Positions 1-50,267 of a stretch of 50,267 nt of DNA are shown in pieces. The position numbers were made by a program, and so were the translations under genes. The stretch is from IMG/VR virus record IMGVR_UViG_3300025769_000185, positions 1 to 50,267 of that record; one strand, written 5' to 3'. The first letter of the stretch is position 1; each line of letters begins with the position of its first letter. The notes below the pieces were generated by a model, which was not told the DNA's origin, made no database searches, and worked only from the letters and a program-made list of their open reading frames with translations. This DNA is from a virus.

Positions 1-20
1 AACAACAATAGAGGCCAATA

Positions 21-215
21 ATGGCTACAACCGTCTTAGACGTGCTAAAGGAACGAATCGAGGCTGACAAAGCCTCTGCACTACAATTTCTAGGTGGTGG
101 GGGAGCTAAAGACTTCTCCATGTACAAGGAAACCACAGGTTTGATTCGAGGTCTCGAAACCTGTCTGGGCTATGTAGAAGACCTCTCGCGCAATTTGGAG
201 TACGACGATGAGTGA
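21..215 (+). CDS. small conserved phage protein (64 aa), function unknown
   Basis: Small acidic protein predicted to be mostly helical, with a Gly-rich turn (GGGGAKDF) near residues 25-32 that separates two helices. It has no catalytic motif. The ATG follows a purine-rich stretch (AGAGG at 10-14), and the last codons overlap the ATG of the co-chaperonin gene by 8 nt, so the two are probably translated together. A TAG at 9-11 could be the end of an upstream gene, most likely the portal given what follows. Small proteins of this kind commonly sit between portal and scaffold genes in podovirus-like phages. I do not recognise a function. Confidence 0.75.
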   Translation: MATTVLDVLKERIEADKASALQFLGGGGAKDFSMYKETTGLIRGLETCLGYVEDLSRNLEYDDE

Positions 216-585
216 AGCTGTTGACACAGTTGAAGCTACGGAAGAACTGGAAGCACAACTACCTATGCCTGTGGGCTATCGGGTGTTGATTGCGCTTCCG
301 CAGATCGAAGAGACTTTTGACGGCACTAACCTGCTCAAGACGGACACGATCAAGAATCAGGAACATATCATGTCGATCATCGGCCTTGTGGTGGATATGG
401 GCGAACAAGCCTATAACGACCCCGAAAGGTTCCCTACTGGGCCTTGGTGTAAACAAGGTGATTATGTGATGTTTCGTGCCAATTCAGGCACACGATTTAA
501 GGTTAACGGGTTAGAGTATCGTTTGATGAACGATGACTCTATTGAAGCTGTTGTAGCTGACCCTAGTGGCGTATCACGAGCGTAA
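208..585 (+). CDS. phage GroES-like co-chaperonin
   Basis: A 125-aa protein whose residues about 20-115 read as a GroES/Hsp10 beta-barrel. A 'PVGYRVLI' start corresponds to GroES 'PLHDRVIV'. It is followed by a hydrophilic stretch with a Leu-Leu pair (NLLKTDT) where the mobile loop binds GroEL, then a 'GLVVDMG' strand, a 'GDYVMFRANSG' strand-turn and a final 'LMNDDSIEAVV' that matches the GroES C-terminal strand. By family knowledge it would cap a GroEL ring and help fold phage proteins, probably the capsid protein encoded 2 kb downstream. No GroEL is in the window, so the host chaperonin is the likely partner. The insert around residues 65-85 (NDPERFPTGPWCKQ) makes it longer than bacterial GroES (about 97 aa). 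It sits in the head operon. Confidence 0.85.
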   Translation: MSEAVDTVEATEELEAQLPMPVGYRVLIALPQIEETFDGTNLLKTDTIKNQEHIMSIIGLVVDMGEQAYNDPERFPTGPWCKQGDYVMFRANSGTRFKVNGLEYRLMNDDSIEAVVADPSGVSRA

Positions 586-594
586 GGAGTAGAC

Positions 595-1629
595 ATGCCG
601 TTTCAAAAAGTAGAATACAGTTTCCCTGATGAGGAACAAGATACCTCTATAGAAGTGGAGGACTCTGGTGAAGTTGAAATTGATCTCTCTGGCAACAAGA
701 CTGCGGACGAGTATGCGGATACTCCAGTCGAACCTGAAGTCGAAGCTAAGTCAGAACCGGATGAGCTGGACATTGAGGTTGTGGATGATACGCCAAAGGC
801 TGATCGTAACCGCAAGCCATCTGAGCCACCGACTGACGTTACTGATGAAGAACTTGAAGGGTACTCCGAGAAAGTCCGAAACCGAATTAAACACTTCAGT
901 AAAGGCTACCACGACGAGCGCCGAGCCAAAGAAGCAGCCCAACGAGAGCGGCAAGAACTAGAGGCTTTAGCGCAACGGTTAGTCGAAGAGAACAAAACCC
1001 TAAAGGGTGATGTGGGTACGACACGTGAGGCTTTGTTAGAGCAAGCCAAACGTGTGGTTGACTCTGAGCTTAATGGAGCGAAAATAGCGTATAAGGATGC
1101 CTACGAAAGTGGCGATGCTGATAGGCTATTAGAGGCTCAAGAGCATCTAACGACTGCCAAACTAAAGGCAGACAGACTAGATAATTTCAAATTACCTTCT
1201 TTACAAGAAGAAGAGACTGAGGTACAAAATCCTCAACCCACCCCACAACGGGTGCGTGATCCGAAAGCAGAGGCATGGGTAGAAGAAAATTCTTCTTGGT
1301 TTCACGTCGATGATGAGATGACAGCATACGCTATGGGGTTGCACCAGAAATTAGTTAAGAGTGGGGTTGACCCACGCACTGATGAATACTACGAGACCAT
1401 TGACTCTCGTATGCGAAAAGTATTCCCTGAAGAGTTCGATGATGTTGTAGAGCAGCCAGAACCGCAGGAGTCACGAAAGCAATCCGCTAACGTGGTAGCT
1501 CCCGCAACGCGAAGCACAGCACCGAACAAGGTGAAGCTAACCAAAACACAGGTAGCTCTCGCCAACCGATTGGGGGTACCGTTGGAAGAATACGCCAGAC
1601 AGGTTGCATTAGAAATGAGGAACGGATAA
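595..1629 (+). CDS. capsid scaffolding protein (putative)
   Basis: A 344-aa acidic protein. Residues 1-95 are highly acidic and low in complexity. A long charged coiled coil spans about 95-195 (KGYHDERRAKEAAQRERQEL onward). The C-terminus is a short basic helix-turn segment (KVKLTKTQVALANRLGVPLE). Acidic N-terminus, central coiled coil and basic C-terminal capsid-binding tail is the usual make-up of phage scaffolding proteins, and the gene lies upstream of the major capsid gene as expected. Such proteins fill the procapsid and leave before packaging. AAGGAG precedes the ATG with good spacing. The last base of its stop codon is the first base of the next ATG (TAATG). The assignment rests on composition and position, with no catalytic signature to confirm it. 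Confidence 0.7.
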   Translation: MPFQKVEYSFPDEEQDTSIEVEDSGEVEIDLSGNKTADEYADTPVEPEVEAKSEPDELDIEVVDDTPKADRNRKPSEPPTDVTDEELEGYSEKVRNRIKHFSKGYHDERRAKEAAQRERQELEALAQRLVEENKTLKGDVGTTREALLEQAKRVVDSELNGAKIAYKDAYESGDADRLLEAQEHLTTAKLKADRLDNFKLPSLQEEETEVQNPQPTPQRVRDPKAEAWVEENSSWFHVDDEMTAYAMGLHQKLVKSGVDPRTDEYYETIDSRMRKVFPEEFDDVVEQPEPQESRKQSANVVAPATRSTAPNKVKLTKTQVALANRLGVPLEEYARQVALEMRNG

Positions 1630-2078
1630 TGGCTGAGAACAGAATCAAGCGTGACAGCGCGACTCGTGAATCAAAGACTCGTACCAGAGCGTGGCAGCGT
1701 CCAGAGGTATTACCTACCCCTACGCCACAAGACGGATACGAATTTCACTGGGTGCGTGTGGCTACGCAGGGTCAGGTGGATGCCACCAACGTCTCCTCGA
1801 AATTGCGTGAGGGTTGGGAGCCTGTACGGGCTGAAGATCACCCTGAAATTACTATGGTAACTGTGGAGAATGAACGCTTCGCAGATAACGTGGTGATCGG
1901 CGGTCTGATGTTGTGCAAAGCTCCGGCAGAGTTAGTTCAAGAACGTACTGATTACTATAATCAGCAGACGAAATCTCAAATGAACTCTGTAGATAACAAC
2001 CTGATGCGCGAAAACGATCCGCGTATGCCTATATTCAACGAACGGAAATCCACCGTATCGTTCGGTAGAGGCGGTTAA
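1629..2078 (+). CDS. conserved head-module protein (149 aa), function unknown
   Basis: A mostly hydrophilic protein. The first 35 residues are basic and probably disordered. Residues about 37-95 look like a compact alpha/beta domain (YEFHWVRVATQG, GWEPVRAEDHP, NVVIGGLMLCKAP), and a charged helical tail follows. The region 'EFHWVR...GWEPV' recalls small proteins found between scaffold and capsid genes in uncultured marine phages, but I know of no assigned function. It starts by TAATG overlap with the scaffold gene, so expression should be coupled to it. A role in prohead assembly or decoration is inferred from position only. Confidence 0.7.
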   Translation: MAENRIKRDSATRESKTRTRAWQRPEVLPTPTPQDGYEFHWVRVATQGQVDATNVSSKLREGWEPVRAEDHPEITMVTVENERFADNVVIGGLMLCKAPAELVQERTDYYNQQTKSQMNSVDNNLMRENDPRMPIFNERKSTVSFGRGG

Positions 2079-2101
2079 TCTTAAATTAGGAGTCCATTAA
2101 C

Positions 2102-2710
2102 ATGGCTACAACTGCTGCACCTTACGGGCTAAAGCCTGTAAAACGCGCTGACGGACTACCGTATGCTGGCGCGACTTCGACGTACCTAATCGACCCTGCT
2201 GGGGAAGGTACCAACATCTTTAATGGACAAGTAGTCCATATTGGTGCTGACGGGTACATTGCGTTGTCAACAGCTACCGGTGCCGACGGCACTACTAACG
2301 CACTTCCTACTGGAACCACTTTGACGGGTTCTTTGGGCGTGTTTGTTGGTTGTTCGTACATCAATGCTCAAGGGCAACAAATCTACGGTCAATACTACCC
2401 AAGCGGCACCACTGGTGTTGTTGAGGCGTATGTTGTAGATGATCCGAACGTATTGTTCCAAGCTCAACTGGATGGCGCTGCTGACCAGTCTGACATTGGC
2501 GCTAACACGTTCTTTGCTGCTGCTCAGTCTACCTCTACTGGTTCTACCACGACGGGTAACTCTACGAGTGCATTGGATGCAACTACGAAGACAACCACCG
2601 CTGCCTTCCGTATCGTGGCTGCTGTATCACCTATTGGTGATGCGTACCCAGACGTGTTGGTTAAATTCAATCCCGGCTATAGCAGCATGACAAATGCTGT
2701 TGGTCTATAA
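2102..2710 (+). CDS. head decoration / minor capsid protein (putative)
   Basis: A 202-aa Thr/Ser/Gly/Ala-rich protein predicted to be all beta. The N-terminus 'APYGLKPVKRADGLPYAG' and the 'NGQVVHIGADGYIAL' segment resemble small virion proteins encoded just before Mu gpT-like or HK97-like capsid genes in environmental phages. A low-complexity Ser/Thr stretch covers about residues 138-160. The ATG has AGGAG about 9 nt upstream. Placement between scaffold and major capsid genes suggests an outer-surface decoration or head-stabilising protein. No catalytic residues are apparent, and the decoration role is inferred from position and composition. Confidence 0.65.
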   Translation: MATTAAPYGLKPVKRADGLPYAGATSTYLIDPAGEGTNIFNGQVVHIGADGYIALSTATGADGTTNALPTGTTLTGSLGVFVGCSYINAQGQQIYGQYYPSGTTGVVEAYVVDDPNVLFQAQLDGAADQSDIGANTFFAAAQSTSTGSTTTGNSTSALDATTKTTTAAFRIVAAVSPIGDAYPDVLVKFNPGYSSMTNAVGL

Positions 2711-2725
2711 GTAAGGAGCTGAATA

Positions 2726-3640
2726 ATGGCTATTTCACGCGCCCAACTCCTCAAGGAGCTATTGCCCGGACTTAACGCACTTTTCGGTATGGAATATGCG
2801 AAGTACGGCGAAGAGCACAAAGAGATTTTTGAATCTGAAAGCTCTGACCGTTCCTTTGAGGAAGAAGTTAAGTTGTCTGGTTTTGGTGCAGCCCCCGTCA
2901 AAGACGAAGGCTCTGCCATTGATTACGACAACGCACAAGAAGCGTTTACCGCTCGTTACACGCACGAAACCATTGCTATGGGCTTTAGTGTTACCGAGGA
3001 AGCGATTGAAGATAACTTGTATGACTCACTGTCATCTCGTTATACGAAAGCTCTTGCTCGCGCTATGGCTTACACCAAGCAGGTTAAAGCTGCCGCTATC
3101 CTGAACCAAGCGTTCACGGGTGCAGGTAACCCAACCTACGGTGACGGCAAAGTGTTGTGTGCAACTGACCACCCGCTAGTTTCTGGCGGAACTAACTCAA
3201 ACCGTCCTGCTGTTGCTGCTGACCTTAACGAGACTTCTTTAGAAGCCGCCGTTATCCAGCTTGCTGGTTGGACTGATGAGCGTGGTCTGTTGATCGCTGC
3301 CAAGCCCCGCAAATTGGTCATCCCACCTGCGCTGCAATTCGTTGCAACTCGCTTGTTGGATACCGAGGGTCGAGTTGGCACGGCTGACAACGATCTGAAC
3401 GCACTCCGTAACAACGGCTCAATCCCAGAAGGCTACACGGTTAACCATTATCTGACTGACACAGATGCTTGGTTCTTGACCACCGATGTACCTAATGGCC
3501 TGAAGCACTTTGTTCGTACCCCAATGTCTACCTCTATGGATGCAGACTTTGATACGGGCAACAGCCGCTACAAGGCTCGTGAGCGTTACTCGTTTGGTGT
3601 ATCTGATCCCCTCGGGATCTTCGGTTCACCCGGCGCATAA
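2726..3640 (+). CDS. major capsid protein (Mu gpT-like)
   Basis: A 304-aa protein with the typical order of Mu gpT-type major head subunits. A helical N-arm (LLKELLPGLNALFGMEY) is followed by a conserved 'YTHETIAMGFSVTEEAIEDNLYD' region, a helix of Tyr/Thr/Lys-rich contacts, then 'DGKVLCATDHPL' and a late 'LVIPPALQFVATRLL'. The C-terminal 'DADFDTGNSRYKARERYSFGVSDPLGIFG' closes the fold as in this family. It should form the icosahedral shell. A strong GGAG lies upstream of the ATG. The gene is immediately followed by a rho-independent terminator, which makes it the last gene of the head transcript. No prohead protease is recognised in this window. Confidence 0.85.
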   Translation: MAISRAQLLKELLPGLNALFGMEYAKYGEEHKEIFESESSDRSFEEEVKLSGFGAAPVKDEGSAIDYDNAQEAFTARYTHETIAMGFSVTEEAIEDNLYDSLSSRYTKALARAMAYTKQVKAAAILNQAFTGAGNPTYGDGKVLCATDHPLVSGGTNSNRPAVAADLNETSLEAAVIQLAGWTDERGLLIAAKPRKLVIPPALQFVATRLLDTEGRVGTADNDLNALRNNGSIPEGYTVNHYLTDTDAWFLTTDVPNGLKHFVRTPMSTSMDADFDTGNSRYKARERYSFGVSDPLGIFGSPGA

Positions 3641-3657
3641 GCTACGGTGCTTGATAA

Positions 3658-3682
3658 GGGGGGAGCTTCGGCTCCCCTTTTT
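3658..3682 (+). terminator. rho-independent terminator after the major capsid gene
   Basis: The stem GGGGAGC (3660-3666) pairs with GCTCCCC (3671-3677) around a UUCG tetraloop, followed by TTTTT (3678-3682). This is a textbook intrinsic terminator 20 nt after the capsid stop codon. It would end or reduce the head transcript and so uncouple it from the downstream virion genes. Confidence 0.9.
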
Positions 3683-3683
3683 A

Positions 3684-3710
3684 TTGACTTGATGAAAAGT
3701 AGGGTATACT
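3684..3710 (+). promoter_or_regulatory. putative sigma70-like promoter
   Basis: TTGACT at 3684-3689 and TATACT at 3705-3710, separated by 15 nt, lie directly after the capsid terminator. Each hexamer is one mismatch from consensus, but the spacer is 2 nt shorter than optimal. It would restart transcription of the genes from 3804 on, with a start near 3716-3718, that is, inside the structured leader. It implies use of host RNA polymerase for part of the late arm. Confidence 0.5.
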
Positions 3711-3711
3711 T

Positions 3712-3795
3712 TCAGTCATATCGGGAAACAATCCGGTAAATCTGACAGGCCCGACTGACGACATGTAGACAGATTTACTTAAACTCACATGTGAG
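3712..3795 (+). ncRNA. structured leader RNA with pseudoknot potential
   Basis: In the gap between the capsid terminator and the next gene, TCAGT (3712-3716) plus CGGG (3722-3725) can pair with CCCG (3750-3753) plus ACTGA (3754-3758) across a 5-nt bulge. The loop of that stem contains GTAAATCTG (3736-3744), which pairs perfectly (9 bp) with CAGATTTAC (3770-3778) outside it, giving an H-type pseudoknot topology. A further 12-nt palindrome, CTCACATGTGAG (3784-3795), can fold next to the ATG at 3804 and may limit access of ribosomes. These pairings are read directly; simultaneous folding and function are inferred. If transcription starts at about 3717, the outer half of the first stem is lost, so the leader may also act within a read-through transcript. 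Confidence 0.5.
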
Positions 3796-3803
3796 AAAAA
3801 ACG

Positions 3804-4013
3804 ATGGCTAAAACCACTTTTTCTGGCCCCGTCCGTTCGGACAACGGCTACCAAATCCCAGTTGTGACTACCGCAAACCTACCCGCCGCTACTGGCGTTG
3901 TTGCCGGAACCGTATACATGGTTTCTGACAATGGTTCTGGTGACGATGAATACTGCATCGTAATCAGCACTGGCACTGCTTGGGTAACTGCTGTAGGCGC
4001 GGCTCTTAGCTAA
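3804..4013 (+). CDS. small virion protein, head-fibre/decoration-like (69 aa)
   Basis: A short all-beta protein starting 'AKTTFSGPVRSDNGYQIP'. This start resembles small head-fibre or decoration-type proteins of marine phages, in which an N-terminal 'FSGPV' segment anchors to the virion. Gly, Ala, Thr and Val dominate, and there is no membrane segment or catalytic motif. It is the first gene behind the putative promoter and structured leader, and its ribosome site is weak (GTGAG at 3791-3795, partly buried in a palindrome), so translation may be controlled by RNA folding. The virion role is inferred from similarity in memory and from abundance-type regulation (own promoter next to the capsid gene). 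Confidence 0.65.
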   Translation: MAKTTFSGPVRSDNGYQIPVVTTANLPAATGVVAGTVYMVSDNGSGDDEYCIVISTGTAWVTAVGAALS

Positions 4014-4025
4014 TAGGAGGCGTTT

Positions 4026-4304
4026 ATGCCTAGTTCTGATATTCAGACTAAACGCATTGCAGGCACAGGCTCCTTAGCAGTCGGGCCAGCACGGGTACGT
4101 CAGGTACAGGTGCTAACGGCTGGTTCAGGGTCTCCTAGACTTACTATTACTGATGGTAACGGTGGATCTACTTTGCTGGACTTAGATTTCAGCACTGGAG
4201 CTACCCACTCGGTGAACATTCCAGACTATGGCATTCGCTTTGAAAGCGACGTGTACGTTAGCGCGTTTACTAATTTGACCGCAGTGACGGTGTTCTACAG
4301 CTAA
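4026..4304 (+). CDS. small beta-rich virion protein (92 aa), function unknown
   Basis: A 92-aa protein rich in Thr, Val, Ser and Gly with alternating hydrophobic residues (VRQVQVLTAG, RLTITDGNGG, VYVSAFTNLTAVTVFY), which suggests a small beta-sandwich. A perfect AGGAGG (4015-4020) sits 5 nt before the ATG, so it should be strongly translated, as expected of an abundant virion component. It follows the 69-aa gene after a 12-nt gap. I recognise it only as the sort of small protein found after the capsid gene in uncultured marine phages. Confidence 0.65.
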   Translation: MPSSDIQTKRIAGTGSLAVGPARVRQVQVLTAGSGSPRLTITDGNGGSTLLDLDFSTGATHSVNIPDYGIRFESDVYVSAFTNLTAVTVFYS

Positions 4305-4305
4305 C

Positions 4306-4632
4306 ATGCGTAGTTACTACAAGAAGTCTCCATGTGCGTCTTTTAAGAGTGGTGGTAGTACCGCTGCTTGGACGCGCAAGGAAGGCAAGAGTGAGTCTGG
4401 CGGACTTAATCAGAAAGGTGTGGACAGCTACAGAAGGGAGAACCCCGGAAGTAAGCTGAAGACCGCTGTAACGACTAAGCCCAGTAAGCTCAAGAAAGGC
4501 TCTAAGGCTGCTAAACGGCGTAAGTCGTTTTGTGCACGTATGAAAGGCATGAAGAAACGTAATACTAGCTCCAAGACGGCGAATGATCCGAATAGCCGTA
4601 TAAACAAGAGCTTACGGAAGTGGAATTGCTGA
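4306..4632 (+). CDS. basic Lys/Ser-rich phage protein (DUF6321-like, 108 aa)
   Basis: A very basic protein. The central and C-terminal part 'SKAAKRRKSFCARMKGMK' followed by 'NDPNSRINKSLRKWNC' matches my memory of the DUF6321 family, found in marine phages and environmental sequences. Three Cys are present (near residues 10 and 73 and at the C-terminus). Its strong positive charge suggests nucleic-acid or capsid-interior binding, but no function is established. It starts 1 nt after the previous stop codon and is directly followed by a GTG start, so it is embedded in a coupled run of genes. Confidence 0.65.
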   Translation: MRSYYKKSPCASFKSGGSTAAWTRKEGKSESGGLNQKGVDSYRRENPGSKLKTAVTTKPSKLKKGSKAAKRRKSFCARMKGMKKRNTSSKTANDPNSRINKSLRKWNC

Positions 4633-5313
4633 GTGGCATACCTACAAAGCAACATTCCGTACTTCAAGTGCTGGGTGAGAAAGGAATACACCCATAACCA
4701 CGAGAAGTACCACGGCGAGTTTATTCACGCTATGGCTATTGCTGTTACGACAATGCCGACCAGATGCCTCAGTTTCCAAATGATATTTACTGGAGCTGAG
4801 ACGTACGACGAGGAAGACGAACCCAATGTGCATGGAGGTGCAATGTGGGCACGGATGCCGATTACAGCGTTAGTAGGGGACACCCCGCTAGACGAGTGGC
4901 CCGAACCCATGCCCGTATGGGCTGCACAGCCTTGGGATTGTTCGTCTAGGGATCACGCGGTGTACGTACTTGACAGAGCTACACCGTGCCCTTGGCTGGC
5001 AAAGATAGATGGGGAGATGTACCCCGCGAAGTATATGTTCACGGTGGACTATACGAACAACGAGATTGCTGATGACCCTGCACAACACAAGCAGAGTCAT
5101 GTGATGGAACTACTGGATGCTGGTGAATGGACTGGCAACATTGTAGCTCTACCGAATAATAGGGTGCGGGTGACACATCCCGCTTGGTTTGAAACAGGAG
5201 AGGGCGCACCAGATTTCCGCCCTTCTCAGCACATTCACTACAGCAAGTCTGATCTGGACTACACGCTGGACGTGAATCAAGTGTTTGATAATTTGTACGC
5301 AGGCGATGACTAA
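4633..5313 (+). CDS. conserved marine-phage protein (226 aa), function unknown
   Basis: It begins with GTG immediately after the TGA of the preceding gene; no closer ATG fits the conserved start 'AYLQSNIPYFKCWVRKEYTH'. The protein is rich in Trp, Tyr, His and acidic residues, with a long central part that looks like a compact globular fold (LVGDTPLDEWPEPMPVWAAQ; DRATPCPWLAKIDGEMYPA). The first 60 residues ('HGEFIHAMAIAVTTMPTRCLSFQ') look conserved among marine phages as far as I recall. There is no signal peptide, membrane segment or known catalytic motif. Position among virion genes suggests a structural or packaging-related role. The stop overlaps the next ATG (TAATG). Confidence 0.7.
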   Translation: MAYLQSNIPYFKCWVRKEYTHNHEKYHGEFIHAMAIAVTTMPTRCLSFQMIFTGAETYDEEDEPNVHGGAMWARMPITALVGDTPLDEWPEPMPVWAAQPWDCSSRDHAVYVLDRATPCPWLAKIDGEMYPAKYMFTVDYTNNEIADDPAQHKQSHVMELLDAGEWTGNIVALPNNRVRVTHPAWFETGEGAPDFRPSQHIHYSKSDLDYTLDVNQVFDNLYAGDD

Positions 5314-6377
5314 TGCCCGCTAAGAGTGAGAAACAACGTAGGTTTATGGCTGCTGTAGCTAATAACCCTAAATTTGCTAAGAAAGTTGGAGTGCCGCAGG
5401 CCGTAGGAGAAGAGTTTATGAAGCCGAAGAAGATGTTTTTAGGTGGTTTGTTAGGTCGTAAGAAGAAAGACGATGATAAGCCTATGACAATGACCCAGAA
5501 GAAGGCTGAAGAAGCTAAGAAACGTGCGAGAGGCTCGCAGATGCGTAGTGAGTCTAAAGCGCGTAGAGGTCGTACAGCTAGTACAACGGCTGTAGGTGGG
5601 CAACGTAATAAGCGACAAGCTCCTATGGACGCAGAACGCGCAGCTAACATGGCTAAGGTCAAGAAAGACAACCCAATGCCTACGCGCCCTTCTGCTACCA
5701 GCTTGGCTAATGCGGCTACACCAAAGCCTACGCGCCCTGCAAAGCCACAAAAAGCGCCTACAACTTCTAGCGTAGCGACACCGGGGAAGACTCCTACAAG
5801 GACTACAAACAATCAGAAGCCCCCTGCTTCGGGACTTGCTAATGTAACAGGCACGGAACAAGGGAAAACTGGTGGCGTCCGACGTAACGTCGGTTCTGGT
5901 AGGGAAAAGAAAGCCAATGTTACGCGAGAGCAGCTACAGAAAACTGGTCTGTCGTTACGTGACTATCTTAACTTTGTGGATAAGAACGATAGACGGCCTA
6001 CATCTAAAGCCGATTCGGCAGCAGCCAAAGCTCTTACCGCAGCGTTCAAGGCAAAGAAAGCTAAGAAGCCCGTTAAAAAAGCTATGGGCGGCGGCATGAT
6101 GAAGTCCAAGATGAAAGCTAAGGGCTACAAAGCTGGCGGAAAGACATCGTTCCCTGACTTAAACAAGGACGGTAAGGTCACACAGAAAGACATCTTGATG
6201 GGCAGAGGCGTAGTCAAGAAGAAAGCTGGCGGCATGATGAAGTCTAAGGGCTACGCTAAAGGTGGCGCTATGAAGACCAAGGGCTACTCAAAAGGTGGAG
6301 CCGCTAGCGGTAAGAAGCAAAAGGTTCGCGGTGCCGGTATCGCTCGCAAGGGCGTACGTCCAGCGAAGATGCGATGA
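5313..6377 (+). CDS. large basic Lys/Gly-rich protein with DUF3008-like start and EF-hand-like loop
   Basis: A 354-aa strongly basic, mostly disordered protein. Residues 1-35 (PAKSEKQRRFMAAVANNP) resemble the DUF3008 motif. Residues about 45-255 are Lys/Arg/Pro/Thr-rich linker. Residues 282-293 (DLNKDGKVTQKD) fit an EF-hand/dockerin-type calcium loop with D, N, D and D at the coordinating positions. The last 70 residues carry repeats of the form GG-M-K-x-KGY-x-KGG. Lys-rich proteins of this sort are common in uncultured marine phages, and their function is not established; binding DNA inside the capsid is a reasonable inference from charge. It overlaps the next ATG by 4 nt (ATGA). Confidence 0.75.
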   Translation: MPAKSEKQRRFMAAVANNPKFAKKVGVPQAVGEEFMKPKKMFLGGLLGRKKKDDDKPMTMTQKKAEEAKKRARGSQMRSESKARRGRTASTTAVGGQRNKRQAPMDAERAANMAKVKKDNPMPTRPSATSLANAATPKPTRPAKPQKAPTTSSVATPGKTPTRTTNNQKPPASGLANVTGTEQGKTGGVRRNVGSGREKKANVTREQLQKTGLSLRDYLNFVDKNDRRPTSKADSAAAKALTAAFKAKKAKKPVKKAMGGGMMKSKMKAKGYKAGGKTSFPDLNKDGKVTQKDILMGRGVVKKKAGGMMKSKGYAKGGAMKTKGYSKGGAASGKKQKVRGAGIARKGVRPAKMR

Positions 6378-6553
6378 GACGCTACTATAAGTCAGGCGGC
6401 AAGGTGAAGTCGGGCGGCAAGATCTGCCCGAAAGGTAAGGCGTGGGCCAAGCGCACCTTCGACACGTACCCGTCTGCTTATGCGAATATGGCAGCTTCTA
6501 AGTATTGCAAAGACCCTAACTATGCAAAGGGCAGCAAGAAGAAGAGTAAGTAA
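6374..6553 (+). CDS. small basic Cys-containing protein (59 aa)
   Basis: The reading frame runs from ATG 6374 (overlapping the previous stop as ATGA) to TAA 6551-6553, which overlaps the next ATG. It starts 'RRYYKSGGKVKSGGKICPKG' and continues with 'WAKRTFDTYPSAYANMAA' then 'KYCKDP', ending in a Lys/Ser tail. The pattern C-P-K-G-x-A-W-A-K-R-T-F-D-x-Y-P-S-A-Y-A-N is one I recall as a conserved small protein of marine phages. Two Cys (residues 18 and 45) and high charge are notable. Perfect overlaps on both sides strongly support it as a real gene. Function unknown. Confidence 0.8.
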   Translation: MRRYYKSGGKVKSGGKICPKGKAWAKRTFDTYPSAYANMAASKYCKDPNYAKGSKKKSK

Positions 6554-6876
6554 TGGGCGATTTGAAGAAATGGCGTGACCAGAAATGGGTTCGTATCGGT
6601 ACCGATGGTAAGATCAAAGGTGAATGCGGCACGTCTAAAAACAAAAAGAACCCAGATCGTTGCCTACCGTTATCCAAGGCGCGGTCTTTGAGCCAGTCTG
6701 AGCGAGCTACTACGGCACGTAAGAAGAAAAAGGCTGGTGCTAGAGGGCAGCAGGTGGTGTCTAATACCCCTAAAGCCAAGGTTAGGACGGCAAAGGCTGG
6801 TGGTCAGATACGCGCAAACCATAGAGGTTGCGGTGCAGTAATGAATAACAGGCGTAAAAAGACCCTGTACGTATAG
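6553..6876 (+). CDS. basic DUF5872-like phage protein (107 aa)
   Basis: Residues 8-65 (KWVRIGTDGKIKGECGTS, then NPDRCLPLSKARSLSQSE, then a Lys run) match what I recall of DUF5872, a family found in viruses and environmental sequences without known function. A conserved pair of Cys (GECG and DRCLP) may bind metal. The C-terminal 40 residues are basic and Gly-rich (KAGGQIRANHRGCGAVMNN). It is the fourth in a run of very basic proteins (from 4306), which together may act on packaged DNA. Start by TAATG overlap. Confidence 0.7.
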   Translation: MGDLKKWRDQKWVRIGTDGKIKGECGTSKNKKNPDRCLPLSKARSLSQSERATTARKKKKAGARGQQVVSNTPKAKVRTAKAGGQIRANHRGCGAVMNNRRKKTLYV

Positions 6877-6885
6877 GAACAGACA

Positions 6886-7572
6886 ATGGCTACATCTGGA
6901 ACAACTGCATTTGATATGGACTTCACGGAGATCGCTGAAGAGGCGTGGGAACGTGCGGGTCGTGAAATGCGTTCTGGGTATGACCTACGTACCGCCAGAC
7001 GCTCTATGAACTTGATGACCATTGAGTGGCAGAACCGTGGCATCAACATGTGGACGATTGACGAAGGTACGTTGAGTCTTACGCAAGGTACTTCTGAGTA
7101 CACGCTACCTGCTGACACCATAGACTTACTAGAACAGCAGATCCGTACGGGTAGCGGTAATGTAGCTACACAGTCAGATTTAACTATAAGCCGTATTAGC
7201 GTTAGCACGTATGCTTCTATACCTAACAAGTTAACCCAAGGTAGGCCGATTCAAGTATTTGTAGAACGCCTGCGAGATGCCCCCAAAATCAACGTATGGC
7301 CCGTTCCAGACAATAACGACTACATTTTCTACTATTGGCGTATGCGGCGTATAGAAGACGCAGGGACGGGTGTGAACACCGCTGACATGAACTTTAGGTT
7401 CTTTCCGTGTCTGGTAGCGGGGCTTGCCTACTACATTGCCATGAAAGATCCAGAGCTTATGGCGCGAGTCCCTATGCTAAAAGACGCCTACGAAGAGCAG
7501 TTTGCGTTGGCAGCGGGAGAGGATAGAGAGAAGACATCCGCACGCTTCGTACCCCGTATTGGTAGAGCGTAA
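6886..7572 (+). CDS. head-tail adaptor / tail tubular A-like protein (putative)
   Basis: A 228-aa protein with a helical N-terminus (FTEIAEEAWERAGREM, then GYDLRTARRSMNLMTIEWQN), a middle beta region (YTLPADTIDLLEQQIRTG, KINVWPVPDNNDYIFYYWRM) and a helical C-terminus (DAYEEQFALAAGEDREK). This layout fits podovirus adaptor proteins such as T7 gp11 or P22 gp4, which join the portal to the tail nozzle. 'GYDLRTARRSMN' is a motif I recall in such proteins from marine podoviruses. AGGA precedes the ATG. It starts a new block after the basic-protein genes. The family-level call is fairly secure; its exact position in the connector is not. Confidence 0.7.
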   Translation: MATSGTTAFDMDFTEIAEEAWERAGREMRSGYDLRTARRSMNLMTIEWQNRGINMWTIDEGTLSLTQGTSEYTLPADTIDLLEQQIRTGSGNVATQSDLTISRISVSTYASIPNKLTQGRPIQVFVERLRDAPKINVWPVPDNNDYIFYYWRMRRIEDAGTGVNTADMNFRFFPCLVAGLAYYIAMKDPELMARVPMLKDAYEEQFALAAGEDREKTSARFVPRIGRA

Positions 7573-7574
7573 CA

Positions 7575-7940
7575 ATGTCGAATCGTTTTGCATCAGCACA
7601 AAAAGCTATTGCCGAATGTGATATTTGCGGATTTCAGTATAAGCTACGAGAGCTGAAGAATTTAGTACGTAAGGGTATAGATACAAACATAAAGGCTTGC
7701 CCAGAATGCTGGAATCCAGACCAACCGCAACTAAAGTTGGGTGAGACTCCAGTAGATGATCCGCAGGCTATTAGAGACCCAAGACCTGACAGAAGTTTGG
7801 GAGAAGCTGGGGCGAATAGCAGTAGACAGATACAGTGGGGTTGGAACCCCGTAGGTGTGGGGGATGACCCCTATAATCTTACTCCTAACGACTTAGTAGC
7901 AACGGGTCAGGTAGGAACAGTAACAGTAACCACAACTTAG
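7575..7940 (+). CDS. zinc-ribbon-like small virion-module protein (121 aa)
   Basis: Contains two Cys pairs, C15-x2-C18 ('CDICGF') and C42-x2-C45 ('CPECW'), 24 residues apart, which fit a treble-clef or zinc-ribbon site. The rest is Pro/Asp/Gly-rich and probably extended, ending 'GQVGTVTVTTT'. No nuclease motif (such as HNH) is present. It lies 2 nt after the adaptor gene and is probably translated with it. Zinc-ribbon proteins next to adaptor genes occur in related environmental phages as far as I recall; a structural rather than enzymatic zinc site is likely. Confidence 0.65.
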   Translation: MSNRFASAQKAIAECDICGFQYKLRELKNLVRKGIDTNIKACPECWNPDQPQLKLGETPVDDPQAIRDPRPDRSLGEAGANSSRQIQWGWNPVGVGDDPYNLTPNDLVATGQVGTVTVTTT

Positions 7941-7949
7941 AGTCGTGAT

Positions 7950-8111
7950 ATGAAAGCACCAAAAGTAGTTAAGACAGTAGGTTGGCCTACACCAGTAGAA
8001 GTCAAAGACGCTCCTAAACCTGACATGAAAGGTGTTAAGACCACCGGCATCAAGGTACGTGGCGTGGGCGCTGCAACGAAAGGTACGATGGCCCGTGGCC
8101 CTATGGCATAA
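7950..8111 (+). CDS. small basic protein (53 aa), function unknown
   Basis: ATG at 7950, TAA at 8109-8111, filling the space between two genes. It begins 'KAPKVVKTVGWPTPVEVKDA' and ends 'GIKVRGVGAATKGTMARGPM'. The C-terminal 'RGVGAATKGTMARGPM' is a motif I remember from many uncultured marine phages near the adaptor genes. It is Lys/Gly-rich, with no Cys and no membrane segment. Its ribosome site is weak (GTCGTG), so coupling to the upstream gene is likely. Function unknown. Confidence 0.7.
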   Translation: MKAPKVVKTVGWPTPVEVKDAPKPDMKGVKTTGIKVRGVGAATKGTMARGPMA

Positions 8112-8114
8112 GAT

Positions 8115-8744
8115 ATGAACTACACCGAGCTAAAAACAAATGTTGAGGACATCTGCGAGCTTTCGTTTACAGATGCCCAGCTCGCTATGTTCACGGAACA
8201 GGCAGAGCAGAAGATATATAATGCTGTGCAGATACCCGCGCTACGTAAAAATGTTACTGGTAGCATGGCGGCTAGTAATGTGTACCTGTCTGTCCCTAGT
8301 GACTTCTTGTACGTTTATAGCTTGGCGGTCATAGATGGTAGTGGTAACTACACCTTCTTGCTAAGTAAAGACGTTAATTTTATACGTGAGGCGTACCCAA
8401 CAGCTACAGCTACCGGACTACCTAAGCACTACGCCATATTTAACGATGATGCGTTTATTCTCGGGCCTACGCCCGACGCTGCATATAGCACGGAGTTACA
8501 TTACGGATACTACCCTGAGTCCATTGTTACAGCGGGAACTACATGGCTGGGGGATGAATTCGATTCCGCTTTGCTTAATGGTACTTTGGTAGAGGCTATA
8601 CGCTTTATGAAAGGTGAGCCTGATATGATTGCGCTATATGAGAAGATGTATATATCCGCCATGTCACTGCTCAAGGTACTAGGCGATGGTAAATTACGCT
8701 CTGACACGTACAGGTCAGGTCAACCCACACTTCCGGTGACATAA
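8115..8744 (+). CDS. tail adaptor protein (SU10-adaptor / gp6-like, putative)
   Basis: A 209-aa protein. Its N-terminal helices (YTELKTNVEDICEL, FTDAQLAMFTEQAEQKIYNA) lead into a beta region (VYLSVPSDFLYVYSLAVID, YAIFNDDAFILGPTP, ELHYGYYPES), with C-terminal helices (LVEAIRFMKGEPDMIALYEKM). Such adaptor proteins ring the portal and start the short tail. 'VPSDFLYVYSLAV' with 'HYAIFNDDAFILGPTPDA' is the recognisable core. It follows the 53-aa gene by 3 nt. Together with the 228-aa protein at 6886 it probably builds the connector. The family-level assignment is from memory. Confidence 0.7.
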   Translation: MNYTELKTNVEDICELSFTDAQLAMFTEQAEQKIYNAVQIPALRKNVTGSMAASNVYLSVPSDFLYVYSLAVIDGSGNYTFLLSKDVNFIREAYPTATATGLPKHYAIFNDDAFILGPTPDAAYSTELHYGYYPESIVTAGTTWLGDEFDSALLNGTLVEAIRFMKGEPDMIALYEKMYISAMSLLKVLGDGKLRSDTYRSGQPTLPVT

Positions 8745-8748
8745 AAAT

Positions 8749-9039
8749 ATGTTGATTGAAGCGCCACAAATGGAAATAGGAAATATAATCGTCACTACCA
8801 CGGCAGATGGTGGACACGATCCTGCGTTCTGGGCACAATCTGCGGCAGACCGTATCGTAAGCGTAGGTAGCAGTTGCCACCCTGCAATAGCGCAGCAAGC
8901 GCAAGCATTTAAGGAGGCAGTTAGGGCTACGGCGCTACACTGCATACAAGAGGCAATTAAAAGTGATAGAACCACTTTGATTGCTGAATTTGAACGTCAA
9001 GGCCATAAGGACATGGCAGACATAATTAGGAGTCTATAA
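8749..9039 (+). CDS. small helical protein (96 aa), function unknown
   Basis: The first 20 residues form a short beta strand (IGNIIVTTTADGGHD). They are followed by a long amphipathic helical region rich in Ala, Gln and Glu (AIAQQAQAFKEAVRATALHCIQEAI) and a C-terminal helix (RTTLIAEFERQGHKDMADIIRSL). No catalytic motif. The stop codon overlaps the next ATG (TAATG) and the gene starts 4 nt after the adaptor, so it is part of the connector-module transcript. Probably a small virion or assembly protein; function not recognised. Confidence 0.65.
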   Translation: MLIEAPQMEIGNIIVTTTADGGHDPAFWAQSAADRIVSVGSSCHPAIAQQAQAFKEAVRATALHCIQEAIKSDRTTLIAEFERQGHKDMADIIRSL

Positions 9040-9473
9040 TGGCTATTACGACTGCAATGTGTACGTCTTTCAAGCAAGAGCTTATGGAAGCTAAGCACAA
9101 TTTTCTGGCTAGTGGTGGCAACACCTTTAACTTGGCGCTGTATACCAGTTCAGCTACATTGGGTGCTAGTACAACGGCGTATAGTGCTACAAACGAAGTG
9201 TCTGGAACGGGATATACCGCTAAAGGTGCAGCTTTGACGAATGTGAACCCAACAACAAGCGGCACTACTGCTTTTACGGACTTCGCTGATCTTACGTTTA
9301 GTTCAAGCAGCATCACCGCAAGAGGCGCACTTATTTTTAATGACACCGCGTCAGGCGACCCTGCTGTATGTGCGTTAGATTTTGGTGGCGATAAAACATC
9401 TAGTTCAGGTGACTTTACGATTCAGTTCCCAACAGCGGATGCATCTAACGCGATTATCCGTATATCCGCATAA
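9039..9473 (+). CDS. virion structural protein, beta-rich (144 aa)
   Basis: A Thr/Ser/Ala-rich protein. A short N-terminal helix (AMCTSFKQELMEAKHNFLAS) is followed by alternating beta strands (TFNLALYTSSATLG, GYTAKGAALTNVNP, ARGALIFNDTASGDPAVCALDFGG) and a final 'FTIQFPTADASNAIIRISA'. Such proteins are frequent next to fibre genes in environmental podoviruses and probably form part of the tail or fibre base. It overlaps the upstream stop by 1 nt and is followed after 10 nt by the repeat protein. There is no enzymatic motif. Confidence 0.7.
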   Translation: MAITTAMCTSFKQELMEAKHNFLASGGNTFNLALYTSSATLGASTTAYSATNEVSGTGYTAKGAALTNVNPTTSGTTAFTDFADLTFSSSSITARGALIFNDTASGDPAVCALDFGGDKTSSSGDFTIQFPTADASNAIIRISA

Positions 9474-9483
9474 CGGATAGTTC

Positions 9484-11589
9484 ATGGCTAACATCAACGG
9501 CTGGGGCCGTGGTGGTTGGGGCGAAGGCGCGTGGGGATCTCCCCTACCTGTCGAAGTCACAGGCACCGCAGGAACGGGTGCAATTGGCTCCGTCACAGTT
9601 GTTGAGGGGGCTGGCGTTGCCGTATCTGTTACCGGCGTATCTGCTACAGGTGCTGTCGGCACAGTCACTGTTAGCACGGATGCAAATGCCTCTGTAACAG
9701 GCGTTGCCGGTACAGGCTCTGCTGGTTCAGTTTCTGTTGTTGAAGGCACTGGAGTTGATGTCTCTATTACAGGGGTATCTGCTACAGGTGCTATTGGCAC
9801 TGTAAATGTCGATCTAGGTATAACTGTACTGCCCACAGGTGTTACAAGCACTGGTGCGGTAGGTACAGTCACTGTTAGTGCAGATGCCAATGTTTCTGTC
9901 ACAGGTGTAGATGGAACAGGTGCTGTTGGCACTGTTGATGTTGATCCAGATGCCGTAGTCACAGGTGTTTCCGCAACAGGCGCGATTGGCTCAGTTACTG
10001 TTGTTGGTGTAGCTAATGTTTCTCCCACGGGTGTTTCAGGCACGGGGGCAGTAGGTTCAGTAGCCGTTGTCGAAGGCTCTGGGATTGATGTTTCTGTCAC
10101 AGGCGTATCTGGAACAGGCGTTGTTGGTTCAGTTACGGTTGCACTTGCCCCAACTATTACACTTACAGGTGTTTCTGCAACAGGCGCTATTGGCTCAGTA
10201 ACTGTTGTTGAAGGGTCTGGTACATCGTTCGCAGTCACCGGAGTCTCTGGTACTGGCGCTGTCGGTGTTGTTGACGTTGATCCAGACGCCGTAGTTACAG
10301 GTGTTTCTGCAACAGGTGCCATTGGTTCAGTCAGCGTTGTCGAAGGCTCTGGCACATCATTTTCTGTTACAGGCGTTGAGGGAACAGGGGCTGTTGGTTC
10401 GGTCATTGTTGGTACAGATGCCAATGTATCTGTCACTGGCGTTGAAGCTACCGGCGGCATTGGTTCAGTCACCGTTGTTGAGGGAACGGGTGTTACCGTT
10501 TCTATCACAGGTGTTTCCGCAACAGGTGCTGTTGGCTCAGTAACTGTAGCAGGGGATGCAGATGTCGGCGTTACAGGTGTTACAGGCACTGGTGCTGTTG
10601 GCTCAGTTACTGTTGTTGAAGGCTCTGGGGTTGATGTTTCTGTTACAGGTGTAGACGGAACAGGTGCGATTGGCACTGTTGACGTTGATCCCGATGCAGT
10701 AGTCACCGGAGTTGTAGGTACTGGCGCAGTAGGTTCGGTCACTGTTAGTACAGATGCCAATGTTTCAGTCACTGGCGTTGAAGGCACGGCTGATGTTGGA
10801 ACGGTTACAGCAAGTGCAAATGCAGATGTATCTGTCACAGGTGTTGCTGCTACTGGGGCCATTGGGACGGTCACTTTTGATGCAGACGCGAATGTACCTG
10901 TCACGGGCGTTGCTGGTACTTCGTCTGTCGGAACGGTTACGGTTGAAACGGCAGGCAACACAACAGTTTCTGTTACGGGCGTCTCAGGCGCTGGAGAGGT
11001 GGGCACAGCTACCGTTGCCGCAGCAGCTAATGCGGCTGTCACGGGTGTTCAAGGAACGGGTGAAGTCGGTGATATAACCGTATCTTTCGATATAACTGCA
11101 TCTCCAACGGGAGTTTCGGGTACTGGGGCTGTTGGGGTTGTCGATGTTGACCCAGATGCAGTAGTCACCGGAGTTGTAGGTACTGGCGCAGTAGGTTCTG
11201 TCACTGTAATTGGTGTAGCCAATGTTAGTGCTACCGGCGTTGCTGGCACTGGGGAAGTCGGAACTGTTTCGGTAGAACAAGGAATAGTTGTTCCCGTAAC
11301 AGGAGTTGCTGGCACAGGTGCTGCTGGCTCAGTCACTGTCGCGTTTGGTACAACAGCTTCTCCAACAGGGGTTTCAGCTACAGGTGAAGTTGGTAATGTA
11401 ACCTTCATTGGAGGCGTAACCGTTGTACCGACAGGAGTTTCGGCAACGGGCGAAATAGGGTATTTTAATATTTGGGGTATTGTAGATGACTCACAAACGC
11501 CAAATTGGAGTAGTATAAACGACAGTCAGACCCCCGGATGGGTTGAAGTGTCAGATAGTCAAACCCCTAACTGGGATGAGGTAGCTTAG
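9484..11589 (+). CDS. 29-repeat beta-rich virion/fibre protein
   Basis: A 701-aa protein made almost entirely of one repeat. Residues 1-22 are Trp/Gly-rich (NGWGRGGWGEGAWG), a start typical of marine-phage tail-associated proteins. Residues 23-663 contain 29 tandem copies of a 21-24-aa unit built on TGVxxTGAxGxVxV, each ending in a variable loop (STDAN, VEGSG or DPDA types). Residues 664-701 hold three DSQTPxW units with an exact 11-residue spacing (669, 680, 691). The repeats predict a long beta-solenoid or stacked strand structure, suiting a fibre shaft or an elongated surface protein. Codon use inside the repeats leaves a 545-codon open frame on the opposite strand, which I regard as a by-product. 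It lies directly before the S74 fibre gene. Confidence 0.8.
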   Translation: MANINGWGRGGWGEGAWGSPLPVEVTGTAGTGAIGSVTVVEGAGVAVSVTGVSATGAVGTVTVSTDANASVTGVAGTGSAGSVSVVEGTGVDVSITGVSATGAIGTVNVDLGITVLPTGVTSTGAVGTVTVSADANVSVTGVDGTGAVGTVDVDPDAVVTGVSATGAIGSVTVVGVANVSPTGVSGTGAVGSVAVVEGSGIDVSVTGVSGTGVVGSVTVALAPTITLTGVSATGAIGSVTVVEGSGTSFAVTGVSGTGAVGVVDVDPDAVVTGVSATGAIGSVSVVEGSGTSFSVTGVEGTGAVGSVIVGTDANVSVTGVEATGGIGSVTVVEGTGVTVSITGVSATGAVGSVTVAGDADVGVTGVTGTGAVGSVTVVEGSGVDVSVTGVDGTGAIGTVDVDPDAVVTGVVGTGAVGSVTVSTDANVSVTGVEGTADVGTVTASANADVSVTGVAATGAIGTVTFDADANVPVTGVAGTSSVGTVTVETAGNTTVSVTGVSGAGEVGTATVAAAANAAVTGVQGTGEVGDITVSFDITASPTGVSGTGAVGVVDVDPDAVVTGVVGTGAVGSVTVIGVANVSATGVAGTGEVGTVSVEQGIVVPVTGVAGTGAAGSVTVAFGTTASPTGVSATGEVGNVTFIGGVTVVPTGVSATGEIGYFNIWGIVDDSQTPNWSSINDSQTPGWVEVSDSQTPNWDEVA
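9550..11472 (+). repeat. 29 tandem degenerate repeats (63-72 bp units)
   Basis: Coding repeats inside the 701-aa gene. Units of 63, 66, 69 or 72 bp encode TGVxxTGAxGxVxV plus a variable loop. Several units are near-identical at DNA level; for example, the stretch encoding 'VVTGVVGTGAVGSVTV' occurs near 10700 and again near 11160. This indicates spread by recombination or slippage and makes copy number likely to vary between related phages. Confidence 0.85.
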
Positions 11590-11591
11590 AG

Positions 11592-14500
11592 ATGGCAACT
11601 TACGTTAACGATCTTAGATTAAAAGAAATTTCAACAGGCGATGAGTCAGGAACGTGGGGCACAAGCACAAACACCAACCTAGAATTGATTGGTGAAGCCC
11701 TTGGATACGCGACTGAACAGTCTTTTGGTTCGGATGCAGACGCTACTACTACTGTTGCTGACGGTGTTTCTGATCCTGCTCGCGCTATGTATTTCAAGGT
11801 TACCTCCGCAGGCAACTTGACAGCTACTAGAACGCTGACCATCGCACCTAACACTGTTTCTCGCGTTATGTTCATCGAGAACGCAACCTCTGGTTCGCAG
11901 TCTATTGCGATCAGCCAAGGCTCTGGCGCGAATGTAACGATTGCGACGGGCAAAACTGCGATTGTTTATTTGGATGGCGCAGGCTCTGGCGCTGCGGTAG
12001 TTGACGCTATGGCTGGGGTTGATCCCGGTGTGACGGATACGCTGGCGGAAGTTTTGACTGCGGGAAATACGACCACTACCAATCAAAAGATTCAGTTCCG
12101 CGATTCTGCGATCTATATAAATTCAAGTGCAGACGGACAGCTTGATATCGTTGCTGACACTGAAGTTCAGATTGCCGCCACGACTGTCGATATTAACGGC
12201 AATGTAGATATTTCAGGCACTACTGTGTCCGCAGGGAAGATTACCGCAGACGCTGGTATAGACATCGACAACATCAATATTGATGGAACTACAATTGCCC
12301 TTAGCTCTGGTTCTTTAACAGTTTCATCAGCCGACGATTTTATCGTTGATGCAGAAGGTGATATCAACCTTGATGCAAATGGCGGGGATATACGATTCAA
12401 GGACAATGGAACAACCATTGGTGAGTTTACGCAGACCTCTAACAATTTTGTAATTAAGTCTGCGATCTCGAACCAAGACCTTCTATTCAAAGGAAACGAT
12501 AACGGGTCAGAAATCACCGCCCTTAGTTTTGATATGTCAGAAGCAGGCGCAGCTACATTTAATGCAGGCATCGACGTAACGGGCACTGTGACGGCTGATG
12601 GTTTGACTGTCGAAAAAACATCAAGTGGTGCTAATGTTTCTGTCGCGTCTTTGCAAAACGATGGTTCTGGTGCCAACACGAAAGCAGATTTAGATTTTCA
12701 TGCCGCAAATACTAAGTATGCAACGATCTCAGGCGGTTATGGCGCTTCAGCTCCAGAGCTTGATATTAAAGTCGGTAATGCGCCGAGCATAATAGCTAAG
12801 TTTACCGAAACCGGCGTCGGTATTGGTACTACCAGCCCCGGAAATTTTCAATTAAACATAAACGGTTCTGGCGACGGTGGAAGACAGTTAAAAGTTGAAG
12901 GCCCAAGCAATAATGGTCTTATGCGTTTCAGCAACTCTGAAAGCCAAGACTATTCAATAGGCATCAATAGCACTTCCTTTATCATCTATGACGATACAGC
13001 GGACAGTTATCGTATGGTGGTGGACTCGTCAGGCAGGGTCGGTATTGGTGCGACCAGCCCGTCTGTAGCGTTAGACGTACAAGCCGCCTCTGGAGCAAGT
13101 CGTATAAATGTTGGAACAGGAAGTGTAGCTGGCGACCACGGCGTAAACGTCGTAAGTGGTGGAGCGAATAACGACTATGGCGTTTTCTTCAACGGAAGCA
13201 TGGCATTAGGTAGTAATACAACTACTGGAACACAATTAAAAATTGGGTCAAATGGCTCTGAAACAACTTTTCAAACTCTGACTTTTCACACAAATGCCGG
13301 TGAGCGTATGCGTATCGACTCGTCAGGCGATGTTAATATTGGCACTACAAGCGCCTATGGCACGAATGTATTAAACGTAAACGGTGGTGTTGCTATTGAC
13401 GGTCGCAATGCTTCTACTCCGGGCCTTTGTGAAAAAGGCGATGTAGATACAGGTATTTTTTGGCCTGCGGCTAACTCGCTCTCTGTTACAACTGGCGGCA
13501 CAGAACGTTTCAATATTGATTCATCAGGCAACGCTACCGTTAAAGCGGCAGGCGAGCTACGCATTCGTGACGATGGCACCTTCATAAAAGAAGACCAAGG
13601 CTTGCAAATTGGTAACACAAGTGGCACTGGCACGACGAGACCTATACGTTTCTTCACTGAAAGTGCAGAGCGTATGCGTGTTGATTCGTCAGGCAAGGTC
13701 GGCATTGGTACAGGTGGCGATACCCCAACGGCTTTATTGGAGGTAGAGGCAGCATCAAATCCTGAAATCTCAATCGCTTCATCAGGGGGTGCTACCAGCA
13801 ACTTCTTGAACTTCAAAGCAATCAGTCACTCTCAACAAATTCAAACCCAGTTAAAGACCGTTGATAATGGAGATTTTACATCAGACTTAGCGTTTCTGTT
13901 TAAAGCAAGTGGAACAAGCGGGGCGCTGGGAGAGAAGGCTCGTCTAACGGCTGATGGCAACTTGCTGGTGGGGACTTCTTCTGACACTAACACTGGAAAA
14001 GTTAGAATCCAAGGAGCAACTTCTTCTGGTGGTGACAGCACTGTACTCACGCTACATCAGGGCAACTTTGCCAATGGTGGTGCTTCACTAATCAAGATAG
14101 GCACAGAGTCCGGTAATTTTGCAAAGTCTGCTATAGGCTTCAAAAGGACTGATGACTATGACCGTGGTGCTATCATTTTCTGTCAAGAAAACACTGGCGA
14201 CCAATCAGACGTTGACTCAAGTGATGAAGTAATGCGTATCGACCAAACAGGTAAGGTAGGTATTGGCGTGACTTCAATGTCCCACCCTCTGGTGATTCAA
14301 AATGCAACGCCAATCATTCAGCTAATAGACAGTAACGCTACAACTCGTGTTGCAAACATTGGCGGTGAGAATGGCAACGTCACCATTGACATTGACCCTA
14401 ATCAAGCAGAAGGCACGAGCTACTTCAGCGTTGACATTGATAACACAGAGCGTATGCGTATTGACTCGTCAGGTCAACTGCTCATAGGTTGCACAGGTCA

Positions 14501-14951
14501 AACTGGAGATGCGCCAAACTCAGATGGGTTTCTTTTCCAGCAAATTGGTAATGTGAAAATAAGGGTTAACTCTGATGGACAGGCGTGTCAGCAATACTAT
14601 AGCCCCACCGGAGGCACGAGCAGCCCTGTAGGAAGTATCACTGTCAACGCTTCCTCTACAGCATTTAACACATCATCAGACCAACGTCTCAAAGAAAACA
14701 TCGTAGACGCACCGTCTGCTTCTGATGACATTGACGCTATCCAAGTCAGATCATTTGACTGGAAAGTTGACGGGTCACACCAGAAGTACGGCATGGTTGC
14801 TCAAGAGCTACAGACTGTTGCACCTGAAGCAGTCACTGGAGACTCTGACTCAGATGAAATGATGGGCGTAGACTACTCAAAGTTAGTACCAATGCTTGTT
14901 AAAGAAATTCAATCACTACGCGCTCGCGTACAACAACTGGAGAACGACTAA
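11592..14951 (+). CDS. tail fibre/spike with C-terminal S74 intramolecular chaperone
   Basis: A 1119-aa protein. Residues about 1-150 form an N-terminal attachment domain (YVNDLRLKEISTGDESGTWG start). The middle consists of fibre repeats around 'RMRIDSSGxVGIGTTSP', occurring at least eight times in variants (for example 'RMVVDSSGRVGIGATSP' and 'RMRVDSSGKVGIGTG'). The last 91 residues are an S74 peptidase/chaperone domain: 'SDQRLKENI' with Ser1029 and Lys1034 matching the Ser-Lys dyad spacing of phage endosialidase chaperones, then 'YGMVAQELQTVAPEAV' and a closing coiled coil. By family knowledge the domain trimerises the fibre and then cuts itself off before Ser1029. This is the likely host-recognition protein. 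It sits 2 nt after the repeat protein. Confidence 0.9.
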   Translation: MATYVNDLRLKEISTGDESGTWGTSTNTNLELIGEALGYATEQSFGSDADATTTVADGVSDPARAMYFKVTSAGNLTATRTLTIAPNTVSRVMFIENATSGSQSIAISQGSGANVTIATGKTAIVYLDGAGSGAAVVDAMAGVDPGVTDTLAEVLTAGNTTTTNQKIQFRDSAIYINSSADGQLDIVADTEVQIAATTVDINGNVDISGTTVSAGKITADAGIDIDNINIDGTTIALSSGSLTVSSADDFIVDAEGDINLDANGGDIRFKDNGTTIGEFTQTSNNFVIKSAISNQDLLFKGNDNGSEITALSFDMSEAGAATFNAGIDVTGTVTADGLTVEKTSSGANVSVASLQNDGSGANTKADLDFHAANTKYATISGGYGASAPELDIKVGNAPSIIAKFTETGVGIGTTSPGNFQLNINGSGDGGRQLKVEGPSNNGLMRFSNSESQDYSIGINSTSFIIYDDTADSYRMVVDSSGRVGIGATSPSVALDVQAASGASRINVGTGSVAGDHGVNVVSGGANNDYGVFFNGSMALGSNTTTGTQLKIGSNGSETTFQTLTFHTNAGERMRIDSSGDVNIGTTSAYGTNVLNVNGGVAIDGRNASTPGLCEKGDVDTGIFWPAANSLSVTTGGTERFNIDSSGNATVKAAGELRIRDDGTFIKEDQGLQIGNTSGTGTTRPIRFFTESAERMRVDSSGKVGIGTGGDTPTALLEVEAASNPEISIASSGGATSNFLNFKAISHSQQIQTQLKTVDNGDFTSDLAFLFKASGTSGALGEKARLTADGNLLVGTSSDTNTGKVRIQGATSSGGDSTVLTLHQGNFANGGASLIKIGTESGNFAKSAIGFKRTDDYDRGAIIFCQENTGDQSDVDSSDEVMRIDQTGKVGIGVTSMSHPLVIQNATPIIQLIDSNATTRVANIGGENGNVTIDIDPNQAEGTSYFSVDIDNTERMRIDSSGQLLIGCTGQTGDAPNSDGFLFQQIGNVKIRVNSDGQACQQYYSPTGGTSSPVGSITVNASSTAFNTSSDQRLKENIVDAPSASDDIDAIQVRSFDWKVDGSHQKYGMVAQELQTVAPEAVTGDSDSDEMMGVDYSKLVPMLVKEIQSLRARVQQLEND

Positions 14952-15292
14952 TGTCCGCAACCTTTGAATGGGTCATATCGACCCTTGAACGTGATCTACT
15001 TCCCGAAAACATGAACGGCGCTGTGATCGTCGCTCACTGGCGTTGCAATGCCTCGCAGACACAAGGCTCTGGTGATGATGCCGTGACTTACACCGCGACA
15101 AGCTACGGCACAGAAGGCTTTACGCCTGATCCTTCGGCTTCCGACTATATCCCATACGCCGATTTAACCGAGGCAGATGTGCTTGGTTGGTGCTGGGCTG
15201 GCGGCGTTGACAAAGATGCTATTCAAACGTCTTTGCAAGCAAACATCGACGGGCAAATCACGCCAACAACCGCTGATGGAGTGCCTTGGTAA
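14951..15292 (+). CDS. fibre-associated small protein (113 aa), cyanophage-type
   Basis: The N-terminus 'SATFEWVISTLERDLLPE' and the sequence 'GAVIVAHWRCNASQTQGSG' resemble a family (DUF7936-like, from memory) encoded after fibre genes in cyanophages and marine phages. The C-terminal half has Trp-rich 'DVLGWCWAGGVDKDAIQTSL' and ends 'ADGVPW'. Ending in a short tail with Pro-Trp is common in fibre-assembly or fibre-tip accessory proteins. It starts by TAATG overlap with the fibre gene, so it is made together with the fibre. Likely a fibre accessory or assembly protein; not proven. Confidence 0.65.
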   Translation: MSATFEWVISTLERDLLPENMNGAVIVAHWRCNASQTQGSGDDAVTYTATSYGTEGFTPDPSASDYIPYADLTEADVLGWCWAGGVDKDAIQTSLQANIDGQITPTTADGVPW

Positions 15293-15522
15293 TGAGTGAA
15301 GAGCAAACAATCGTCATTAACGACGAAGAACATAACGTGTCTGAGTTGACTGTTGAAACCCAGATGCACGTTGCCCGTGTCGCTGAGATTCGCCAAGAAA
15401 TCGCACGTCTGCAAATGCAGATTAACGAGCGTCAGGTTGTGTTGAATGCTTACGGCGAAGCTATCGTCAATGCAGTGAAACCTGCTGAAGACGAAGAGCC
15501 AGAAGCGGAAGTGGTGCAGTAG
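15292..15522 (+). CDS. DUF6447-like small coiled-coil protein (76 aa)
   Basis: I place the start at the ATG at 15292, which overlaps the previous TAA (TAATG), rather than at an in-frame TTG two codons earlier. Residues 6-20 'TIVINDEEHNVSELTVE' and the following helix 'HVARVAEIRQEIARLQMQINERQVVLNAYGEAIV' match my recollection of DUF6447, a family of short phage proteins with a leading beta-hairpin and a coiled coil. The tail is acidic. It lies in the fibre-accessory group; function unknown, perhaps as a trimeric assembly aid. Confidence 0.7.
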   Translation: MSEEQTIVINDEEHNVSELTVETQMHVARVAEIRQEIARLQMQINERQVVLNAYGEAIVNAVKPAEDEEPEAEVVQ

Positions 15523-15525
15523 ACT

Positions 15526-15732
15526 ATGGACGTGGGTTCGGTAACCGGATCTGCTCAAGTAAGTTGGAAGCAGATCGCTGTTGAAAAGCAAGAGCGTCTG
15601 CGTACAGGCGCAGAAGGCGAACCCGTGAAAGAGATGGTGGAGACAGTAATGCCTACCTTGTATACCCAGAAAGGTAACAAGATTGAGGCTACAGCACTTG
15701 CTCCAACACAAAGGGTAGATATCTCAGTCTAA
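15526..15732 (+). CDS. hypothetical protein (68 aa) in fibre-accessory group
   Basis: A hydrophilic protein without Cys or membrane segments. It has one helix (QVSWKQIAVEKQERLRTGAEG), an amphipathic 'EPVKEMVETVMPTLYTQ' and a beta-like end 'RVDISV'. It starts 3 nt after the DUF6447-like gene and precedes the lysis genes. I do not recognise the family. The compact spacing on both sides makes a real gene more likely than chance. Confidence 0.6.
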   Translation: MDVGSVTGSAQVSWKQIAVEKQERLRTGAEGEPVKEMVETVMPTLYTQKGNKIEATALAPTQRVDISV

Positions 15733-15753
15733 GAAGAAAGGAGCTAAGTAGTC

Positions 15754-15915
15754 ATGGATTTACTTACAATAATCAATACGGTTACAACGATTGTCACTAT
15801 CGCATCGTTGATTGCTGCAAGCACCCCGACACCCAAAGATGATGAGTGGATCGCAAAGCTGTATAGCTTCATTGATTTGCTTGCCATCAACATAGGTAAG
15901 GCTAAAGACAAGTGA
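15754..15915 (+). CDS. small membrane protein of the lysis region (53 aa)
   Basis: ATG 15754 to TGA 15913-15915, preceded by AAGGAG (15738-15743). Residues 2-24 (DLLTIINTVTTIVTIASLIA) form one membrane segment. It is followed by 'STPTPKDDEWIAKLYSFID', an amphipathic second helix and a basic end. The 'TPTPKDD-W-KLY-ID-LA-N-GKAK' pattern is one I remember from small proteins near holin genes in environmental phages. It could be a holin, antiholin or other membrane helper in lysis. The GTG of the next gene overlaps its stop. The role is inferred from topology and neighbours. Confidence 0.7.
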   Translation: MDLLTIINTVTTIVTIASLIAASTPTPKDDEWIAKLYSFIDLLAINIGKAKDK

Positions 15916-16097
15916 CACCCACTGAAAAAGCTATAGCAAAGATTGAAGCGCATGAGAAAGAGTGCGCTATACGCTACCAAGGCATTGAGCAGCGCCTCCA
16001 AGACGGGAGTAAGCGGTTTGATCGCCTTGAGCTAATGATTTGGGGCGTATATGTCACGGTGGTTGTTGCAGTAGCTTTACCGCAGTTTATGGCCTAA
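15912..16097 (+). CDS. XhlA-like membrane-anchored coiled-coil protein (61 aa)
   Basis: It starts with GTG at 15912, overlapping the previous TGA (GTGA). Residues 1-38 form a charged coiled coil (IAKIEAHEKECAIRYQGIEQ, then RLQDGSKRFDRLE), and residues 41-60 a single membrane segment (LMIWGVYVTVVVAVALPQFM). Coiled coil followed by one C-terminal membrane helix is the architecture of haemolysin XhlA-type lysis accessories, which work with a holin. 'EKECAIRY...EQRL-DGSKRFDRLE' is a recurring phage pattern. Probably a lysis helper or antiholin. Confidence 0.7.
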   Translation: MTPTEKAIAKIEAHEKECAIRYQGIEQRLQDGSKRFDRLELMIWGVYVTVVVAVALPQFMA

Positions 16098-16099
16098 CC

Positions 16100-16549
16100 A
16101 TGATTGGTGAAATCGCGGCTATCGTGGCTGGCGTAAACGCTGCTACCAGTGCGATAAAACAGGTCGCTGAGACCACCAACGACATCTCCAGTATTTCCAG
16201 TTTCTTATCGACTCTCGGCGGTGCCGAAGTTGAGCTTCAACGTGCCCAGAATGAGGGTAAGCTATCAGAAGCTGATGCTGTAAAAGCCGCTTTAGCAAAG
16301 AAACAGATCCAAGAGACCATGCGTGAGATCAAGGACATGTTCACCGTCTCCGGGAACGGGGATCTGTACCAAGAAGCGATGACCGCTATGGCTGAAGCTC
16401 GAAAAGCTAAACAAACCGAGCTAGCAAGAAAGGCTGCTGCCAAGAAGAAGTTTTGGAAAGATGTCAGAGAGATAGGGGCGGTTCTAGCGGTTCTGATTAT
16501 CCTTCTTCCCTTGACTTTGGCTGTTCTGCTGGCGTGGTTAACAGCGTGA
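16100..16549 (+). CDS. lysis-region protein with C-terminal membrane anchor (149 aa)
   Basis: I chose the ATG at 16100, two bases after the stop of the XhlA-like gene, over an upstream in-frame ATG that would run through that gene. The N-terminus (IGEIAAIVAGVNAATSAIKQ) is weakly hydrophobic. The centre is a long helical coiled-coil region (EVELQRAQNEGKLSEADAV; EAMTAMAEARKAKQTELARK), and residues about 127-147 (IGAVLAVLIILLPLTLAVLL) form a strong membrane segment with the C-terminus probably facing out. It lies between two membrane-protein genes of the lysis cassette. It might be a spanin-like, antiholin or virion membrane protein; I cannot decide. Confidence 0.65.
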   Translation: MIGEIAAIVAGVNAATSAIKQVAETTNDISSISSFLSTLGGAEVELQRAQNEGKLSEADAVKAALAKKQIQETMREIKDMFTVSGNGDLYQEAMTAMAEARKAKQTELARKAAAKKKFWKDVREIGAVLAVLIILLPLTLAVLLAWLTA

Positions 16550-16566
16550 TTAGGAAATAATATATT

Positions 16567-16950
16567 ATGAGTATCGTCGCATCGTTAGTAGGGCCAGTTA
16601 CAGGGCTGTTGGACAAGTTCATAGAGGACAAGGATCAAAAGAACGCCTTGGCTCATGAGATTGCCACGATGTCCGAGAAACACGCTCACGAGGCGCTAAA
16701 GGGCCAGCTTGAAATCAACAAAATGGAAGCTGCACATAAGTCGTTATTTGTTGCTGGGTGGAGACCTTGCATCGGCTGGATATGCGCTCTTGGCCTGCTG
16801 TACAACACCATAATTGCCAACATCCTTGGTATTTGGTTCGCAGTGCCAGAAGTAGATACAACGCTGCTTGTGCCCGTTATGATGGGGATGTTGGGCTTGG
16901 GCGCTATGCGCTCCTACGAAAAGGTTAACTCTGTCGCACGGGAGAAGTAA
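16567..16950 (+). CDS. holin, 3-TM superfamily
   Basis: A 127-aa protein. Its N-terminal helix (VASLVGPVTGLLDKFIEDKD), charged linker and the signature 'SLFVAGWRPCIGWICALGLLY' are typical of the 'holin of 3 TMs' family (PF11351-type). A second hydrophobic segment (TTLLVPVMMGMLGLGAM) follows and the end is basic. By family knowledge it accumulates in the inner membrane and opens it at a set time to release the endolysin, which is encoded directly downstream with TAATG overlap. AGGAAA lies upstream of the ATG. Confidence 0.85.
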   Translation: MSIVASLVGPVTGLLDKFIEDKDQKNALAHEIATMSEKHAHEALKGQLEINKMEAAHKSLFVAGWRPCIGWICALGLLYNTIIANILGIWFAVPEVDTTLLVPVMMGMLGLGAMRSYEKVNSVAREK

Positions 16951-17369
16951 TGGGCGAGCTAATTGAAATGGTTAAGCGCCATGAAGGCGTCAAATCCCAT
17001 GTTTACAAATGTACTCAGGGCTTTGAAACCATAGGCGTAGGCCGAAATATATCCGAGTCTGGGCTGGGTTTGTCGCCGGATGAGATTGATTACTTATTAA
17101 GTAACGACTTAGAGCGTTGCCACCAAGAGTTGCAGGATGCGTATTATTGGTACGGTGGGCTAAACCAAGCTAGACGAGACGCGATGGTCGATATGTGTTT
17201 CAATCTAGGTATTACGCGGCTGCGTGGGTTTGTTAACGCTCTGGAAGCTATGTCTCGTGAGCAGTTTGACATCGCCGCTGATGAGTTTATGGACAGCCGT
17301 TGGGCCAAACAAGTCGGTAACCGTGCCGTAGAGGTAACTGAAATGATCCGTACAGGTGAGTATAGATAA
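16950..17369 (+). CDS. endolysin, T4-type lysozyme (GH24)
   Basis: A 139-aa protein aligning by eye with T4 lysozyme over its whole length. Glu12 (RHEGVK) is the catalytic acid. 'YKCTQGFETIGVG' corresponds to the T4 segment with D20 and T26, and 'DMCFNLGITRLRGF' and 'DSRWAKQVGNRAVEVTEMIRTG' match the C-terminal lobe. Spacing E-8-C-5-T fits the catalytic triad of phage lysozymes, with Cys21 replacing the usual Asp and Thr27 retained. It hydrolyses the MurNAc-GlcNAc bonds of peptidoglycan. There is no signal or SAR segment, so holin-dependent release is expected. Overlaps the holin and tail genes by 1 nt each. Confidence 0.9.
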   Translation: MGELIEMVKRHEGVKSHVYKCTQGFETIGVGRNISESGLGLSPDEIDYLLSNDLERCHQELQDAYYWYGGLNQARRDAMVDMCFNLGITRLRGFVNALEAMSREQFDIAADEFMDSRWAKQVGNRAVEVTEMIRTGEYR

Positions 17370-19225
17370 TGCCGCTGCGTAAGTTGCTATTCCGTCCCGG
17401 AGTCAACCGTGAAACTACTCGTTATGCGGCTGAAGAGGGTTGGTATGACTGCGATAAAGTCAGATTTCGCGGAGGTTTACCGGAAAAAATTGGCGGTTGG
17501 CAGGTTATATCCCTCAACACCTTTCTTGGCGTTTGTAGATCGTTATTTGGTTGGGTTACGTTAAACAACCAGAACCTGTTAGGTGTAGGTACCAATCTAA
17601 AGTTTTACGTTGAAAAAGGTGGGGCGTACTTCGACGTAACACCTGAACGCACTCCATCTGGCGTATCGCTTACAGATCCGTTCACCACTGTAAGTGGCTC
17701 TACCACGGTAACTGTGACTGATGCGGCTGGTGGGTATATAAACGGCGATTTTGTTACGTTTAGCGGTGCCTCTGCTGTAGGAGGACTTACGTTAAATGGT
17801 GAGTTCCAAATAACCTACTCTACTGGTAATACCTACACTATCGAAGCATCTTCCGCAGCTTCATCATCCGCTACTGGTGGCGGCTCTGTAACGGCAATAT
17901 ACCAAATAAATGTTGGCCCGGAGTTCGCTGTGCCATTAGTAGGTTGGGGTGCCGGTGCTTGGAATGCAGGTACTTGGGGTAACGGAGCTATTTCTAGTGA
18001 TAGCTTACGCCTCTGGAGCCAATCTAACTTTGGCGAAGATTTAATTTTTGGCCCTCGTGGGGGCAGAGTATATTTCTGGGATGCGTCTCCTACTGACGCA
18101 TTGACAACCCCTGCGGTAGATCTTTCCACTAGACTTGGGGCGTCCAATGTCCCCGTTATACAAAATTTTATCCTAGTATCTGACGTGAGCCGATTTGTGT
18201 TCTGTTTTGGTACTAACACGTTAGGTACAACCGCTTTAGATCCGATGCTAATTCGGTGGTCAGACCAAGAAGACGCGCTAAACTGGACACCCGCTGCAAC
18301 TAATCAAGCTGGTGATATACGGCTGTCTAATGGGTCTGGGATCGTAACAGCTATACAATCGCGCCAAGAAATACTGGTATGGACTGATTCCGCCCTATAC
18401 GCATTACAGTATGTTGGGGGCACGATAGTTTGGGGTACGCAGTTACTCGGCTCTAATATCTCAATAGCGTCTACCCGTGCGGTAGCATATTCTGATGGCG
18501 TCTCTTATTGGATGGGTAGAGATTCCTTCTACCGTTACGATGGTGGCGTTAGCGTACTGCGATGTGATCTAAAACGGCATGTGTTCAATGATTTTAACTT
18601 TGAGCAGTCACAGCAGGCTTTCGCTGCAACAAACGAAGGTTTTGGTGAGATCTGGTGGTTCTACTGCTCCGCTAATTCTACGGCTGTAGATAAGTATGTG
18701 GTTTACAATCACGAACAAGATATTTGGTATTTCGGCACTATGGGGCGTAGTGCGTGGCTCGATTCGGGATTGCGTGAACACCCTATGGCTGCTACTTACA
18801 CGAACAGGTTGGTTAACCACGAGCAAGGTGTAGACAGTAATGAGGCTGGGGCTAATGAAGCTATAAATGCGTATATAACGTCCGCCGAATTCGATATTGA
18901 CGATGGAGATAGGTTTTCATTCATACGCCGAGTGCTGCCGGATATAACCTTCGACGGGTCTACAGCAGATAGCCCTAACGCTACTATGGAGTTACTACCT
19001 CTACAGTCATCTGGTTCTGGGTACAATAACCCGTTGTCAGAAGGTGGGAGTAGTACCGGCGCTGTAACTCGTTCCGCCTCTGTGCCGATTGAGGTATACA
19101 CGTCACAAATAAATACTCGTGTGCGCGGTAGGCAGTTATCTATAAAGGTGCAGTCTGGTGATGTGGGCGTGACTTGGCAGTTAGGTACACCCCGTATAGA
19201 TATACGTCCCGATGGTAGGCGGTAA
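17369..19225 (+). CDS. tail nozzle/hub protein with predicted beta-propeller
   Basis: A 618-aa protein. The N-terminus 'PLRKLLFRPGVNRETTRYAAEEGWYDCDKVRFR' followed by 'GGLPEKIGGW' is a signature I recall from large tail proteins of marine podoviruses that replace T7 gp12/P22 gp10. The body alternates beta strands with Trp/Gly turns (NLLGVGTNLKFYV, LIRWSDQEDALNWTPA, ILVWTDSALYALQYVGG, YWMGRDSFYRYDGG), which suggests blades of a propeller. An inserted Thr/Ser-rich beta domain covers about residues 100-180. The C-terminal part (RRVLPDITFDGS; SIKVQSGDVGVTWQLGTPRIDIRPDGRR) is another beta domain. It probably forms the tail tube or nozzle. It starts by TAATG overlap with the endolysin gene. Confidence 0.7.
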   Translation: MPLRKLLFRPGVNRETTRYAAEEGWYDCDKVRFRGGLPEKIGGWQVISLNTFLGVCRSLFGWVTLNNQNLLGVGTNLKFYVEKGGAYFDVTPERTPSGVSLTDPFTTVSGSTTVTVTDAAGGYINGDFVTFSGASAVGGLTLNGEFQITYSTGNTYTIEASSAASSSATGGGSVTAIYQINVGPEFAVPLVGWGAGAWNAGTWGNGAISSDSLRLWSQSNFGEDLIFGPRGGRVYFWDASPTDALTTPAVDLSTRLGASNVPVIQNFILVSDVSRFVFCFGTNTLGTTALDPMLIRWSDQEDALNWTPAATNQAGDIRLSNGSGIVTAIQSRQEILVWTDSALYALQYVGGTIVWGTQLLGSNISIASTRAVAYSDGVSYWMGRDSFYRYDGGVSVLRCDLKRHVFNDFNFEQSQQAFAATNEGFGEIWWFYCSANSTAVDKYVVYNHEQDIWYFGTMGRSAWLDSGLREHPMAATYTNRLVNHEQGVDSNEAGANEAINAYITSAEFDIDDGDRFSFIRRVLPDITFDGSTADSPNATMELLPLQSSGSGYNNPLSEGGSSTGAVTRSASVPIEVYTSQINTRVRGRQLSIKVQSGDVGVTWQLGTPRIDIRPDGRR

Positions 19226-20112
19226 TGACTGTCGATATAGATTTTGTAGCCCCCAGACTACCGACGCCCCCACAAGGGTACGATCAACAGGCGTTTGAGC
19301 AGTTTAACAACGTACTGCGTATATACTTTAACCAGTTAGACCAAGCACTGAGAAACGCTATGGCAGTTCAAGAACCGTATGAGTTACAAGTATCTAAAGG
19401 ACAAGTTGTGGGGGCTTCTTCTTTGTATAAGTTTGGGTACAACCCAGATATAAATGGTACTGAAGAAACAATATGGTCGCAGGGAGGTGATGTAGTATGG
19501 CCTGCCGCAGCGTTTACGGCGTTTATTAGTAGCTCTAGCACCGCAGATACTAACGCTGGTACAGGCGCACAAACCGTTACTGTAGAGGGTTTAGACGAAA
19601 ATTACGTCGCTCAAAGCGTTACTGTAAACATGAATGGGCAGACACAGGTGCAGATTGGCGATGCGTCAGGATGGATACGCATTAATCGCGCTTTCGTTGC
19701 TACTGCGGGGTCAGGGGGCACTGCTGCGGGTACTGTCTATATCGCAGCTACTGGAGTGTCTTCTGGTGTACCTACAGGCACTGTTTATGCGAGCATCACC
19801 GACGGTAACCAGACGCAGATGGCGGTTTATACCGTACCCGCTTCTCATACGTTATACCTAGATGACCTTATATTTACCGCTGCTATATCGCAGGCTAATA
19901 ACTACGCTACCGTTAAACTTAGTACCAGAGACTTTGGGTCGAATGTATTTAGGACTAAGTTCATCAATGTATTGCAGAGTAATGAGCTAATCATAGATTT
20001 TGAGTTTCCTCTGGCTATACCAGAAAAGACGGATATAGAGTGCCGTGCTGTAACCAGTAATACCAACAACCAAATCGGCGCGTCATTCCAAGGCGTTTTG
20101 ATAACTAACTAG
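19225..20112 (+). CDS. virion protein with beta-sandwich domain, tail-associated (295 aa)
   Basis: Residues 1-50 contain a Pro-rich start and a helix (QQAFEQFNNVLRIYFNQLDQ) that may be an attachment segment. From about residue 57 a beta domain begins (KFGYNPDINGTEETIWSQGG, then VTVEGLDENYVAQSVTVN). This matches a domain I recall in cyanophage and marine-phage virion proteins, where 'GTEETIW..GG' leads into a Thr/Ser-rich beta-sandwich. Likely a minor tail or baseplate-like protein. It follows the nozzle gene with TAATG overlap. Confidence 0.65.
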   Translation: MTVDIDFVAPRLPTPPQGYDQQAFEQFNNVLRIYFNQLDQALRNAMAVQEPYELQVSKGQVVGASSLYKFGYNPDINGTEETIWSQGGDVVWPAAAFTAFISSSSTADTNAGTGAQTVTVEGLDENYVAQSVTVNMNGQTQVQIGDASGWIRINRAFVATAGSGGTAAGTVYIAATGVSSGVPTGTVYASITDGNQTQMAVYTVPASHTLYLDDLIFTAAISQANNYATVKLSTRDFGSNVFRTKFINVLQSNELIIDFEFPLAIPEKTDIECRAVTSNTNNQIGASFQGVLITN

Positions 20113-20120
20113 GTGCAGCG

Positions 20121-22895
20121 ATGATAGGTAGTTTTGGTGGTTTTGGTGGTATGGGTCTGGGGGCATTTAGCAACTTCACCCTGCCTTCCGAAGAAGAAAT
20201 ACAAGCACGTCTAAAAGCCTCTGGTATACAAGGCTATGGCCCTCCTACTTCTGTTGTAGCGCCCATACCTACAACACCACCCCCTGCATCACCTATTGTG
20301 ACTCCTATAAAGTACGATCACGTAGGTCGCCCAAGTGTTACTAAGGTATCCACTCCTAAGCCTACGCCTGTACCCCCTGCCTTCGGCTTCACAACGCCCA
20401 AAACGTCTAGTCGATTTGAAGAAGAGGCAGTGGCTGCTAGAAGAGATGCTTTGGCTAGGCAGGAAGCTCAACGTAAGGCAGCGGAAAAAGCAGCGGCAGA
20501 TGCAGCAGCGCGTAAAGCAGCTCAAGCGGAAGCGGCTGCTAGAAAAGCTAGACAGGAAGCAGAACGTAAAGCCGCAGAAGAAGCCGCAAAGAAACGGGTT
20601 GCACCTAAACCAACGCCTGTAACACCTCCAAATAGAGTGGGTCAGCCTGTAGGTATGGGGGAGTTCATACCCGAACCAACGCCTGTAACACCCGTAACAC
20701 CTATCCCTGCCCCCTCTACGGCAGACCCAGTGATAGCTGCCGACGCCCTAAAAAACATGCGAGCCATGACTAAGAACATGACTCCAGAACAGCTACGCAA
20801 AATATCAACATATGCGCCGGAGTTGGCTGAACAGCTAAGAGGGCCAACAACACCTAAGAGTGCCATTCAGTCGTACAAAGACACGCTACTAGGTGCTGCT
20901 AGCAGGAATGTGTATGACATTATAGACGATGTAGATGAAGTAGATGATTTCTACGATATGGCGTTCAAGGGTAGTGTATTAGAGCCGTTAAAGTCTAAAG
21001 AGCCAGAGCAGAAGGAGGCTAGACCCGATGGCAAAGCCCGAGGAGATCAGTATTTGTCGGGCAAACGTGGTGATGTGTTTGCATTTACTCCTGACGAATA
21101 TATATCTGAGGTAGGTGCCCCCGAGTATTTGAAAGGCTTAAAGAGCGGCGTTGGTGCAGACAAGGATGTGATTCGATCTGCTTATGCCTCTATCGCTAAT
21201 ACGGGCGGTGCAGATACTGCGGCAGCATTAAGCAGCTATTACGGGTTTGATGTTGCACCTAGCGGTGCGGCACCAGATATTAAGAACTTTGGCGGTAACT
21301 ACGAAGAGCATACAAACGCTTCACAAGAACAGATTTCCGAATTTCAGTCACTTATCAAGCCTGTGCTGGCAGAGACTATACCCTACCTACAAGCCACTGA
21401 AGGGTTAGATTATCAAGACGCATTGCTAGAAGCGTACAAACGCGACCCCATGATCCAGTCTATGTACGCCAAGTACGGTGTGCAGCCAGTACGTCAGACA
21501 AAAGACGGATCTACTTACCTGTATGACCCTATGACTTTCGGTGAAATACGCACCAAAGAAGTCAAAGACAGCTCTGTTAAAGACGCGCTCAAAGTAGCTG
21601 CTATCGTGGGTTTATCTCTTGTTGGTGGTGGAGCACTGGCTGGTACGGCTGCATTTGGTGGTGGTACGTCTGCGGCTGGCTCTGCATTGGCTTATGGCAC
21701 AACATCAGCCGGTATTACCGCAGCTACAGGCGGAGACACTAACGACATCTTAAAATCCTTTGCTCTTGGTGGTGTAGGGGGATTCGCTAAAGGACTTAAT
21801 GCGGCGGCAGAAGCAAGTAAAGCCAGTTTAGCTACTGCCGTGCTTGAAGCTGGTGGTGGGGGTGCAAGTCCGGCACTAATAGAAGCCGCAAATGCTGCCG
21901 CAAAAACTGCCGATACGTTTGGTAAGGTAGTGCAAGGAGCTAAGTTTGTAGACGCTGCTATAGATGGGGACTTAGCAGGTGCTGCGGTTGCTGCGTTCGG
22001 CCCTAAATTTACCAAGACAGCGATGGACAAAGTTGGTTTAGATGAGGAGTTTTTAGATGGGTATAACATCAATCAAGATGATGCCGTTGCAGGACTTGTT
22101 AAAACTCAGCTTGAGCTAACAAAGGGTACCGATTTTGGCGATGCTATAGCCAGAGGCTTTGGTGAATACATCATGGAAGGTGGTGCATTAGCGCCTAGCA
22201 ACGTAAAAACACCCGAGTTCATCAAAATGATAGGCGATGCAATCAAGGAAGCTGGTAGTGGGATTGACGATGCGCTTTTACAACCTGTTAAGGGTTTTGT
22301 AGAAGGTACCGTTGAGGTACTAGGTGATGTGGCAGAGCCTGTGGTGGACGTAATCGAAGACGTAGCAGGCGCAGTAGTAGATAAAGCACCGCTTATAGAA
22401 GATGCAGCAAGGGCTACAGGTTCAGCAATAGAGGACGTTGTTAAGCCGATAGTAGATCCGATAATTGATGCTGCACCTGCTGTAGAAGACGCAATCAAAG
22501 AAGCAGGTCGTACTGTAGATGATGTAATCATAGAACCAGTAAAGGACATAGTAGAAGAGGTTGTAGAATCTATACCTGATGTCGATGTTGACCTACCTGA
22601 TGTCGATGTTGACCTACCTGATGTCGATGTTGACCTACCTGATGTCGATGTTGGGCTGCCCACATCTACGCCCACATCTACGCCCGTAACCATGCCCTCA
22701 TATGCCTATACCCCCGGCATAATCGAAGAACGTGGGGCCGAACTGTTTGACCTTGGCGAACAGCGAGGAAGAGAAGTAGACCCTGTAACCGCTTACTTAG
22801 CCAGCATCACGGGTAGTGGTATGGCAAATGGTGGTGTAGTCAGAAGTTCTTATGGTAATCTTGACGAGCTGCTACGTATAGTTGGAGGCAAGTGA
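20121..22895 (+). CDS. large internal/ejection virion protein (924 aa)
   Basis: Residues 1-15 are Gly/Phe-rich. Residues about 95-155 form an Ala/Lys/Glu single long helix or coiled coil (ARRDALARQEAQRKAAEKAA). Residues about 490-550 are a glycine-zipper hydrophobic stretch (GLSLVGGGALAGTAAFGGG) able to enter membranes. Residues about 715-800 are acidic, Val/Asp-rich repeats, ending in four 7-residue PDVDVDL units. The tail carries 'MANGGVVRSSYGNLDELLRIVGG'. No enzyme motif is visible. Length, helical repeats, membrane-like segment and position in a row of similar genes fit DNA-ejection proteins of podoviruses. The stop overlaps the next ATG (TGATG). Confidence 0.65.
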   Translation: MIGSFGGFGGMGLGAFSNFTLPSEEEIQARLKASGIQGYGPPTSVVAPIPTTPPPASPIVTPIKYDHVGRPSVTKVSTPKPTPVPPAFGFTTPKTSSRFEEEAVAARRDALARQEAQRKAAEKAAADAAARKAAQAEAAARKARQEAERKAAEEAAKKRVAPKPTPVTPPNRVGQPVGMGEFIPEPTPVTPVTPIPAPSTADPVIAADALKNMRAMTKNMTPEQLRKISTYAPELAEQLRGPTTPKSAIQSYKDTLLGAASRNVYDIIDDVDEVDDFYDMAFKGSVLEPLKSKEPEQKEARPDGKARGDQYLSGKRGDVFAFTPDEYISEVGAPEYLKGLKSGVGADKDVIRSAYASIANTGGADTAAALSSYYGFDVAPSGAAPDIKNFGGNYEEHTNASQEQISEFQSLIKPVLAETIPYLQATEGLDYQDALLEAYKRDPMIQSMYAKYGVQPVRQTKDGSTYLYDPMTFGEIRTKEVKDSSVKDALKVAAIVGLSLVGGGALAGTAAFGGGTSAAGSALAYGTTSAGITAATGGDTNDILKSFALGGVGGFAKGLNAAAEASKASLATAVLEAGGGGASPALIEAANAAAKTADTFGKVVQGAKFVDAAIDGDLAGAAVAAFGPKFTKTAMDKVGLDEEFLDGYNINQDDAVAGLVKTQLELTKGTDFGDAIARGFGEYIMEGGALAPSNVKTPEFIKMIGDAIKEAGSGIDDALLQPVKGFVEGTVEVLGDVAEPVVDVIEDVAGAVVDKAPLIEDAARATGSAIEDVVKPIVDPIIDAAPAVEDAIKEAGRTVDDVIIEPVKDIVEEVVESIPDVDVDLPDVDVDLPDVDVDLPDVDVGLPTSTPTSTPVTMPSYAYTPGIIEERGAELFDLGEQRGREVDPVTAYLASITGSGMANGGVVRSSYGNLDELLRIVGGK
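22575..22658 (+). repeat. four tandem 21-bp units encoding PDVDVDL
   Basis: CCTGATGTCGATGTTGACCTA is repeated at 22575, 22596 and 22617 without change, and a fourth copy at 22638 differs only in its last six bases. The run lies inside the 924-aa ejection-type protein and encodes an acidic Pro/Asp/Val heptad. It is followed by a duplicated 12-bp CCCACATCTACG unit. Exact identity between copies suggests recent slippage. Confidence 0.9.
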
Positions 22896-23818
22896 TGAGT
22901 TTAGATTTTGGTATGTTGGACGATCTATTAAGAACATCCGGCCCCTCTATGTCTGGCCCAGCCGATGCTGGATTTGACTACAGCATTTTCGATAACTACG
23001 GCACAGACGATGACCCCCTGTATGGGTTTGACTTAGATGATTTGTTACGAACTTCTAGCTCTTCTGAAGAAGACGATTTGTTGGAGCTTTTTGGCTTCGG
23101 TGAAGACGAGAGATCTAATGCTGACATACTCGACTTTCTTGCGGGTGCAAAAGAAAACGACTACAACCCTACATTTATGGACAGGGTAGGTGGTGCTCTA
23201 AGTCAGTTCTTCCCAGAAAGAAAAGGGTCTGGTGGTGCTGGTGGGTTACTTGAGCTATTAGGCCCATTAGCTCTAACCAGTTTCCTCAAAGACCGTGGTG
23301 TGTTTAAGCCTGATATAGCACCTGTGGGGTACCAAGGTAAAATACCTGAGTACACCGCTATACGAGAACAAGTTACAGGTAGAGACGATACAGACCGTCG
23401 CCCCGGCAGTAGTGGTAGACGTTATTTCTCTGACACCATATACGCCAAGAAGCCTGAAGGCCAAGAACCTATGACTGTAGAAGAAGCTCGTGCTAAAGCT
23501 AAAGCACAAGCAAGTGGGTTTGCCAATGGTGGTCGCGTGCTAGAAGATGGCGGCTATCTACAAGGTGATTCGGACGGGCAAGCAGACCTAGTTCCCGGTG
23601 ATATAGATGGTGTACAAGAAGCACGTTTGAGCCACGGTGAGTATGTGCTGCCTGCCGATTTAGTCGCTATACTAGGCAACGGTAATTCTGATGCAGGTGC
23701 CGCAGCACTGGATGATTTTATGTCCACAGTACGTAAGAAAGCCACTGGCACGCCGAAACAACAGAAAAACATCGACGCAGATCAAGTGCTTGCGATGTTA
23801 TCTAAGAGGATGTCGTAG
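22895..23818 (+). CDS. virion protein with conserved Gly-rich C-terminal motif (307 aa)
   Basis: I chose the ATG at 22895, 6 nt after GGAGG (22884-22888), over the GTG one codon upstream. The N-terminal third is acidic and carries two copies of 'LDDLLRTS' (near residues 8 and 43). The C-terminal third has 'ANGGRVLEDGGYLQGDSDGQ' followed by 'DLVPGDIDGVQEARLSHGEY', then 'VLPADLVAILGNGNSDAGA'. This segment (D-G-Q-x-D-x-V-P-x-x-I-D-G-x-x-x-A-x-L-S-x-G-E-Y) is a conserved end I recall in environmental podovirus virion proteins. Function unknown; position within the ejection-protein block suggests an internal virion role. It ends 3 nt before the next ATG. Confidence 0.65.
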   Translation: MSLDFGMLDDLLRTSGPSMSGPADAGFDYSIFDNYGTDDDPLYGFDLDDLLRTSSSSEEDDLLELFGFGEDERSNADILDFLAGAKENDYNPTFMDRVGGALSQFFPERKGSGGAGGLLELLGPLALTSFLKDRGVFKPDIAPVGYQGKIPEYTAIREQVTGRDDTDRRPGSSGRRYFSDTIYAKKPEGQEPMTVEEARAKAKAQASGFANGGRVLEDGGYLQGDSDGQADLVPGDIDGVQEARLSHGEYVLPADLVAILGNGNSDAGAAALDDFMSTVRKKATGTPKQQKNIDADQVLAMLSKRMS

Positions 23819-23821
23819 ACC

Positions 23822-25030
23822 ATGACTGATCCAGTAGTAGACCCCAATAGCCCTGTAGGGCAATCATCCGGCAGTACGCAGGGATTGTCCGAGTTTGCTG
23901 GCCCATATGTCACCGAAATGCTTGGTAAAGCACAAGCACTTGCTGATACACCTTATCAAGCCTACGGTGGCCCACTTACTGCTGGCGCTAGCGATCTACA
24001 AACACAGGCTTTCGCGGGCTATGCAGGATTAGATCCCAGCCAGCAAACTGGCATAGCTTCTTTCGATGGTGACATGACCGCTGGTGGTACGTTTGGTTTT
24101 GGTAGTGCCGCAGGGCAAGGTTACGAAGCAGGGTATACACCCGGTTCTTATGATCTGTCTGATATGCAGCAAGGTGCGTTCCAAAACACATACGACCCTA
24201 CATCATTTACAGCGAGCACTGCACAGCAGTACATGAACCCCTACCTGCAAGCTGCATTAGATCCACAACTACGTGAGGCACGCCGCCAAGCGGACATTAG
24301 CCGTGTAGCTGATGCGGGAAGGTTGACCCGTGCCGGTGCTTTTGGCGGCTCACGCCAAGCAATTATGGAAGCAGAGGGTGGTCGTAATTTAAGTCAACAA
24401 CTTGCCGATATTACCGGCAGGGGTTACTCCGAGGCTTTTGGGCAAGCACAACAGCAGTTCAATACCGAGCAGCAACGTGCAATGGCTAACCGCGATGCGC
24501 TCATGGCGCAGTTCAATGAAGAAGAACGTATGCGCCAGCGTATCGCTGAAGTCGGCGTAGACCAGTTTAATAGAGAAGAAGAAGCGCGAAGACAAGCGGA
24601 AGATGCTCGTCGTGGGCAGTTCAATATAGAAGCTGGGCGACTCTCCGAGTTCGATGAACGCCGTAGATTACAGGCAAACGAAGAAGCCCGACGAGAGATA
24701 CAACGCCAAGAGCGAGAACGTGAACAGTTCAACGAAGAAGAACGCCGCAGAATCGCAGCAGAAGAAGCAGACCGTCGATACGGTTTAAGCGCACTGCGTG
24801 ATATGAGCACTGCTGGGGCCACTCAACGGGGTATTGAGCAAGAAGGTATTACAGCCGATTATTTGCAGTACCAGCAAGAACAACAATACCCGTACGAACA
24901 GTTACAGTTTATGCAGTCTATGCTGCAAGGCTTACCAATCACTGCCACATCTCGTCAGTTTGTTGAACCCGGAGGGTTTCAAGAACTATCTGGTGGTTTA
25001 GCAGGGCTTCTCGCACTACTACAATCGTAA
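23822..25030 (+). CDS. coiled-coil internal virion protein (402 aa)
   Basis: Residues about 1-115 are Gly/Ala/Gln-rich and extended. Residues about 137-215 contain a conserved core (YMNPYLQAALDPQLREARRQ, then ADAGRLTRAGAFGGSRQAIM) seen, as I recall, in internal virion proteins of marine podoviruses. Residues about 215-320 form a long, highly charged coiled coil with repeated QFNxE motifs (QFNTEQQ, QFNEEER, QFNREEE, QFNIEAG, QFNEEER). The C-terminus is hydrophobic (GGLAGLLALLQS). No catalytic motif. Probably one of the proteins ejected with, or lining the path of, the DNA. Confidence 0.65.
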   Translation: MTDPVVDPNSPVGQSSGSTQGLSEFAGPYVTEMLGKAQALADTPYQAYGGPLTAGASDLQTQAFAGYAGLDPSQQTGIASFDGDMTAGGTFGFGSAAGQGYEAGYTPGSYDLSDMQQGAFQNTYDPTSFTASTAQQYMNPYLQAALDPQLREARRQADISRVADAGRLTRAGAFGGSRQAIMEAEGGRNLSQQLADITGRGYSEAFGQAQQQFNTEQQRAMANRDALMAQFNEEERMRQRIAEVGVDQFNREEEARRQAEDARRGQFNIEAGRLSEFDERRRLQANEEARREIQRQEREREQFNEEERRRIAAEEADRRYGLSALRDMSTAGATQRGIEQEGITADYLQYQQEQQYPYEQLQFMQSMLQGLPITATSRQFVEPGGFQELSGGLAGLLALLQS

Positions 25031-25053
25031 ACTGCTTAGAGCGGTACTTAATT

Positions 25054-26883
25054 ATGTTGAACAATCCCATTAGTCAGATTGAACGTACAAAAGACGCCTA
25101 TGTAGGTAACATGCAAGGGCTTCAGAAACGTGCCAATGTCACCAAAGAACTGGTCGATTTGATTGCCATGCAGCAGCTCAAGAAAGATCTTGATGCAGTA
25201 AAGCGCAACCAAGCTATGCAAGCGCAAGGTAACCCCGCAACTATCAAAGACCAAATGCAACAAGGTCTTATGGGTGAGTATCGCCAACAAGCTGCCAAAG
25301 AGATGGGTGTAGGTTTAAGTGAAGCAAGCACCATAGCTCGCGCACAACAGGGTATGCCTCAAGGTGGCCCACAACAGCAAATGGGGCAACGTCCCCAGAT
25401 GCCACAAGGTATGCCACGAGCTGGCGCACAGCAAATGGCGCAGGGCGTTATGAGCCAAGCACAGCCAGTCAAGTTAGCTGGTGGCGGTATTGTTGCATTT
25501 GATAATGGGTCAGAAGGTAAAGGGCCGGTAGAAGTACCTGAAGGGTTAAGCACAGACGCGCTAGCTGATTTCCTACGAAGCACCATCCAAGGGAAAGGAC
25601 TTTCCGCTATGGAGCAGGGCAGAGAGTTCAAACGCTTGATGGCAGAACAAGGCTTCGACCCGTTAGGTAGGCCAATTATTGAAGAAGAACCAGTTTCAAA
25701 AGGTACGGTACGTAGAAGGGCAAGAGCGCCAATACCTGCGGAAGAACCCGAACAAGGGGGATTAGCTAGCATAGCATCTGCTACTGCCCCAACACGAGGT
25801 ACGACTGTTACCCGCCCAGCCGAACTAACAAATGAACAGTACGCGGAGCAACAAAGAAGGGGCACAGCAGGGATCATTGACGCAGCTAATAGGCGTAAAA
25901 AAGAAGAGTATGAATCTAGCCTACAAGGGCAGTTAGACGCAGTAAAAAGTAGCGGCATAATGTCCGGTGTAACTCCTTACCAGCTAGGCCAAGAACAACG
26001 AATCCAAGCGGAAGCAGAGCTAGCATTAGACCCTGACAAGAAAGGACTTGCTGCGATAGAACGCATAAGAGGTCTGTCGAAAATGAGCGACAACGAAAAG
26101 CTGCTCAGGGATATGCAGGCTCGCGTACAAGCAACTTACGACGAAACTGCTCCGTCTCGTAGGGACAGGCTCATAGATTTACTTACCGCTGGCGGTAGAG
26201 GTGGTATTACTGGTGTAGGCATACGCGACAAACAATTGCGTGACGCTGCTACAGAGCGCCGTAGGCAGCTAGATAAAGATATTATGGGTATCCAAGCAAC
26301 TACCGTAGAGCTAAACCGTAACTTCGGTGCCGATGCTGCGAAAGCGTACGCCGATGCAGAAGCCAATGTAATTGCACAGAAGCAAAACGCCCGCAGCTTC
26401 CTACAGAACGCTGAACAAGCAGAAGTAGCAAGTGTGATGGATAAAGCACGCTTGACGATGGAAGAGCAGAGGAACGTGCGCCAGTTGTTTAGTGAACAGG
26501 AACGTAATCGACTGTTAGCAGAACAAATAACCGCTACTAATGCGCGAGCGTTAGGTGGGGACATCGCTACTGCACTAGCTAAACTCGTAACATCGCGTGC
26601 TGAAATCGCGGAGAGCGTAAGACTAAGTCCAAGATACGCAGAGCTTGACTCGCTAGACCCAACAGATTCTGGTGACGCACGTAAGATAGAGCTGCTAGAA
26701 GGGCAACTAGCCTCCGAAGTAGCGGCGTTAGCAGCCGATATAGATGATATGGCTGATAATTTACGGGCGCGGCAGCGTAAGCTAGATCAAGCGCAACAAG
26801 CGCAGACGGAGCGATTAACTCCTTCTGAGCAAGTCGCATTTTCCGCTGAAAGTCAGGACGCTATAGCACGCGCTGGGGGCTAA
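25054..26883 (+). CDS. large helical internal/ejection virion protein (609 aa)
   Basis: The N-terminal 90 residues are helical. Residues about 90-140 are Gln/Gly/Met/Pro-rich (GPQQQMGQRPQMPQGM). A Gly-rich motif 'KLAGGGIVAFDNGSEG' follows (about 145-160), then a long Ala/Arg/Glu helical region (about 210-600) with coiled-coil character. There is no signal peptide or enzyme motif. The N-terminal helical/Gln part followed by 'LAGGGIVAFDNG' is a recurring arrangement in environmental podoviruses. It sits immediately before the 2062-aa protein and is probably part of the same ejection machinery. It has no strong ribosome site within the 23-nt gap upstream. Confidence 0.65.
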   Translation: MLNNPISQIERTKDAYVGNMQGLQKRANVTKELVDLIAMQQLKKDLDAVKRNQAMQAQGNPATIKDQMQQGLMGEYRQQAAKEMGVGLSEASTIARAQQGMPQGGPQQQMGQRPQMPQGMPRAGAQQMAQGVMSQAQPVKLAGGGIVAFDNGSEGKGPVEVPEGLSTDALADFLRSTIQGKGLSAMEQGREFKRLMAEQGFDPLGRPIIEEEPVSKGTVRRRARAPIPAEEPEQGGLASIASATAPTRGTTVTRPAELTNEQYAEQQRRGTAGIIDAANRRKKEEYESSLQGQLDAVKSSGIMSGVTPYQLGQEQRIQAEAELALDPDKKGLAAIERIRGLSKMSDNEKLLRDMQARVQATYDETAPSRRDRLIDLLTAGGRGGITGVGIRDKQLRDAATERRRQLDKDIMGIQATTVELNRNFGADAAKAYADAEANVIAQKQNARSFLQNAEQAEVASVMDKARLTMEEQRNVRQLFSEQERNRLLAEQITATNARALGGDIATALAKLVTSRAEIAESVRLSPRYAELDSLDPTDSGDARKIELLEGQLASEVAALAADIDDMADNLRARQRKLDQAQQAQTERLTPSEQVAFSAESQDAIARAGG

Positions 26884-26887
26884 TTAG

Positions 26888-29800
26888 ATGGCGACAGTAG
26901 CGCAGGCTAGAAAAGCCATAGAGGTGTTAGAAGCTCGCGGCGATATAGCCGGAGCCGCTGCTATCCGAAGAGATTTGAGTGCCGCTGGACTGTCTGCTAG
27001 CGCCACGGACTTTGAAGCGCAGGTTGCCGCAGAACGTCAGCAAAGACTTGAGCAAGAAGAGCGCCGACGCCAAGAAGACTTAGAACGTCGCATCGAACTG
27101 GCTGAACTCGAACGCGGGTCGCTTGCTAGGGGCTTAGACATTGGCACTGACATCGTGGCGCAAGCCACAGGCTCTGCCCTTGAAGGTACTGGTAAGTTGT
27201 TTGGTCTAGCAGGGCTTGAGCAGTACGGTGCTGAAGTTGCCCTTGAGAACGAAGCGGACGCACAGCGCAAAGCACGGTTCCAAACCAGATTCGATGATAT
27301 TGGCGGTATCGGAGACTTCGGATCTTATCTTGGTGGTATTGCCGCAGAAAGCGCCCCACAGATGGGGGCAACCCTTGCTGGTGGTGCAACAGGCGCGAAG
27401 ATTGGTGCGGCCCTTGGCCCAGTGGGTGCGGGCATTGGCGCATTGGTAGGCGGTGCAGCCGCCAGCTTACCATTCTTCTACGGTATGAACCGCGAGCGGC
27501 AAAAAGAAGCCATAGATCAAGGGCTAAGAACTGAAGTAGACGAAGGCGCAGCAGCGTTAACGGCTATCCCACAAGCCACGCTTGACGCCATCCTTGGGCG
27601 TTTGTTCGTCGGTAAGCTCGGCCTTACTAACCGCGCAGTAGGTGGCGGCGGTATATTTACCCGTGGCGTTAAAGGGACTGCGGCTGGTGCCATAATAGAA
27701 GCACCTACAGAACTGGGGCAGCAAGTCCTAGAACGCGCACAAGCTGGGCTACCTTTAACCAGCGAAGACGCTATTGCAGAGTACCGTGAAGCAGCTATAG
27801 CTGGTGGCTTGTTAGGTGGTTCTATACGAGGTGCCGCTACCGTAGCTGGTGGTGACGTTGCTGCTAGAGAAGACGCGCAGAAGGCTAAAGAAGAAAGAGA
27901 CGCTGCCGCCAGACGCGCCGAAATAGAAGCCACACTAGCCGAAGAGACCGCCGTTGAAGCAGAGGCAGCAGAACGGCAGGCAGAAGTAGAACGCCGCATA
28001 CGTGGAGGCGAACCCCAACCTGATACCGTTGCAAGGCCCGCACCTCCTGCCGTAGAGGCCACGACGGAAGAAACAACAGAAGAAACAATAGAGGAAGGCG
28101 CACTTCCTGTCGTAGATGACGAAGCAAAAGCTGCCGCCGACGTTGTGTCTAAAACCGTAATCAAGCGCGAGGGTAAGCCGACTGAGACAACCACGCAGAC
28201 GCGGAAAGAGTTTGAAGCCGCTGTTGATGAAGCTCAACAAAAGGCCGACGCCGCCCCAACCGTCCTAACCGCAAAGTTCTTTGACGACATAGGATTCGGT
28301 AAAACAGCGAAGATACGTAAAGAACTTACAGGCAAAGACCTTACAGACTCCGCTACCCGGGACTCTCTAAGAAGAGCCGCCGCCGAGACTCGCAGCAAAA
28401 AGAAGCTAGAAATACAGGCTAATCTGGAAGAGGCATTCAAGGAACAAGAGGTAGTAGATGACCAGCAACGTAATATATCTGCCAGTGCCGAAGGAAAACC
28501 TTTCGCAACAAGAAGTGGAACAGGCGATGCAGTTAATCTATCAAGCGTGGAAGTCGATGCAGAACGTACGGATACCGTGGAGTCTGGCCCATCTGTCGGA
28601 GGAGCAGTGGCAGATGCTAGAGGAGGCACTGGACGATTTACTACTGGAGCAGATGGACAGCCAGATACACTAACGCCAACCCGTGAGTTTACCGAAATTA
28701 AGGTTTTACTGGAAAAAGATAACAGAACTCCAGAAGAAGAAGCTAGGTTCGTAGAACTGGTGGACGAGGCTAGAGCAGACTTTGCGCGGCGTCAAAAGCC
28801 AACCGAAGATACGCGAGAAGCAAGTTTAGAGCTTGAAGAAGGGGCAGTTACAGAAGAGCAGGCAGCGATAAACGCGGAGACAGAGGCAGAAGCCGCAGAG
28901 CTTACCGAAGCTATAGAAAATCTACAGCGGGCAAACGCAGTGTTAAAAGGGGGTGAACGTCCAGCCGCAAAGCCTGTACAGATAGCCACGTCGATAGCCG
29001 ATCCCGACAACGTAAGGACGCAAGAGATACGCCAGTTCCATGCGGACAGAGTGGCAGAGGCAAAAGAATTTGGTGAAAAGCCCCCTACATTATCGCAGTC
29101 AAGGGACGAGTTTACGGTACAGGAAGGCTTAGACCCTAATGTACGTAGAGTAGAAGGTACACGTTACTCTGCCGTAGGTGACGCGGATTTTGAAATAAAT
29201 GAAGACGTTGTTGCAGGTAGGTTAACAGAGCAGGGAGTTACAACCGAATCTGACAGGCTATTAAGGGAGACAAAGGGCGGCACTCTGATTGATGCCGTCA
29301 AGAACGTAGCGCGTAATGCTAACAACCCGTTTGAACGGTTAATAGCGACTAATGTATCCAAGCTGATGCAGCGCATGATGGATGCAGGCTACAAATTTGA
29401 ATATGAAATAGAAGAACTATCTTTTAATAGCATAAGGGGTGGCACACGGGGTTATATGGAACCCGAACGAGGCCCACTTAAAGTTGTTCTACGGCGTACA
29501 AAAGACCCTTTGGCCCTACACAATGGGCTTACTCATAAAACATTACTTCACGAAGCTATACATGCAGTTACAGCGCCTTTGCTAGCAAGCGGAAACCTAC
29601 GTTCTTTTCCTGAAGGCACCAAGCTAAAGAACGACGTTAACGATCTGCGTGATCTGTTCAGCGGAGTCATACGTTATTTTAACAAACGTATAACTGACGT
29701 TAAGGCAGGGGTAATGCCTGAAACGGATCTACTGGCAGTAGAGAGACGATTCTACTTCAGAGAAAGGAACACACTAGCTAACCCCGACGAAATGCTTGCG

Positions 29801-32800
29801 TGGGCACTTACAGACCGAGAAGTGCAAGAGTTCATGGACACTGTTCCATACGACACGCGAACTGGAGATATAGGCACTGAAGGCAAAGGCACGATAACGC
29901 TGTGGGAAGCCCTCGTAAACGCACTACGTAAGCTGCTAAACCTGCCACCTAAAGACAACACCGCCCTGAACGAACTGCTGCGCGTGCAGAATAACTTACT
30001 TGCACCTGACACGGCGGACATAGGAACAGCGGGTAGGCTGTATGGAGCGTTACCTAAATTTTCTTCTAAGGTTGACGACAACCCCGCTCTGGTCAGTAGG
30101 CCAGAAAAAATGGCGTCTGAGATCTTAAATGGTGGTCTGAAAAGTGTACCCATACTGGATTCCAAGGGCGTACAACGGGTTCGGGACGTTGTTTCTGACG
30201 CTTCTTTACCGGAAAAAGCTAAATCGTTTGTGCTGGGTATTCTTAGTCTCAACGGCCTAGAAATGGTCGCTAAGAAATACATACCTAAGATCGGCAAGGT
30301 CAGGGATCTAGTGCTGAAAGAAGGCGGACGGCTACAGGAACTCAAACGTCCTGTGGATGCAACGATTAGCAAGATCTCTGCTTTCGCCAAAAACAACAAA
30401 GAGAAGGTAGACATACTCAACAGGCTCATGCCGTACAGCTCTCTAATCGGCGTAGACCCGTCCAAGAACAGGAAGACGTACGAGGAAGACGCTGACAAGT
30501 TAGCTGAATACGATGCCATGCACGCCAAGGATGGCGACTGGACTGCATTGGGGGAAGACGGGCAGAGAATCTATAAGGTTGTCCGCAACACGTACAAAAA
30601 ACTGTACGACGAGATAGCTAATGTAATAAAGATACGTCTGGAAGCTACAGACCTAGACCCAAAGAAACGTAAGAACGTATACGACGAACTGATTAACAAG
30701 TTATACAAAAACGTAACGATTGACCCATACTTCCCCCTTATACGCGAAGGTAAGTATCGCCTGCAATACAACGCTACTGATCCGAAGACAGGGCAAGCAG
30801 AGTTTTTTACAGAATCGTTTGAAACCAAACGTGAACGCCGAGAAGCTATAGAAGAACTAAATGCTATGGCGGGCGAGATACAACTGACTAACGTGCTCTC
30901 GTTTGAAGGGACGGAAAAAGTAAACTACAGCAACGCCCCTGCTGGGTCTTTTGTTAACAATGTGCTTGGCGTGTTGAGTGCAAACGACGTAAAGCCGAAC
31001 GTACAAGACGAGATCATAAAACTGTTTCTGGACACATTGCCAGAACGCTCGTTTGCACAGTCGTTTAGACGACGCGAAGGCTTCCGTGGCTTCATAGGTG
31101 ACCCCGCAAATCTTCGGGAAGCTAAGTACCCCAATCACGATATGGTGCGGGCACTGCGAATACGAACCGCATCTGTAACACGGCAGATTGTGCGTATGGA
31201 ATTCGGCGCAGAGCTGCAAAAGGTTCAAGAAGAACTTAACGAAGACTTCAAGGCGTACAATAACAACCCGAACGTATCAGAAAACGACAAGCAAGCCGCT
31301 GCTCAGTACCTAGCAGAAGTCGAGAAACGTATAGCCTTTGCTAAGAACCCCGACGTAGAAGACTGGGCCAAGAACCTGACTACGTTCGGCTTTGCTATGA
31401 CGCTAGGTGTTAACCTGTCATCCGTGCTAGTCAACTTCTCTCAAATACCTATGGTCATAGCGCCGCACTTAGCCAGCACTAGGGGCGACGACGGTGAATA
31501 CTTCGGCTACAGCGATACGCTCAGTGCTATGGGTGAAGCGGTAAGGCTATTCAAAAACGCGGGTAGGAGCGATGAGAACATCAAATACCTGCCGTTTATC
31601 AAGCAACGTGAAGCTCCAGTAGAAGCGGTTGGGCCAGATGGTACAGAGCAGGTCATGGTTCCTTCTGCCCCATCTATAGATAACTATGACTACAACGCTG
31701 AAGGTATACCACCAGAAGTCAAAGAGTTTGAGATGCTGGCTAAGGTGGCAGAAGAGACAGGTCAGCTAAACAGATCCATCATGTATGACACGTTGGATAT
31801 GGAAGAGATTGACAGCATACGAGGAAAGATCGGGGCGGTCTCCGGGTTCATGTTCCATCATGGCGAACGTATGACACGTCAGGTAGCTCTTGCTGCGGCG
31901 TACCGCCTAAAAGTGGACTCCATGAAGCGTGCCAAAAACAACTTGTCCAAGGCAGATTTCAAGGCTCTGTCTGCTGAAGAGAAAGCTAACCTCAAGTTGA
32001 GCGAAGCCGAGTACCGCGAAGCCGCTGAGTTTGCTGTCTATGAGGTGGAACTTACTAACGGCGGTACCGCTGCCGCTTCTGCACCGAGACTTGCTCAAAA
32101 AGGAATAGGTAAGGTTGCGTTTCTGTACAAGCGATACGGCGTGCAGATGATGGAGCTTTTGTACAAGCTAGGTGCGGAGTCAATCAAAGGCACACCAGCG
32201 GAAAAAGCACAAGCCCGTAGACAAATGGCAGGTGTGTTCGGCGGTGCGGCGTTGGTTGCTGGTGCACAAGGTCTGCCAATGTATGGCGTGGCTGCTATGG
32301 TGTACGACATGTTCAAGGGCGACGAAGACGAAGATCTTGATACTGTAGTTCGTAAGACGATAGGAGAAGAGCTTTTCGGAGGTATGGGTAACGCTGTACT
32401 AGGTGTAGACGTTGCGAGTCGTATGGGTCTGTCTGACCTAGTATTCCGAGACCGACTCATCGAAAAAGATCAGCCATTCTTATTTGACCTAATAGAAGTC
32501 CTTGGTGGCCCCGTAGTCGGTGTATCAATGCAGATGGAGCGGGGGTATGACAAAGCAATAAACCAAGGCGAGCTTATGAGGGGCGTGGAAGCTCTGTCTC
32601 CTGCTGCGCTACGCAATGTCTTGAAAACCTACCGATTCTACGAAGACGGTGCTAAAACCCAACGTGGCGACACCATCGTAGATGACATATCCGCGCCTCT
32701 ACTTGTCATGCAGTTCTTAGGCTTTGCCCCAGCAGAATACACCAGACAACTGGCGCAGAATGCTCAACTCAAGAAAATATCTGGTGCGGCTGCTAGGCAG

Positions 32801-33076
32801 CGTACTAAGTTGTTACGTAGGTACTATGCAGCCGTAAGAAGTGGGGACACTTCTAAGGCACGAGGCATCCGCGAAGACATGAACGAGTTTAACCGTAAGT
32901 TCCCCAGTGTGCGGATTACGCCAGATACGATCAAACGGTCTATGGCCCAGCACATGAAAACGTCAAGAAAGATGCACTACGGCGTAACTATCGACCCAAG
33001 AATGATGAGAGACATGCGACAAAGCGCCGCCGAGTACGACGATACGCTGACAATATGGGACAACTTAGGGATGTAA
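26888..33076 (+). CDS. giant 2062-aa ejection/polyvalent protein with zincin motif
   Basis: The N-terminal helices (residues 1-80) resemble a short SHOCT-like start (ARKAIEVLEARGDIAGAAAI). A glycine-zipper hydrophobic region covers about residues 155-200 (GGATGAKIGAALGPVGAGIG). A long Glu/Ala-rich disordered section spans about 310-760. Then comes a zincin-like domain: H888-E-A-I-H892 (HExxH) with a plausible third ligand E968 (NPDEMLAWAL). The C-terminal thousand residues are helical and include a hydrophobic stretch (GGAALVAGAQGLPMYGVAAM). The plan matches large polyvalent or internal proteins ejected by podoviruses. Peptidase activity is inferred from the motif only. It is the last gene of the late arm. 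Confidence 0.75.
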   Translation: MATVAQARKAIEVLEARGDIAGAAAIRRDLSAAGLSASATDFEAQVAAERQQRLEQEERRRQEDLERRIELAELERGSLARGLDIGTDIVAQATGSALEGTGKLFGLAGLEQYGAEVALENEADAQRKARFQTRFDDIGGIGDFGSYLGGIAAESAPQMGATLAGGATGAKIGAALGPVGAGIGALVGGAAASLPFFYGMNRERQKEAIDQGLRTEVDEGAAALTAIPQATLDAILGRLFVGKLGLTNRAVGGGGIFTRGVKGTAAGAIIEAPTELGQQVLERAQAGLPLTSEDAIAEYREAAIAGGLLGGSIRGAATVAGGDVAAREDAQKAKEERDAAARRAEIEATLAEETAVEAEAAERQAEVERRIRGGEPQPDTVARPAPPAVEATTEETTEETIEEGALPVVDDEAKAAADVVSKTVIKREGKPTETTTQTRKEFEAAVDEAQQKADAAPTVLTAKFFDDIGFGKTAKIRKELTGKDLTDSATRDSLRRAAAETRSKKKLEIQANLEEAFKEQEVVDDQQRNISASAEGKPFATRSGTGDAVNLSSVEVDAERTDTVESGPSVGGAVADARGGTGRFTTGADGQPDTLTPTREFTEIKVLLEKDNRTPEEEARFVELVDEARADFARRQKPTEDTREASLELEEGAVTEEQAAINAETEAEAAELTEAIENLQRANAVLKGGERPAAKPVQIATSIADPDNVRTQEIRQFHADRVAEAKEFGEKPPTLSQSRDEFTVQEGLDPNVRRVEGTRYSAVGDADFEINEDVVAGRLTEQGVTTESDRLLRETKGGTLIDAVKNVARNANNPFERLIATNVSKLMQRMMDAGYKFEYEIEELSFNSIRGGTRGYMEPERGPLKVVLRRTKDPLALHNGLTHKTLLHEAIHAVTAPLLASGNLRSFPEGTKLKNDVNDLRDLFSGVIRYFNKRITDVKAGVMPETDLLAVERRFYFRERNTLANPDEMLAWALTDREVQEFMDTVPYDTRTGDIGTEGKGTITLWEALVNALRKLLNLPPKDNTALNELLRVQNNLLAPDTADIGTAGRLYGALPKFSSKVDDNPALVSRPEKMASEILNGGLKSVPILDSKGVQRVRDVVSDASLPEKAKSFVLGILSLNGLEMVAKKYIPKIGKVRDLVLKEGGRLQELKRPVDATISKISAFAKNNKEKVDILNRLMPYSSLIGVDPSKNRKTYEEDADKLAEYDAMHAKDGDWTALGEDGQRIYKVVRNTYKKLYDEIANVIKIRLEATDLDPKKRKNVYDELINKLYKNVTIDPYFPLIREGKYRLQYNATDPKTGQAEFFTESFETKRERREAIEELNAMAGEIQLTNVLSFEGTEKVNYSNAPAGSFVNNVLGVLSANDVKPNVQDEIIKLFLDTLPERSFAQSFRRREGFRGFIGDPANLREAKYPNHDMVRALRIRTASVTRQIVRMEFGAELQKVQEELNEDFKAYNNNPNVSENDKQAAAQYLAEVEKRIAFAKNPDVEDWAKNLTTFGFAMTLGVNLSSVLVNFSQIPMVIAPHLASTRGDDGEYFGYSDTLSAMGEAVRLFKNAGRSDENIKYLPFIKQREAPVEAVGPDGTEQVMVPSAPSIDNYDYNAEGIPPEVKEFEMLAKVAEETGQLNRSIMYDTLDMEEIDSIRGKIGAVSGFMFHHGERMTRQVALAAAYRLKVDSMKRAKNNLSKADFKALSAEEKANLKLSEAEYREAAEFAVYEVELTNGGTAAASAPRLAQKGIGKVAFLYKRYGVQMMELLYKLGAESIKGTPAEKAQARRQMAGVFGGAALVAGAQGLPMYGVAAMVYDMFKGDEDEDLDTVVRKTIGEELFGGMGNAVLGVDVASRMGLSDLVFRDRLIEKDQPFLFDLIEVLGGPVVGVSMQMERGYDKAINQGELMRGVEALSPAALRNVLKTYRFYEDGAKTQRGDTIVDDISAPLLVMQFLGFAPAEYTRQLAQNAQLKKISGAAARQRTKLLRRYYAAVRSGDTSKARGIREDMNEFNRKFPSVRITPDTIKRSMAQHMKTSRKMHYGVTIDPRMMRDMRQSAAEYDDTLTIWDNLGM

Positions 33077-33080
33077 AAAA

Positions 33081-33118
33081 CCCCCTTACCGCAAGAAGGG
33101 GTATTTACGGTAAGGGGG
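33081..33118 (-). terminator. terminator between convergent late and early arms
   Basis: CCCCCTTACCG (33081-33091) and CGGTAAGGGGG (33108-33118) form a perfect 11-bp stem around a 16-nt loop. Read on the minus strand it is followed by six T (33080-33075), giving an intrinsic terminator for the early arm. The plus strand lacks a T-run, so it may only pause late transcripts. The T-run includes the last two bases of the stop codon of the 2062-aa gene. Confidence 0.8.
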
Positions 33119-33178
33119 GTAGGAAGGTGATAAGACCCATCAGCAGGAGACCAGACGACCTTATCAGGGCGGATCGTA

Positions 33179-33403
33179 TCACACCAATCTCCAGACGCGA
33201 ACCCCTAAAAAACGACCTTCTAGGACGCCCTTGGCCCGTATATCCCACCCCATTTCGTCCACGCAGATACGCTTAATCTGCGTTAGTGCCTTATCTGTGT
33301 CGATGCACGGCACGAATATCGAACTCCCTACCACCATAGCACCCCAGTCCACCACGATACGCACCCCGTCAGGGTTCAAGTCGTGCGTCTTGAGGGTCAT
33401 CAT
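33179..33403 (-). CDS. hypothetical protein (74 aa), last gene of early arm
   Basis: A small mixed alpha/beta protein (VRIVVDWGAMVVGSSIFVP; DKALTQIKRICVDEMGWDI; GRFLGVRVWRLV). It overlaps the 3' end of the Prim-Pol gene by 35 nt. A GTG just after the Prim-Pol stop could be a shorter alternative start. It is followed by the early-arm terminator. The ending 'LGVRVWRLV' and short size resemble small DNA-transaction accessory proteins of phages, but I do not recognise a family. Confidence 0.6.
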   Translation of the reverse strand: MMTLKTHDLNPDGVRIVVDWGAMVVGSSIFVPCIDTDKALTQIKRICVDEMGWDIRAKGVLEGRFLGVRVWRLV

Positions 33404-36299
33404 CTAAACTTTCTCCATCTTCGTTAGTCTTATCAAACGTCTTACAGTCAACTATCAACACCCTATACGCAGGCATAGCCGACCCTAAGTGTGTGCCTTT
33501 ACCTAATCGCATAGACCCACGCTTACCGCCTAACTTGTTAATCAGGTCGCTCGTAAATGCGCCGTAGTTAATCTGATGTGTGGCACACCAAGCCTTCAAG
33601 AACCTCGGTACTAAGTACGCCTTCTTCGTGTCCGTCTCGAACCGCGCCACTAACTTACCTTTCGGCAGCGCATCGGGTATGACGATGCTGTCCAGCCCGT
33701 TACCGGAACCACTACGTAGGTCATCCGTGCTCTTGATTACCAGTATGTTGTTATAGTTTTCAGTCAGGTAGTCGTTAAGTGTTTGTTCTACTGATGACCC
33801 CATATCGTTAACCGATTGCAGGTTTAGTTTAAGTAGGTTAACAGTCCACTTAAATAAGCCCTTCATGTCGTAGTCGATTAGCTCCAGCTTATTAGCGATG
33901 TACGCCCCAGCTAGTGTGGTAGCAGCTCCGGCAGACCAGAAACGGTTTTCTGATGTAAGCCCTGCCGCTTCATCAATCTTACGCTGGAATCCAAGTACGA
34001 GCTTCTTAACGTCTTCTAGGTTCTGCATGACCCACTGGATGTAAATGATCCCAGCGTGCCCATAGTTTTCTTCGATAGACCTATCGAATTTATCCGTACC
34101 TTCCTTCTCCTTTGTACTGGAAAATACCCGCTGCGCCCTCCATTCCATTATCCTCTGCGCCTCTGCTTTCGGCGCTTGTTTGTCCGCTGAAATGCGTTCA
34201 ATGACACTGGCATTGCCTGTAGTTACACAAGAGAGGTGCCACGGTTCACCACGAGTACGTTCAAGGTTAGCCCCACCAGCCATACGCCCACGCTGTTCGC
34301 CAGAAGATATTTGATACGCTAAGTCACTTAGCTGCTTACCTTCCTCATTGGTCAATTCGTCTATGTAAAACGGCAGATTGTGCAGCACCTCCGAACGGTT
34401 AAATTTTATCGCGTCGGTATCCTTTGCGGTTATCATCATGCCCTTCGTAGCACCCCACACCGAACCCGCTACCCGTATAGCTGCTGTCTTACCGCACCCA
34501 CTAAGTGGGCTGTGTATATGTAACGCGCAAGCCTTCTGAGGCAAGAAGGCCATTAGCGGAGAGCCAAACGCTGTACATACAACGTACTGGTGCATCACCA
34601 GCTCAGGCCGCGTGTTGTAAAAATTAGCCATCTTCTTCCACTCTTCCAACGAGCCTTTCGGCTTGAGGTACGGGATTAGCGCGGCTGTCGGTGTGGACGG
34701 CGGGTTGGGGTCAATACGGTCTGCGCGTATTTCTTTGTCCCCTAGAACAAAAGCGTCCATGTTCTCGTCTACCCAGCCGAACTGGCGACGTGCCGTGGCT
34801 GCTGTAGAGGTTGCTTGTAATTCGTTTACCCAAGTAATCATATATTGCATCAAATCGTTTATTTGAGGGATGGCAACGCCTTGTACTGCCATTTTCTTTC
34901 TAAATTCTTCTCGTGAGGTTATCGCCGTAAGAGGCACTACAAACTCACGTACGCCGTCTTGCGGCATATGTATCTTACAAACTACGCATTCACCTTCTTC
35001 TGAGTCTACTAACCGCTGCGTCACATACACGTCATGGTGGTAGATGACATGCTCATCAACTTCTCCGTCTGGGCTTGTGTTCCTGACATAGACCCCGCCG
35101 TTTTGACCACGAAAATATGGGCGCGGATAGACTGGTATAACGTGTTGTGTAGAAAGTTCCTGACTGGCGGAACCCGGAAGTAACGTACCTTCTAGTAAAT
35201 CACCCGACTCACCTGACTCACCTGACTCAACGACATACGTACCGTCTTCATTGGCTTCTGCTTCAGCCACCTTACGCCCCAGCACAATCGGTGAGCTGAT
35301 CTTGCCCCAGTGAGGACACTCCGTACAGATACCGCCCTCATTCTCATCGAATGTTGTGCAACGGTATGGCCCCTTAATGAGATCCAACTTCTTCAGCGTT
35401 AGCTCTGGCGTGTACTCGGGGTGTTGGTTTGAAATCTTGTGAGCGGCTTTCTCGCCGTCTTCGCAGAACTTAGCAATGGACAGACCTGCCCTCCACATAG
35501 GCTCGCTCGTCTCAGCTTGACCTTTTATTATGCGGCGTAGCTGCTCACACCCGTTACCGTTCTGTGCCTTGAGCAGTATGGTTCTGAACTCGTGTTTATA
35601 GTTCTGAATGATCGCATCGCGTAGGCTTGCTGGCCCCTCCGCAGGCGCATACTTCTTGGGAACTGGTATCGTGTCCATCCCCAGCTTACTGGCAAAGAAG
35701 TCAAAGTTAACCGTATCGGGAGTCTTACCTATGACTTCTACTGGCGCAGGGGTATCAGGTTTGTGGTTATGCGTGCCCACTATGCGAAGAACCCGCGCTA
35801 TATCAGCGGGTACTGCGGGGTCTATTTCAAGCCCGAACTCTTTGCACTTGGCCTTGAACTGGTCAGCCACTACCTTCCACTGCTCTACAGCGACGGGTTC
35901 AGATAGCACCCAGTAAACATGTATGCCACGACCAGAGTTAACGATAAGAGGTTTTGGTAATTCTAGGGCTACGATAAATTCTTGTAGCCTACGTAGCGCC
36001 TCCCCCTGTGTAGCGAACCCCTCGTTCTTGGCTACCTTGTCTTCGCCAACATCCAAGTCTAAAAAGAACGACTTGATCTGTTTAGCGTCTTCACCTTTGC
36101 GGGTACCTTCTTCCTTGAAGTTACTCATCGCAAAGTACATATCCCACCCTTCACTGTCGTGATATTCGGCGGCTTCTGCTAATTCATCTGTCGAGTGAAA
36201 GTATGTCTGCCGTACCCCGTTTGACGCTAGACCGTACTGTAGAGCTACGTACACACCTTCTGTGGGTAGTACCCACCGTAAAAATTCTCTTGTATTCAT
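33369..36299 (-). CDS. primase-polymerase (AEP) fused to DUF927/SF3-like helicase
   Basis: A 976-aa protein counted from the ATG at 36299; a TTG four codons upstream is less likely. The N-terminal Prim-Pol domain shows D81-L-D83 (FFLDLDVG), the 'SGRGIHVYW' motif with His127, and 'RVLRIVGTHNHK' as motif III. A Cys cluster (RCTT...ICTECPHWG, near 320) may bind zinc, as in many replicative primases. A Ser-Gly-Glu linker precedes the C-terminal ATPase, which has Walker A 'SGCGKTAA' (Lys604) and a Walker B-like 'LPFYIDELTNEE' typical of DUF927 helicases. By family knowledge it makes primers and unwinds DNA at the phage origin. No separate DnaG or DnaB is seen in this window. Confidence 0.85.
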   Translation of the reverse strand: MNTREFLRWVLPTEGVYVALQYGLASNGVRQTYFHSTDELAEAAEYHDSEGWDMYFAMSNFKEEGTRKGEDAKQIKSFFLDLDVGEDKVAKNEGFATQGEALRRLQEFIVALELPKPLIVNSGRGIHVYWVLSEPVAVEQWKVVADQFKAKCKEFGLEIDPAVPADIARVLRIVGTHNHKPDTPAPVEVIGKTPDTVNFDFFASKLGMDTIPVPKKYAPAEGPASLRDAIIQNYKHEFRTILLKAQNGNGCEQLRRIIKGQAETSEPMWRAGLSIAKFCEDGEKAAHKISNQHPEYTPELTLKKLDLIKGPYRCTTFDENEGGICTECPHWGKISSPIVLGRKVAEAEANEDGTYVVESGESGESGDLLEGTLLPGSASQELSTQHVIPVYPRPYFRGQNGGVYVRNTSPDGEVDEHVIYHHDVYVTQRLVDSEEGECVVCKIHMPQDGVREFVVPLTAITSREEFRKKMAVQGVAIPQINDLMQYMITWVNELQATSTAATARRQFGWVDENMDAFVLGDKEIRADRIDPNPPSTPTAALIPYLKPKGSLEEWKKMANFYNTRPELVMHQYVVCTAFGSPLMAFLPQKACALHIHSPLSGCGKTAAIRVAGSVWGATKGMMITAKDTDAIKFNRSEVLHNLPFYIDELTNEEGKQLSDLAYQISSGEQRGRMAGGANLERTRGEPWHLSCVTTGNASVIERISADKQAPKAEAQRIMEWRAQRVFSSTKEKEGTDKFDRSIEENYGHAGIIYIQWVMQNLEDVKKLVLGFQRKIDEAAGLTSENRFWSAGAATTLAGAYIANKLELIDYDMKGLFKWTVNLLKLNLQSVNDMGSSVEQTLNDYLTENYNNILVIKSTDDLRSGSGNGLDSIVIPDALPKGKLVARFETDTKKAYLVPRFLKAWCATHQINYGAFTSDLINKLGGKRGSMRLGKGTHLGSAMPAYRVLIVDCKTFDKTNEDGESLDDDPQDARLEP
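35202..35228 (-). repeat. three tandem 9-bp units in the Prim-Pol linker
   Basis: On the plus strand the units ACCCGACTC, ACCTGACTC and ACCTGACTC follow each other. They encode the Ser-Gly-Glu linker between the primase and ATPase halves of the protein. The third position of one unit differs. Such a linker tolerates length change. Confidence 0.85.
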
Positions 36300-36389
36300 G
36301 GTTGCACCCAATGCCGAGAGACACTATGGCAGGGATGTCGGCGCATCCTTTTCGGCAAAACCTAGCCATAGTGGAGTGATTGTTAGTGG
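36300..36389 (-). promoter_or_regulatory. structured intergenic element upstream of Prim-Pol
   Basis: A 90-nt gap rich in inverted repeats. CACTATGGC-AGG (36322-36333) pairs with CCT-A-GCCATAGTG (36361-36373). GGATG (36333-36337) pairs with CATCC (36344-36348). As an alternative, TGCCGA (36312-36317) pairs with TCGGCA (36352-36357). It shares CCACTAT (minus strand, 36374-36368) and CTCGGCATTGG (36318-36308) with the gap at 38468-38518. No good ribosome site precedes the Prim-Pol ATG. Probably a promoter, operator or attenuator; the exact role is not determined. Confidence 0.45.
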
Positions 36390-37139
36390 TTAGTCATCCC
36401 AACCGTCAACAATGGCACTCAGATCGTCGTCATCTTCCTTGGGTGCGGGGGCAGATTTCTTTACGACCTTCTTGGGTTCCTCCACTTCGGAGGTATCTGG
36501 CTCATCGCCAAATATATCGTCAGAGTCATCGTCATCTAACGCGACATCGGTGCTCTTGACACTGCTAGTAGTATCACTAAACGGATTATCAGGTTGTGCT
36601 ACGAACCCACCTTCCACAACACCGAAGGGCGAACGTGACACCATAGGCACGTATTCGATCACCTGTACGCCGTTCAGACGCAGGCTAACGCCATTATCAC
36701 GCATAGAGTACGGTACGAAAGTGAAGGCAAGGTTCACGGTGCTGCCGCTGGTCAACTGAAAGTCCGCTGGCAGCTTGTTATTCTGCGCGTCCACTTGCAG
36801 TGGTGGCGTGGTCTTGTCGGTGCCGTACGCACCTTTTAGCTTGGCCTTACCGATGTAGTCGCCGTCATCATTTTTCTTGAACGGTAGCGGGAATTTGTCA
36901 GGCCAGCTCTTTTCTTTCTTGGCTTTGTAAGCCGTTGCCATTGCCTTGTACAAGGCTTTAGCTTCCTTCTCAGACATCACGAAAGACATAGAGTATTCCG
37001 CACCGTCATCCAGTGGATCACATTTAACAGACCCACCCTTACCGCCGTTCGCTTTGTTATCGAACTTGTAGGTAGCGTCGAGTCTTGGATAGAGGGCTTT
37101 TACGCCTTCGATTGTGTAGTACATATTTGCTTCAGCCAT
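36390..37139 (-). CDS. ssDNA-binding protein (DUF2815-like)
   Basis: A 249-aa protein. Residues about 1-175 form a beta-rich domain (IEGVKALYPRLDATYKFDNK; VNLAFTFVPYSMRDNGVSLR; VQVIEYVPMV) matching my recollection of DUF2815, the T7 gp2.5-like single-strand-binding group. The last 60 residues are disordered and very acidic, ending 'EDDDDLSAIVDGWDD'. This resembles the acidic tail with terminal aromatic residue through which SSBs contact polymerase and helicase. It would coat single-stranded DNA during replication and recombination. GGAG lies 7 nt before the ATG. It stands between the Cys4 protein and Prim-Pol genes. Confidence 0.8.
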   Translation of the reverse strand: MAEANMYYTIEGVKALYPRLDATYKFDNKANGGKGGSVKCDPLDDGAEYSMSFVMSEKEAKALYKAMATAYKAKKEKSWPDKFPLPFKKNDDGDYIGKAKLKGAYGTDKTTPPLQVDAQNNKLPADFQLTSGSTVNLAFTFVPYSMRDNGVSLRLNGVQVIEYVPMVSRSPFGVVEGGFVAQPDNPFSDTTSSVKSTDVALDDDDSDDIFGDEPDTSEVEEPKKVVKKSAPAPKEDDDDLSAIVDGWDD

Positions 37140-37806
37140 TGTTGGTCTCCTTAACTTGGCTATTTATTGTGAACCCTTCAGTCGCAGCGAAGGGCGAACC
37201 TTCGCGGTTGTGTGGAACAATGTCGTAAGCAATTGCTGCTAACGTGTCATCGTCATCCACCATCAATCTAACTTTCTGTAGTTCCTCTTCTTCCAACGGT
37301 CTTTGTGGGTAAAAGAACAGCTTTGGTACAGGGCTACCCGCATCGAAACTTATCTTTGTCACCACTGCTGCACTGGGCGTTCCATGCCCACTCAAAAATT
37401 TGGCGTAAGCCTGTAGAGGCATAGAGCTTCTACCTTGGGCCTTACCAAATATGGATGAGGCAGGTACCTGTAGTTGGTACACAGTGTCTAGTGCTTGCTC
37501 TTCAACAATCGCTAGTCTCTGACTAAACCTACAAGCCCTACCCCCTCCAGTGCCAGAACCTCGGACGTTATTGGTGCAATCAATACACCGCGTACTCTGT
37601 CTCTGGTCTGGCGGCACTTCAGGTGCGGGTCTCTGAGTATCATTCGACCAACATGTTGGCAGGCGTTTGGCGCTAGGGTCGTAGGCATCTTTGTAATACG
37701 AGCGAGCTACTGCCGCTGCGTTTACGATAACCACGTCTATCGCTGTGCTGTCTGCTTGATGGTCTAACCCAGTAAACCTATTACCCTGTATGCTGATTCG
37801 GCGCAC
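37132..37806 (-). CDS. conserved Cys4 protein of the replication module (224 aa)
   Basis: It starts at GTG 37806, overlapping the upstream TAG (TAGTG). Four Cys (C52, C74, C77 and C92, in 'CWSND', 'CIDC' and 'GRACRFSQRL') could bind zinc or an Fe-S cluster. The segment 'ARSYYKDAYDPSAKRLPTCW' with 'SGTGGGRACRFSQRLAI' is one I recall from cyanophages and other marine phages next to SSB-like genes, without known function. The second half is alpha/beta. A role with the SSB or in recombination is suggested by position only. It overlaps the SSB gene by 8 nt. Confidence 0.65.
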   Translation of the reverse strand: MRRISIQGNRFTGLDHQADSTAIDVVIVNAAAVARSYYKDAYDPSAKRLPTCWSNDTQRPAPEVPPDQRQSTRCIDCTNNVRGSGTGGGRACRFSQRLAIVEEQALDTVYQLQVPASSIFGKAQGRSSMPLQAYAKFLSGHGTPSAAVVTKISFDAGSPVPKLFFYPQRPLEEEELQKVRLMVDDDDTLAAIAYDIVPHNREGSPFAATEGFTINSQVKETNNG

Positions 37807-38057
37807 TATACGTCCGCATCAGGGTCAAACGCTGTGGGGTCAAAGTCGTCCACAACAGCTTCTTCCGTTGCTTCTTCCTTGTCCGAACCGCCCTTTAACA
37901 GAGCTTCTGCGATACTCGCCAAGGCGAATCGCTGCGTCTTACCTACCTTGATGTACGTATTCTCTGGAATTACGCCATCCCTCACCCACTTACGGGTCGT
38001 GGATAATGACACACCAAAGTGCTTTGCGACATCCTCAATCGGAACTAATTGCTCCAT
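37806..38057 (-). CDS. HTH DNA-binding protein, MerR/excisionase (AlpA)-like (83 aa)
   Basis: The start is ATG 38057 (TGATG overlap with the previous gene). Residues 4-45 (VPIEDVAKHFGVSLSTTRKW, then VRDGVIPENTYIKVGKTQRF) are a classic winged-helix start of the excisionase/AlpA type, in which helix 2 'LSTTRKWVRDG' contacts DNA. An acidic tail follows (ATEEAVVDDFDPTAFDPDAD). No integrase is in the window, so a role as a transcription regulator of the early operon is more likely than excision. Could also serve as an origin-binding helper. Confidence 0.75.
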   Translation of the reverse strand: MEQLVPIEDVAKHFGVSLSTTRKWVRDGVIPENTYIKVGKTQRFALASIAEALLKGGSDKEEATEEAVVDDFDPTAFDPDADV

Positions 38058-38467
38058 CACGCTTTCCTTATTGTGAGTGCGAACTCTGCATCTACGTTCA
38101 AGCCCTTCGGCAGAAGGTCTGGGTTCTCTTCCAAGAACTCCCGTACATTCTTCTGGTTCAGGCGCTTATCCAAGAACTCAGGTACGCCATGCTCAAGAAT
38201 AAACTCGTGCATGTGTTCCCAGTCGCTAGTCCAATACTTCTGCTTAATCGTACGGTAAAACGTACCAGCATCCGTCTTGACACTTTTGATGTCGTTCTCT
38301 TTTAAGTAGCCCAGTAGCGCACTCTTTATTTTATTTTGCTGACTGACTAGCTTGTCATCAGCTTCCCTAAATTCCGCAGATAGGCGTTCCCGTTCAGCCT
38401 TAATCTTGAGGTAAACCTCTGTCATTTTGCCTAGCGGCACACCGTCTACGTCTTTTGCATCAGCCAT
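38057..38467 (-). CDS. conserved phage protein with N-terminal coiled coil (136 aa)
   Basis: Residues about 14-52 form a coiled coil (EVYLKIKAERERLSAEFREA). A short beta hairpin (VKTDAGTFYRTIKQKYW) and helices (WEHMHEFILEHGVPEFLDKR; NVREFLEENPDLLPKG) follow, ending 'EFALTIRKA'. The order coiled coil then 'DWEHMHEFILE' occurs in phage proteins of replication regions as I recall, sometimes guessed to be nuclease inhibitors or DNA-binding proteins. I cannot confirm that. It is the first gene after the 38468-38518 intergenic element and has AAGGA before its ATG. Confidence 0.65.
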   Translation of the reverse strand: MADAKDVDGVPLGKMTEVYLKIKAERERLSAEFREADDKLVSQQNKIKSALLGYLKENDIKSVKTDAGTFYRTIKQKYWTSDWEHMHEFILEHGVPEFLDKRLNQKNVREFLEENPDLLPKGLNVDAEFALTIRKA

Positions 38468-38518
38468 GATCTTCGTCCTTCCATTGCCGAGAACTGAAAT
38501 ATAGTGGTAGGTAATGGT
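38466..38518 (-). promoter_or_regulatory. intergenic element with T7-class-like core and hairpin
   Basis: Gap between the SNF2 helicase stop and the 136-aa gene. The minus strand carries CCACTATA (38507-38500), like the CACTATA core of single-subunit phage RNA polymerase promoters, and CTCGGCAATGG (38491-38481), 10 of 11 bases shared with the gap upstream of Prim-Pol. CCATTACC (38517-38510) can pair with GGCAATGG (38488-38481) with one mismatch. A start of transcription here would separate the helicase block from the SSB/Prim-Pol block. No matching RNA polymerase is in the window, so this is a candidate only. Confidence 0.4.
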
Positions 38519-40054
38519 TTAATCAAGTATTTCTTTGTAAAGATCAATAATTTTTGTATGTGTGTCTATTTTGTTATCTAGTAATGCGTACACACGTTTT
38601 TCTATGTGAGATCCTTGCAACTGTACCACTGTGCACTTATGGTCTTGCCCCGCTCTATGGATACGAGCGTTAGCTTGTGCATATGTTTCCACTGAACTGG
38701 TTGGCCCCCACCACACAATCGTATTAGCAGCGGTCAGCGTAACGCCGTGTGCCGCAGCTTGCGGCTGAATGACCAGCACTCGTGGAGTATCTGTCTCTTG
38801 GAACTCTTTAAATATGCGCGTGCGCTCGGTGGCACTGACAGCCCCACTGATAATCTCGGTAGGTATCTTGTCCTTGCGTAGCTTGTCAGCTAGTAGCTGG
38901 ATTGTGTGCTTGAACGGCACGAAGATCAGGACTTTCTTACTGGACTCGTCAATCACCTCGCGTAGCACCTTGTATCGGTGCTTGATGTCGAACTCCACCA
39001 CCTCATTGTCATCGGTGTATACCGCACCAGAACTAATTTGTAGTAGCTTGTTCATGTTGACCGCCGCTGTAGCTGCCGTGACTGTTTCTTCCGCAGCTTC
39101 CATAACCATGCGGTTCTTCAGTTCTTTGTAATACTTCTCCTGCTGACGTGTCAGCGGTACCTCGCGGTTGGTGTACACGATGTCAGGCAGATCAAGGCAC
39201 TCTTCTTTGGTAAACCGGATCGCCGGTTGCAGTGCGTTAAATACCGTGTCGGTAGCGTCGGGCTTGGGTACCCACTTGAAGTTGGTCACTTTGTACATAA
39301 CCTGATCGCGGAATGAGCCGAAGAAGCGTGGTACAGCTTTCGGGTTAACAAGTTTAGCCAGACCATACGCATCCAATGGACTCTGTGCGGCAGGTGTACC
39401 CGTCATCATCCACAGCCATGTGTCAGGGCTGAGTAGTCTGTTTAGCGTCTTCCACCTATCAGTCTGAGCATTTTTGTAGTGTGTGGCCTCATCCACAATC
39501 ACTAGGTCAAACCCACCATTGGCTATGGCATCCGATACGATTGCTACACCGTCGTAATTTATTACTACGAACTCCGCATCGCTTTCGATCACAGCGGTTC
39601 TTTTCTTCGCTGAACCGTGTGCTATATCTACCTTGCGGTGCATAGCAAAACTAAACAGGTCTTCTCGCCACGCCGAATCCATAATAGATAGAGGGCAGAT
39701 GACCAGAGCACGTTTGATACGTCCTTGCCTCATCAGGAAGTCCGCTGCCCATATCGCACTGGCGGTCTTACCCGTGCCTTGCTCGTTGAAACAGAACGCA
39801 CGTTTGTTGAGTGTCAGGAATCCCGCCGTGGTCTTCTGGTGCTCGAACGGTTTGTACTTGCCCGTCCATTTGTACTTACCTTCGATGGGTGACGGCGCTT
39901 TAATATTTAGGTTCTTGAGTACGTGGGTCTCGTCTACGCCCCAGTTAACCACCACACGATTACCTGATAACTCCTTACTCTTTGGTATGACCTCGGTGAC
40001 TTTCCGTGGATCACGTAGCCGCAGTAGCAGCGCCTTGTTGTCTATTACTTTCAT
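38519..40054 (-). CDS. SNF2/SF2-type DNA helicase
   Basis: A 511-aa protein with the SF2 motifs in order: Walker A 'EQGTGKT' (91-97), Walker B 'DEAT' (188-191), motif III 'TGTPA' (218-222) and a C-terminal helicase half closing with 'QANARIHRAGQDHKC' (460 onward), the arginine-finger motif VI of SNF2 proteins. By family knowledge it moves along or remodels duplex DNA; phage versions are thought to assist replication or recombination. It starts by ATGA overlap with the 398-aa gene upstream. The intergenic element at 38466-38518 follows. Confidence 0.9.
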   Translation of the reverse strand: MKVIDNKALLLRLRDPRKVTEVIPKSKELSGNRVVVNWGVDETHVLKNLNIKAPSPIEGKYKWTGKYKPFEHQKTTAGFLTLNKRAFCFNEQGTGKTASAIWAADFLMRQGRIKRALVICPLSIMDSAWREDLFSFAMHRKVDIAHGSAKKRTAVIESDAEFVVINYDGVAIVSDAIANGGFDLVIVDEATHYKNAQTDRWKTLNRLLSPDTWLWMMTGTPAAQSPLDAYGLAKLVNPKAVPRFFGSFRDQVMYKVTNFKWVPKPDATDTVFNALQPAIRFTKEECLDLPDIVYTNREVPLTRQQEKYYKELKNRMVMEAAEETVTAATAAVNMNKLLQISSGAVYTDDNEVVEFDIKHRYKVLREVIDESSKKVLIFVPFKHTIQLLADKLRKDKIPTEIISGAVSATERTRIFKEFQETDTPRVLVIQPQAAAHGVTLTAANTIVWWGPTSSVETYAQANARIHRAGQDHKCTVVQLQGSHIEKRVYALLDNKIDTHTKIIDLYKEILD

Positions 40055-41247
40055 TGGTTACCCTGTTTATTTTTCGTTAGCACATAGTCTTTGGTGACAA
40101 TGCCGTACTTCGCATCGCCGCGTTTATGCGCGTCTATCCATATTTCACGCCCGTCCTTGAGTGTTCTCCAGTGGCCTTTCACTTCGTGTAGTGCGTTACC
40201 GAACTCGCGGGTGCGCGGAGTCTGTTTACCCTCTATAACTTGTTTCTCTTTGGGTAACTTGATCTCAAGTTTGTAGTGCCGGTTGCGAGGCCGCATTCGA
40301 CTATTAATACTCTTTGTGTGCTTGCTGCGAGGTACAGGTTCTGTGAACACCCAGTTAAAGTTTTGTGCGGCTATAAACGCTATGAGCCTCGGAAAAGACT
40401 TAATCATCGCCACCGCGTAAGGACTAGTGTCCTCAATAGCGCCCTGCATAAAAATTGCTACGCCACGACGGGGGTCAAAATCACCCTCTGGAAACGCAGT
40501 GGGTATGCCGGTCACTTGCGAGAGCATACGTCGTTCATCAGAGCTTAAATCGTGCGCCCACTCATCATAATCTATTTGAGCTTCGCCCGTTGCGGGATCA
40601 ATAAACCCAAACTTAGGGAGAAGAATAAGGCGCTTAAACACCTCGTAAACCGTTAACCCTGCCCTATCTTTAACATGGGTATCGTACTCGGCTTCGTAAC
40701 TCGCCCACGGTTTGTCCTGCACGCCGTCAGAGTAACCGGCGTTAGCAATAGAGGTAGGGAGATGGGTGATGGTTATTCTCTCCCCACCTACGGGTACTTC
40801 GCCCACATAATACGTATAGCGATAATGTGTGTCTGGTAGAGCTATCGGCTTATCAATATCTATACTCAGAGTTTGCTGTTTATACACTTTGGTTATTAGC
40901 CAACCCTCGAATACTTGCTCACCCCTATCTTCCATACTGGGGGGCTGGGGCATCTCCCATGCTATAAACATCTCATCGTGTGGAATTCTTGCCTCCCAGA
41001 AATTAGTGACCATCTGCCTACGAGTGCCTTTCTCAATTTTAGTCATCGCGTCTAAAACTACGTCTTCCGATACTTCATAGGTGACGCTGTTCAGCAACTG
41101 CCTAGCCGCAAAAGGCGCGGCCTCGCTTATCATTTTCTTCAGGACTGGTTTTGTAGGAAGTGCCACACCTCTCACCCGCAGATACGGCTTCTGCATTGTG
41201 TGCGCTATCTCGGCTTGAAAATCCGTTACTGTAAACTTGTTACTCAT
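40051..41247 (-). CDS. conserved hypothetical early protein (398 aa)
   Basis: A mixed alpha/beta protein without recognisable catalytic motif. It has one cluster of strands (YRYTYYVGEVPVGGERITIT) and a Lys/Arg-rich C-terminal part (SKHTKSINSRMRPRNRHYKL). The last 60 residues contain 'HEVKGHWRTLKDGREIWIDA' followed by 'HKRGDAKYGIVTKDY', a short beta domain of the G-H-W/F-R...H-x-R-G type that I have seen at the C-terminus of other mobile-element proteins of unknown function. A strong GGAGGGG precedes the ATG. It is coupled to the SNF2 helicase gene by ATGA overlap, which suggests a shared role. Confidence 0.65.
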   Translation of the reverse strand: MSNKFTVTDFQAEIAHTMQKPYLRVRGVALPTKPVLKKMISEAAPFAARQLLNSVTYEVSEDVVLDAMTKIEKGTRRQMVTNFWEARIPHDEMFIAWEMPQPPSMEDRGEQVFEGWLITKVYKQQTLSIDIDKPIALPDTHYRYTYYVGEVPVGGERITITHLPTSIANAGYSDGVQDKPWASYEAEYDTHVKDRAGLTVYEVFKRLILLPKFGFIDPATGEAQIDYDEWAHDLSSDERRMLSQVTGIPTAFPEGDFDPRRGVAIFMQGAIEDTSPYAVAMIKSFPRLIAFIAAQNFNWVFTEPVPRSKHTKSINSRMRPRNRHYKLEIKLPKEKQVIEGKQTPRTREFGNALHEVKGHWRTLKDGREIWIDAHKRGDAKYGIVTKDYVLTKNKQGNQ

Positions 41248-41369
41248 GTTTTACCCCTCCCATGCAAAAAAGCGCGAAGTGGGTGTCCACAACACGCGGT
41301 TAAAAAGTCCCGCCATACGACCACACCGGACGGGAACGGTGCAAAACAGGCAGGAATACTCGCCTTGGT

Positions 41370-41471
41370 CTAAACTGTTATTGTCAAAGTGAGGAACAAA
41401 GATAGTAGATTGATCGCTACGACAATACCTACGCCGACCAATATACCTAACTTTATATCGTCTCTGTTCAC
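41370..41471 (-). CDS. putative 33-aa single-helix membrane microprotein
   Basis: GTG at 41471-41469 overlaps the TGA of the HNH-like gene (GTGA), and the frame ends at TAG 41372-41370. Apart from a charged start 'NRDDIK', the rest (LGILVGVGIVVAINLLSLFL and beyond) is a continuous hydrophobic helix. Same-style overlaps are seen for certain genes in this operon, which supports it, but its shortness leaves room for doubt. Another open frame (GTG 41535 to 41251) covers the same DNA and may be the real one instead. The remaining bases to 41251 hold only the ribosome site of the 398-aa gene. Confidence 0.4.
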   Translation of the reverse strand: MNRDDIKLGILVGVGIVVAINLLSLFLTLTITV

Positions 41472-41767
41472 TGCCTGCGTCGGGGTCTATGCCCCGCTTT
41501 CTTGGGACTCTGCCCGTTACGGCTACGGTTAGCACTCCTGCTTTCTATTCGCACACCGTCTTTGTTACTGCCACCACGACTTAACATCTTATTGTGGCTT
41601 ACGTCTCTACCTTCCCTCTTATCCGCTCTGCCATCTTTGTTGGCATCACGACTCGTTCTGTCCATAGCTCGACGCGCACGCTGCCTCTCCATCCGCGCTT
41701 CGTGTGCTTTACTGCCCACTGGCGGGTTCTTCTGCTTCTTGCGGTCTGCTTTGTTTTTGTACGGCAT
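41468..41767 (-). CDS. HNH-like small basic protein (99 aa)
   Basis: Start chosen at ATG 41767, overlapping the TGA of the nuclease gene (TGATG), rather than 15 codons upstream. A very basic start (PYKNKADRKKQKNPPVGSKA) leads to 'RAMDRTSRDANKDGRADKRE', then 'GRDVSHNKMLSRGGSNKDGV' and 'ESRSANRSRNG'. The segment D-V-S-H-N-x-x-L-S-R-G-G-S-N ... R-I-x-S-R-S-A-N-R-S matches the second half of HNH-type proteins of phages (usually D-V-D-H-x-x-P-L). The first metal His of canonical HNH is uncertain, so activity is doubtful. It may be a nicking enzyme or a DNA-binding derivative. Confidence 0.6.
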   Translation of the reverse strand: MPYKNKADRKKQKNPPVGSKAHEARMERQRARRAMDRTSRDANKDGRADKREGRDVSHNKMLSRGGSNKDGVRIESRSANRSRNGQSPKKAGHRPRRRQ

Positions 41768-42438
41768 CAGTTCTTTCCGTTGTGTGGACATTCCAACACT
41801 GGACACCATGCTTTACATAGTCCGCTGGGGTTGGGGTTCCACGTATCGTTCTCAAAAGCTGTTTCCATGTCGCTGTATTTACTCAGCCACTTAGTCCACA
41901 TCTTCTCCTCTTCCTCTATGGTGTAGCGATCCCTTATCAGGTCGTTACTCACCACAAACAACAGCCCAGCCCGAACGGTCTCCACCTCGGGGTAGTGCTT
42001 GAAGGTAGCCAAAGCCATAAGCTCTAGCTGCCCTTTGTCAGCATATCTTGCCGACTTGCCGGTCTTGTAGTCAATCACCCATGCAAGGTTGTCCTCGCGG
42101 TTCAAGATCACAAGATCGGCAATACCTCGGAACCAAACATCGTCAGCAAAGAAGCTACACGCCTCTAAGTCTTTGGTTAGCCCCATCTTAATCTCGCATA
42201 GCTTCTCACCTTTCTTGGCGTTCAGCGCATCGAGCATACCTTGAGCGTAGCTAAACCGTGGGTCGAGTTCACCGCCGTCACGGATATATTCTTCCGCAGC
42301 TTCGTGAAAAGCTGTTCCATACAACGTAGCCTCAGACTCCTTGAACGGGTACTGCTTGAGCACCTTCTCATGGTAGAACTGCTTAGGGCATTGCTGGAAT
42401 GCCTTGATCTTACTGAACGACCACGGCGCTATGCTCAT
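41767..42438 (-). CDS. PD-(D/E)XK nuclease, Cas4/RecB-like with Fe-S cysteines
   Basis: A 223-aa protein with all parts of the Cas4/AddB nuclease module: C17 (FQQCPKQFYH), H45 (GTAFHEA), D108 (RGIADLV), D123 and K125 (VIDYKTGK), Q137 (GQLELMAL) and a C-terminal C208/C212/C217 group. C17 with the last three would hold a 4Fe-4S cluster. Such enzymes resect or trim single-strand DNA ends. There is no CRISPR system in the window, so a role in phage recombination or DNA-end processing is likely. It follows the secreted peptide gene with TGATG overlap. Confidence 0.85.
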   Translation of the reverse strand: MSIAPWSFSKIKAFQQCPKQFYHEKVLKQYPFKESEATLYGTAFHEAAEEYIRDGGELDPRFSYAQGMLDALNAKKGEKLCEIKMGLTKDLEACSFFADDVWFRGIADLVILNREDNLAWVIDYKTGKSARYADKGQLELMALATFKHYPEVETVRAGLLFVVSNDLIRDRYTIEEEEKMWTKWLSKYSDMETAFENDTWNPNPSGLCKAWCPVLECPHNGKN

Positions 42439-42632
42439 CAGAAGCTAGGTCTCCCGCAGTAACCATACCCAGAAGTAGTAGCGAAGTGACCGCCGTAACA
42501 TTCCCAGTTACAGACTTTCTTGCCGTGCGCCCCTTCAAACTCGTTGACTAACTGCCACGAGTGAGTGTGGTAAGCGTAAGCTGACGCCCCCAACGCTAAA
42601 AGAACCATCCCAAAAATAACTTTAATCTTCAC
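42438..42632 (-). CDS. small secreted Cys-rich protein (64 aa)
   Basis: Starts with GTG (GTGA overlap with the polymerase stop). Residues 1-20 are a signal peptide or membrane anchor (KIKVIFGMVLLALGASAYA), with a likely signal-peptidase site after Ala20. The mature part of about 44 residues has three Cys (C41, C45 and C59; 'CNWECYGG', 'GYGYCGRPSF') plus several aromatics, suggesting a disulfide-bonded periplasmic peptide. It is odd inside a replication operon between polymerase and nuclease genes. It may act on the envelope, for example superinfection exclusion, but that is inference. No family recognised. Confidence 0.7.
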   Translation of the reverse strand: MKIKVIFGMVLLALGASAYAYHTHSWQLVNEFEGAHGKKVCNWECYGGHFATTSGYGYCGRPSF

Positions 42633-44461
42633 TCACAGTCTCCATATGCGTATGCCATACCACTCTCACATTCTAGTGGTAACCCCTTAGCCCATGTCGG
42701 GACGTACCTCATGCACTTCTCGACGTACTGCTGGGCTTCTATCGCTTCAGACTCAGGTACACATGCGATAACTGAGTCGTGAACTGTCAATACCGCTCGG
42801 TACTTATTGTTTATTAGTAACATCTGATCGCCTATTACACAACGTGCTAACGCTTGGCAGACGTTCTCTATCACCTTCCCACCGTAGATCCGCGTTCGGC
42901 CTCGGCGTGTCTTGTAACTATACTCTGTCCCCTGTGAGTTATACTCTCCCCTGAGATCCTCATAACGCATCAGGAGCTTAGACGGTAGACGTATAGATTC
43001 CCGGTCTCCTATAACTTCAACCACATCATCCTTACCAAACTGGTAAGTAGCACCGTTCGCCATGTGCGAGATCATGTTCTGAGCTTCTCGCCACACATGA
43101 CTGATCTTCCAGTTTGTATCACGGTAGATGTTGATAATCCGTCGCGCTTCATCAAGTGATATGTCTGTACCAAAGGACTTCAACTGCGCCTGAAACTTAA
43201 CAGCGCCCATGCCATAACCGGCACCCAGTATCGTAGTCTTACCTACGAACCGCTGATCCTTCGTTATCTGATCTTCAGGTACTTCGTAAATCCGTGCCGC
43301 CATCTTGACGTACACGTCTTCCTTTTTACGGAACGCATCGGTCAAATCATCCTGCCCAGCGAACCACGCCAACACTCGCGCTTCAATCTGCGACGAGTCA
43401 CAGTCTATGAGTATGTAGTCCTCGGGGGCGATGATACTTCTCTTTAACATCTTACCGTTTGGCCCACGGCTCGGTAGGTTTTGCAGGTTGATCTTGTCAT
43501 CCCCACCCCACCTGCCAGTGTGTGCCGCATAGTATCGCACAGGAACCGGCAGAGTTCCGCGATTGGATATGTCAAGAAACCGCTGAGTACGGGTCTCTTC
43601 CAACGTACTTTTGTTACCCAACCTAGCAGCGACTAGCGCCTGCACTTCTGGGTTCTCGTGTTCGGCAAGAGCTTTGAACCCTTCATCAGTCTTGGCGAAT
43701 GCGTAGGTTTCTTTTTCCGTGGTGGGGCTGACCTTGGTAGGTGGTTCAACACCTTTGGAGCGCAGCAGATCAGCAAACTTGTCGTTACTCATCAGCTCTT
43801 TCTTGTCGGTCACGCCAGCATCACATAACAACTTATCTTTATGTTCTTTGATCTTCTCAAGATGTTGGCCCAGTAAGTCTTGATCTAGCTCCAACATAGG
43901 ATGTATGAACATACGCAGCGTACAGTCAATGATCCTGAGTTCTTTCTTGGGGAACCCCTGCTTCATAAAGATGCTAAACAGCTTATAGGTAAGCTCTACG
44001 TCGTTGATGCAGTAGTCGCCGTAACGATCTAACTCATCATCAGTAAAGTCTAGGCGGCGTTTGTCCAGCGCGTTGAGTATCTCAGTACCTTTGGCACCTA
44101 CGTTGTATCGTTCCGCGAGCGCCTTGAGACTTCCACCAACTTCCACCCCATGTACAGCACGGGCAATACAAAGAGTATCAACCCAAACCCGAGGGCGAAT
44201 ATCAAATAGCCAAGATAATATAGCGCCATCGAACATAGTGTTGTGAGCCAGCACCATACTGTTAGCCCAGTCAAACTCGTCAAAGTATTCTTTAAGCTCT
44301 TCGTGCGTCCCAGAAGCCCATTCTGTGTTGCCATTGTTTACCTTCACCCCTACACCTACGATCTCGAAGCGAGGATCGCGGATGTATTCTTCGGTTGTCA
44401 TCTTGGTCAGAGAGAAGTCTTTACTATAATACGTCTCGAAGTCGAGCGTTATTAAGTCCAT
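42629..44461 (-). CDS. DNA polymerase, family A, with 3'-5' exonuclease
   Basis: A 610-aa protein. Exonuclease motifs: D7/E9 (LDFETYY), N74/D78 (AHNTMFD) and Y150/D154 (YCINDVE). Polymerase motif A has D355 (DSSQIEARVLAW). Motif B has R404, K408, L412 and Y416 (RFVGKTTILGAGYG), and motif C has H561/D562 (VHDS). L412 sits where E. coli Pol I has Phe762, and S563 replaces the usual Glu of 'HDE'. It copies the phage genome with proofreading and lacks the 5'-nuclease domain. The size matches T7-like phage polymerases without their thioredoxin-binding insert. The start overlaps the upstream DUF7303-like gene by 10 nt. Confidence 0.95.
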   Translation of the reverse strand: MDLITLDFETYYSKDFSLTKMTTEEYIRDPRFEIVGVGVKVNNGNTEWASGTHEELKEYFDEFDWANSMVLAHNTMFDGAILSWLFDIRPRVWVDTLCIARAVHGVEVGGSLKALAERYNVGAKGTEILNALDKRRLDFTDDELDRYGDYCINDVELTYKLFSIFMKQGFPKKELRIIDCTLRMFIHPMLELDQDLLGQHLEKIKEHKDKLLCDAGVTDKKELMSNDKFADLLRSKGVEPPTKVSPTTEKETYAFAKTDEGFKALAEHENPEVQALVAARLGNKSTLEETRTQRFLDISNRGTLPVPVRYYAAHTGRWGGDDKINLQNLPSRGPNGKMLKRSIIAPEDYILIDCDSSQIEARVLAWFAGQDDLTDAFRKKEDVYVKMAARIYEVPEDQITKDQRFVGKTTILGAGYGMGAVKFQAQLKSFGTDISLDEARRIINIYRDTNWKISHVWREAQNMISHMANGATYQFGKDDVVEVIGDRESIRLPSKLLMRYEDLRGEYNSQGTEYSYKTRRGRTRIYGGKVIENVCQALARCVIGDQMLLINNKYRAVLTVHDSVIACVPESEAIEAQQYVEKCMRYVPTWAKGLPLECESGMAYAYGDCE

Positions 44462-44718
44462 GTTTTACCGTCCTTTTCTGTCAGCCAGATGCGGTATTCG
44501 CCACCGTTGCTGATCTTGCGGCTCGTGATGTTCCAACCCCTACGTTTGGCAGACACGCGAAACGCACGTACCTTATGCCCGTAGGGGTCATGCACAACAA
44601 ACGAGTCCCCCAGATTCATACGGTCTAACGTGTTTTCGTATGTGCGTTGGTGGCTGTACTGCTTATCGAATAACAGCACACCTTTCTCAATCACAATGTC
44701 TTCTAGGTCATCGCTCAC
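44452..44718 (-). CDS. DUF7303-like small protein, copy 2 (88 aa)
   Basis: Starts at GTG 44718 (GTGA overlap). The pattern 'RMNLGDSFVV...KVRAFRVSAKRRGWNITSRK...GGEYRIWL' resembles small phage proteins (DUF7303-like, from memory) with M-x-V-G-D-S-F...R-x-x-A...F-T-T-R-K...R-V-W-R. The adjacent gene at 44715-44990 shows the same order with different residues, so the two are probably diverged duplicates. No function is established. Being placed directly before the polymerase gene, a replication-related role is possible. Confidence 0.65.
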   Translation of the reverse strand: MSDDLEDIVIEKGVLLFDKQYSHQRTYENTLDRMNLGDSFVVHDPYGHKVRAFRVSAKRRGWNITSRKISNGGEYRIWLTEKDGKTWT

Positions 44719-44990
44719 TTAACCCTCCAGACACGCATTTCGCTCCCAGTGGACGATGATCGCATCGTCATTTTGTAGCCGAATTGTGTTCTAGCCATAG
44801 CCCTAAAGTTTTCAGCCTGCCTAGATACTAGGATGTCCCTACGGTTTCTAGGCCCACGCCTTGTGGAGTCAATAGGAAACGCAATGCTGTCACCAACCTC
44901 CATAACCTCTAACAAGTTATAGAATTCTTCATTGCGCTTCTTACCACTAGCCTTCTTGGGTATTGGCACATGCTTATCTAACTTCAGCAT
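44715..44990 (-). CDS. DUF7303-like small protein, copy 1 (91 aa)
   Basis: Start at ATG 44990 (TGATG overlap), one codon after an in-frame GTG. It is basic at the N-terminus (KHVPIPKKASGKKRNEEFY), followed by 'VMEVGDSIAFPIDSTRRGPR', then 'RQAENFRAMARTQFGYKMTM' and the end 'GSEMRVWRVK'. The layout mirrors the 88-aa neighbour (GDS-F/I, R-A-x-x, T-x-R, R-V/I-W), pointing to an old duplication. Function unknown. Confidence 0.65.
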   Translation of the reverse strand: MLKLDKHVPIPKKASGKKRNEEFYNLLEVMEVGDSIAFPIDSTRRGPRNRRDILVSRQAENFRAMARTQFGYKMTMRSSSTGSEMRVWRVK

Positions 44991-45172
44991 CACGCCTCCT
45001 CCTTTTCTACAACGCGGGTGACGATTACGTCAGTAGTGACGGGCTTGCGTATCCAATCACCCCAAGTACCACGGTCATCTATGATCCTGTACTGCGCCAT
45101 CTCTTCGTCTTTGGCTTCCACAACCACCTGACGTTCCACAGTCTCAGAGAAAGTTACGACAAACTTCTTCAT
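44990..45172 (-). CDS. small DpnD/PcfM-like beta protein (60 aa)
   Basis: The pattern 'KKFVVTFSETVERQVVVEAK' followed by 'DEEMAQYRIIDDRGTWGDWI' and 'VTTDVIVTRVVEKEEA' resembles the short DpnD/PcfM-type proteins, made of a beta hairpin with an acidic helix, found on phages and plasmids without clear function. No Cys or membrane segment. TGATG overlap to the next gene shows co-translation. Confidence 0.6.
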   Translation of the reverse strand: MKKFVVTFSETVERQVVVEAKDEEMAQYRIIDDRGTWGDWIRKPVTTDVIVTRVVEKEEA

Positions 45173-45173
45173 C

Positions 45174-45653
45174 TCAACCCCCTAGACGTTTGATCTCAGC
45201 GTCGATGTAGAACCGGATCTTCTTGGCATCACGTAACTCATCACTGTGAGATGCTTCACCCATGCGGTAACACGCACGGAATATCTCACCGATCTGCGCG
45301 TTCATGTTTTTGTATGAGATTAGATCCTGTAGCTCCGCAGCCCCAGCAGGTAACTCGTAATAGGATGCAGTGCTACCATCGCTCACTTGTCCCGACACCA
45401 ACATTGCCAGTGGAGTCGATGCGACATCTCTTTCTACGGTAACGCGGGCATTAGCTGGTGTAGCTTGTTCCCTTGAACTTGTTTCCCAGTTACGTTTAGC
45501 CAGCTTCCATTTGCGTAGCCACTTACCGGCGTAGCTCTCACTCACGCCTACTTCCGCAGCCAGAACCTCTGGCGTGGCATACCCGTTCTCGTTGAGATAC
45601 TCAGTCACCATCGCCCCCTTTACCGCTTTGCGGTTGTACTTCCGTTTCGCCAT
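45174..45653 (-). CDS. HTH domain fused to DUF3310-like (T7 gp1.7-type) domain
   Basis: A 159-aa protein. Residues 1-50 are basic and contain a helix-turn-helix (VTEYLNENGYATPEVLAAEV, then GVSESYAGKWLRKWKLAKR). A polar linker follows to about residue 92. Residues about 98-158 (YYELPAGAAELQDLISYKNM; IGEIFRACYRMG; DAKKIRFYIDAEIKRL) follow the DUF3310 pattern, with an N-terminal Y-x-G/P and a final D-x-x-K-x-x-x-Y-x-x-x-E-I. T7 gp1.7 of that family is a nucleotide kinase. An unusual HTH fusion. AGGAG lies 6 nt before the ATG. It could be a regulator that senses nucleotides, or simply an enzyme with a DNA-binding arm. Confidence 0.65.
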   Translation of the reverse strand: MAKRKYNRKAVKGAMVTEYLNENGYATPEVLAAEVGVSESYAGKWLRKWKLAKRNWETSSREQATPANARVTVERDVASTPLAMLVSGQVSDGSTASYYELPAGAAELQDLISYKNMNAQIGEIFRACYRMGEASHSDELRDAKKIRFYIDAEIKRLGG

Positions 45654-45666
45654 TTCGGTCTCCTAA

Positions 45667-45990
45667 TTAAAAATCAAACGCCAGTTGGCGCTCATCTACT
45701 TCCCTTCCGTTGAGGATGTCTGCCACTGTGTGCATGTTCTCCTCGTTTACTACGGCAGCGATTCCACCCGCTATCGCAATCTGTCGTAAGTTAAGGTCTT
45801 GTAGCGCGGTGGTCTTCCCCTTCCCCGCCTTGCACTCAATACCAAAGAACTTACCTTTGTAGCACCCCACAATATCCGGTACACCGCTCTTACCGTACCC
45901 GCCTGTCACGGGGTAAAAGTAGTAAGCACCTAACTGCTTTAGTGTAGTCGCTACCTTTTTCTTAACCTTCGCCTCCGGCGTCATCGCCAT
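45667..45990 (-). CDS. VRR-NUC domain nuclease (107 aa)
   Basis: A stand-alone VRR-NUC: 'YFYPVTGGYGKSGVPDIVGC' carries D39, and 'FFGIECKAGKGKTTALQ' carries E52 and K54, forming the PD-(D/E)XK centre, with Q64 in the next helix. Family members resolve branched DNA (Holliday-junction or flap cutting). The N-terminal helix (TPEAKVKKKVATTLKQLGAY) is typical of phage forms. AAGGAG (minus strand of 45998-46003) supports the start. It overlaps the coiled-coil gene upstream by 29 nt. Probably resolves replication or recombination branches before packaging. Confidence 0.85.
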   Translation of the reverse strand: MAMTPEAKVKKKVATTLKQLGAYYFYPVTGGYGKSGVPDIVGCYKGKFFGIECKAGKGKTTALQDLNLRQIAIAGGIAAVVNEENMHTVADILNGREVDERQLAFDF

Positions 45991-46195
45991 TACGTATCTC
46001 CTTCAATAAGTCAGTCACACTTGCCGTGAGCTTTTTCATCTCACGTTGGTTAGCTGATATGGCCTTAGATAGAAACTGCAAATCGTCCAGCATCTCTTCT
46101 GTTGTCCTAGCAAGCCGTTCCACTGACCGTAATGAGGCAACAGCCTCTTCTAGCGTTTGCTCATCAACTTCAAGCTCTACGCTTATCTTTGCCAT
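45962..46195 (-). CDS. small coiled-coil protein (77 aa)
   Basis: A highly charged helical protein (LEEAVASLRSVERLARTTEE; MLDDLQFLSKAISANQREMK; LTASVTDLLKEIRNG) starting with a short beta segment 'KISVELEVDEQ'. GGAG lies about 7 nt before the ATG. Heptads of Leu/Val suggest dimerisation. No known family. Its 3' end overlaps the VRR-NUC start by 29 nt, hinting at coupled translation. Could be a nuclease partner or regulator; inferred from location only. Confidence 0.6.
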   Translation of the reverse strand: MAKISVELEVDEQTLEEAVASLRSVERLARTTEEMLDDLQFLSKAISANQREMKKLTASVTDLLKEIRNGDDAGGEG

Positions 46196-46230
46196 CCTGT
46201 TTCTCCGTGGGCGCTGGTATCAGCGTCTCG

Positions 46231-46545
46231 TTATCCGTAAACCCAAAAGCTATCCTGTCCCGTCCGCAACCCTACACCGACTACTTCAGACTGTTGTGGT
46301 TCTAACATATTCAGAACCACCAGCTTTTTCCGCAGGTCAGTAGGTAGGGTTTCCATGCCACGATAGATAGGTTTGTACGGCGAGTCAACACATTCTGTAC
46401 CTAAACATGTGATCTTCCACGTATCTAAGTCAGAGTCTACCTTGACGTGGTAGATTGGCCCCTTATGTGTTAACTTGTTTTGATTACCTAGCGTGGTGGC
46501 TATGTCCTCGATCATACGTAGCGTATCGAAGTATTTAGCTGACAT
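46231..46545 (-). CDS. hypothetical early protein (104 aa), related to C-terminus of the 283-aa neighbour
   Basis: I placed the start at ATG 46545 (SAKYFDTLRMIEDIATTLG) because a GAGG lies at suitable distance; other in-frame ATGs at 46554 and further upstream overlap the previous gene more. Content: a helix, then 'YHVKVDSDLDTWKITCLGTE' and 'LRKKLVVLNMLEPQQSEVVG', ending 'VGVGLRTGQDSFWVYG'. The end resembles that of the 283-aa upstream protein ('VGKLSVLSVAQKGDYVHGVG', 'MRVDEDEFYVS'): L-x-V-L...V-x-G-V-G-x-R...D-x-F-x-V. They may share a small domain. No known family. Confidence 0.6.
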   Translation of the reverse strand: MSAKYFDTLRMIEDIATTLGNQNKLTHKGPIYHVKVDSDLDTWKITCLGTECVDSPYKPIYRGMETLPTDLRKKLVVLNMLEPQQSEVVGVGLRTGQDSFWVYG

Positions 46546-47386
46546 AGAACTCATCCTCATCCACACGCATACCGACGCCATGAACGTAGTCACCTTTCTG
46601 CGCCACGCTCAGTACACTCAGCTTACCGACTAGCTCGTTGTATTCTTCTGACCCCTCGGTAAAGCGTACAGGCCGAGCGTCATCCTCCAAAAGTACAGAT
46701 CTGAAGTTAACTTGCTTTAGGGGAATACCCGCGACTGTCTGACGCCCGCTACGGTCTTGACCTACATGAACGAACATGGGGCTTTCGCCAGACCCTTGTA
46801 GCTCTCCCACATTTTGGCTGTACAGTAAGGTGTCCTGCACGAGTTGTTTAGTCTCGCCATCGGTGATCTGCTCTACCATAGCTACTAAGGAACGAAATGC
46901 AGGGCAAGCCACATGACTCACACCTAACTTGTCCGCAGCTTCTTGGCGTTTATGTTTCTCCTCCTGTAGCTGCTTGTCTCGATTTGAGCAATACACATAG
47001 GAATTCATCGTGGCGATCTCAGCCACGCCGAACTCGGATAGTGCTGCCGCAGCTTTCTTCACCGCCGTGTTGAGGTTCTTGCTCCAGAACATACGATGTT
47101 CTCGGCTGGAGGAGTTGTACCTACCGTTCTCGATTGTACGGCTATGAACCGCGTATTCTTTGCCCACACTGATGATACCCCTCGCGTACTTCTCATGCGG
47201 GTAATAAACCCAGCATGAAGTGTAGTCATCGGTATTTTTGGTAAACCTTACCTCCCGCATCTTTCGGCTGAGTGCGTGCTGAAAGTCAGCCAAGTCTGTA
47301 CGTGGAGTCATTTCTTGGGGTTCAGCCGTTATCTCTTTGACCTTAGCAACAAGGTCGCGGTTAGGCTCGTGTATGTATTGAGTCAT
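46535..47386 (-). CDS. hypothetical early protein (283 aa)
   Basis: Start placed at ATG 47386 (TQYIHEPNRDLVAKVKEITA), preceded by AGGA, and not at an upstream in-frame codon inside the previous gene. Residues about 35-130 contain beta strands with aromatic residues (DYTSCWVYYPHEKYARGIIS; GKEYAVHSRTIENGRYNSSS). A basic helical middle (SNRDKQLQEEKHKRQEAADK) and a C-terminal beta domain (VRFTEGSEEYNELVGKLSVL; YVHGVGMRVDEDEFYV) follow. Similar proteins occur, as I recall, in early regions of marine podoviruses near the VWA/MoxR genes. Function unknown. Confidence 0.6.
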   Translation of the reverse strand: MTQYIHEPNRDLVAKVKEITAEPQEMTPRTDLADFQHALSRKMREVRFTKNTDDYTSCWVYYPHEKYARGIISVGKEYAVHSRTIENGRYNSSSREHRMFWSKNLNTAVKKAAAALSEFGVAEIATMNSYVYCSNRDKQLQEEKHKRQEAADKLGVSHVACPAFRSLVAMVEQITDGETKQLVQDTLLYSQNVGELQGSGESPMFVHVGQDRSGRQTVAGIPLKQVNFRSVLLEDDARPVRFTEGSEEYNELVGKLSVLSVAQKGDYVHGVGMRVDEDEFYVS

Positions 47387-47388
47387 GG

Positions 47389-48474
47389 TTACTTTCCTTT
47401 CGTTGTTGTAACTAAACCGCAGGCGCGGTTGGCCCATCGGTTGAAGTGTGCGCGTACTTTCCTAGCGTCTTCTGGTGTACGGGCGTATCTCATATCAGAC
47501 TTTATCATGTAAGCAGTAAGCAATGGTACACGTAACTCATGGTCACTTGTAGTTATTATCTCTTGTACCTTGTCACCGTCAAACGAGTCATGGCCTGACC
47601 AGACACCACCTTTCAGTACATTGTGCTGTCGCAGTGTGGCCTTGGCATCGCGTACGTACTGCCAGTCCTCAATGACTAACATCTTTCCTACAGAACACGC
47701 CCACTGCCAGAACTCATCAAGGTGTGGCTTTAGCTGTTTCTTACGTTCCTTATCCACACGCGACTTGGGGTTGACCGGTTTGAACTCAGGACTGATTAGC
47801 TTCCAAGGCTGTAAGTTGTTCGGGAGTACACCAGTCTTTTCCATAAGCTCTGCATCTGGCACGTATGCATTCCTAGCAAACACCAGATACTTGTGGTCAT
47901 CTTCACGCTGGAAGTGCTCGGCCCAGTATTGGGAGTTTTTATTGTTCACATAATAGTCCCACTGCGTTGCATCGACCGACCGACTCTTGGGCAGGTAATA
48001 CTTAACCTGCCGTAGCTTGTCTGGGTTCGGTATATAGATGTACTGCCTACCGTTCTCGCTACCGACATATCGCAGGGATGTAGGTAAGAACTCAGCTAGA
48101 AACTGATACCGACTTGTGTGTGCATAGTCGCCTGACCCGTTGCGTACCTTGACCGTCTCTAGGTATGAGCCATCAGGTTGCAGTTGAATGTCCCACACAA
48201 TAGGTGACAGGTTATATGTATCTACAATCGACATAGGTATTTGGTCACGCCCAACGTAGTTGCGAGTAAATATCGGGTCACCGTGTCCGGCATCGCACAA
48301 GGCGTAGCTGGTAGGTGATAACTTAACAATGTGTTCCCACTTACGATCCCGTCTGTGAGCAGGACGTAGATCGTCCTCCTTCTTGTGGTACTTACTGACC
48401 AACGGTTTGGTCTGGTTATATCTGCGCTGGACATGCCAGAACGAGTCCAGCCCTTTACTGTATGCGTATACCAT
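47389..48474 (-). CDS. hypothetical early protein (361 aa)
   Basis: Rich in Tyr, Trp, His and Arg, mixed alpha/beta. N-terminus 'VYAYSKGLDSFWHVQRRYNQ', centre 'KYLVFARNAYVPDAELMEKT', and near the end 'FNRWANRACGLVTTTKGK'. No catalytic motif, Cys cluster or membrane segment is apparent. Its ATG (48474) overlaps the stop of the 52-aa gene (TAATG), and a 2-nt gap separates it from the next gene. It is part of a group of four unknown proteins between the VWA protein and the VRR-NUC nuclease. I do not recognise the family beyond a vague likeness to cyanophage early proteins. Confidence 0.6.
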   Translation of the reverse strand: MVYAYSKGLDSFWHVQRRYNQTKPLVSKYHKKEDDLRPAHRRDRKWEHIVKLSPTSYALCDAGHGDPIFTRNYVGRDQIPMSIVDTYNLSPIVWDIQLQPDGSYLETVKVRNGSGDYAHTSRYQFLAEFLPTSLRYVGSENGRQYIYIPNPDKLRQVKYYLPKSRSVDATQWDYYVNNKNSQYWAEHFQREDDHKYLVFARNAYVPDAELMEKTGVLPNNLQPWKLISPEFKPVNPKSRVDKERKKQLKPHLDEFWQWACSVGKMLVIEDWQYVRDAKATLRQHNVLKGGVWSGHDSFDGDKVQEIITTSDHELRVPLLTAYMIKSDMRYARTPEDARKVRAHFNRWANRACGLVTTTKGK

Positions 48475-48632
48475 TAGTGATCCCCTTCCTCACGTTTAAT
48501 GTAATTTGCATCAATTACTTCCCTGAGCCTTCGCTCGAATTCATCGTGCGTCATGTTTAGAAACGCACGATTTGTTTCTTTGTCATAGACTACGGCCCCG
48601 TCTAGGAACCAATGAAGCTCGTCATTAGTCAT
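48474..48632 (-). CDS. small hypothetical protein (52 aa)
   Basis: ATG 48632 overlaps the stop of the VWA protein gene (TAATG style), and its own TAA (48476-48474) overlaps the ATG of the 361-aa gene. Sequence begins 'TNDELHWFLDGAVVYDKETN' and ends with a charged helix 'DEFERRLREVIDANYIKREE'. One short hydrophobic strand, no Cys. Perfect fit between neighbours on both sides makes it very likely real. Function unknown. Confidence 0.75.
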   Translation of the reverse strand: MTNDELHWFLDGAVVYDKETNRAFLNMTHDEFERRLREVIDANYIKREEGDH

Positions 48633-49873
48633 TAGTGGATCTCCGCTGAATCAATGTGTACGACCTTGCCGTTGTCGGGTGTCGCATGTTTGTTGTCGAT
48701 CACACACCACAGGGTTGGGCAGTCCCATGTACCCCAGTCACCGAACAGGTAGCCATCGGTGAGGATGATCGTTGCTTGTGGCTTGATCTGATGTTGCTGC
48801 ATGTACTCGACCACGCACTCAACATCGGTACCGCCGCCACCTTTGGGTTTGGTAGATTGCGCCAGCGTGTCTAGCTCGTGGGACTCGTATGACTCGTCAC
48901 CCACAACCTCGTGACCCCAGTACAGTAAGCGAACCTTGTCGGGCTTGACCGTAGTGCAGATCGACTGAACTTCTGACAGGAACACAGCCAGATCAGCGTC
49001 GGGTATAGACCCTGACGTATCAACAGCAATCACAAGCTCATCGACTTTCTCGCTGATACCGCTGGGCAGATAGACACCGGCACCAAGGTATCGGCGGTTG
49101 GGACGTTTCCATGTGGAGTAGTCGTTGCCAGTACAGGTTGTCTGAATGAACTCGCGCAGTACCTCACGCCAATCGACCTGCGGTTGCATAAGCTCATCGA
49201 ACCGGCGGTCACCCGTAATACCTGACTTAGCGGCCATCATGCTGCCCTGACGTATCGCTACGTCGATCTCTTTCTCAAGCTCCTTGACCTCATCGTCTGA
49301 CAGCTTATCGGCACCTTCCCAGTCGTGCTCATCGAAACCCTGTGGCTCGTTTGGTTCAGCACCACCGCCGCCACCTTTGGGTGGTTCCTGCGTACCATCA
49401 TCCAATGCCTTGAAGATCACAGCAGTATCCATCCATGACCCATCGGGCTTGCGGAATCGCTCGTCGTACAACCCGATCTGGTCGCCGTTCTCATCGCGGG
49501 GCATAGCGGCGAAGCCATCCTCTCGGTTCTCATCGACCAGCTTGCCGTTGATGTTGTAGTCACACGCCATGTTAGCGGTGTTGTGATTCTTGTCGTGCAA
49601 GTGTTTCCACGTTATCAGGTGCCGGTACATCTTGTGATAGCACTCATGCAGTATCACGAAGCGAAGCTCGGCATCGGTCATGGAATCAACGAATGCTCGA
49701 CCATAAGTCTCGTCACGCCCGTTGGTACATGCAGTCGGTACGTCATCGCTGACAGTCTTGTTGCCCACCATGAGTACACCAGCCAAGGCCATGTACCGTG
49801 GGTGAGCAGTAATATCTACCACTGCTTTGGTGATCCGCTGCTCGGCGGTCAGTTGTTGGTTTAGTGCTAACAT
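48632..49873 (-). CDS. metallopeptidase-like plus VWA domain protein (DUF2201-type)
   Basis: A 413-aa protein with an N-terminal metallopeptidase-like domain holding H76-E-C-Y-H80 (HExxH) and 'ANMACDYNING' near 100-110 as possible third-ligand region. Next come an acidic linker with Gly run (about 165-200) and a C-terminal VWA domain with MIDAS motif D285-T-S-G-S289, T349 (GGTD) and D373 (ILTDG). This layout fits DUF2201-type proteins, usually encoded next to MoxR-family AAA+ ATPases, as is the case here. Such pairs act as chaperone-like systems that assemble or activate other complexes. A strong AAGGAGG precedes the ATG. Confidence 0.85.
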   Translation of the reverse strand: MLALNQQLTAEQRITKAVVDITAHPRYMALAGVLMVGNKTVSDDVPTACTNGRDETYGRAFVDSMTDAELRFVILHECYHKMYRHLITWKHLHDKNHNTANMACDYNINGKLVDENREDGFAAMPRDENGDQIGLYDERFRKPDGSWMDTAVIFKALDDGTQEPPKGGGGGAEPNEPQGFDEHDWEGADKLSDDEVKELEKEIDVAIRQGSMMAAKSGITGDRRFDELMQPQVDWREVLREFIQTTCTGNDYSTWKRPNRRYLGAGVYLPSGISEKVDELVIAVDTSGSIPDADLAVFLSEVQSICTTVKPDKVRLLYWGHEVVGDESYESHELDTLAQSTKPKGGGGTDVECVVEYMQQHQIKPQATIILTDGYLFGDWGTWDCPTLWCVIDNKHATPDNGKVVHIDSAEIH

Positions 49874-49882
49874 GTTACCTCC

Positions 49883-50266
49883 TTACACCTTGTCCGCTGC
49901 GAACATGTAGTTGTTGTCCATAGCCCACTGAGTAAACAGCTTGTTCTGCATAATCATGGACTGCTTGGCCTTGTTGTATTTGCTGGATCGAACGCCGTTG
50001 GCGAACAGACCTTGGGCTTCCTTGTCCAGCCGGTTCACATATGTCATCCACGCATCGGCCCAATCACGCTCCAATGCGGACAGTGCTTTGAACACCACCA
50101 TGCAGGTAGCAGCTTGGGACGTTGGCACCGTGGCATTGTCAGGATCGGTCTTGATCGACTCCAATGACGGTAGCTGGTCAGCCAGCTTGAGGAATGCCAT
50201 AAAGTCTGCGGCGGCTCGGATACCGATGGTACCGATGAGTGCTGCCTGTAACGTGTCATCATCTAG
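49883..50266 (-). CDS. MoxR-type AAA+ ATPase, C-terminal part (truncated by window edge)
   Basis: The frame is open from the right window edge (50266) to the TAA at 49883, so only the last 127 codons are seen and the N-terminal ATPase core is missing. Visible parts: 'IGTIGIRAAADFMAFLKLAD' followed by 'QLPSLESIKTDPDNATVPTS', 'WADAWMTYVNRLDKEAQGLF' and 'IMQNKLFTQWAMDNNYMF'. This matches the C-terminal lid region of phage MoxR ATPases as I recall (E/A-F-M-x-F-L-K-L...P-S...I...P...V-P-T). It lies directly upstream of its usual partner, the VWA protein. No Walker motifs are visible because of truncation. Confidence 0.75.
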   Translation of the reverse strand, partial: LDDDTLQAALIGTIGIRAAADFMAFLKLADQLPSLESIKTDPDNATVPTSQAATCMVVFKALSALERDWADAWMTYVNRLDKEAQGLFANGVRSSKYNKAKQSMIMQNKLFTQWAMDNNYMFAADKV

Positions 50267-50267
50267 C

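Follow-up and report, generated by a model that had tools for sequence, protein, structure and literature searches.

Translational riboswitches of the preQ1-II and SAM-II type are H-type pseudoknots that hide the ribosome-binding site, and in phage T4 the leader pseudoknot of gene 32 is a translational operator, i.e. the gene product binds its own leader. The described RNA closest to the one reported here is Mu-gpT-DE (RF03012), which occupies the same site, between a Mu-gpT-type capsid gene and a cement gene whose product starts with MANTTFxGPV, in sister phages with 84-92% identical capsid proteins. We found no described function for Mu-gpT-DE; extra covariation in this RNA has been reported with CaCoFold, the main text giving no details (PMC7657543).

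The stretch of DNA analysed here, referred to as the window, is one virus record of 50,267 bases. Behind its capsid gene lies a leader of about 75 nt, which comparison with homologues shows to be a conserved pseudoknotted RNA of five helices, two of which (P1 and P3) are pseudoknots. This structured RNA is new to Rfam 15 and recurs in more than 200 other viral sequences from aquatic phages, including an isolated SAR11 (Pelagibacter) phage. In the best explanation, to which we assign a probability of about 0.72, it would act in cis at the 5' end of the cement-gene mRNA to control translation.

The locus and the anatomy of the leader

The relevant features of the window are the following.

2726..3640, plus strand: major capsid protein gene (Mu-gpT-like); Pfam PF10124 Mu-like_gpT and PF25209 Phage_capsid_4 above cut-off, PHROG 371 major head protein
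3656..3683, plus strand: intrinsic terminator 3' of the capsid gene; stem 3656-3679 and T tail
3684..3710, plus strand: promoter; TTGACT (3684-3689), 15 nt, TATACT (3705-3710)
3721..3725, plus strand: P1 5' strand UCGGG; pairs with 3750-3754, a pairing that homologues keep with other letters
3735..3744, plus strand: P2 5' strand GGUAAAUCUG; two-sided changes at all 10 pairs
3746..3748, plus strand: inner stem 5' strand CAG; middle pair A-U, C-G or U-A across relatives
3750..3754, plus strand: P1 3' strand CCCGA, within the inner-stem loop; first pseudoknot
3755..3757, plus strand: inner stem 3' strand CUG; pairs with 3746-3748
3761..3766, plus strand: P3 5' strand ACAUGU, within the P2 loop; pairs with 3787-3792
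3770..3779, plus strand: P2 3' strand CAGAUUUACU; pairs with 3735-3744
3784..3786, plus strand: P4 5' strand CUC; pairs with 3793-3795; CUU in many homologues
3787..3792, plus strand: P3 3' strand ACAUGU, forming the P4 loop; second pseudoknot
3793..3796, plus strand: P4 3' strand GAG which, with the following A, is the Shine-Dalgarno sequence, 8 nt before the ATG; most homologues have GAGG or AAGG here
3804..4013, plus strand: controlled gene for a 69-aa protein with N-terminus MAKTTFSGPVRSDNGY; putative capsid cement protein

In this topology, P2 encloses a short inner stem whose loop pairs with the extreme 5' end (P1), and a further segment of the P2 loop pairs, as P3, with the loop of hairpin P4, the 3' strand of which is the Shine-Dalgarno sequence; P3 abuts this sequence and P4 contains it. 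Covariation in homologues strongly supports the central point of the initial annotation, namely that the leader can form a pseudoknot and is likely to act in translation. The 9-bp stem described there (3736-3744 with 3770-3778) is present; it reaches 10 bp when a G-U pair (3735-3779) is included, and it corresponds to the conserved P2. The other stem proposed there is only half conserved: CGGG at 3722-3725 with CCCG at 3750-3753 is part of P1, but the remaining half, CAGUC (located at 3713-3717, not at 3712-3716) with GACUG at 3753-3757, uses G3753 twice, and close relatives have CAGCC, CATTC or unrelated letters there. A palindrome noted at 3784-3795 exists but is actually the P4 hairpin plus the 3' strand of P3, a helix that had been overlooked.

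By itself, the sequence of the window is unconvincing as evidence, because 8 of 300 shuffles of one 120-nt stretch also contain a perfect helix of at least 9 bp, and z is -1.8 for the nested fold; it is the homologues that convince. In the window, P3 is a weak palindrome (duplex -4.6 kcal/mol) and the Shine-Dalgarno sequence GAGA is weaker than in relatives; for P4, a 6-nt loop that is fully paired above a 3-bp stem is sterically plausible, if unproven. The covariance models of Rfam 15 gave no meaningful match to the window, even at E values up to 10, and no riboswitch class. Matches to RAGATH-32 and SorY (18.8 and 20.3 bits) are far under the cut-off and due to chance, and a hammerhead reading of CUGACGA was rejected by eye, the required GAAA strand being missing from most homologues.

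The spacer between the capsid gene and the 69-aa gene (3641-3803) begins with the strong terminator that had been noted at 3656-3679, which we confirm and which has counterparts in most homologous spacers. Of the sigma70-like promoter that follows, the position of the -10 box is conserved in homologues, but the 15-nt spacing is atypical, and a promoter scan of the window with 16-18 nt spacing did not pick up the TTGACT-15 nt-TATACT arrangement. A -10 box matching at five or more of six positions is found in 78 of 125 homologous upstream regions (16 in shuffles); in 55 of these 78 it ends 9 nt before P1, as compared with 10 nt in the window. Judged from this distance, the fold probably lies at the 5' end of the mRNA, with transcription beginning at most a few nucleotides from P1. 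In the window, transcription is likely to start at about 3717-3719, which is just upstream of P1 and not, as first suggested, inside the first stem. Since the 3713-3717 arm is not conserved, the associated idea of a read-through and a promoter-initiated form, split by the start site and folding differently, falls away.

The promoter also bears on whether the element is a separate small RNA, which had been considered initially, or a 3' element of the capsid mRNA. Having a promoter of its own would suit a small RNA, as would the fact that Rfam lists the sister Mu-gpT-DE as gene/sRNA and names it a downstream element. However, a terminator is located upstream of the element and none between it and the 69-aa gene, the Shine-Dalgarno sequence of this gene lies within P4, and the leader stays with the cement gene even where genes have been inserted after the capsid gene, all of which leaves the small-RNA reading unsupported and highly improbable.

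The 69-aa product of the controlled gene is probably a capsid cement protein; a Foldseek search with its short model gave no significant structural match, so this designation derives from its N-terminus and position. The proteins encoded behind 231 leaders of the window's type start with MANTTFSGPVxSxNGF or a variant thereof and then diverge fully, with lengths of 50-240 aa, and the window's protein shares only the N-terminus MAxTTFSGPV with the longer members. For a 157-aa homologue (L207), the model is a beta sandwich of moderate confidence (pLDDT 65), and the solved structures that it resembles most are the trimeric, Ig-like cement (decoration) proteins of KHP40 (7dou, Z 10.5), KHP30 (7dn2, Z 10.0), Pam1 (7eel, Z 9.1) and, at rank 5, GP4 (8h89, Z 8.4). 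In phage DSL-LC04, the gene in the same position is annotated as encoding a cement protein; PDB sequence searches found no relevant capsid or cement protein relatives. The GP4 cement protein is present in 540 copies, a number equal to that of the capsid protein (PMC9698820).

Other genes in the window include one for a GroES-like co-chaperonin (208-585, Pfam Cpn10), its order before the capsid gene being kept in related isolates, and one for a DUF6321 protein (4306-4632), DUF6321 being a C-terminal module common to several PHROG families of larger proteins. Near the record end, the minus strand carries an unusual cargo, i.e. a DUF2201 pair with a metallopeptidase-like and a VWA-like domain (48632-49873).

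Homologues and covariation

Several hundred viral contigs were gathered in searches that used short core patterns and two proteins, i.e. the capsid protein and the 69-aa product. Downstream of related capsid genes, the spacer carries one of two leader types, A (that of the window) or B (Mu-gpT-DE, RF03012). Among 80 loci fetched by the capsid protein alone, a simple finder assigned 26 to type A and 34 to type B, with the remaining 19 loci and one truncated record including divergent type A leaders (such as L053, L057, L058, L059, L065 and L079) as well as loci with inserted genes. The leader type alternates among relatives with capsid proteins 84-96% identical to that of the window, and many relatives in the range of 84-92% identity have Mu-gpT-DE instead of the window's type. 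In the divergent leader L079, the P3 segment CCUCA seems, by eye, to pair with the Shine-Dalgarno sequence UGAGG itself. In L022, L028, L034 and L035, inserted genes separate the capsid terminator from the cement leader, in some cases with an HNH-like Cys motif (by eye).

Two isolates have a type A leader, i.e. Pelagibacter phage HTVC023P (L579), with a model match at E 3.8e-6, and phage DSL-LC04 (L580), where the helices were seen by inspection; Roseobacter phage CRP-902 carries Mu-gpT-DE. At the DNA level, the leader itself had no match in the phage collection; its occurrences in isolates were found only by inspecting the surroundings of the capsid gene. Our covariance model R1 missed L008 and L580, in which the helices were found by eye or complementarity. 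A scan of genome contigs produced 29 matches to a 17-nt core, which is about chance level, the fold being seen only in L420 and L424, both metagenome-assembled contigs. In Planktothrix phage Pag-Yong1 (L578, 3904-4007), a different strong hairpin, GACCCGGGG/CCCCGGGTC, precedes the cement gene and is possibly a third leader type.

The anatomy was derived from 235 distinct type A candidate leaders. How far their letters can change is illustrated by L083, which encodes a protein 94% identical to that of the window, although its leader differs from that of the window in every helix (P3 is UUACGA/UCGUAA). A column test of P2, P3 and P4 was done on 28 divergent members, aligned by MAFFT without regard to structure: paired cells made up 97.4%, two-sided changes occurred in 16 of 19 pairs as opposed to 7.6 in shuffled data (for P3, in five of six pairs), and the covariation score was 0.497, compared with 0.187 in shuffled and at most 0.17 in slid data. 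Because the linker to P2 varies (5-10 nt), the 5' strand of P1 was left unaligned by MAFFT, so that P1 was assessed not by column counts but by searching for complementarity, with shuffles as the control. Across the 235 leaders, a full Watson-Crick partner for the five letters in the inner-stem loop was present upstream in 94% (11.5% when shuffled), and a full Watson-Crick partner for P3 in 98% (2% when shuffled).

Since searching by pattern predetermines some letters, the fair set consists of the 54 sequences retrieved solely through protein searches. P1 is kept in 52 of these 54, its variants being UCGGG/CCCGA, CCGGG/CCCGG, CUGAG/CUCAG, CUAGG/CCUAG, CCCGA/UCGGG and CCGGA/UCCGG, and P3 appears in nine paired variants, one of them a G-U form, which include ACAUGU/ACAUGU, ACAUGC/GCAUGU, ACAUAC/GUAUGU, UUACGA/UCGUAA, AUAUGC/GCAUAU, UUGCAU/AUGCAA, GCAUAC/GUAUGC and ACAAGC/GCUUGU. 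The inner stem is CAG/CUG in most members and CCG/CGG or CUG/CAG in divergent ones, while P4 changes jointly with the Shine-Dalgarno sequence (CUC/GAG, CUU/AAG) and is broken in a few homologues. In most members P3 ends 11-12 nt before the start codon, directly beside RAGG. Three unpaired elements stay constant while the helices vary, namely an A that precedes the inner stem, a GACG that follows it and a GA that precedes the 3' strand of P2. The alignment of homologues that the initial annotation had put forward as a check yields covarying pairs; the finding it named as refuting (absence of covariation or of the complementary segments) did not arise.

Within P2, G-U cells outnumber A-C cells by 152 to 6, so that the fold is one made by the sense RNA. 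This excess also bears on a DNA-level signal, for instance a recombination arm for the swapping of cement domains with the repeats acting as DNA hairpins. The combination of a constant leader and N-terminus with hypervariable C-terminal parts, and the switching of leader types among close relatives, do resemble module exchange. Yet a bias of G-U over A-C on the transcribed sense is at odds with such a signal, and the helices covary, whereas in a homology arm the letters themselves would be kept; we consider this reading very improbable.

Proposed masking of the ribosome-binding site

These comparisons give good support to translation control in which the leader masks the ribosome-binding site. 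In the mechanism we propose, transcription would start just before P1 and the RNA would fold at once; with P3 and P4 formed, the ribosome-binding site would be masked and translation of the cement protein low or delayed, and opening of the P3/P4 contact would free the site. A trans-acting signal, i.e. a small molecule or a protein from either phage or host, is likely to shift this balance, because the unpaired letters are invariant. Such control would serve to adjust when, and in what quantity, a protein is made that is transcribed apart from the capsid protein but that, in related phages, is incorporated at one copy per capsid subunit.

The same ribosome-binding site appears to be masked by other pairs in sister leaders, namely by the outer stem and a start-codon loop in Mu-gpT-DE and by CCUCA/UGAGG in L079. 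As leader types cover the same site by different pairs, the simplest reading is selection for masking initiation at the cement gene. The structure could instead hold the site open or protect the mRNA. Such protection would be that of a 5'-terminal stabiliser against RNase E or RppH-type decay of an abundant late mRNA, with the Shine-Dalgarno overlap being incidental, and it would agree with P1 lying a few nucleotides from the probable 5' end and with the controlled gene being a late structural gene. Contact of P3 and P4 with the Shine-Dalgarno sequence is not needed for protection, however, and yet it covaries and has been rebuilt by different pairings in Mu-gpT-DE and L079, which makes a mere stabiliser unlikely.

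Translational masking might also, as a special case that we put forward only tentatively, operate as a true riboswitch or protein-responsive leader. The invariant unpaired letters near the inner stem, which remain constant while all helices vary and are partly common to Mu-gpT-DE (which keeps GAC and GA at matching places), suggest a binding pocket whose occupant, a small molecule or a protein of phage or host, would switch P3/P4. A possible competing state comes from the 5' strand of P1, which in 67 of 100 leaders (8 in shuffles) can alternatively pair with a nearby segment that directly precedes P2 (3721-3736 in the window; e.g. ACCGA/UCGGU in L207); the resulting local hairpin may be a second state. 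Against this special case, the local competitor is absent from the most distant members, no Rfam riboswitch matches, and the cement protein is hypervariable outside its N-terminus, which argues against binding by its variable part.

Comparison with Mu-gpT-DE and other leader RNAs

Like Mu-gpT-DE, the window's leader lies 3' of a Mu gpT-type capsid gene (PF10124), and both RNAs have an outer stem ending in CUG/CAG, a single A and an inner stem starting with CAG/CUG; in the window, this inner stem (3746-3748/3755-3757) is found one nucleotide inside the outer stem. Also common to both are GAC and GA at matching places, a contact with the Shine-Dalgarno sequence and a promoter just upstream. At the level of models, the two are distinct: the window does not match the covariance model of RF03012 even at E values up to 10 and does not reach its gathering cut-off of 49 bits, whereas sister (type B) loci match it at 62-78 bits, and model R1 does not match Mu-gpT-DE loci. 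They differ, too, in how the pairs are arranged. The outer stem of Mu-gpT-DE holds the Shine-Dalgarno sequence (CCUG/CAGG in Rfam's structure), whereas in the window the 3' strand of P2 (3770-3779) precedes the Shine-Dalgarno sequence, which is paired in P4. An extra loop of Mu-gpT-DE appears to pair with the start codon, whereas the window's leader has a longer upstream outer stem and two added pseudoknots (P1 and P3). From position and core, we infer common descent of the two.

Mu-gpT-DE has a conserved loop, (U)AGCCA, whose letters are complementary to those around the start codon, AUGGCU(A). Counting from the last base of the start codon, GG-C goes with loop GCC in 37 of 37 cases and GG-G with loop CCC in 74 of 75, counts that are inflated by relatedness, and in L451 AUGAGC goes with loop GCUCA. 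This complementarity is seen at L013:5974-6026, L042, L045, L451 and other Mu-gpT-DE loci. This suggests that Mu-gpT-DE has a pseudoknot onto the start codon, for which we do not claim priority because of the extra covariation reported with CaCoFold (PMC7657543).

Since the window's leader and Mu-gpT-DE take each other's place and appear to mask one and the same site in different ways, Mu-gpT-DE gains a concrete, testable role. The leader is tied to one stoichiometric step of capsid building, and together the two RNAs offer two independent folds for seeking a common signal. It is conceivable, albeit speculative, that they are two topologies of one phage-specific switch superfamily which senses a common late-infection signal, e.g. 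a metabolite or free capsid protein, and thereupon allows the cement protein to be translated. If true, this superfamily would represent a new class of regulatory RNA that responds to a ligand or a protein, features two chained loop-loop pseudoknots and is widespread among aquatic phages infecting several groups of hosts.

With riboswitches of the preQ1-II and SAM-II type, the window's leader has in common that a short 5' leader pseudoknot probably occludes the Shine-Dalgarno sequence, but it matches them neither in sequence nor by model and has two chained loop contacts instead of one H-type knot. As compared with the T4 gene 32 leader, the product of the gene is mostly hypervariable here, and the leader is known from sequence comparison alone; what would unite the two is that a pseudoknot in a phage mRNA leader controls a structural or abundant protein.
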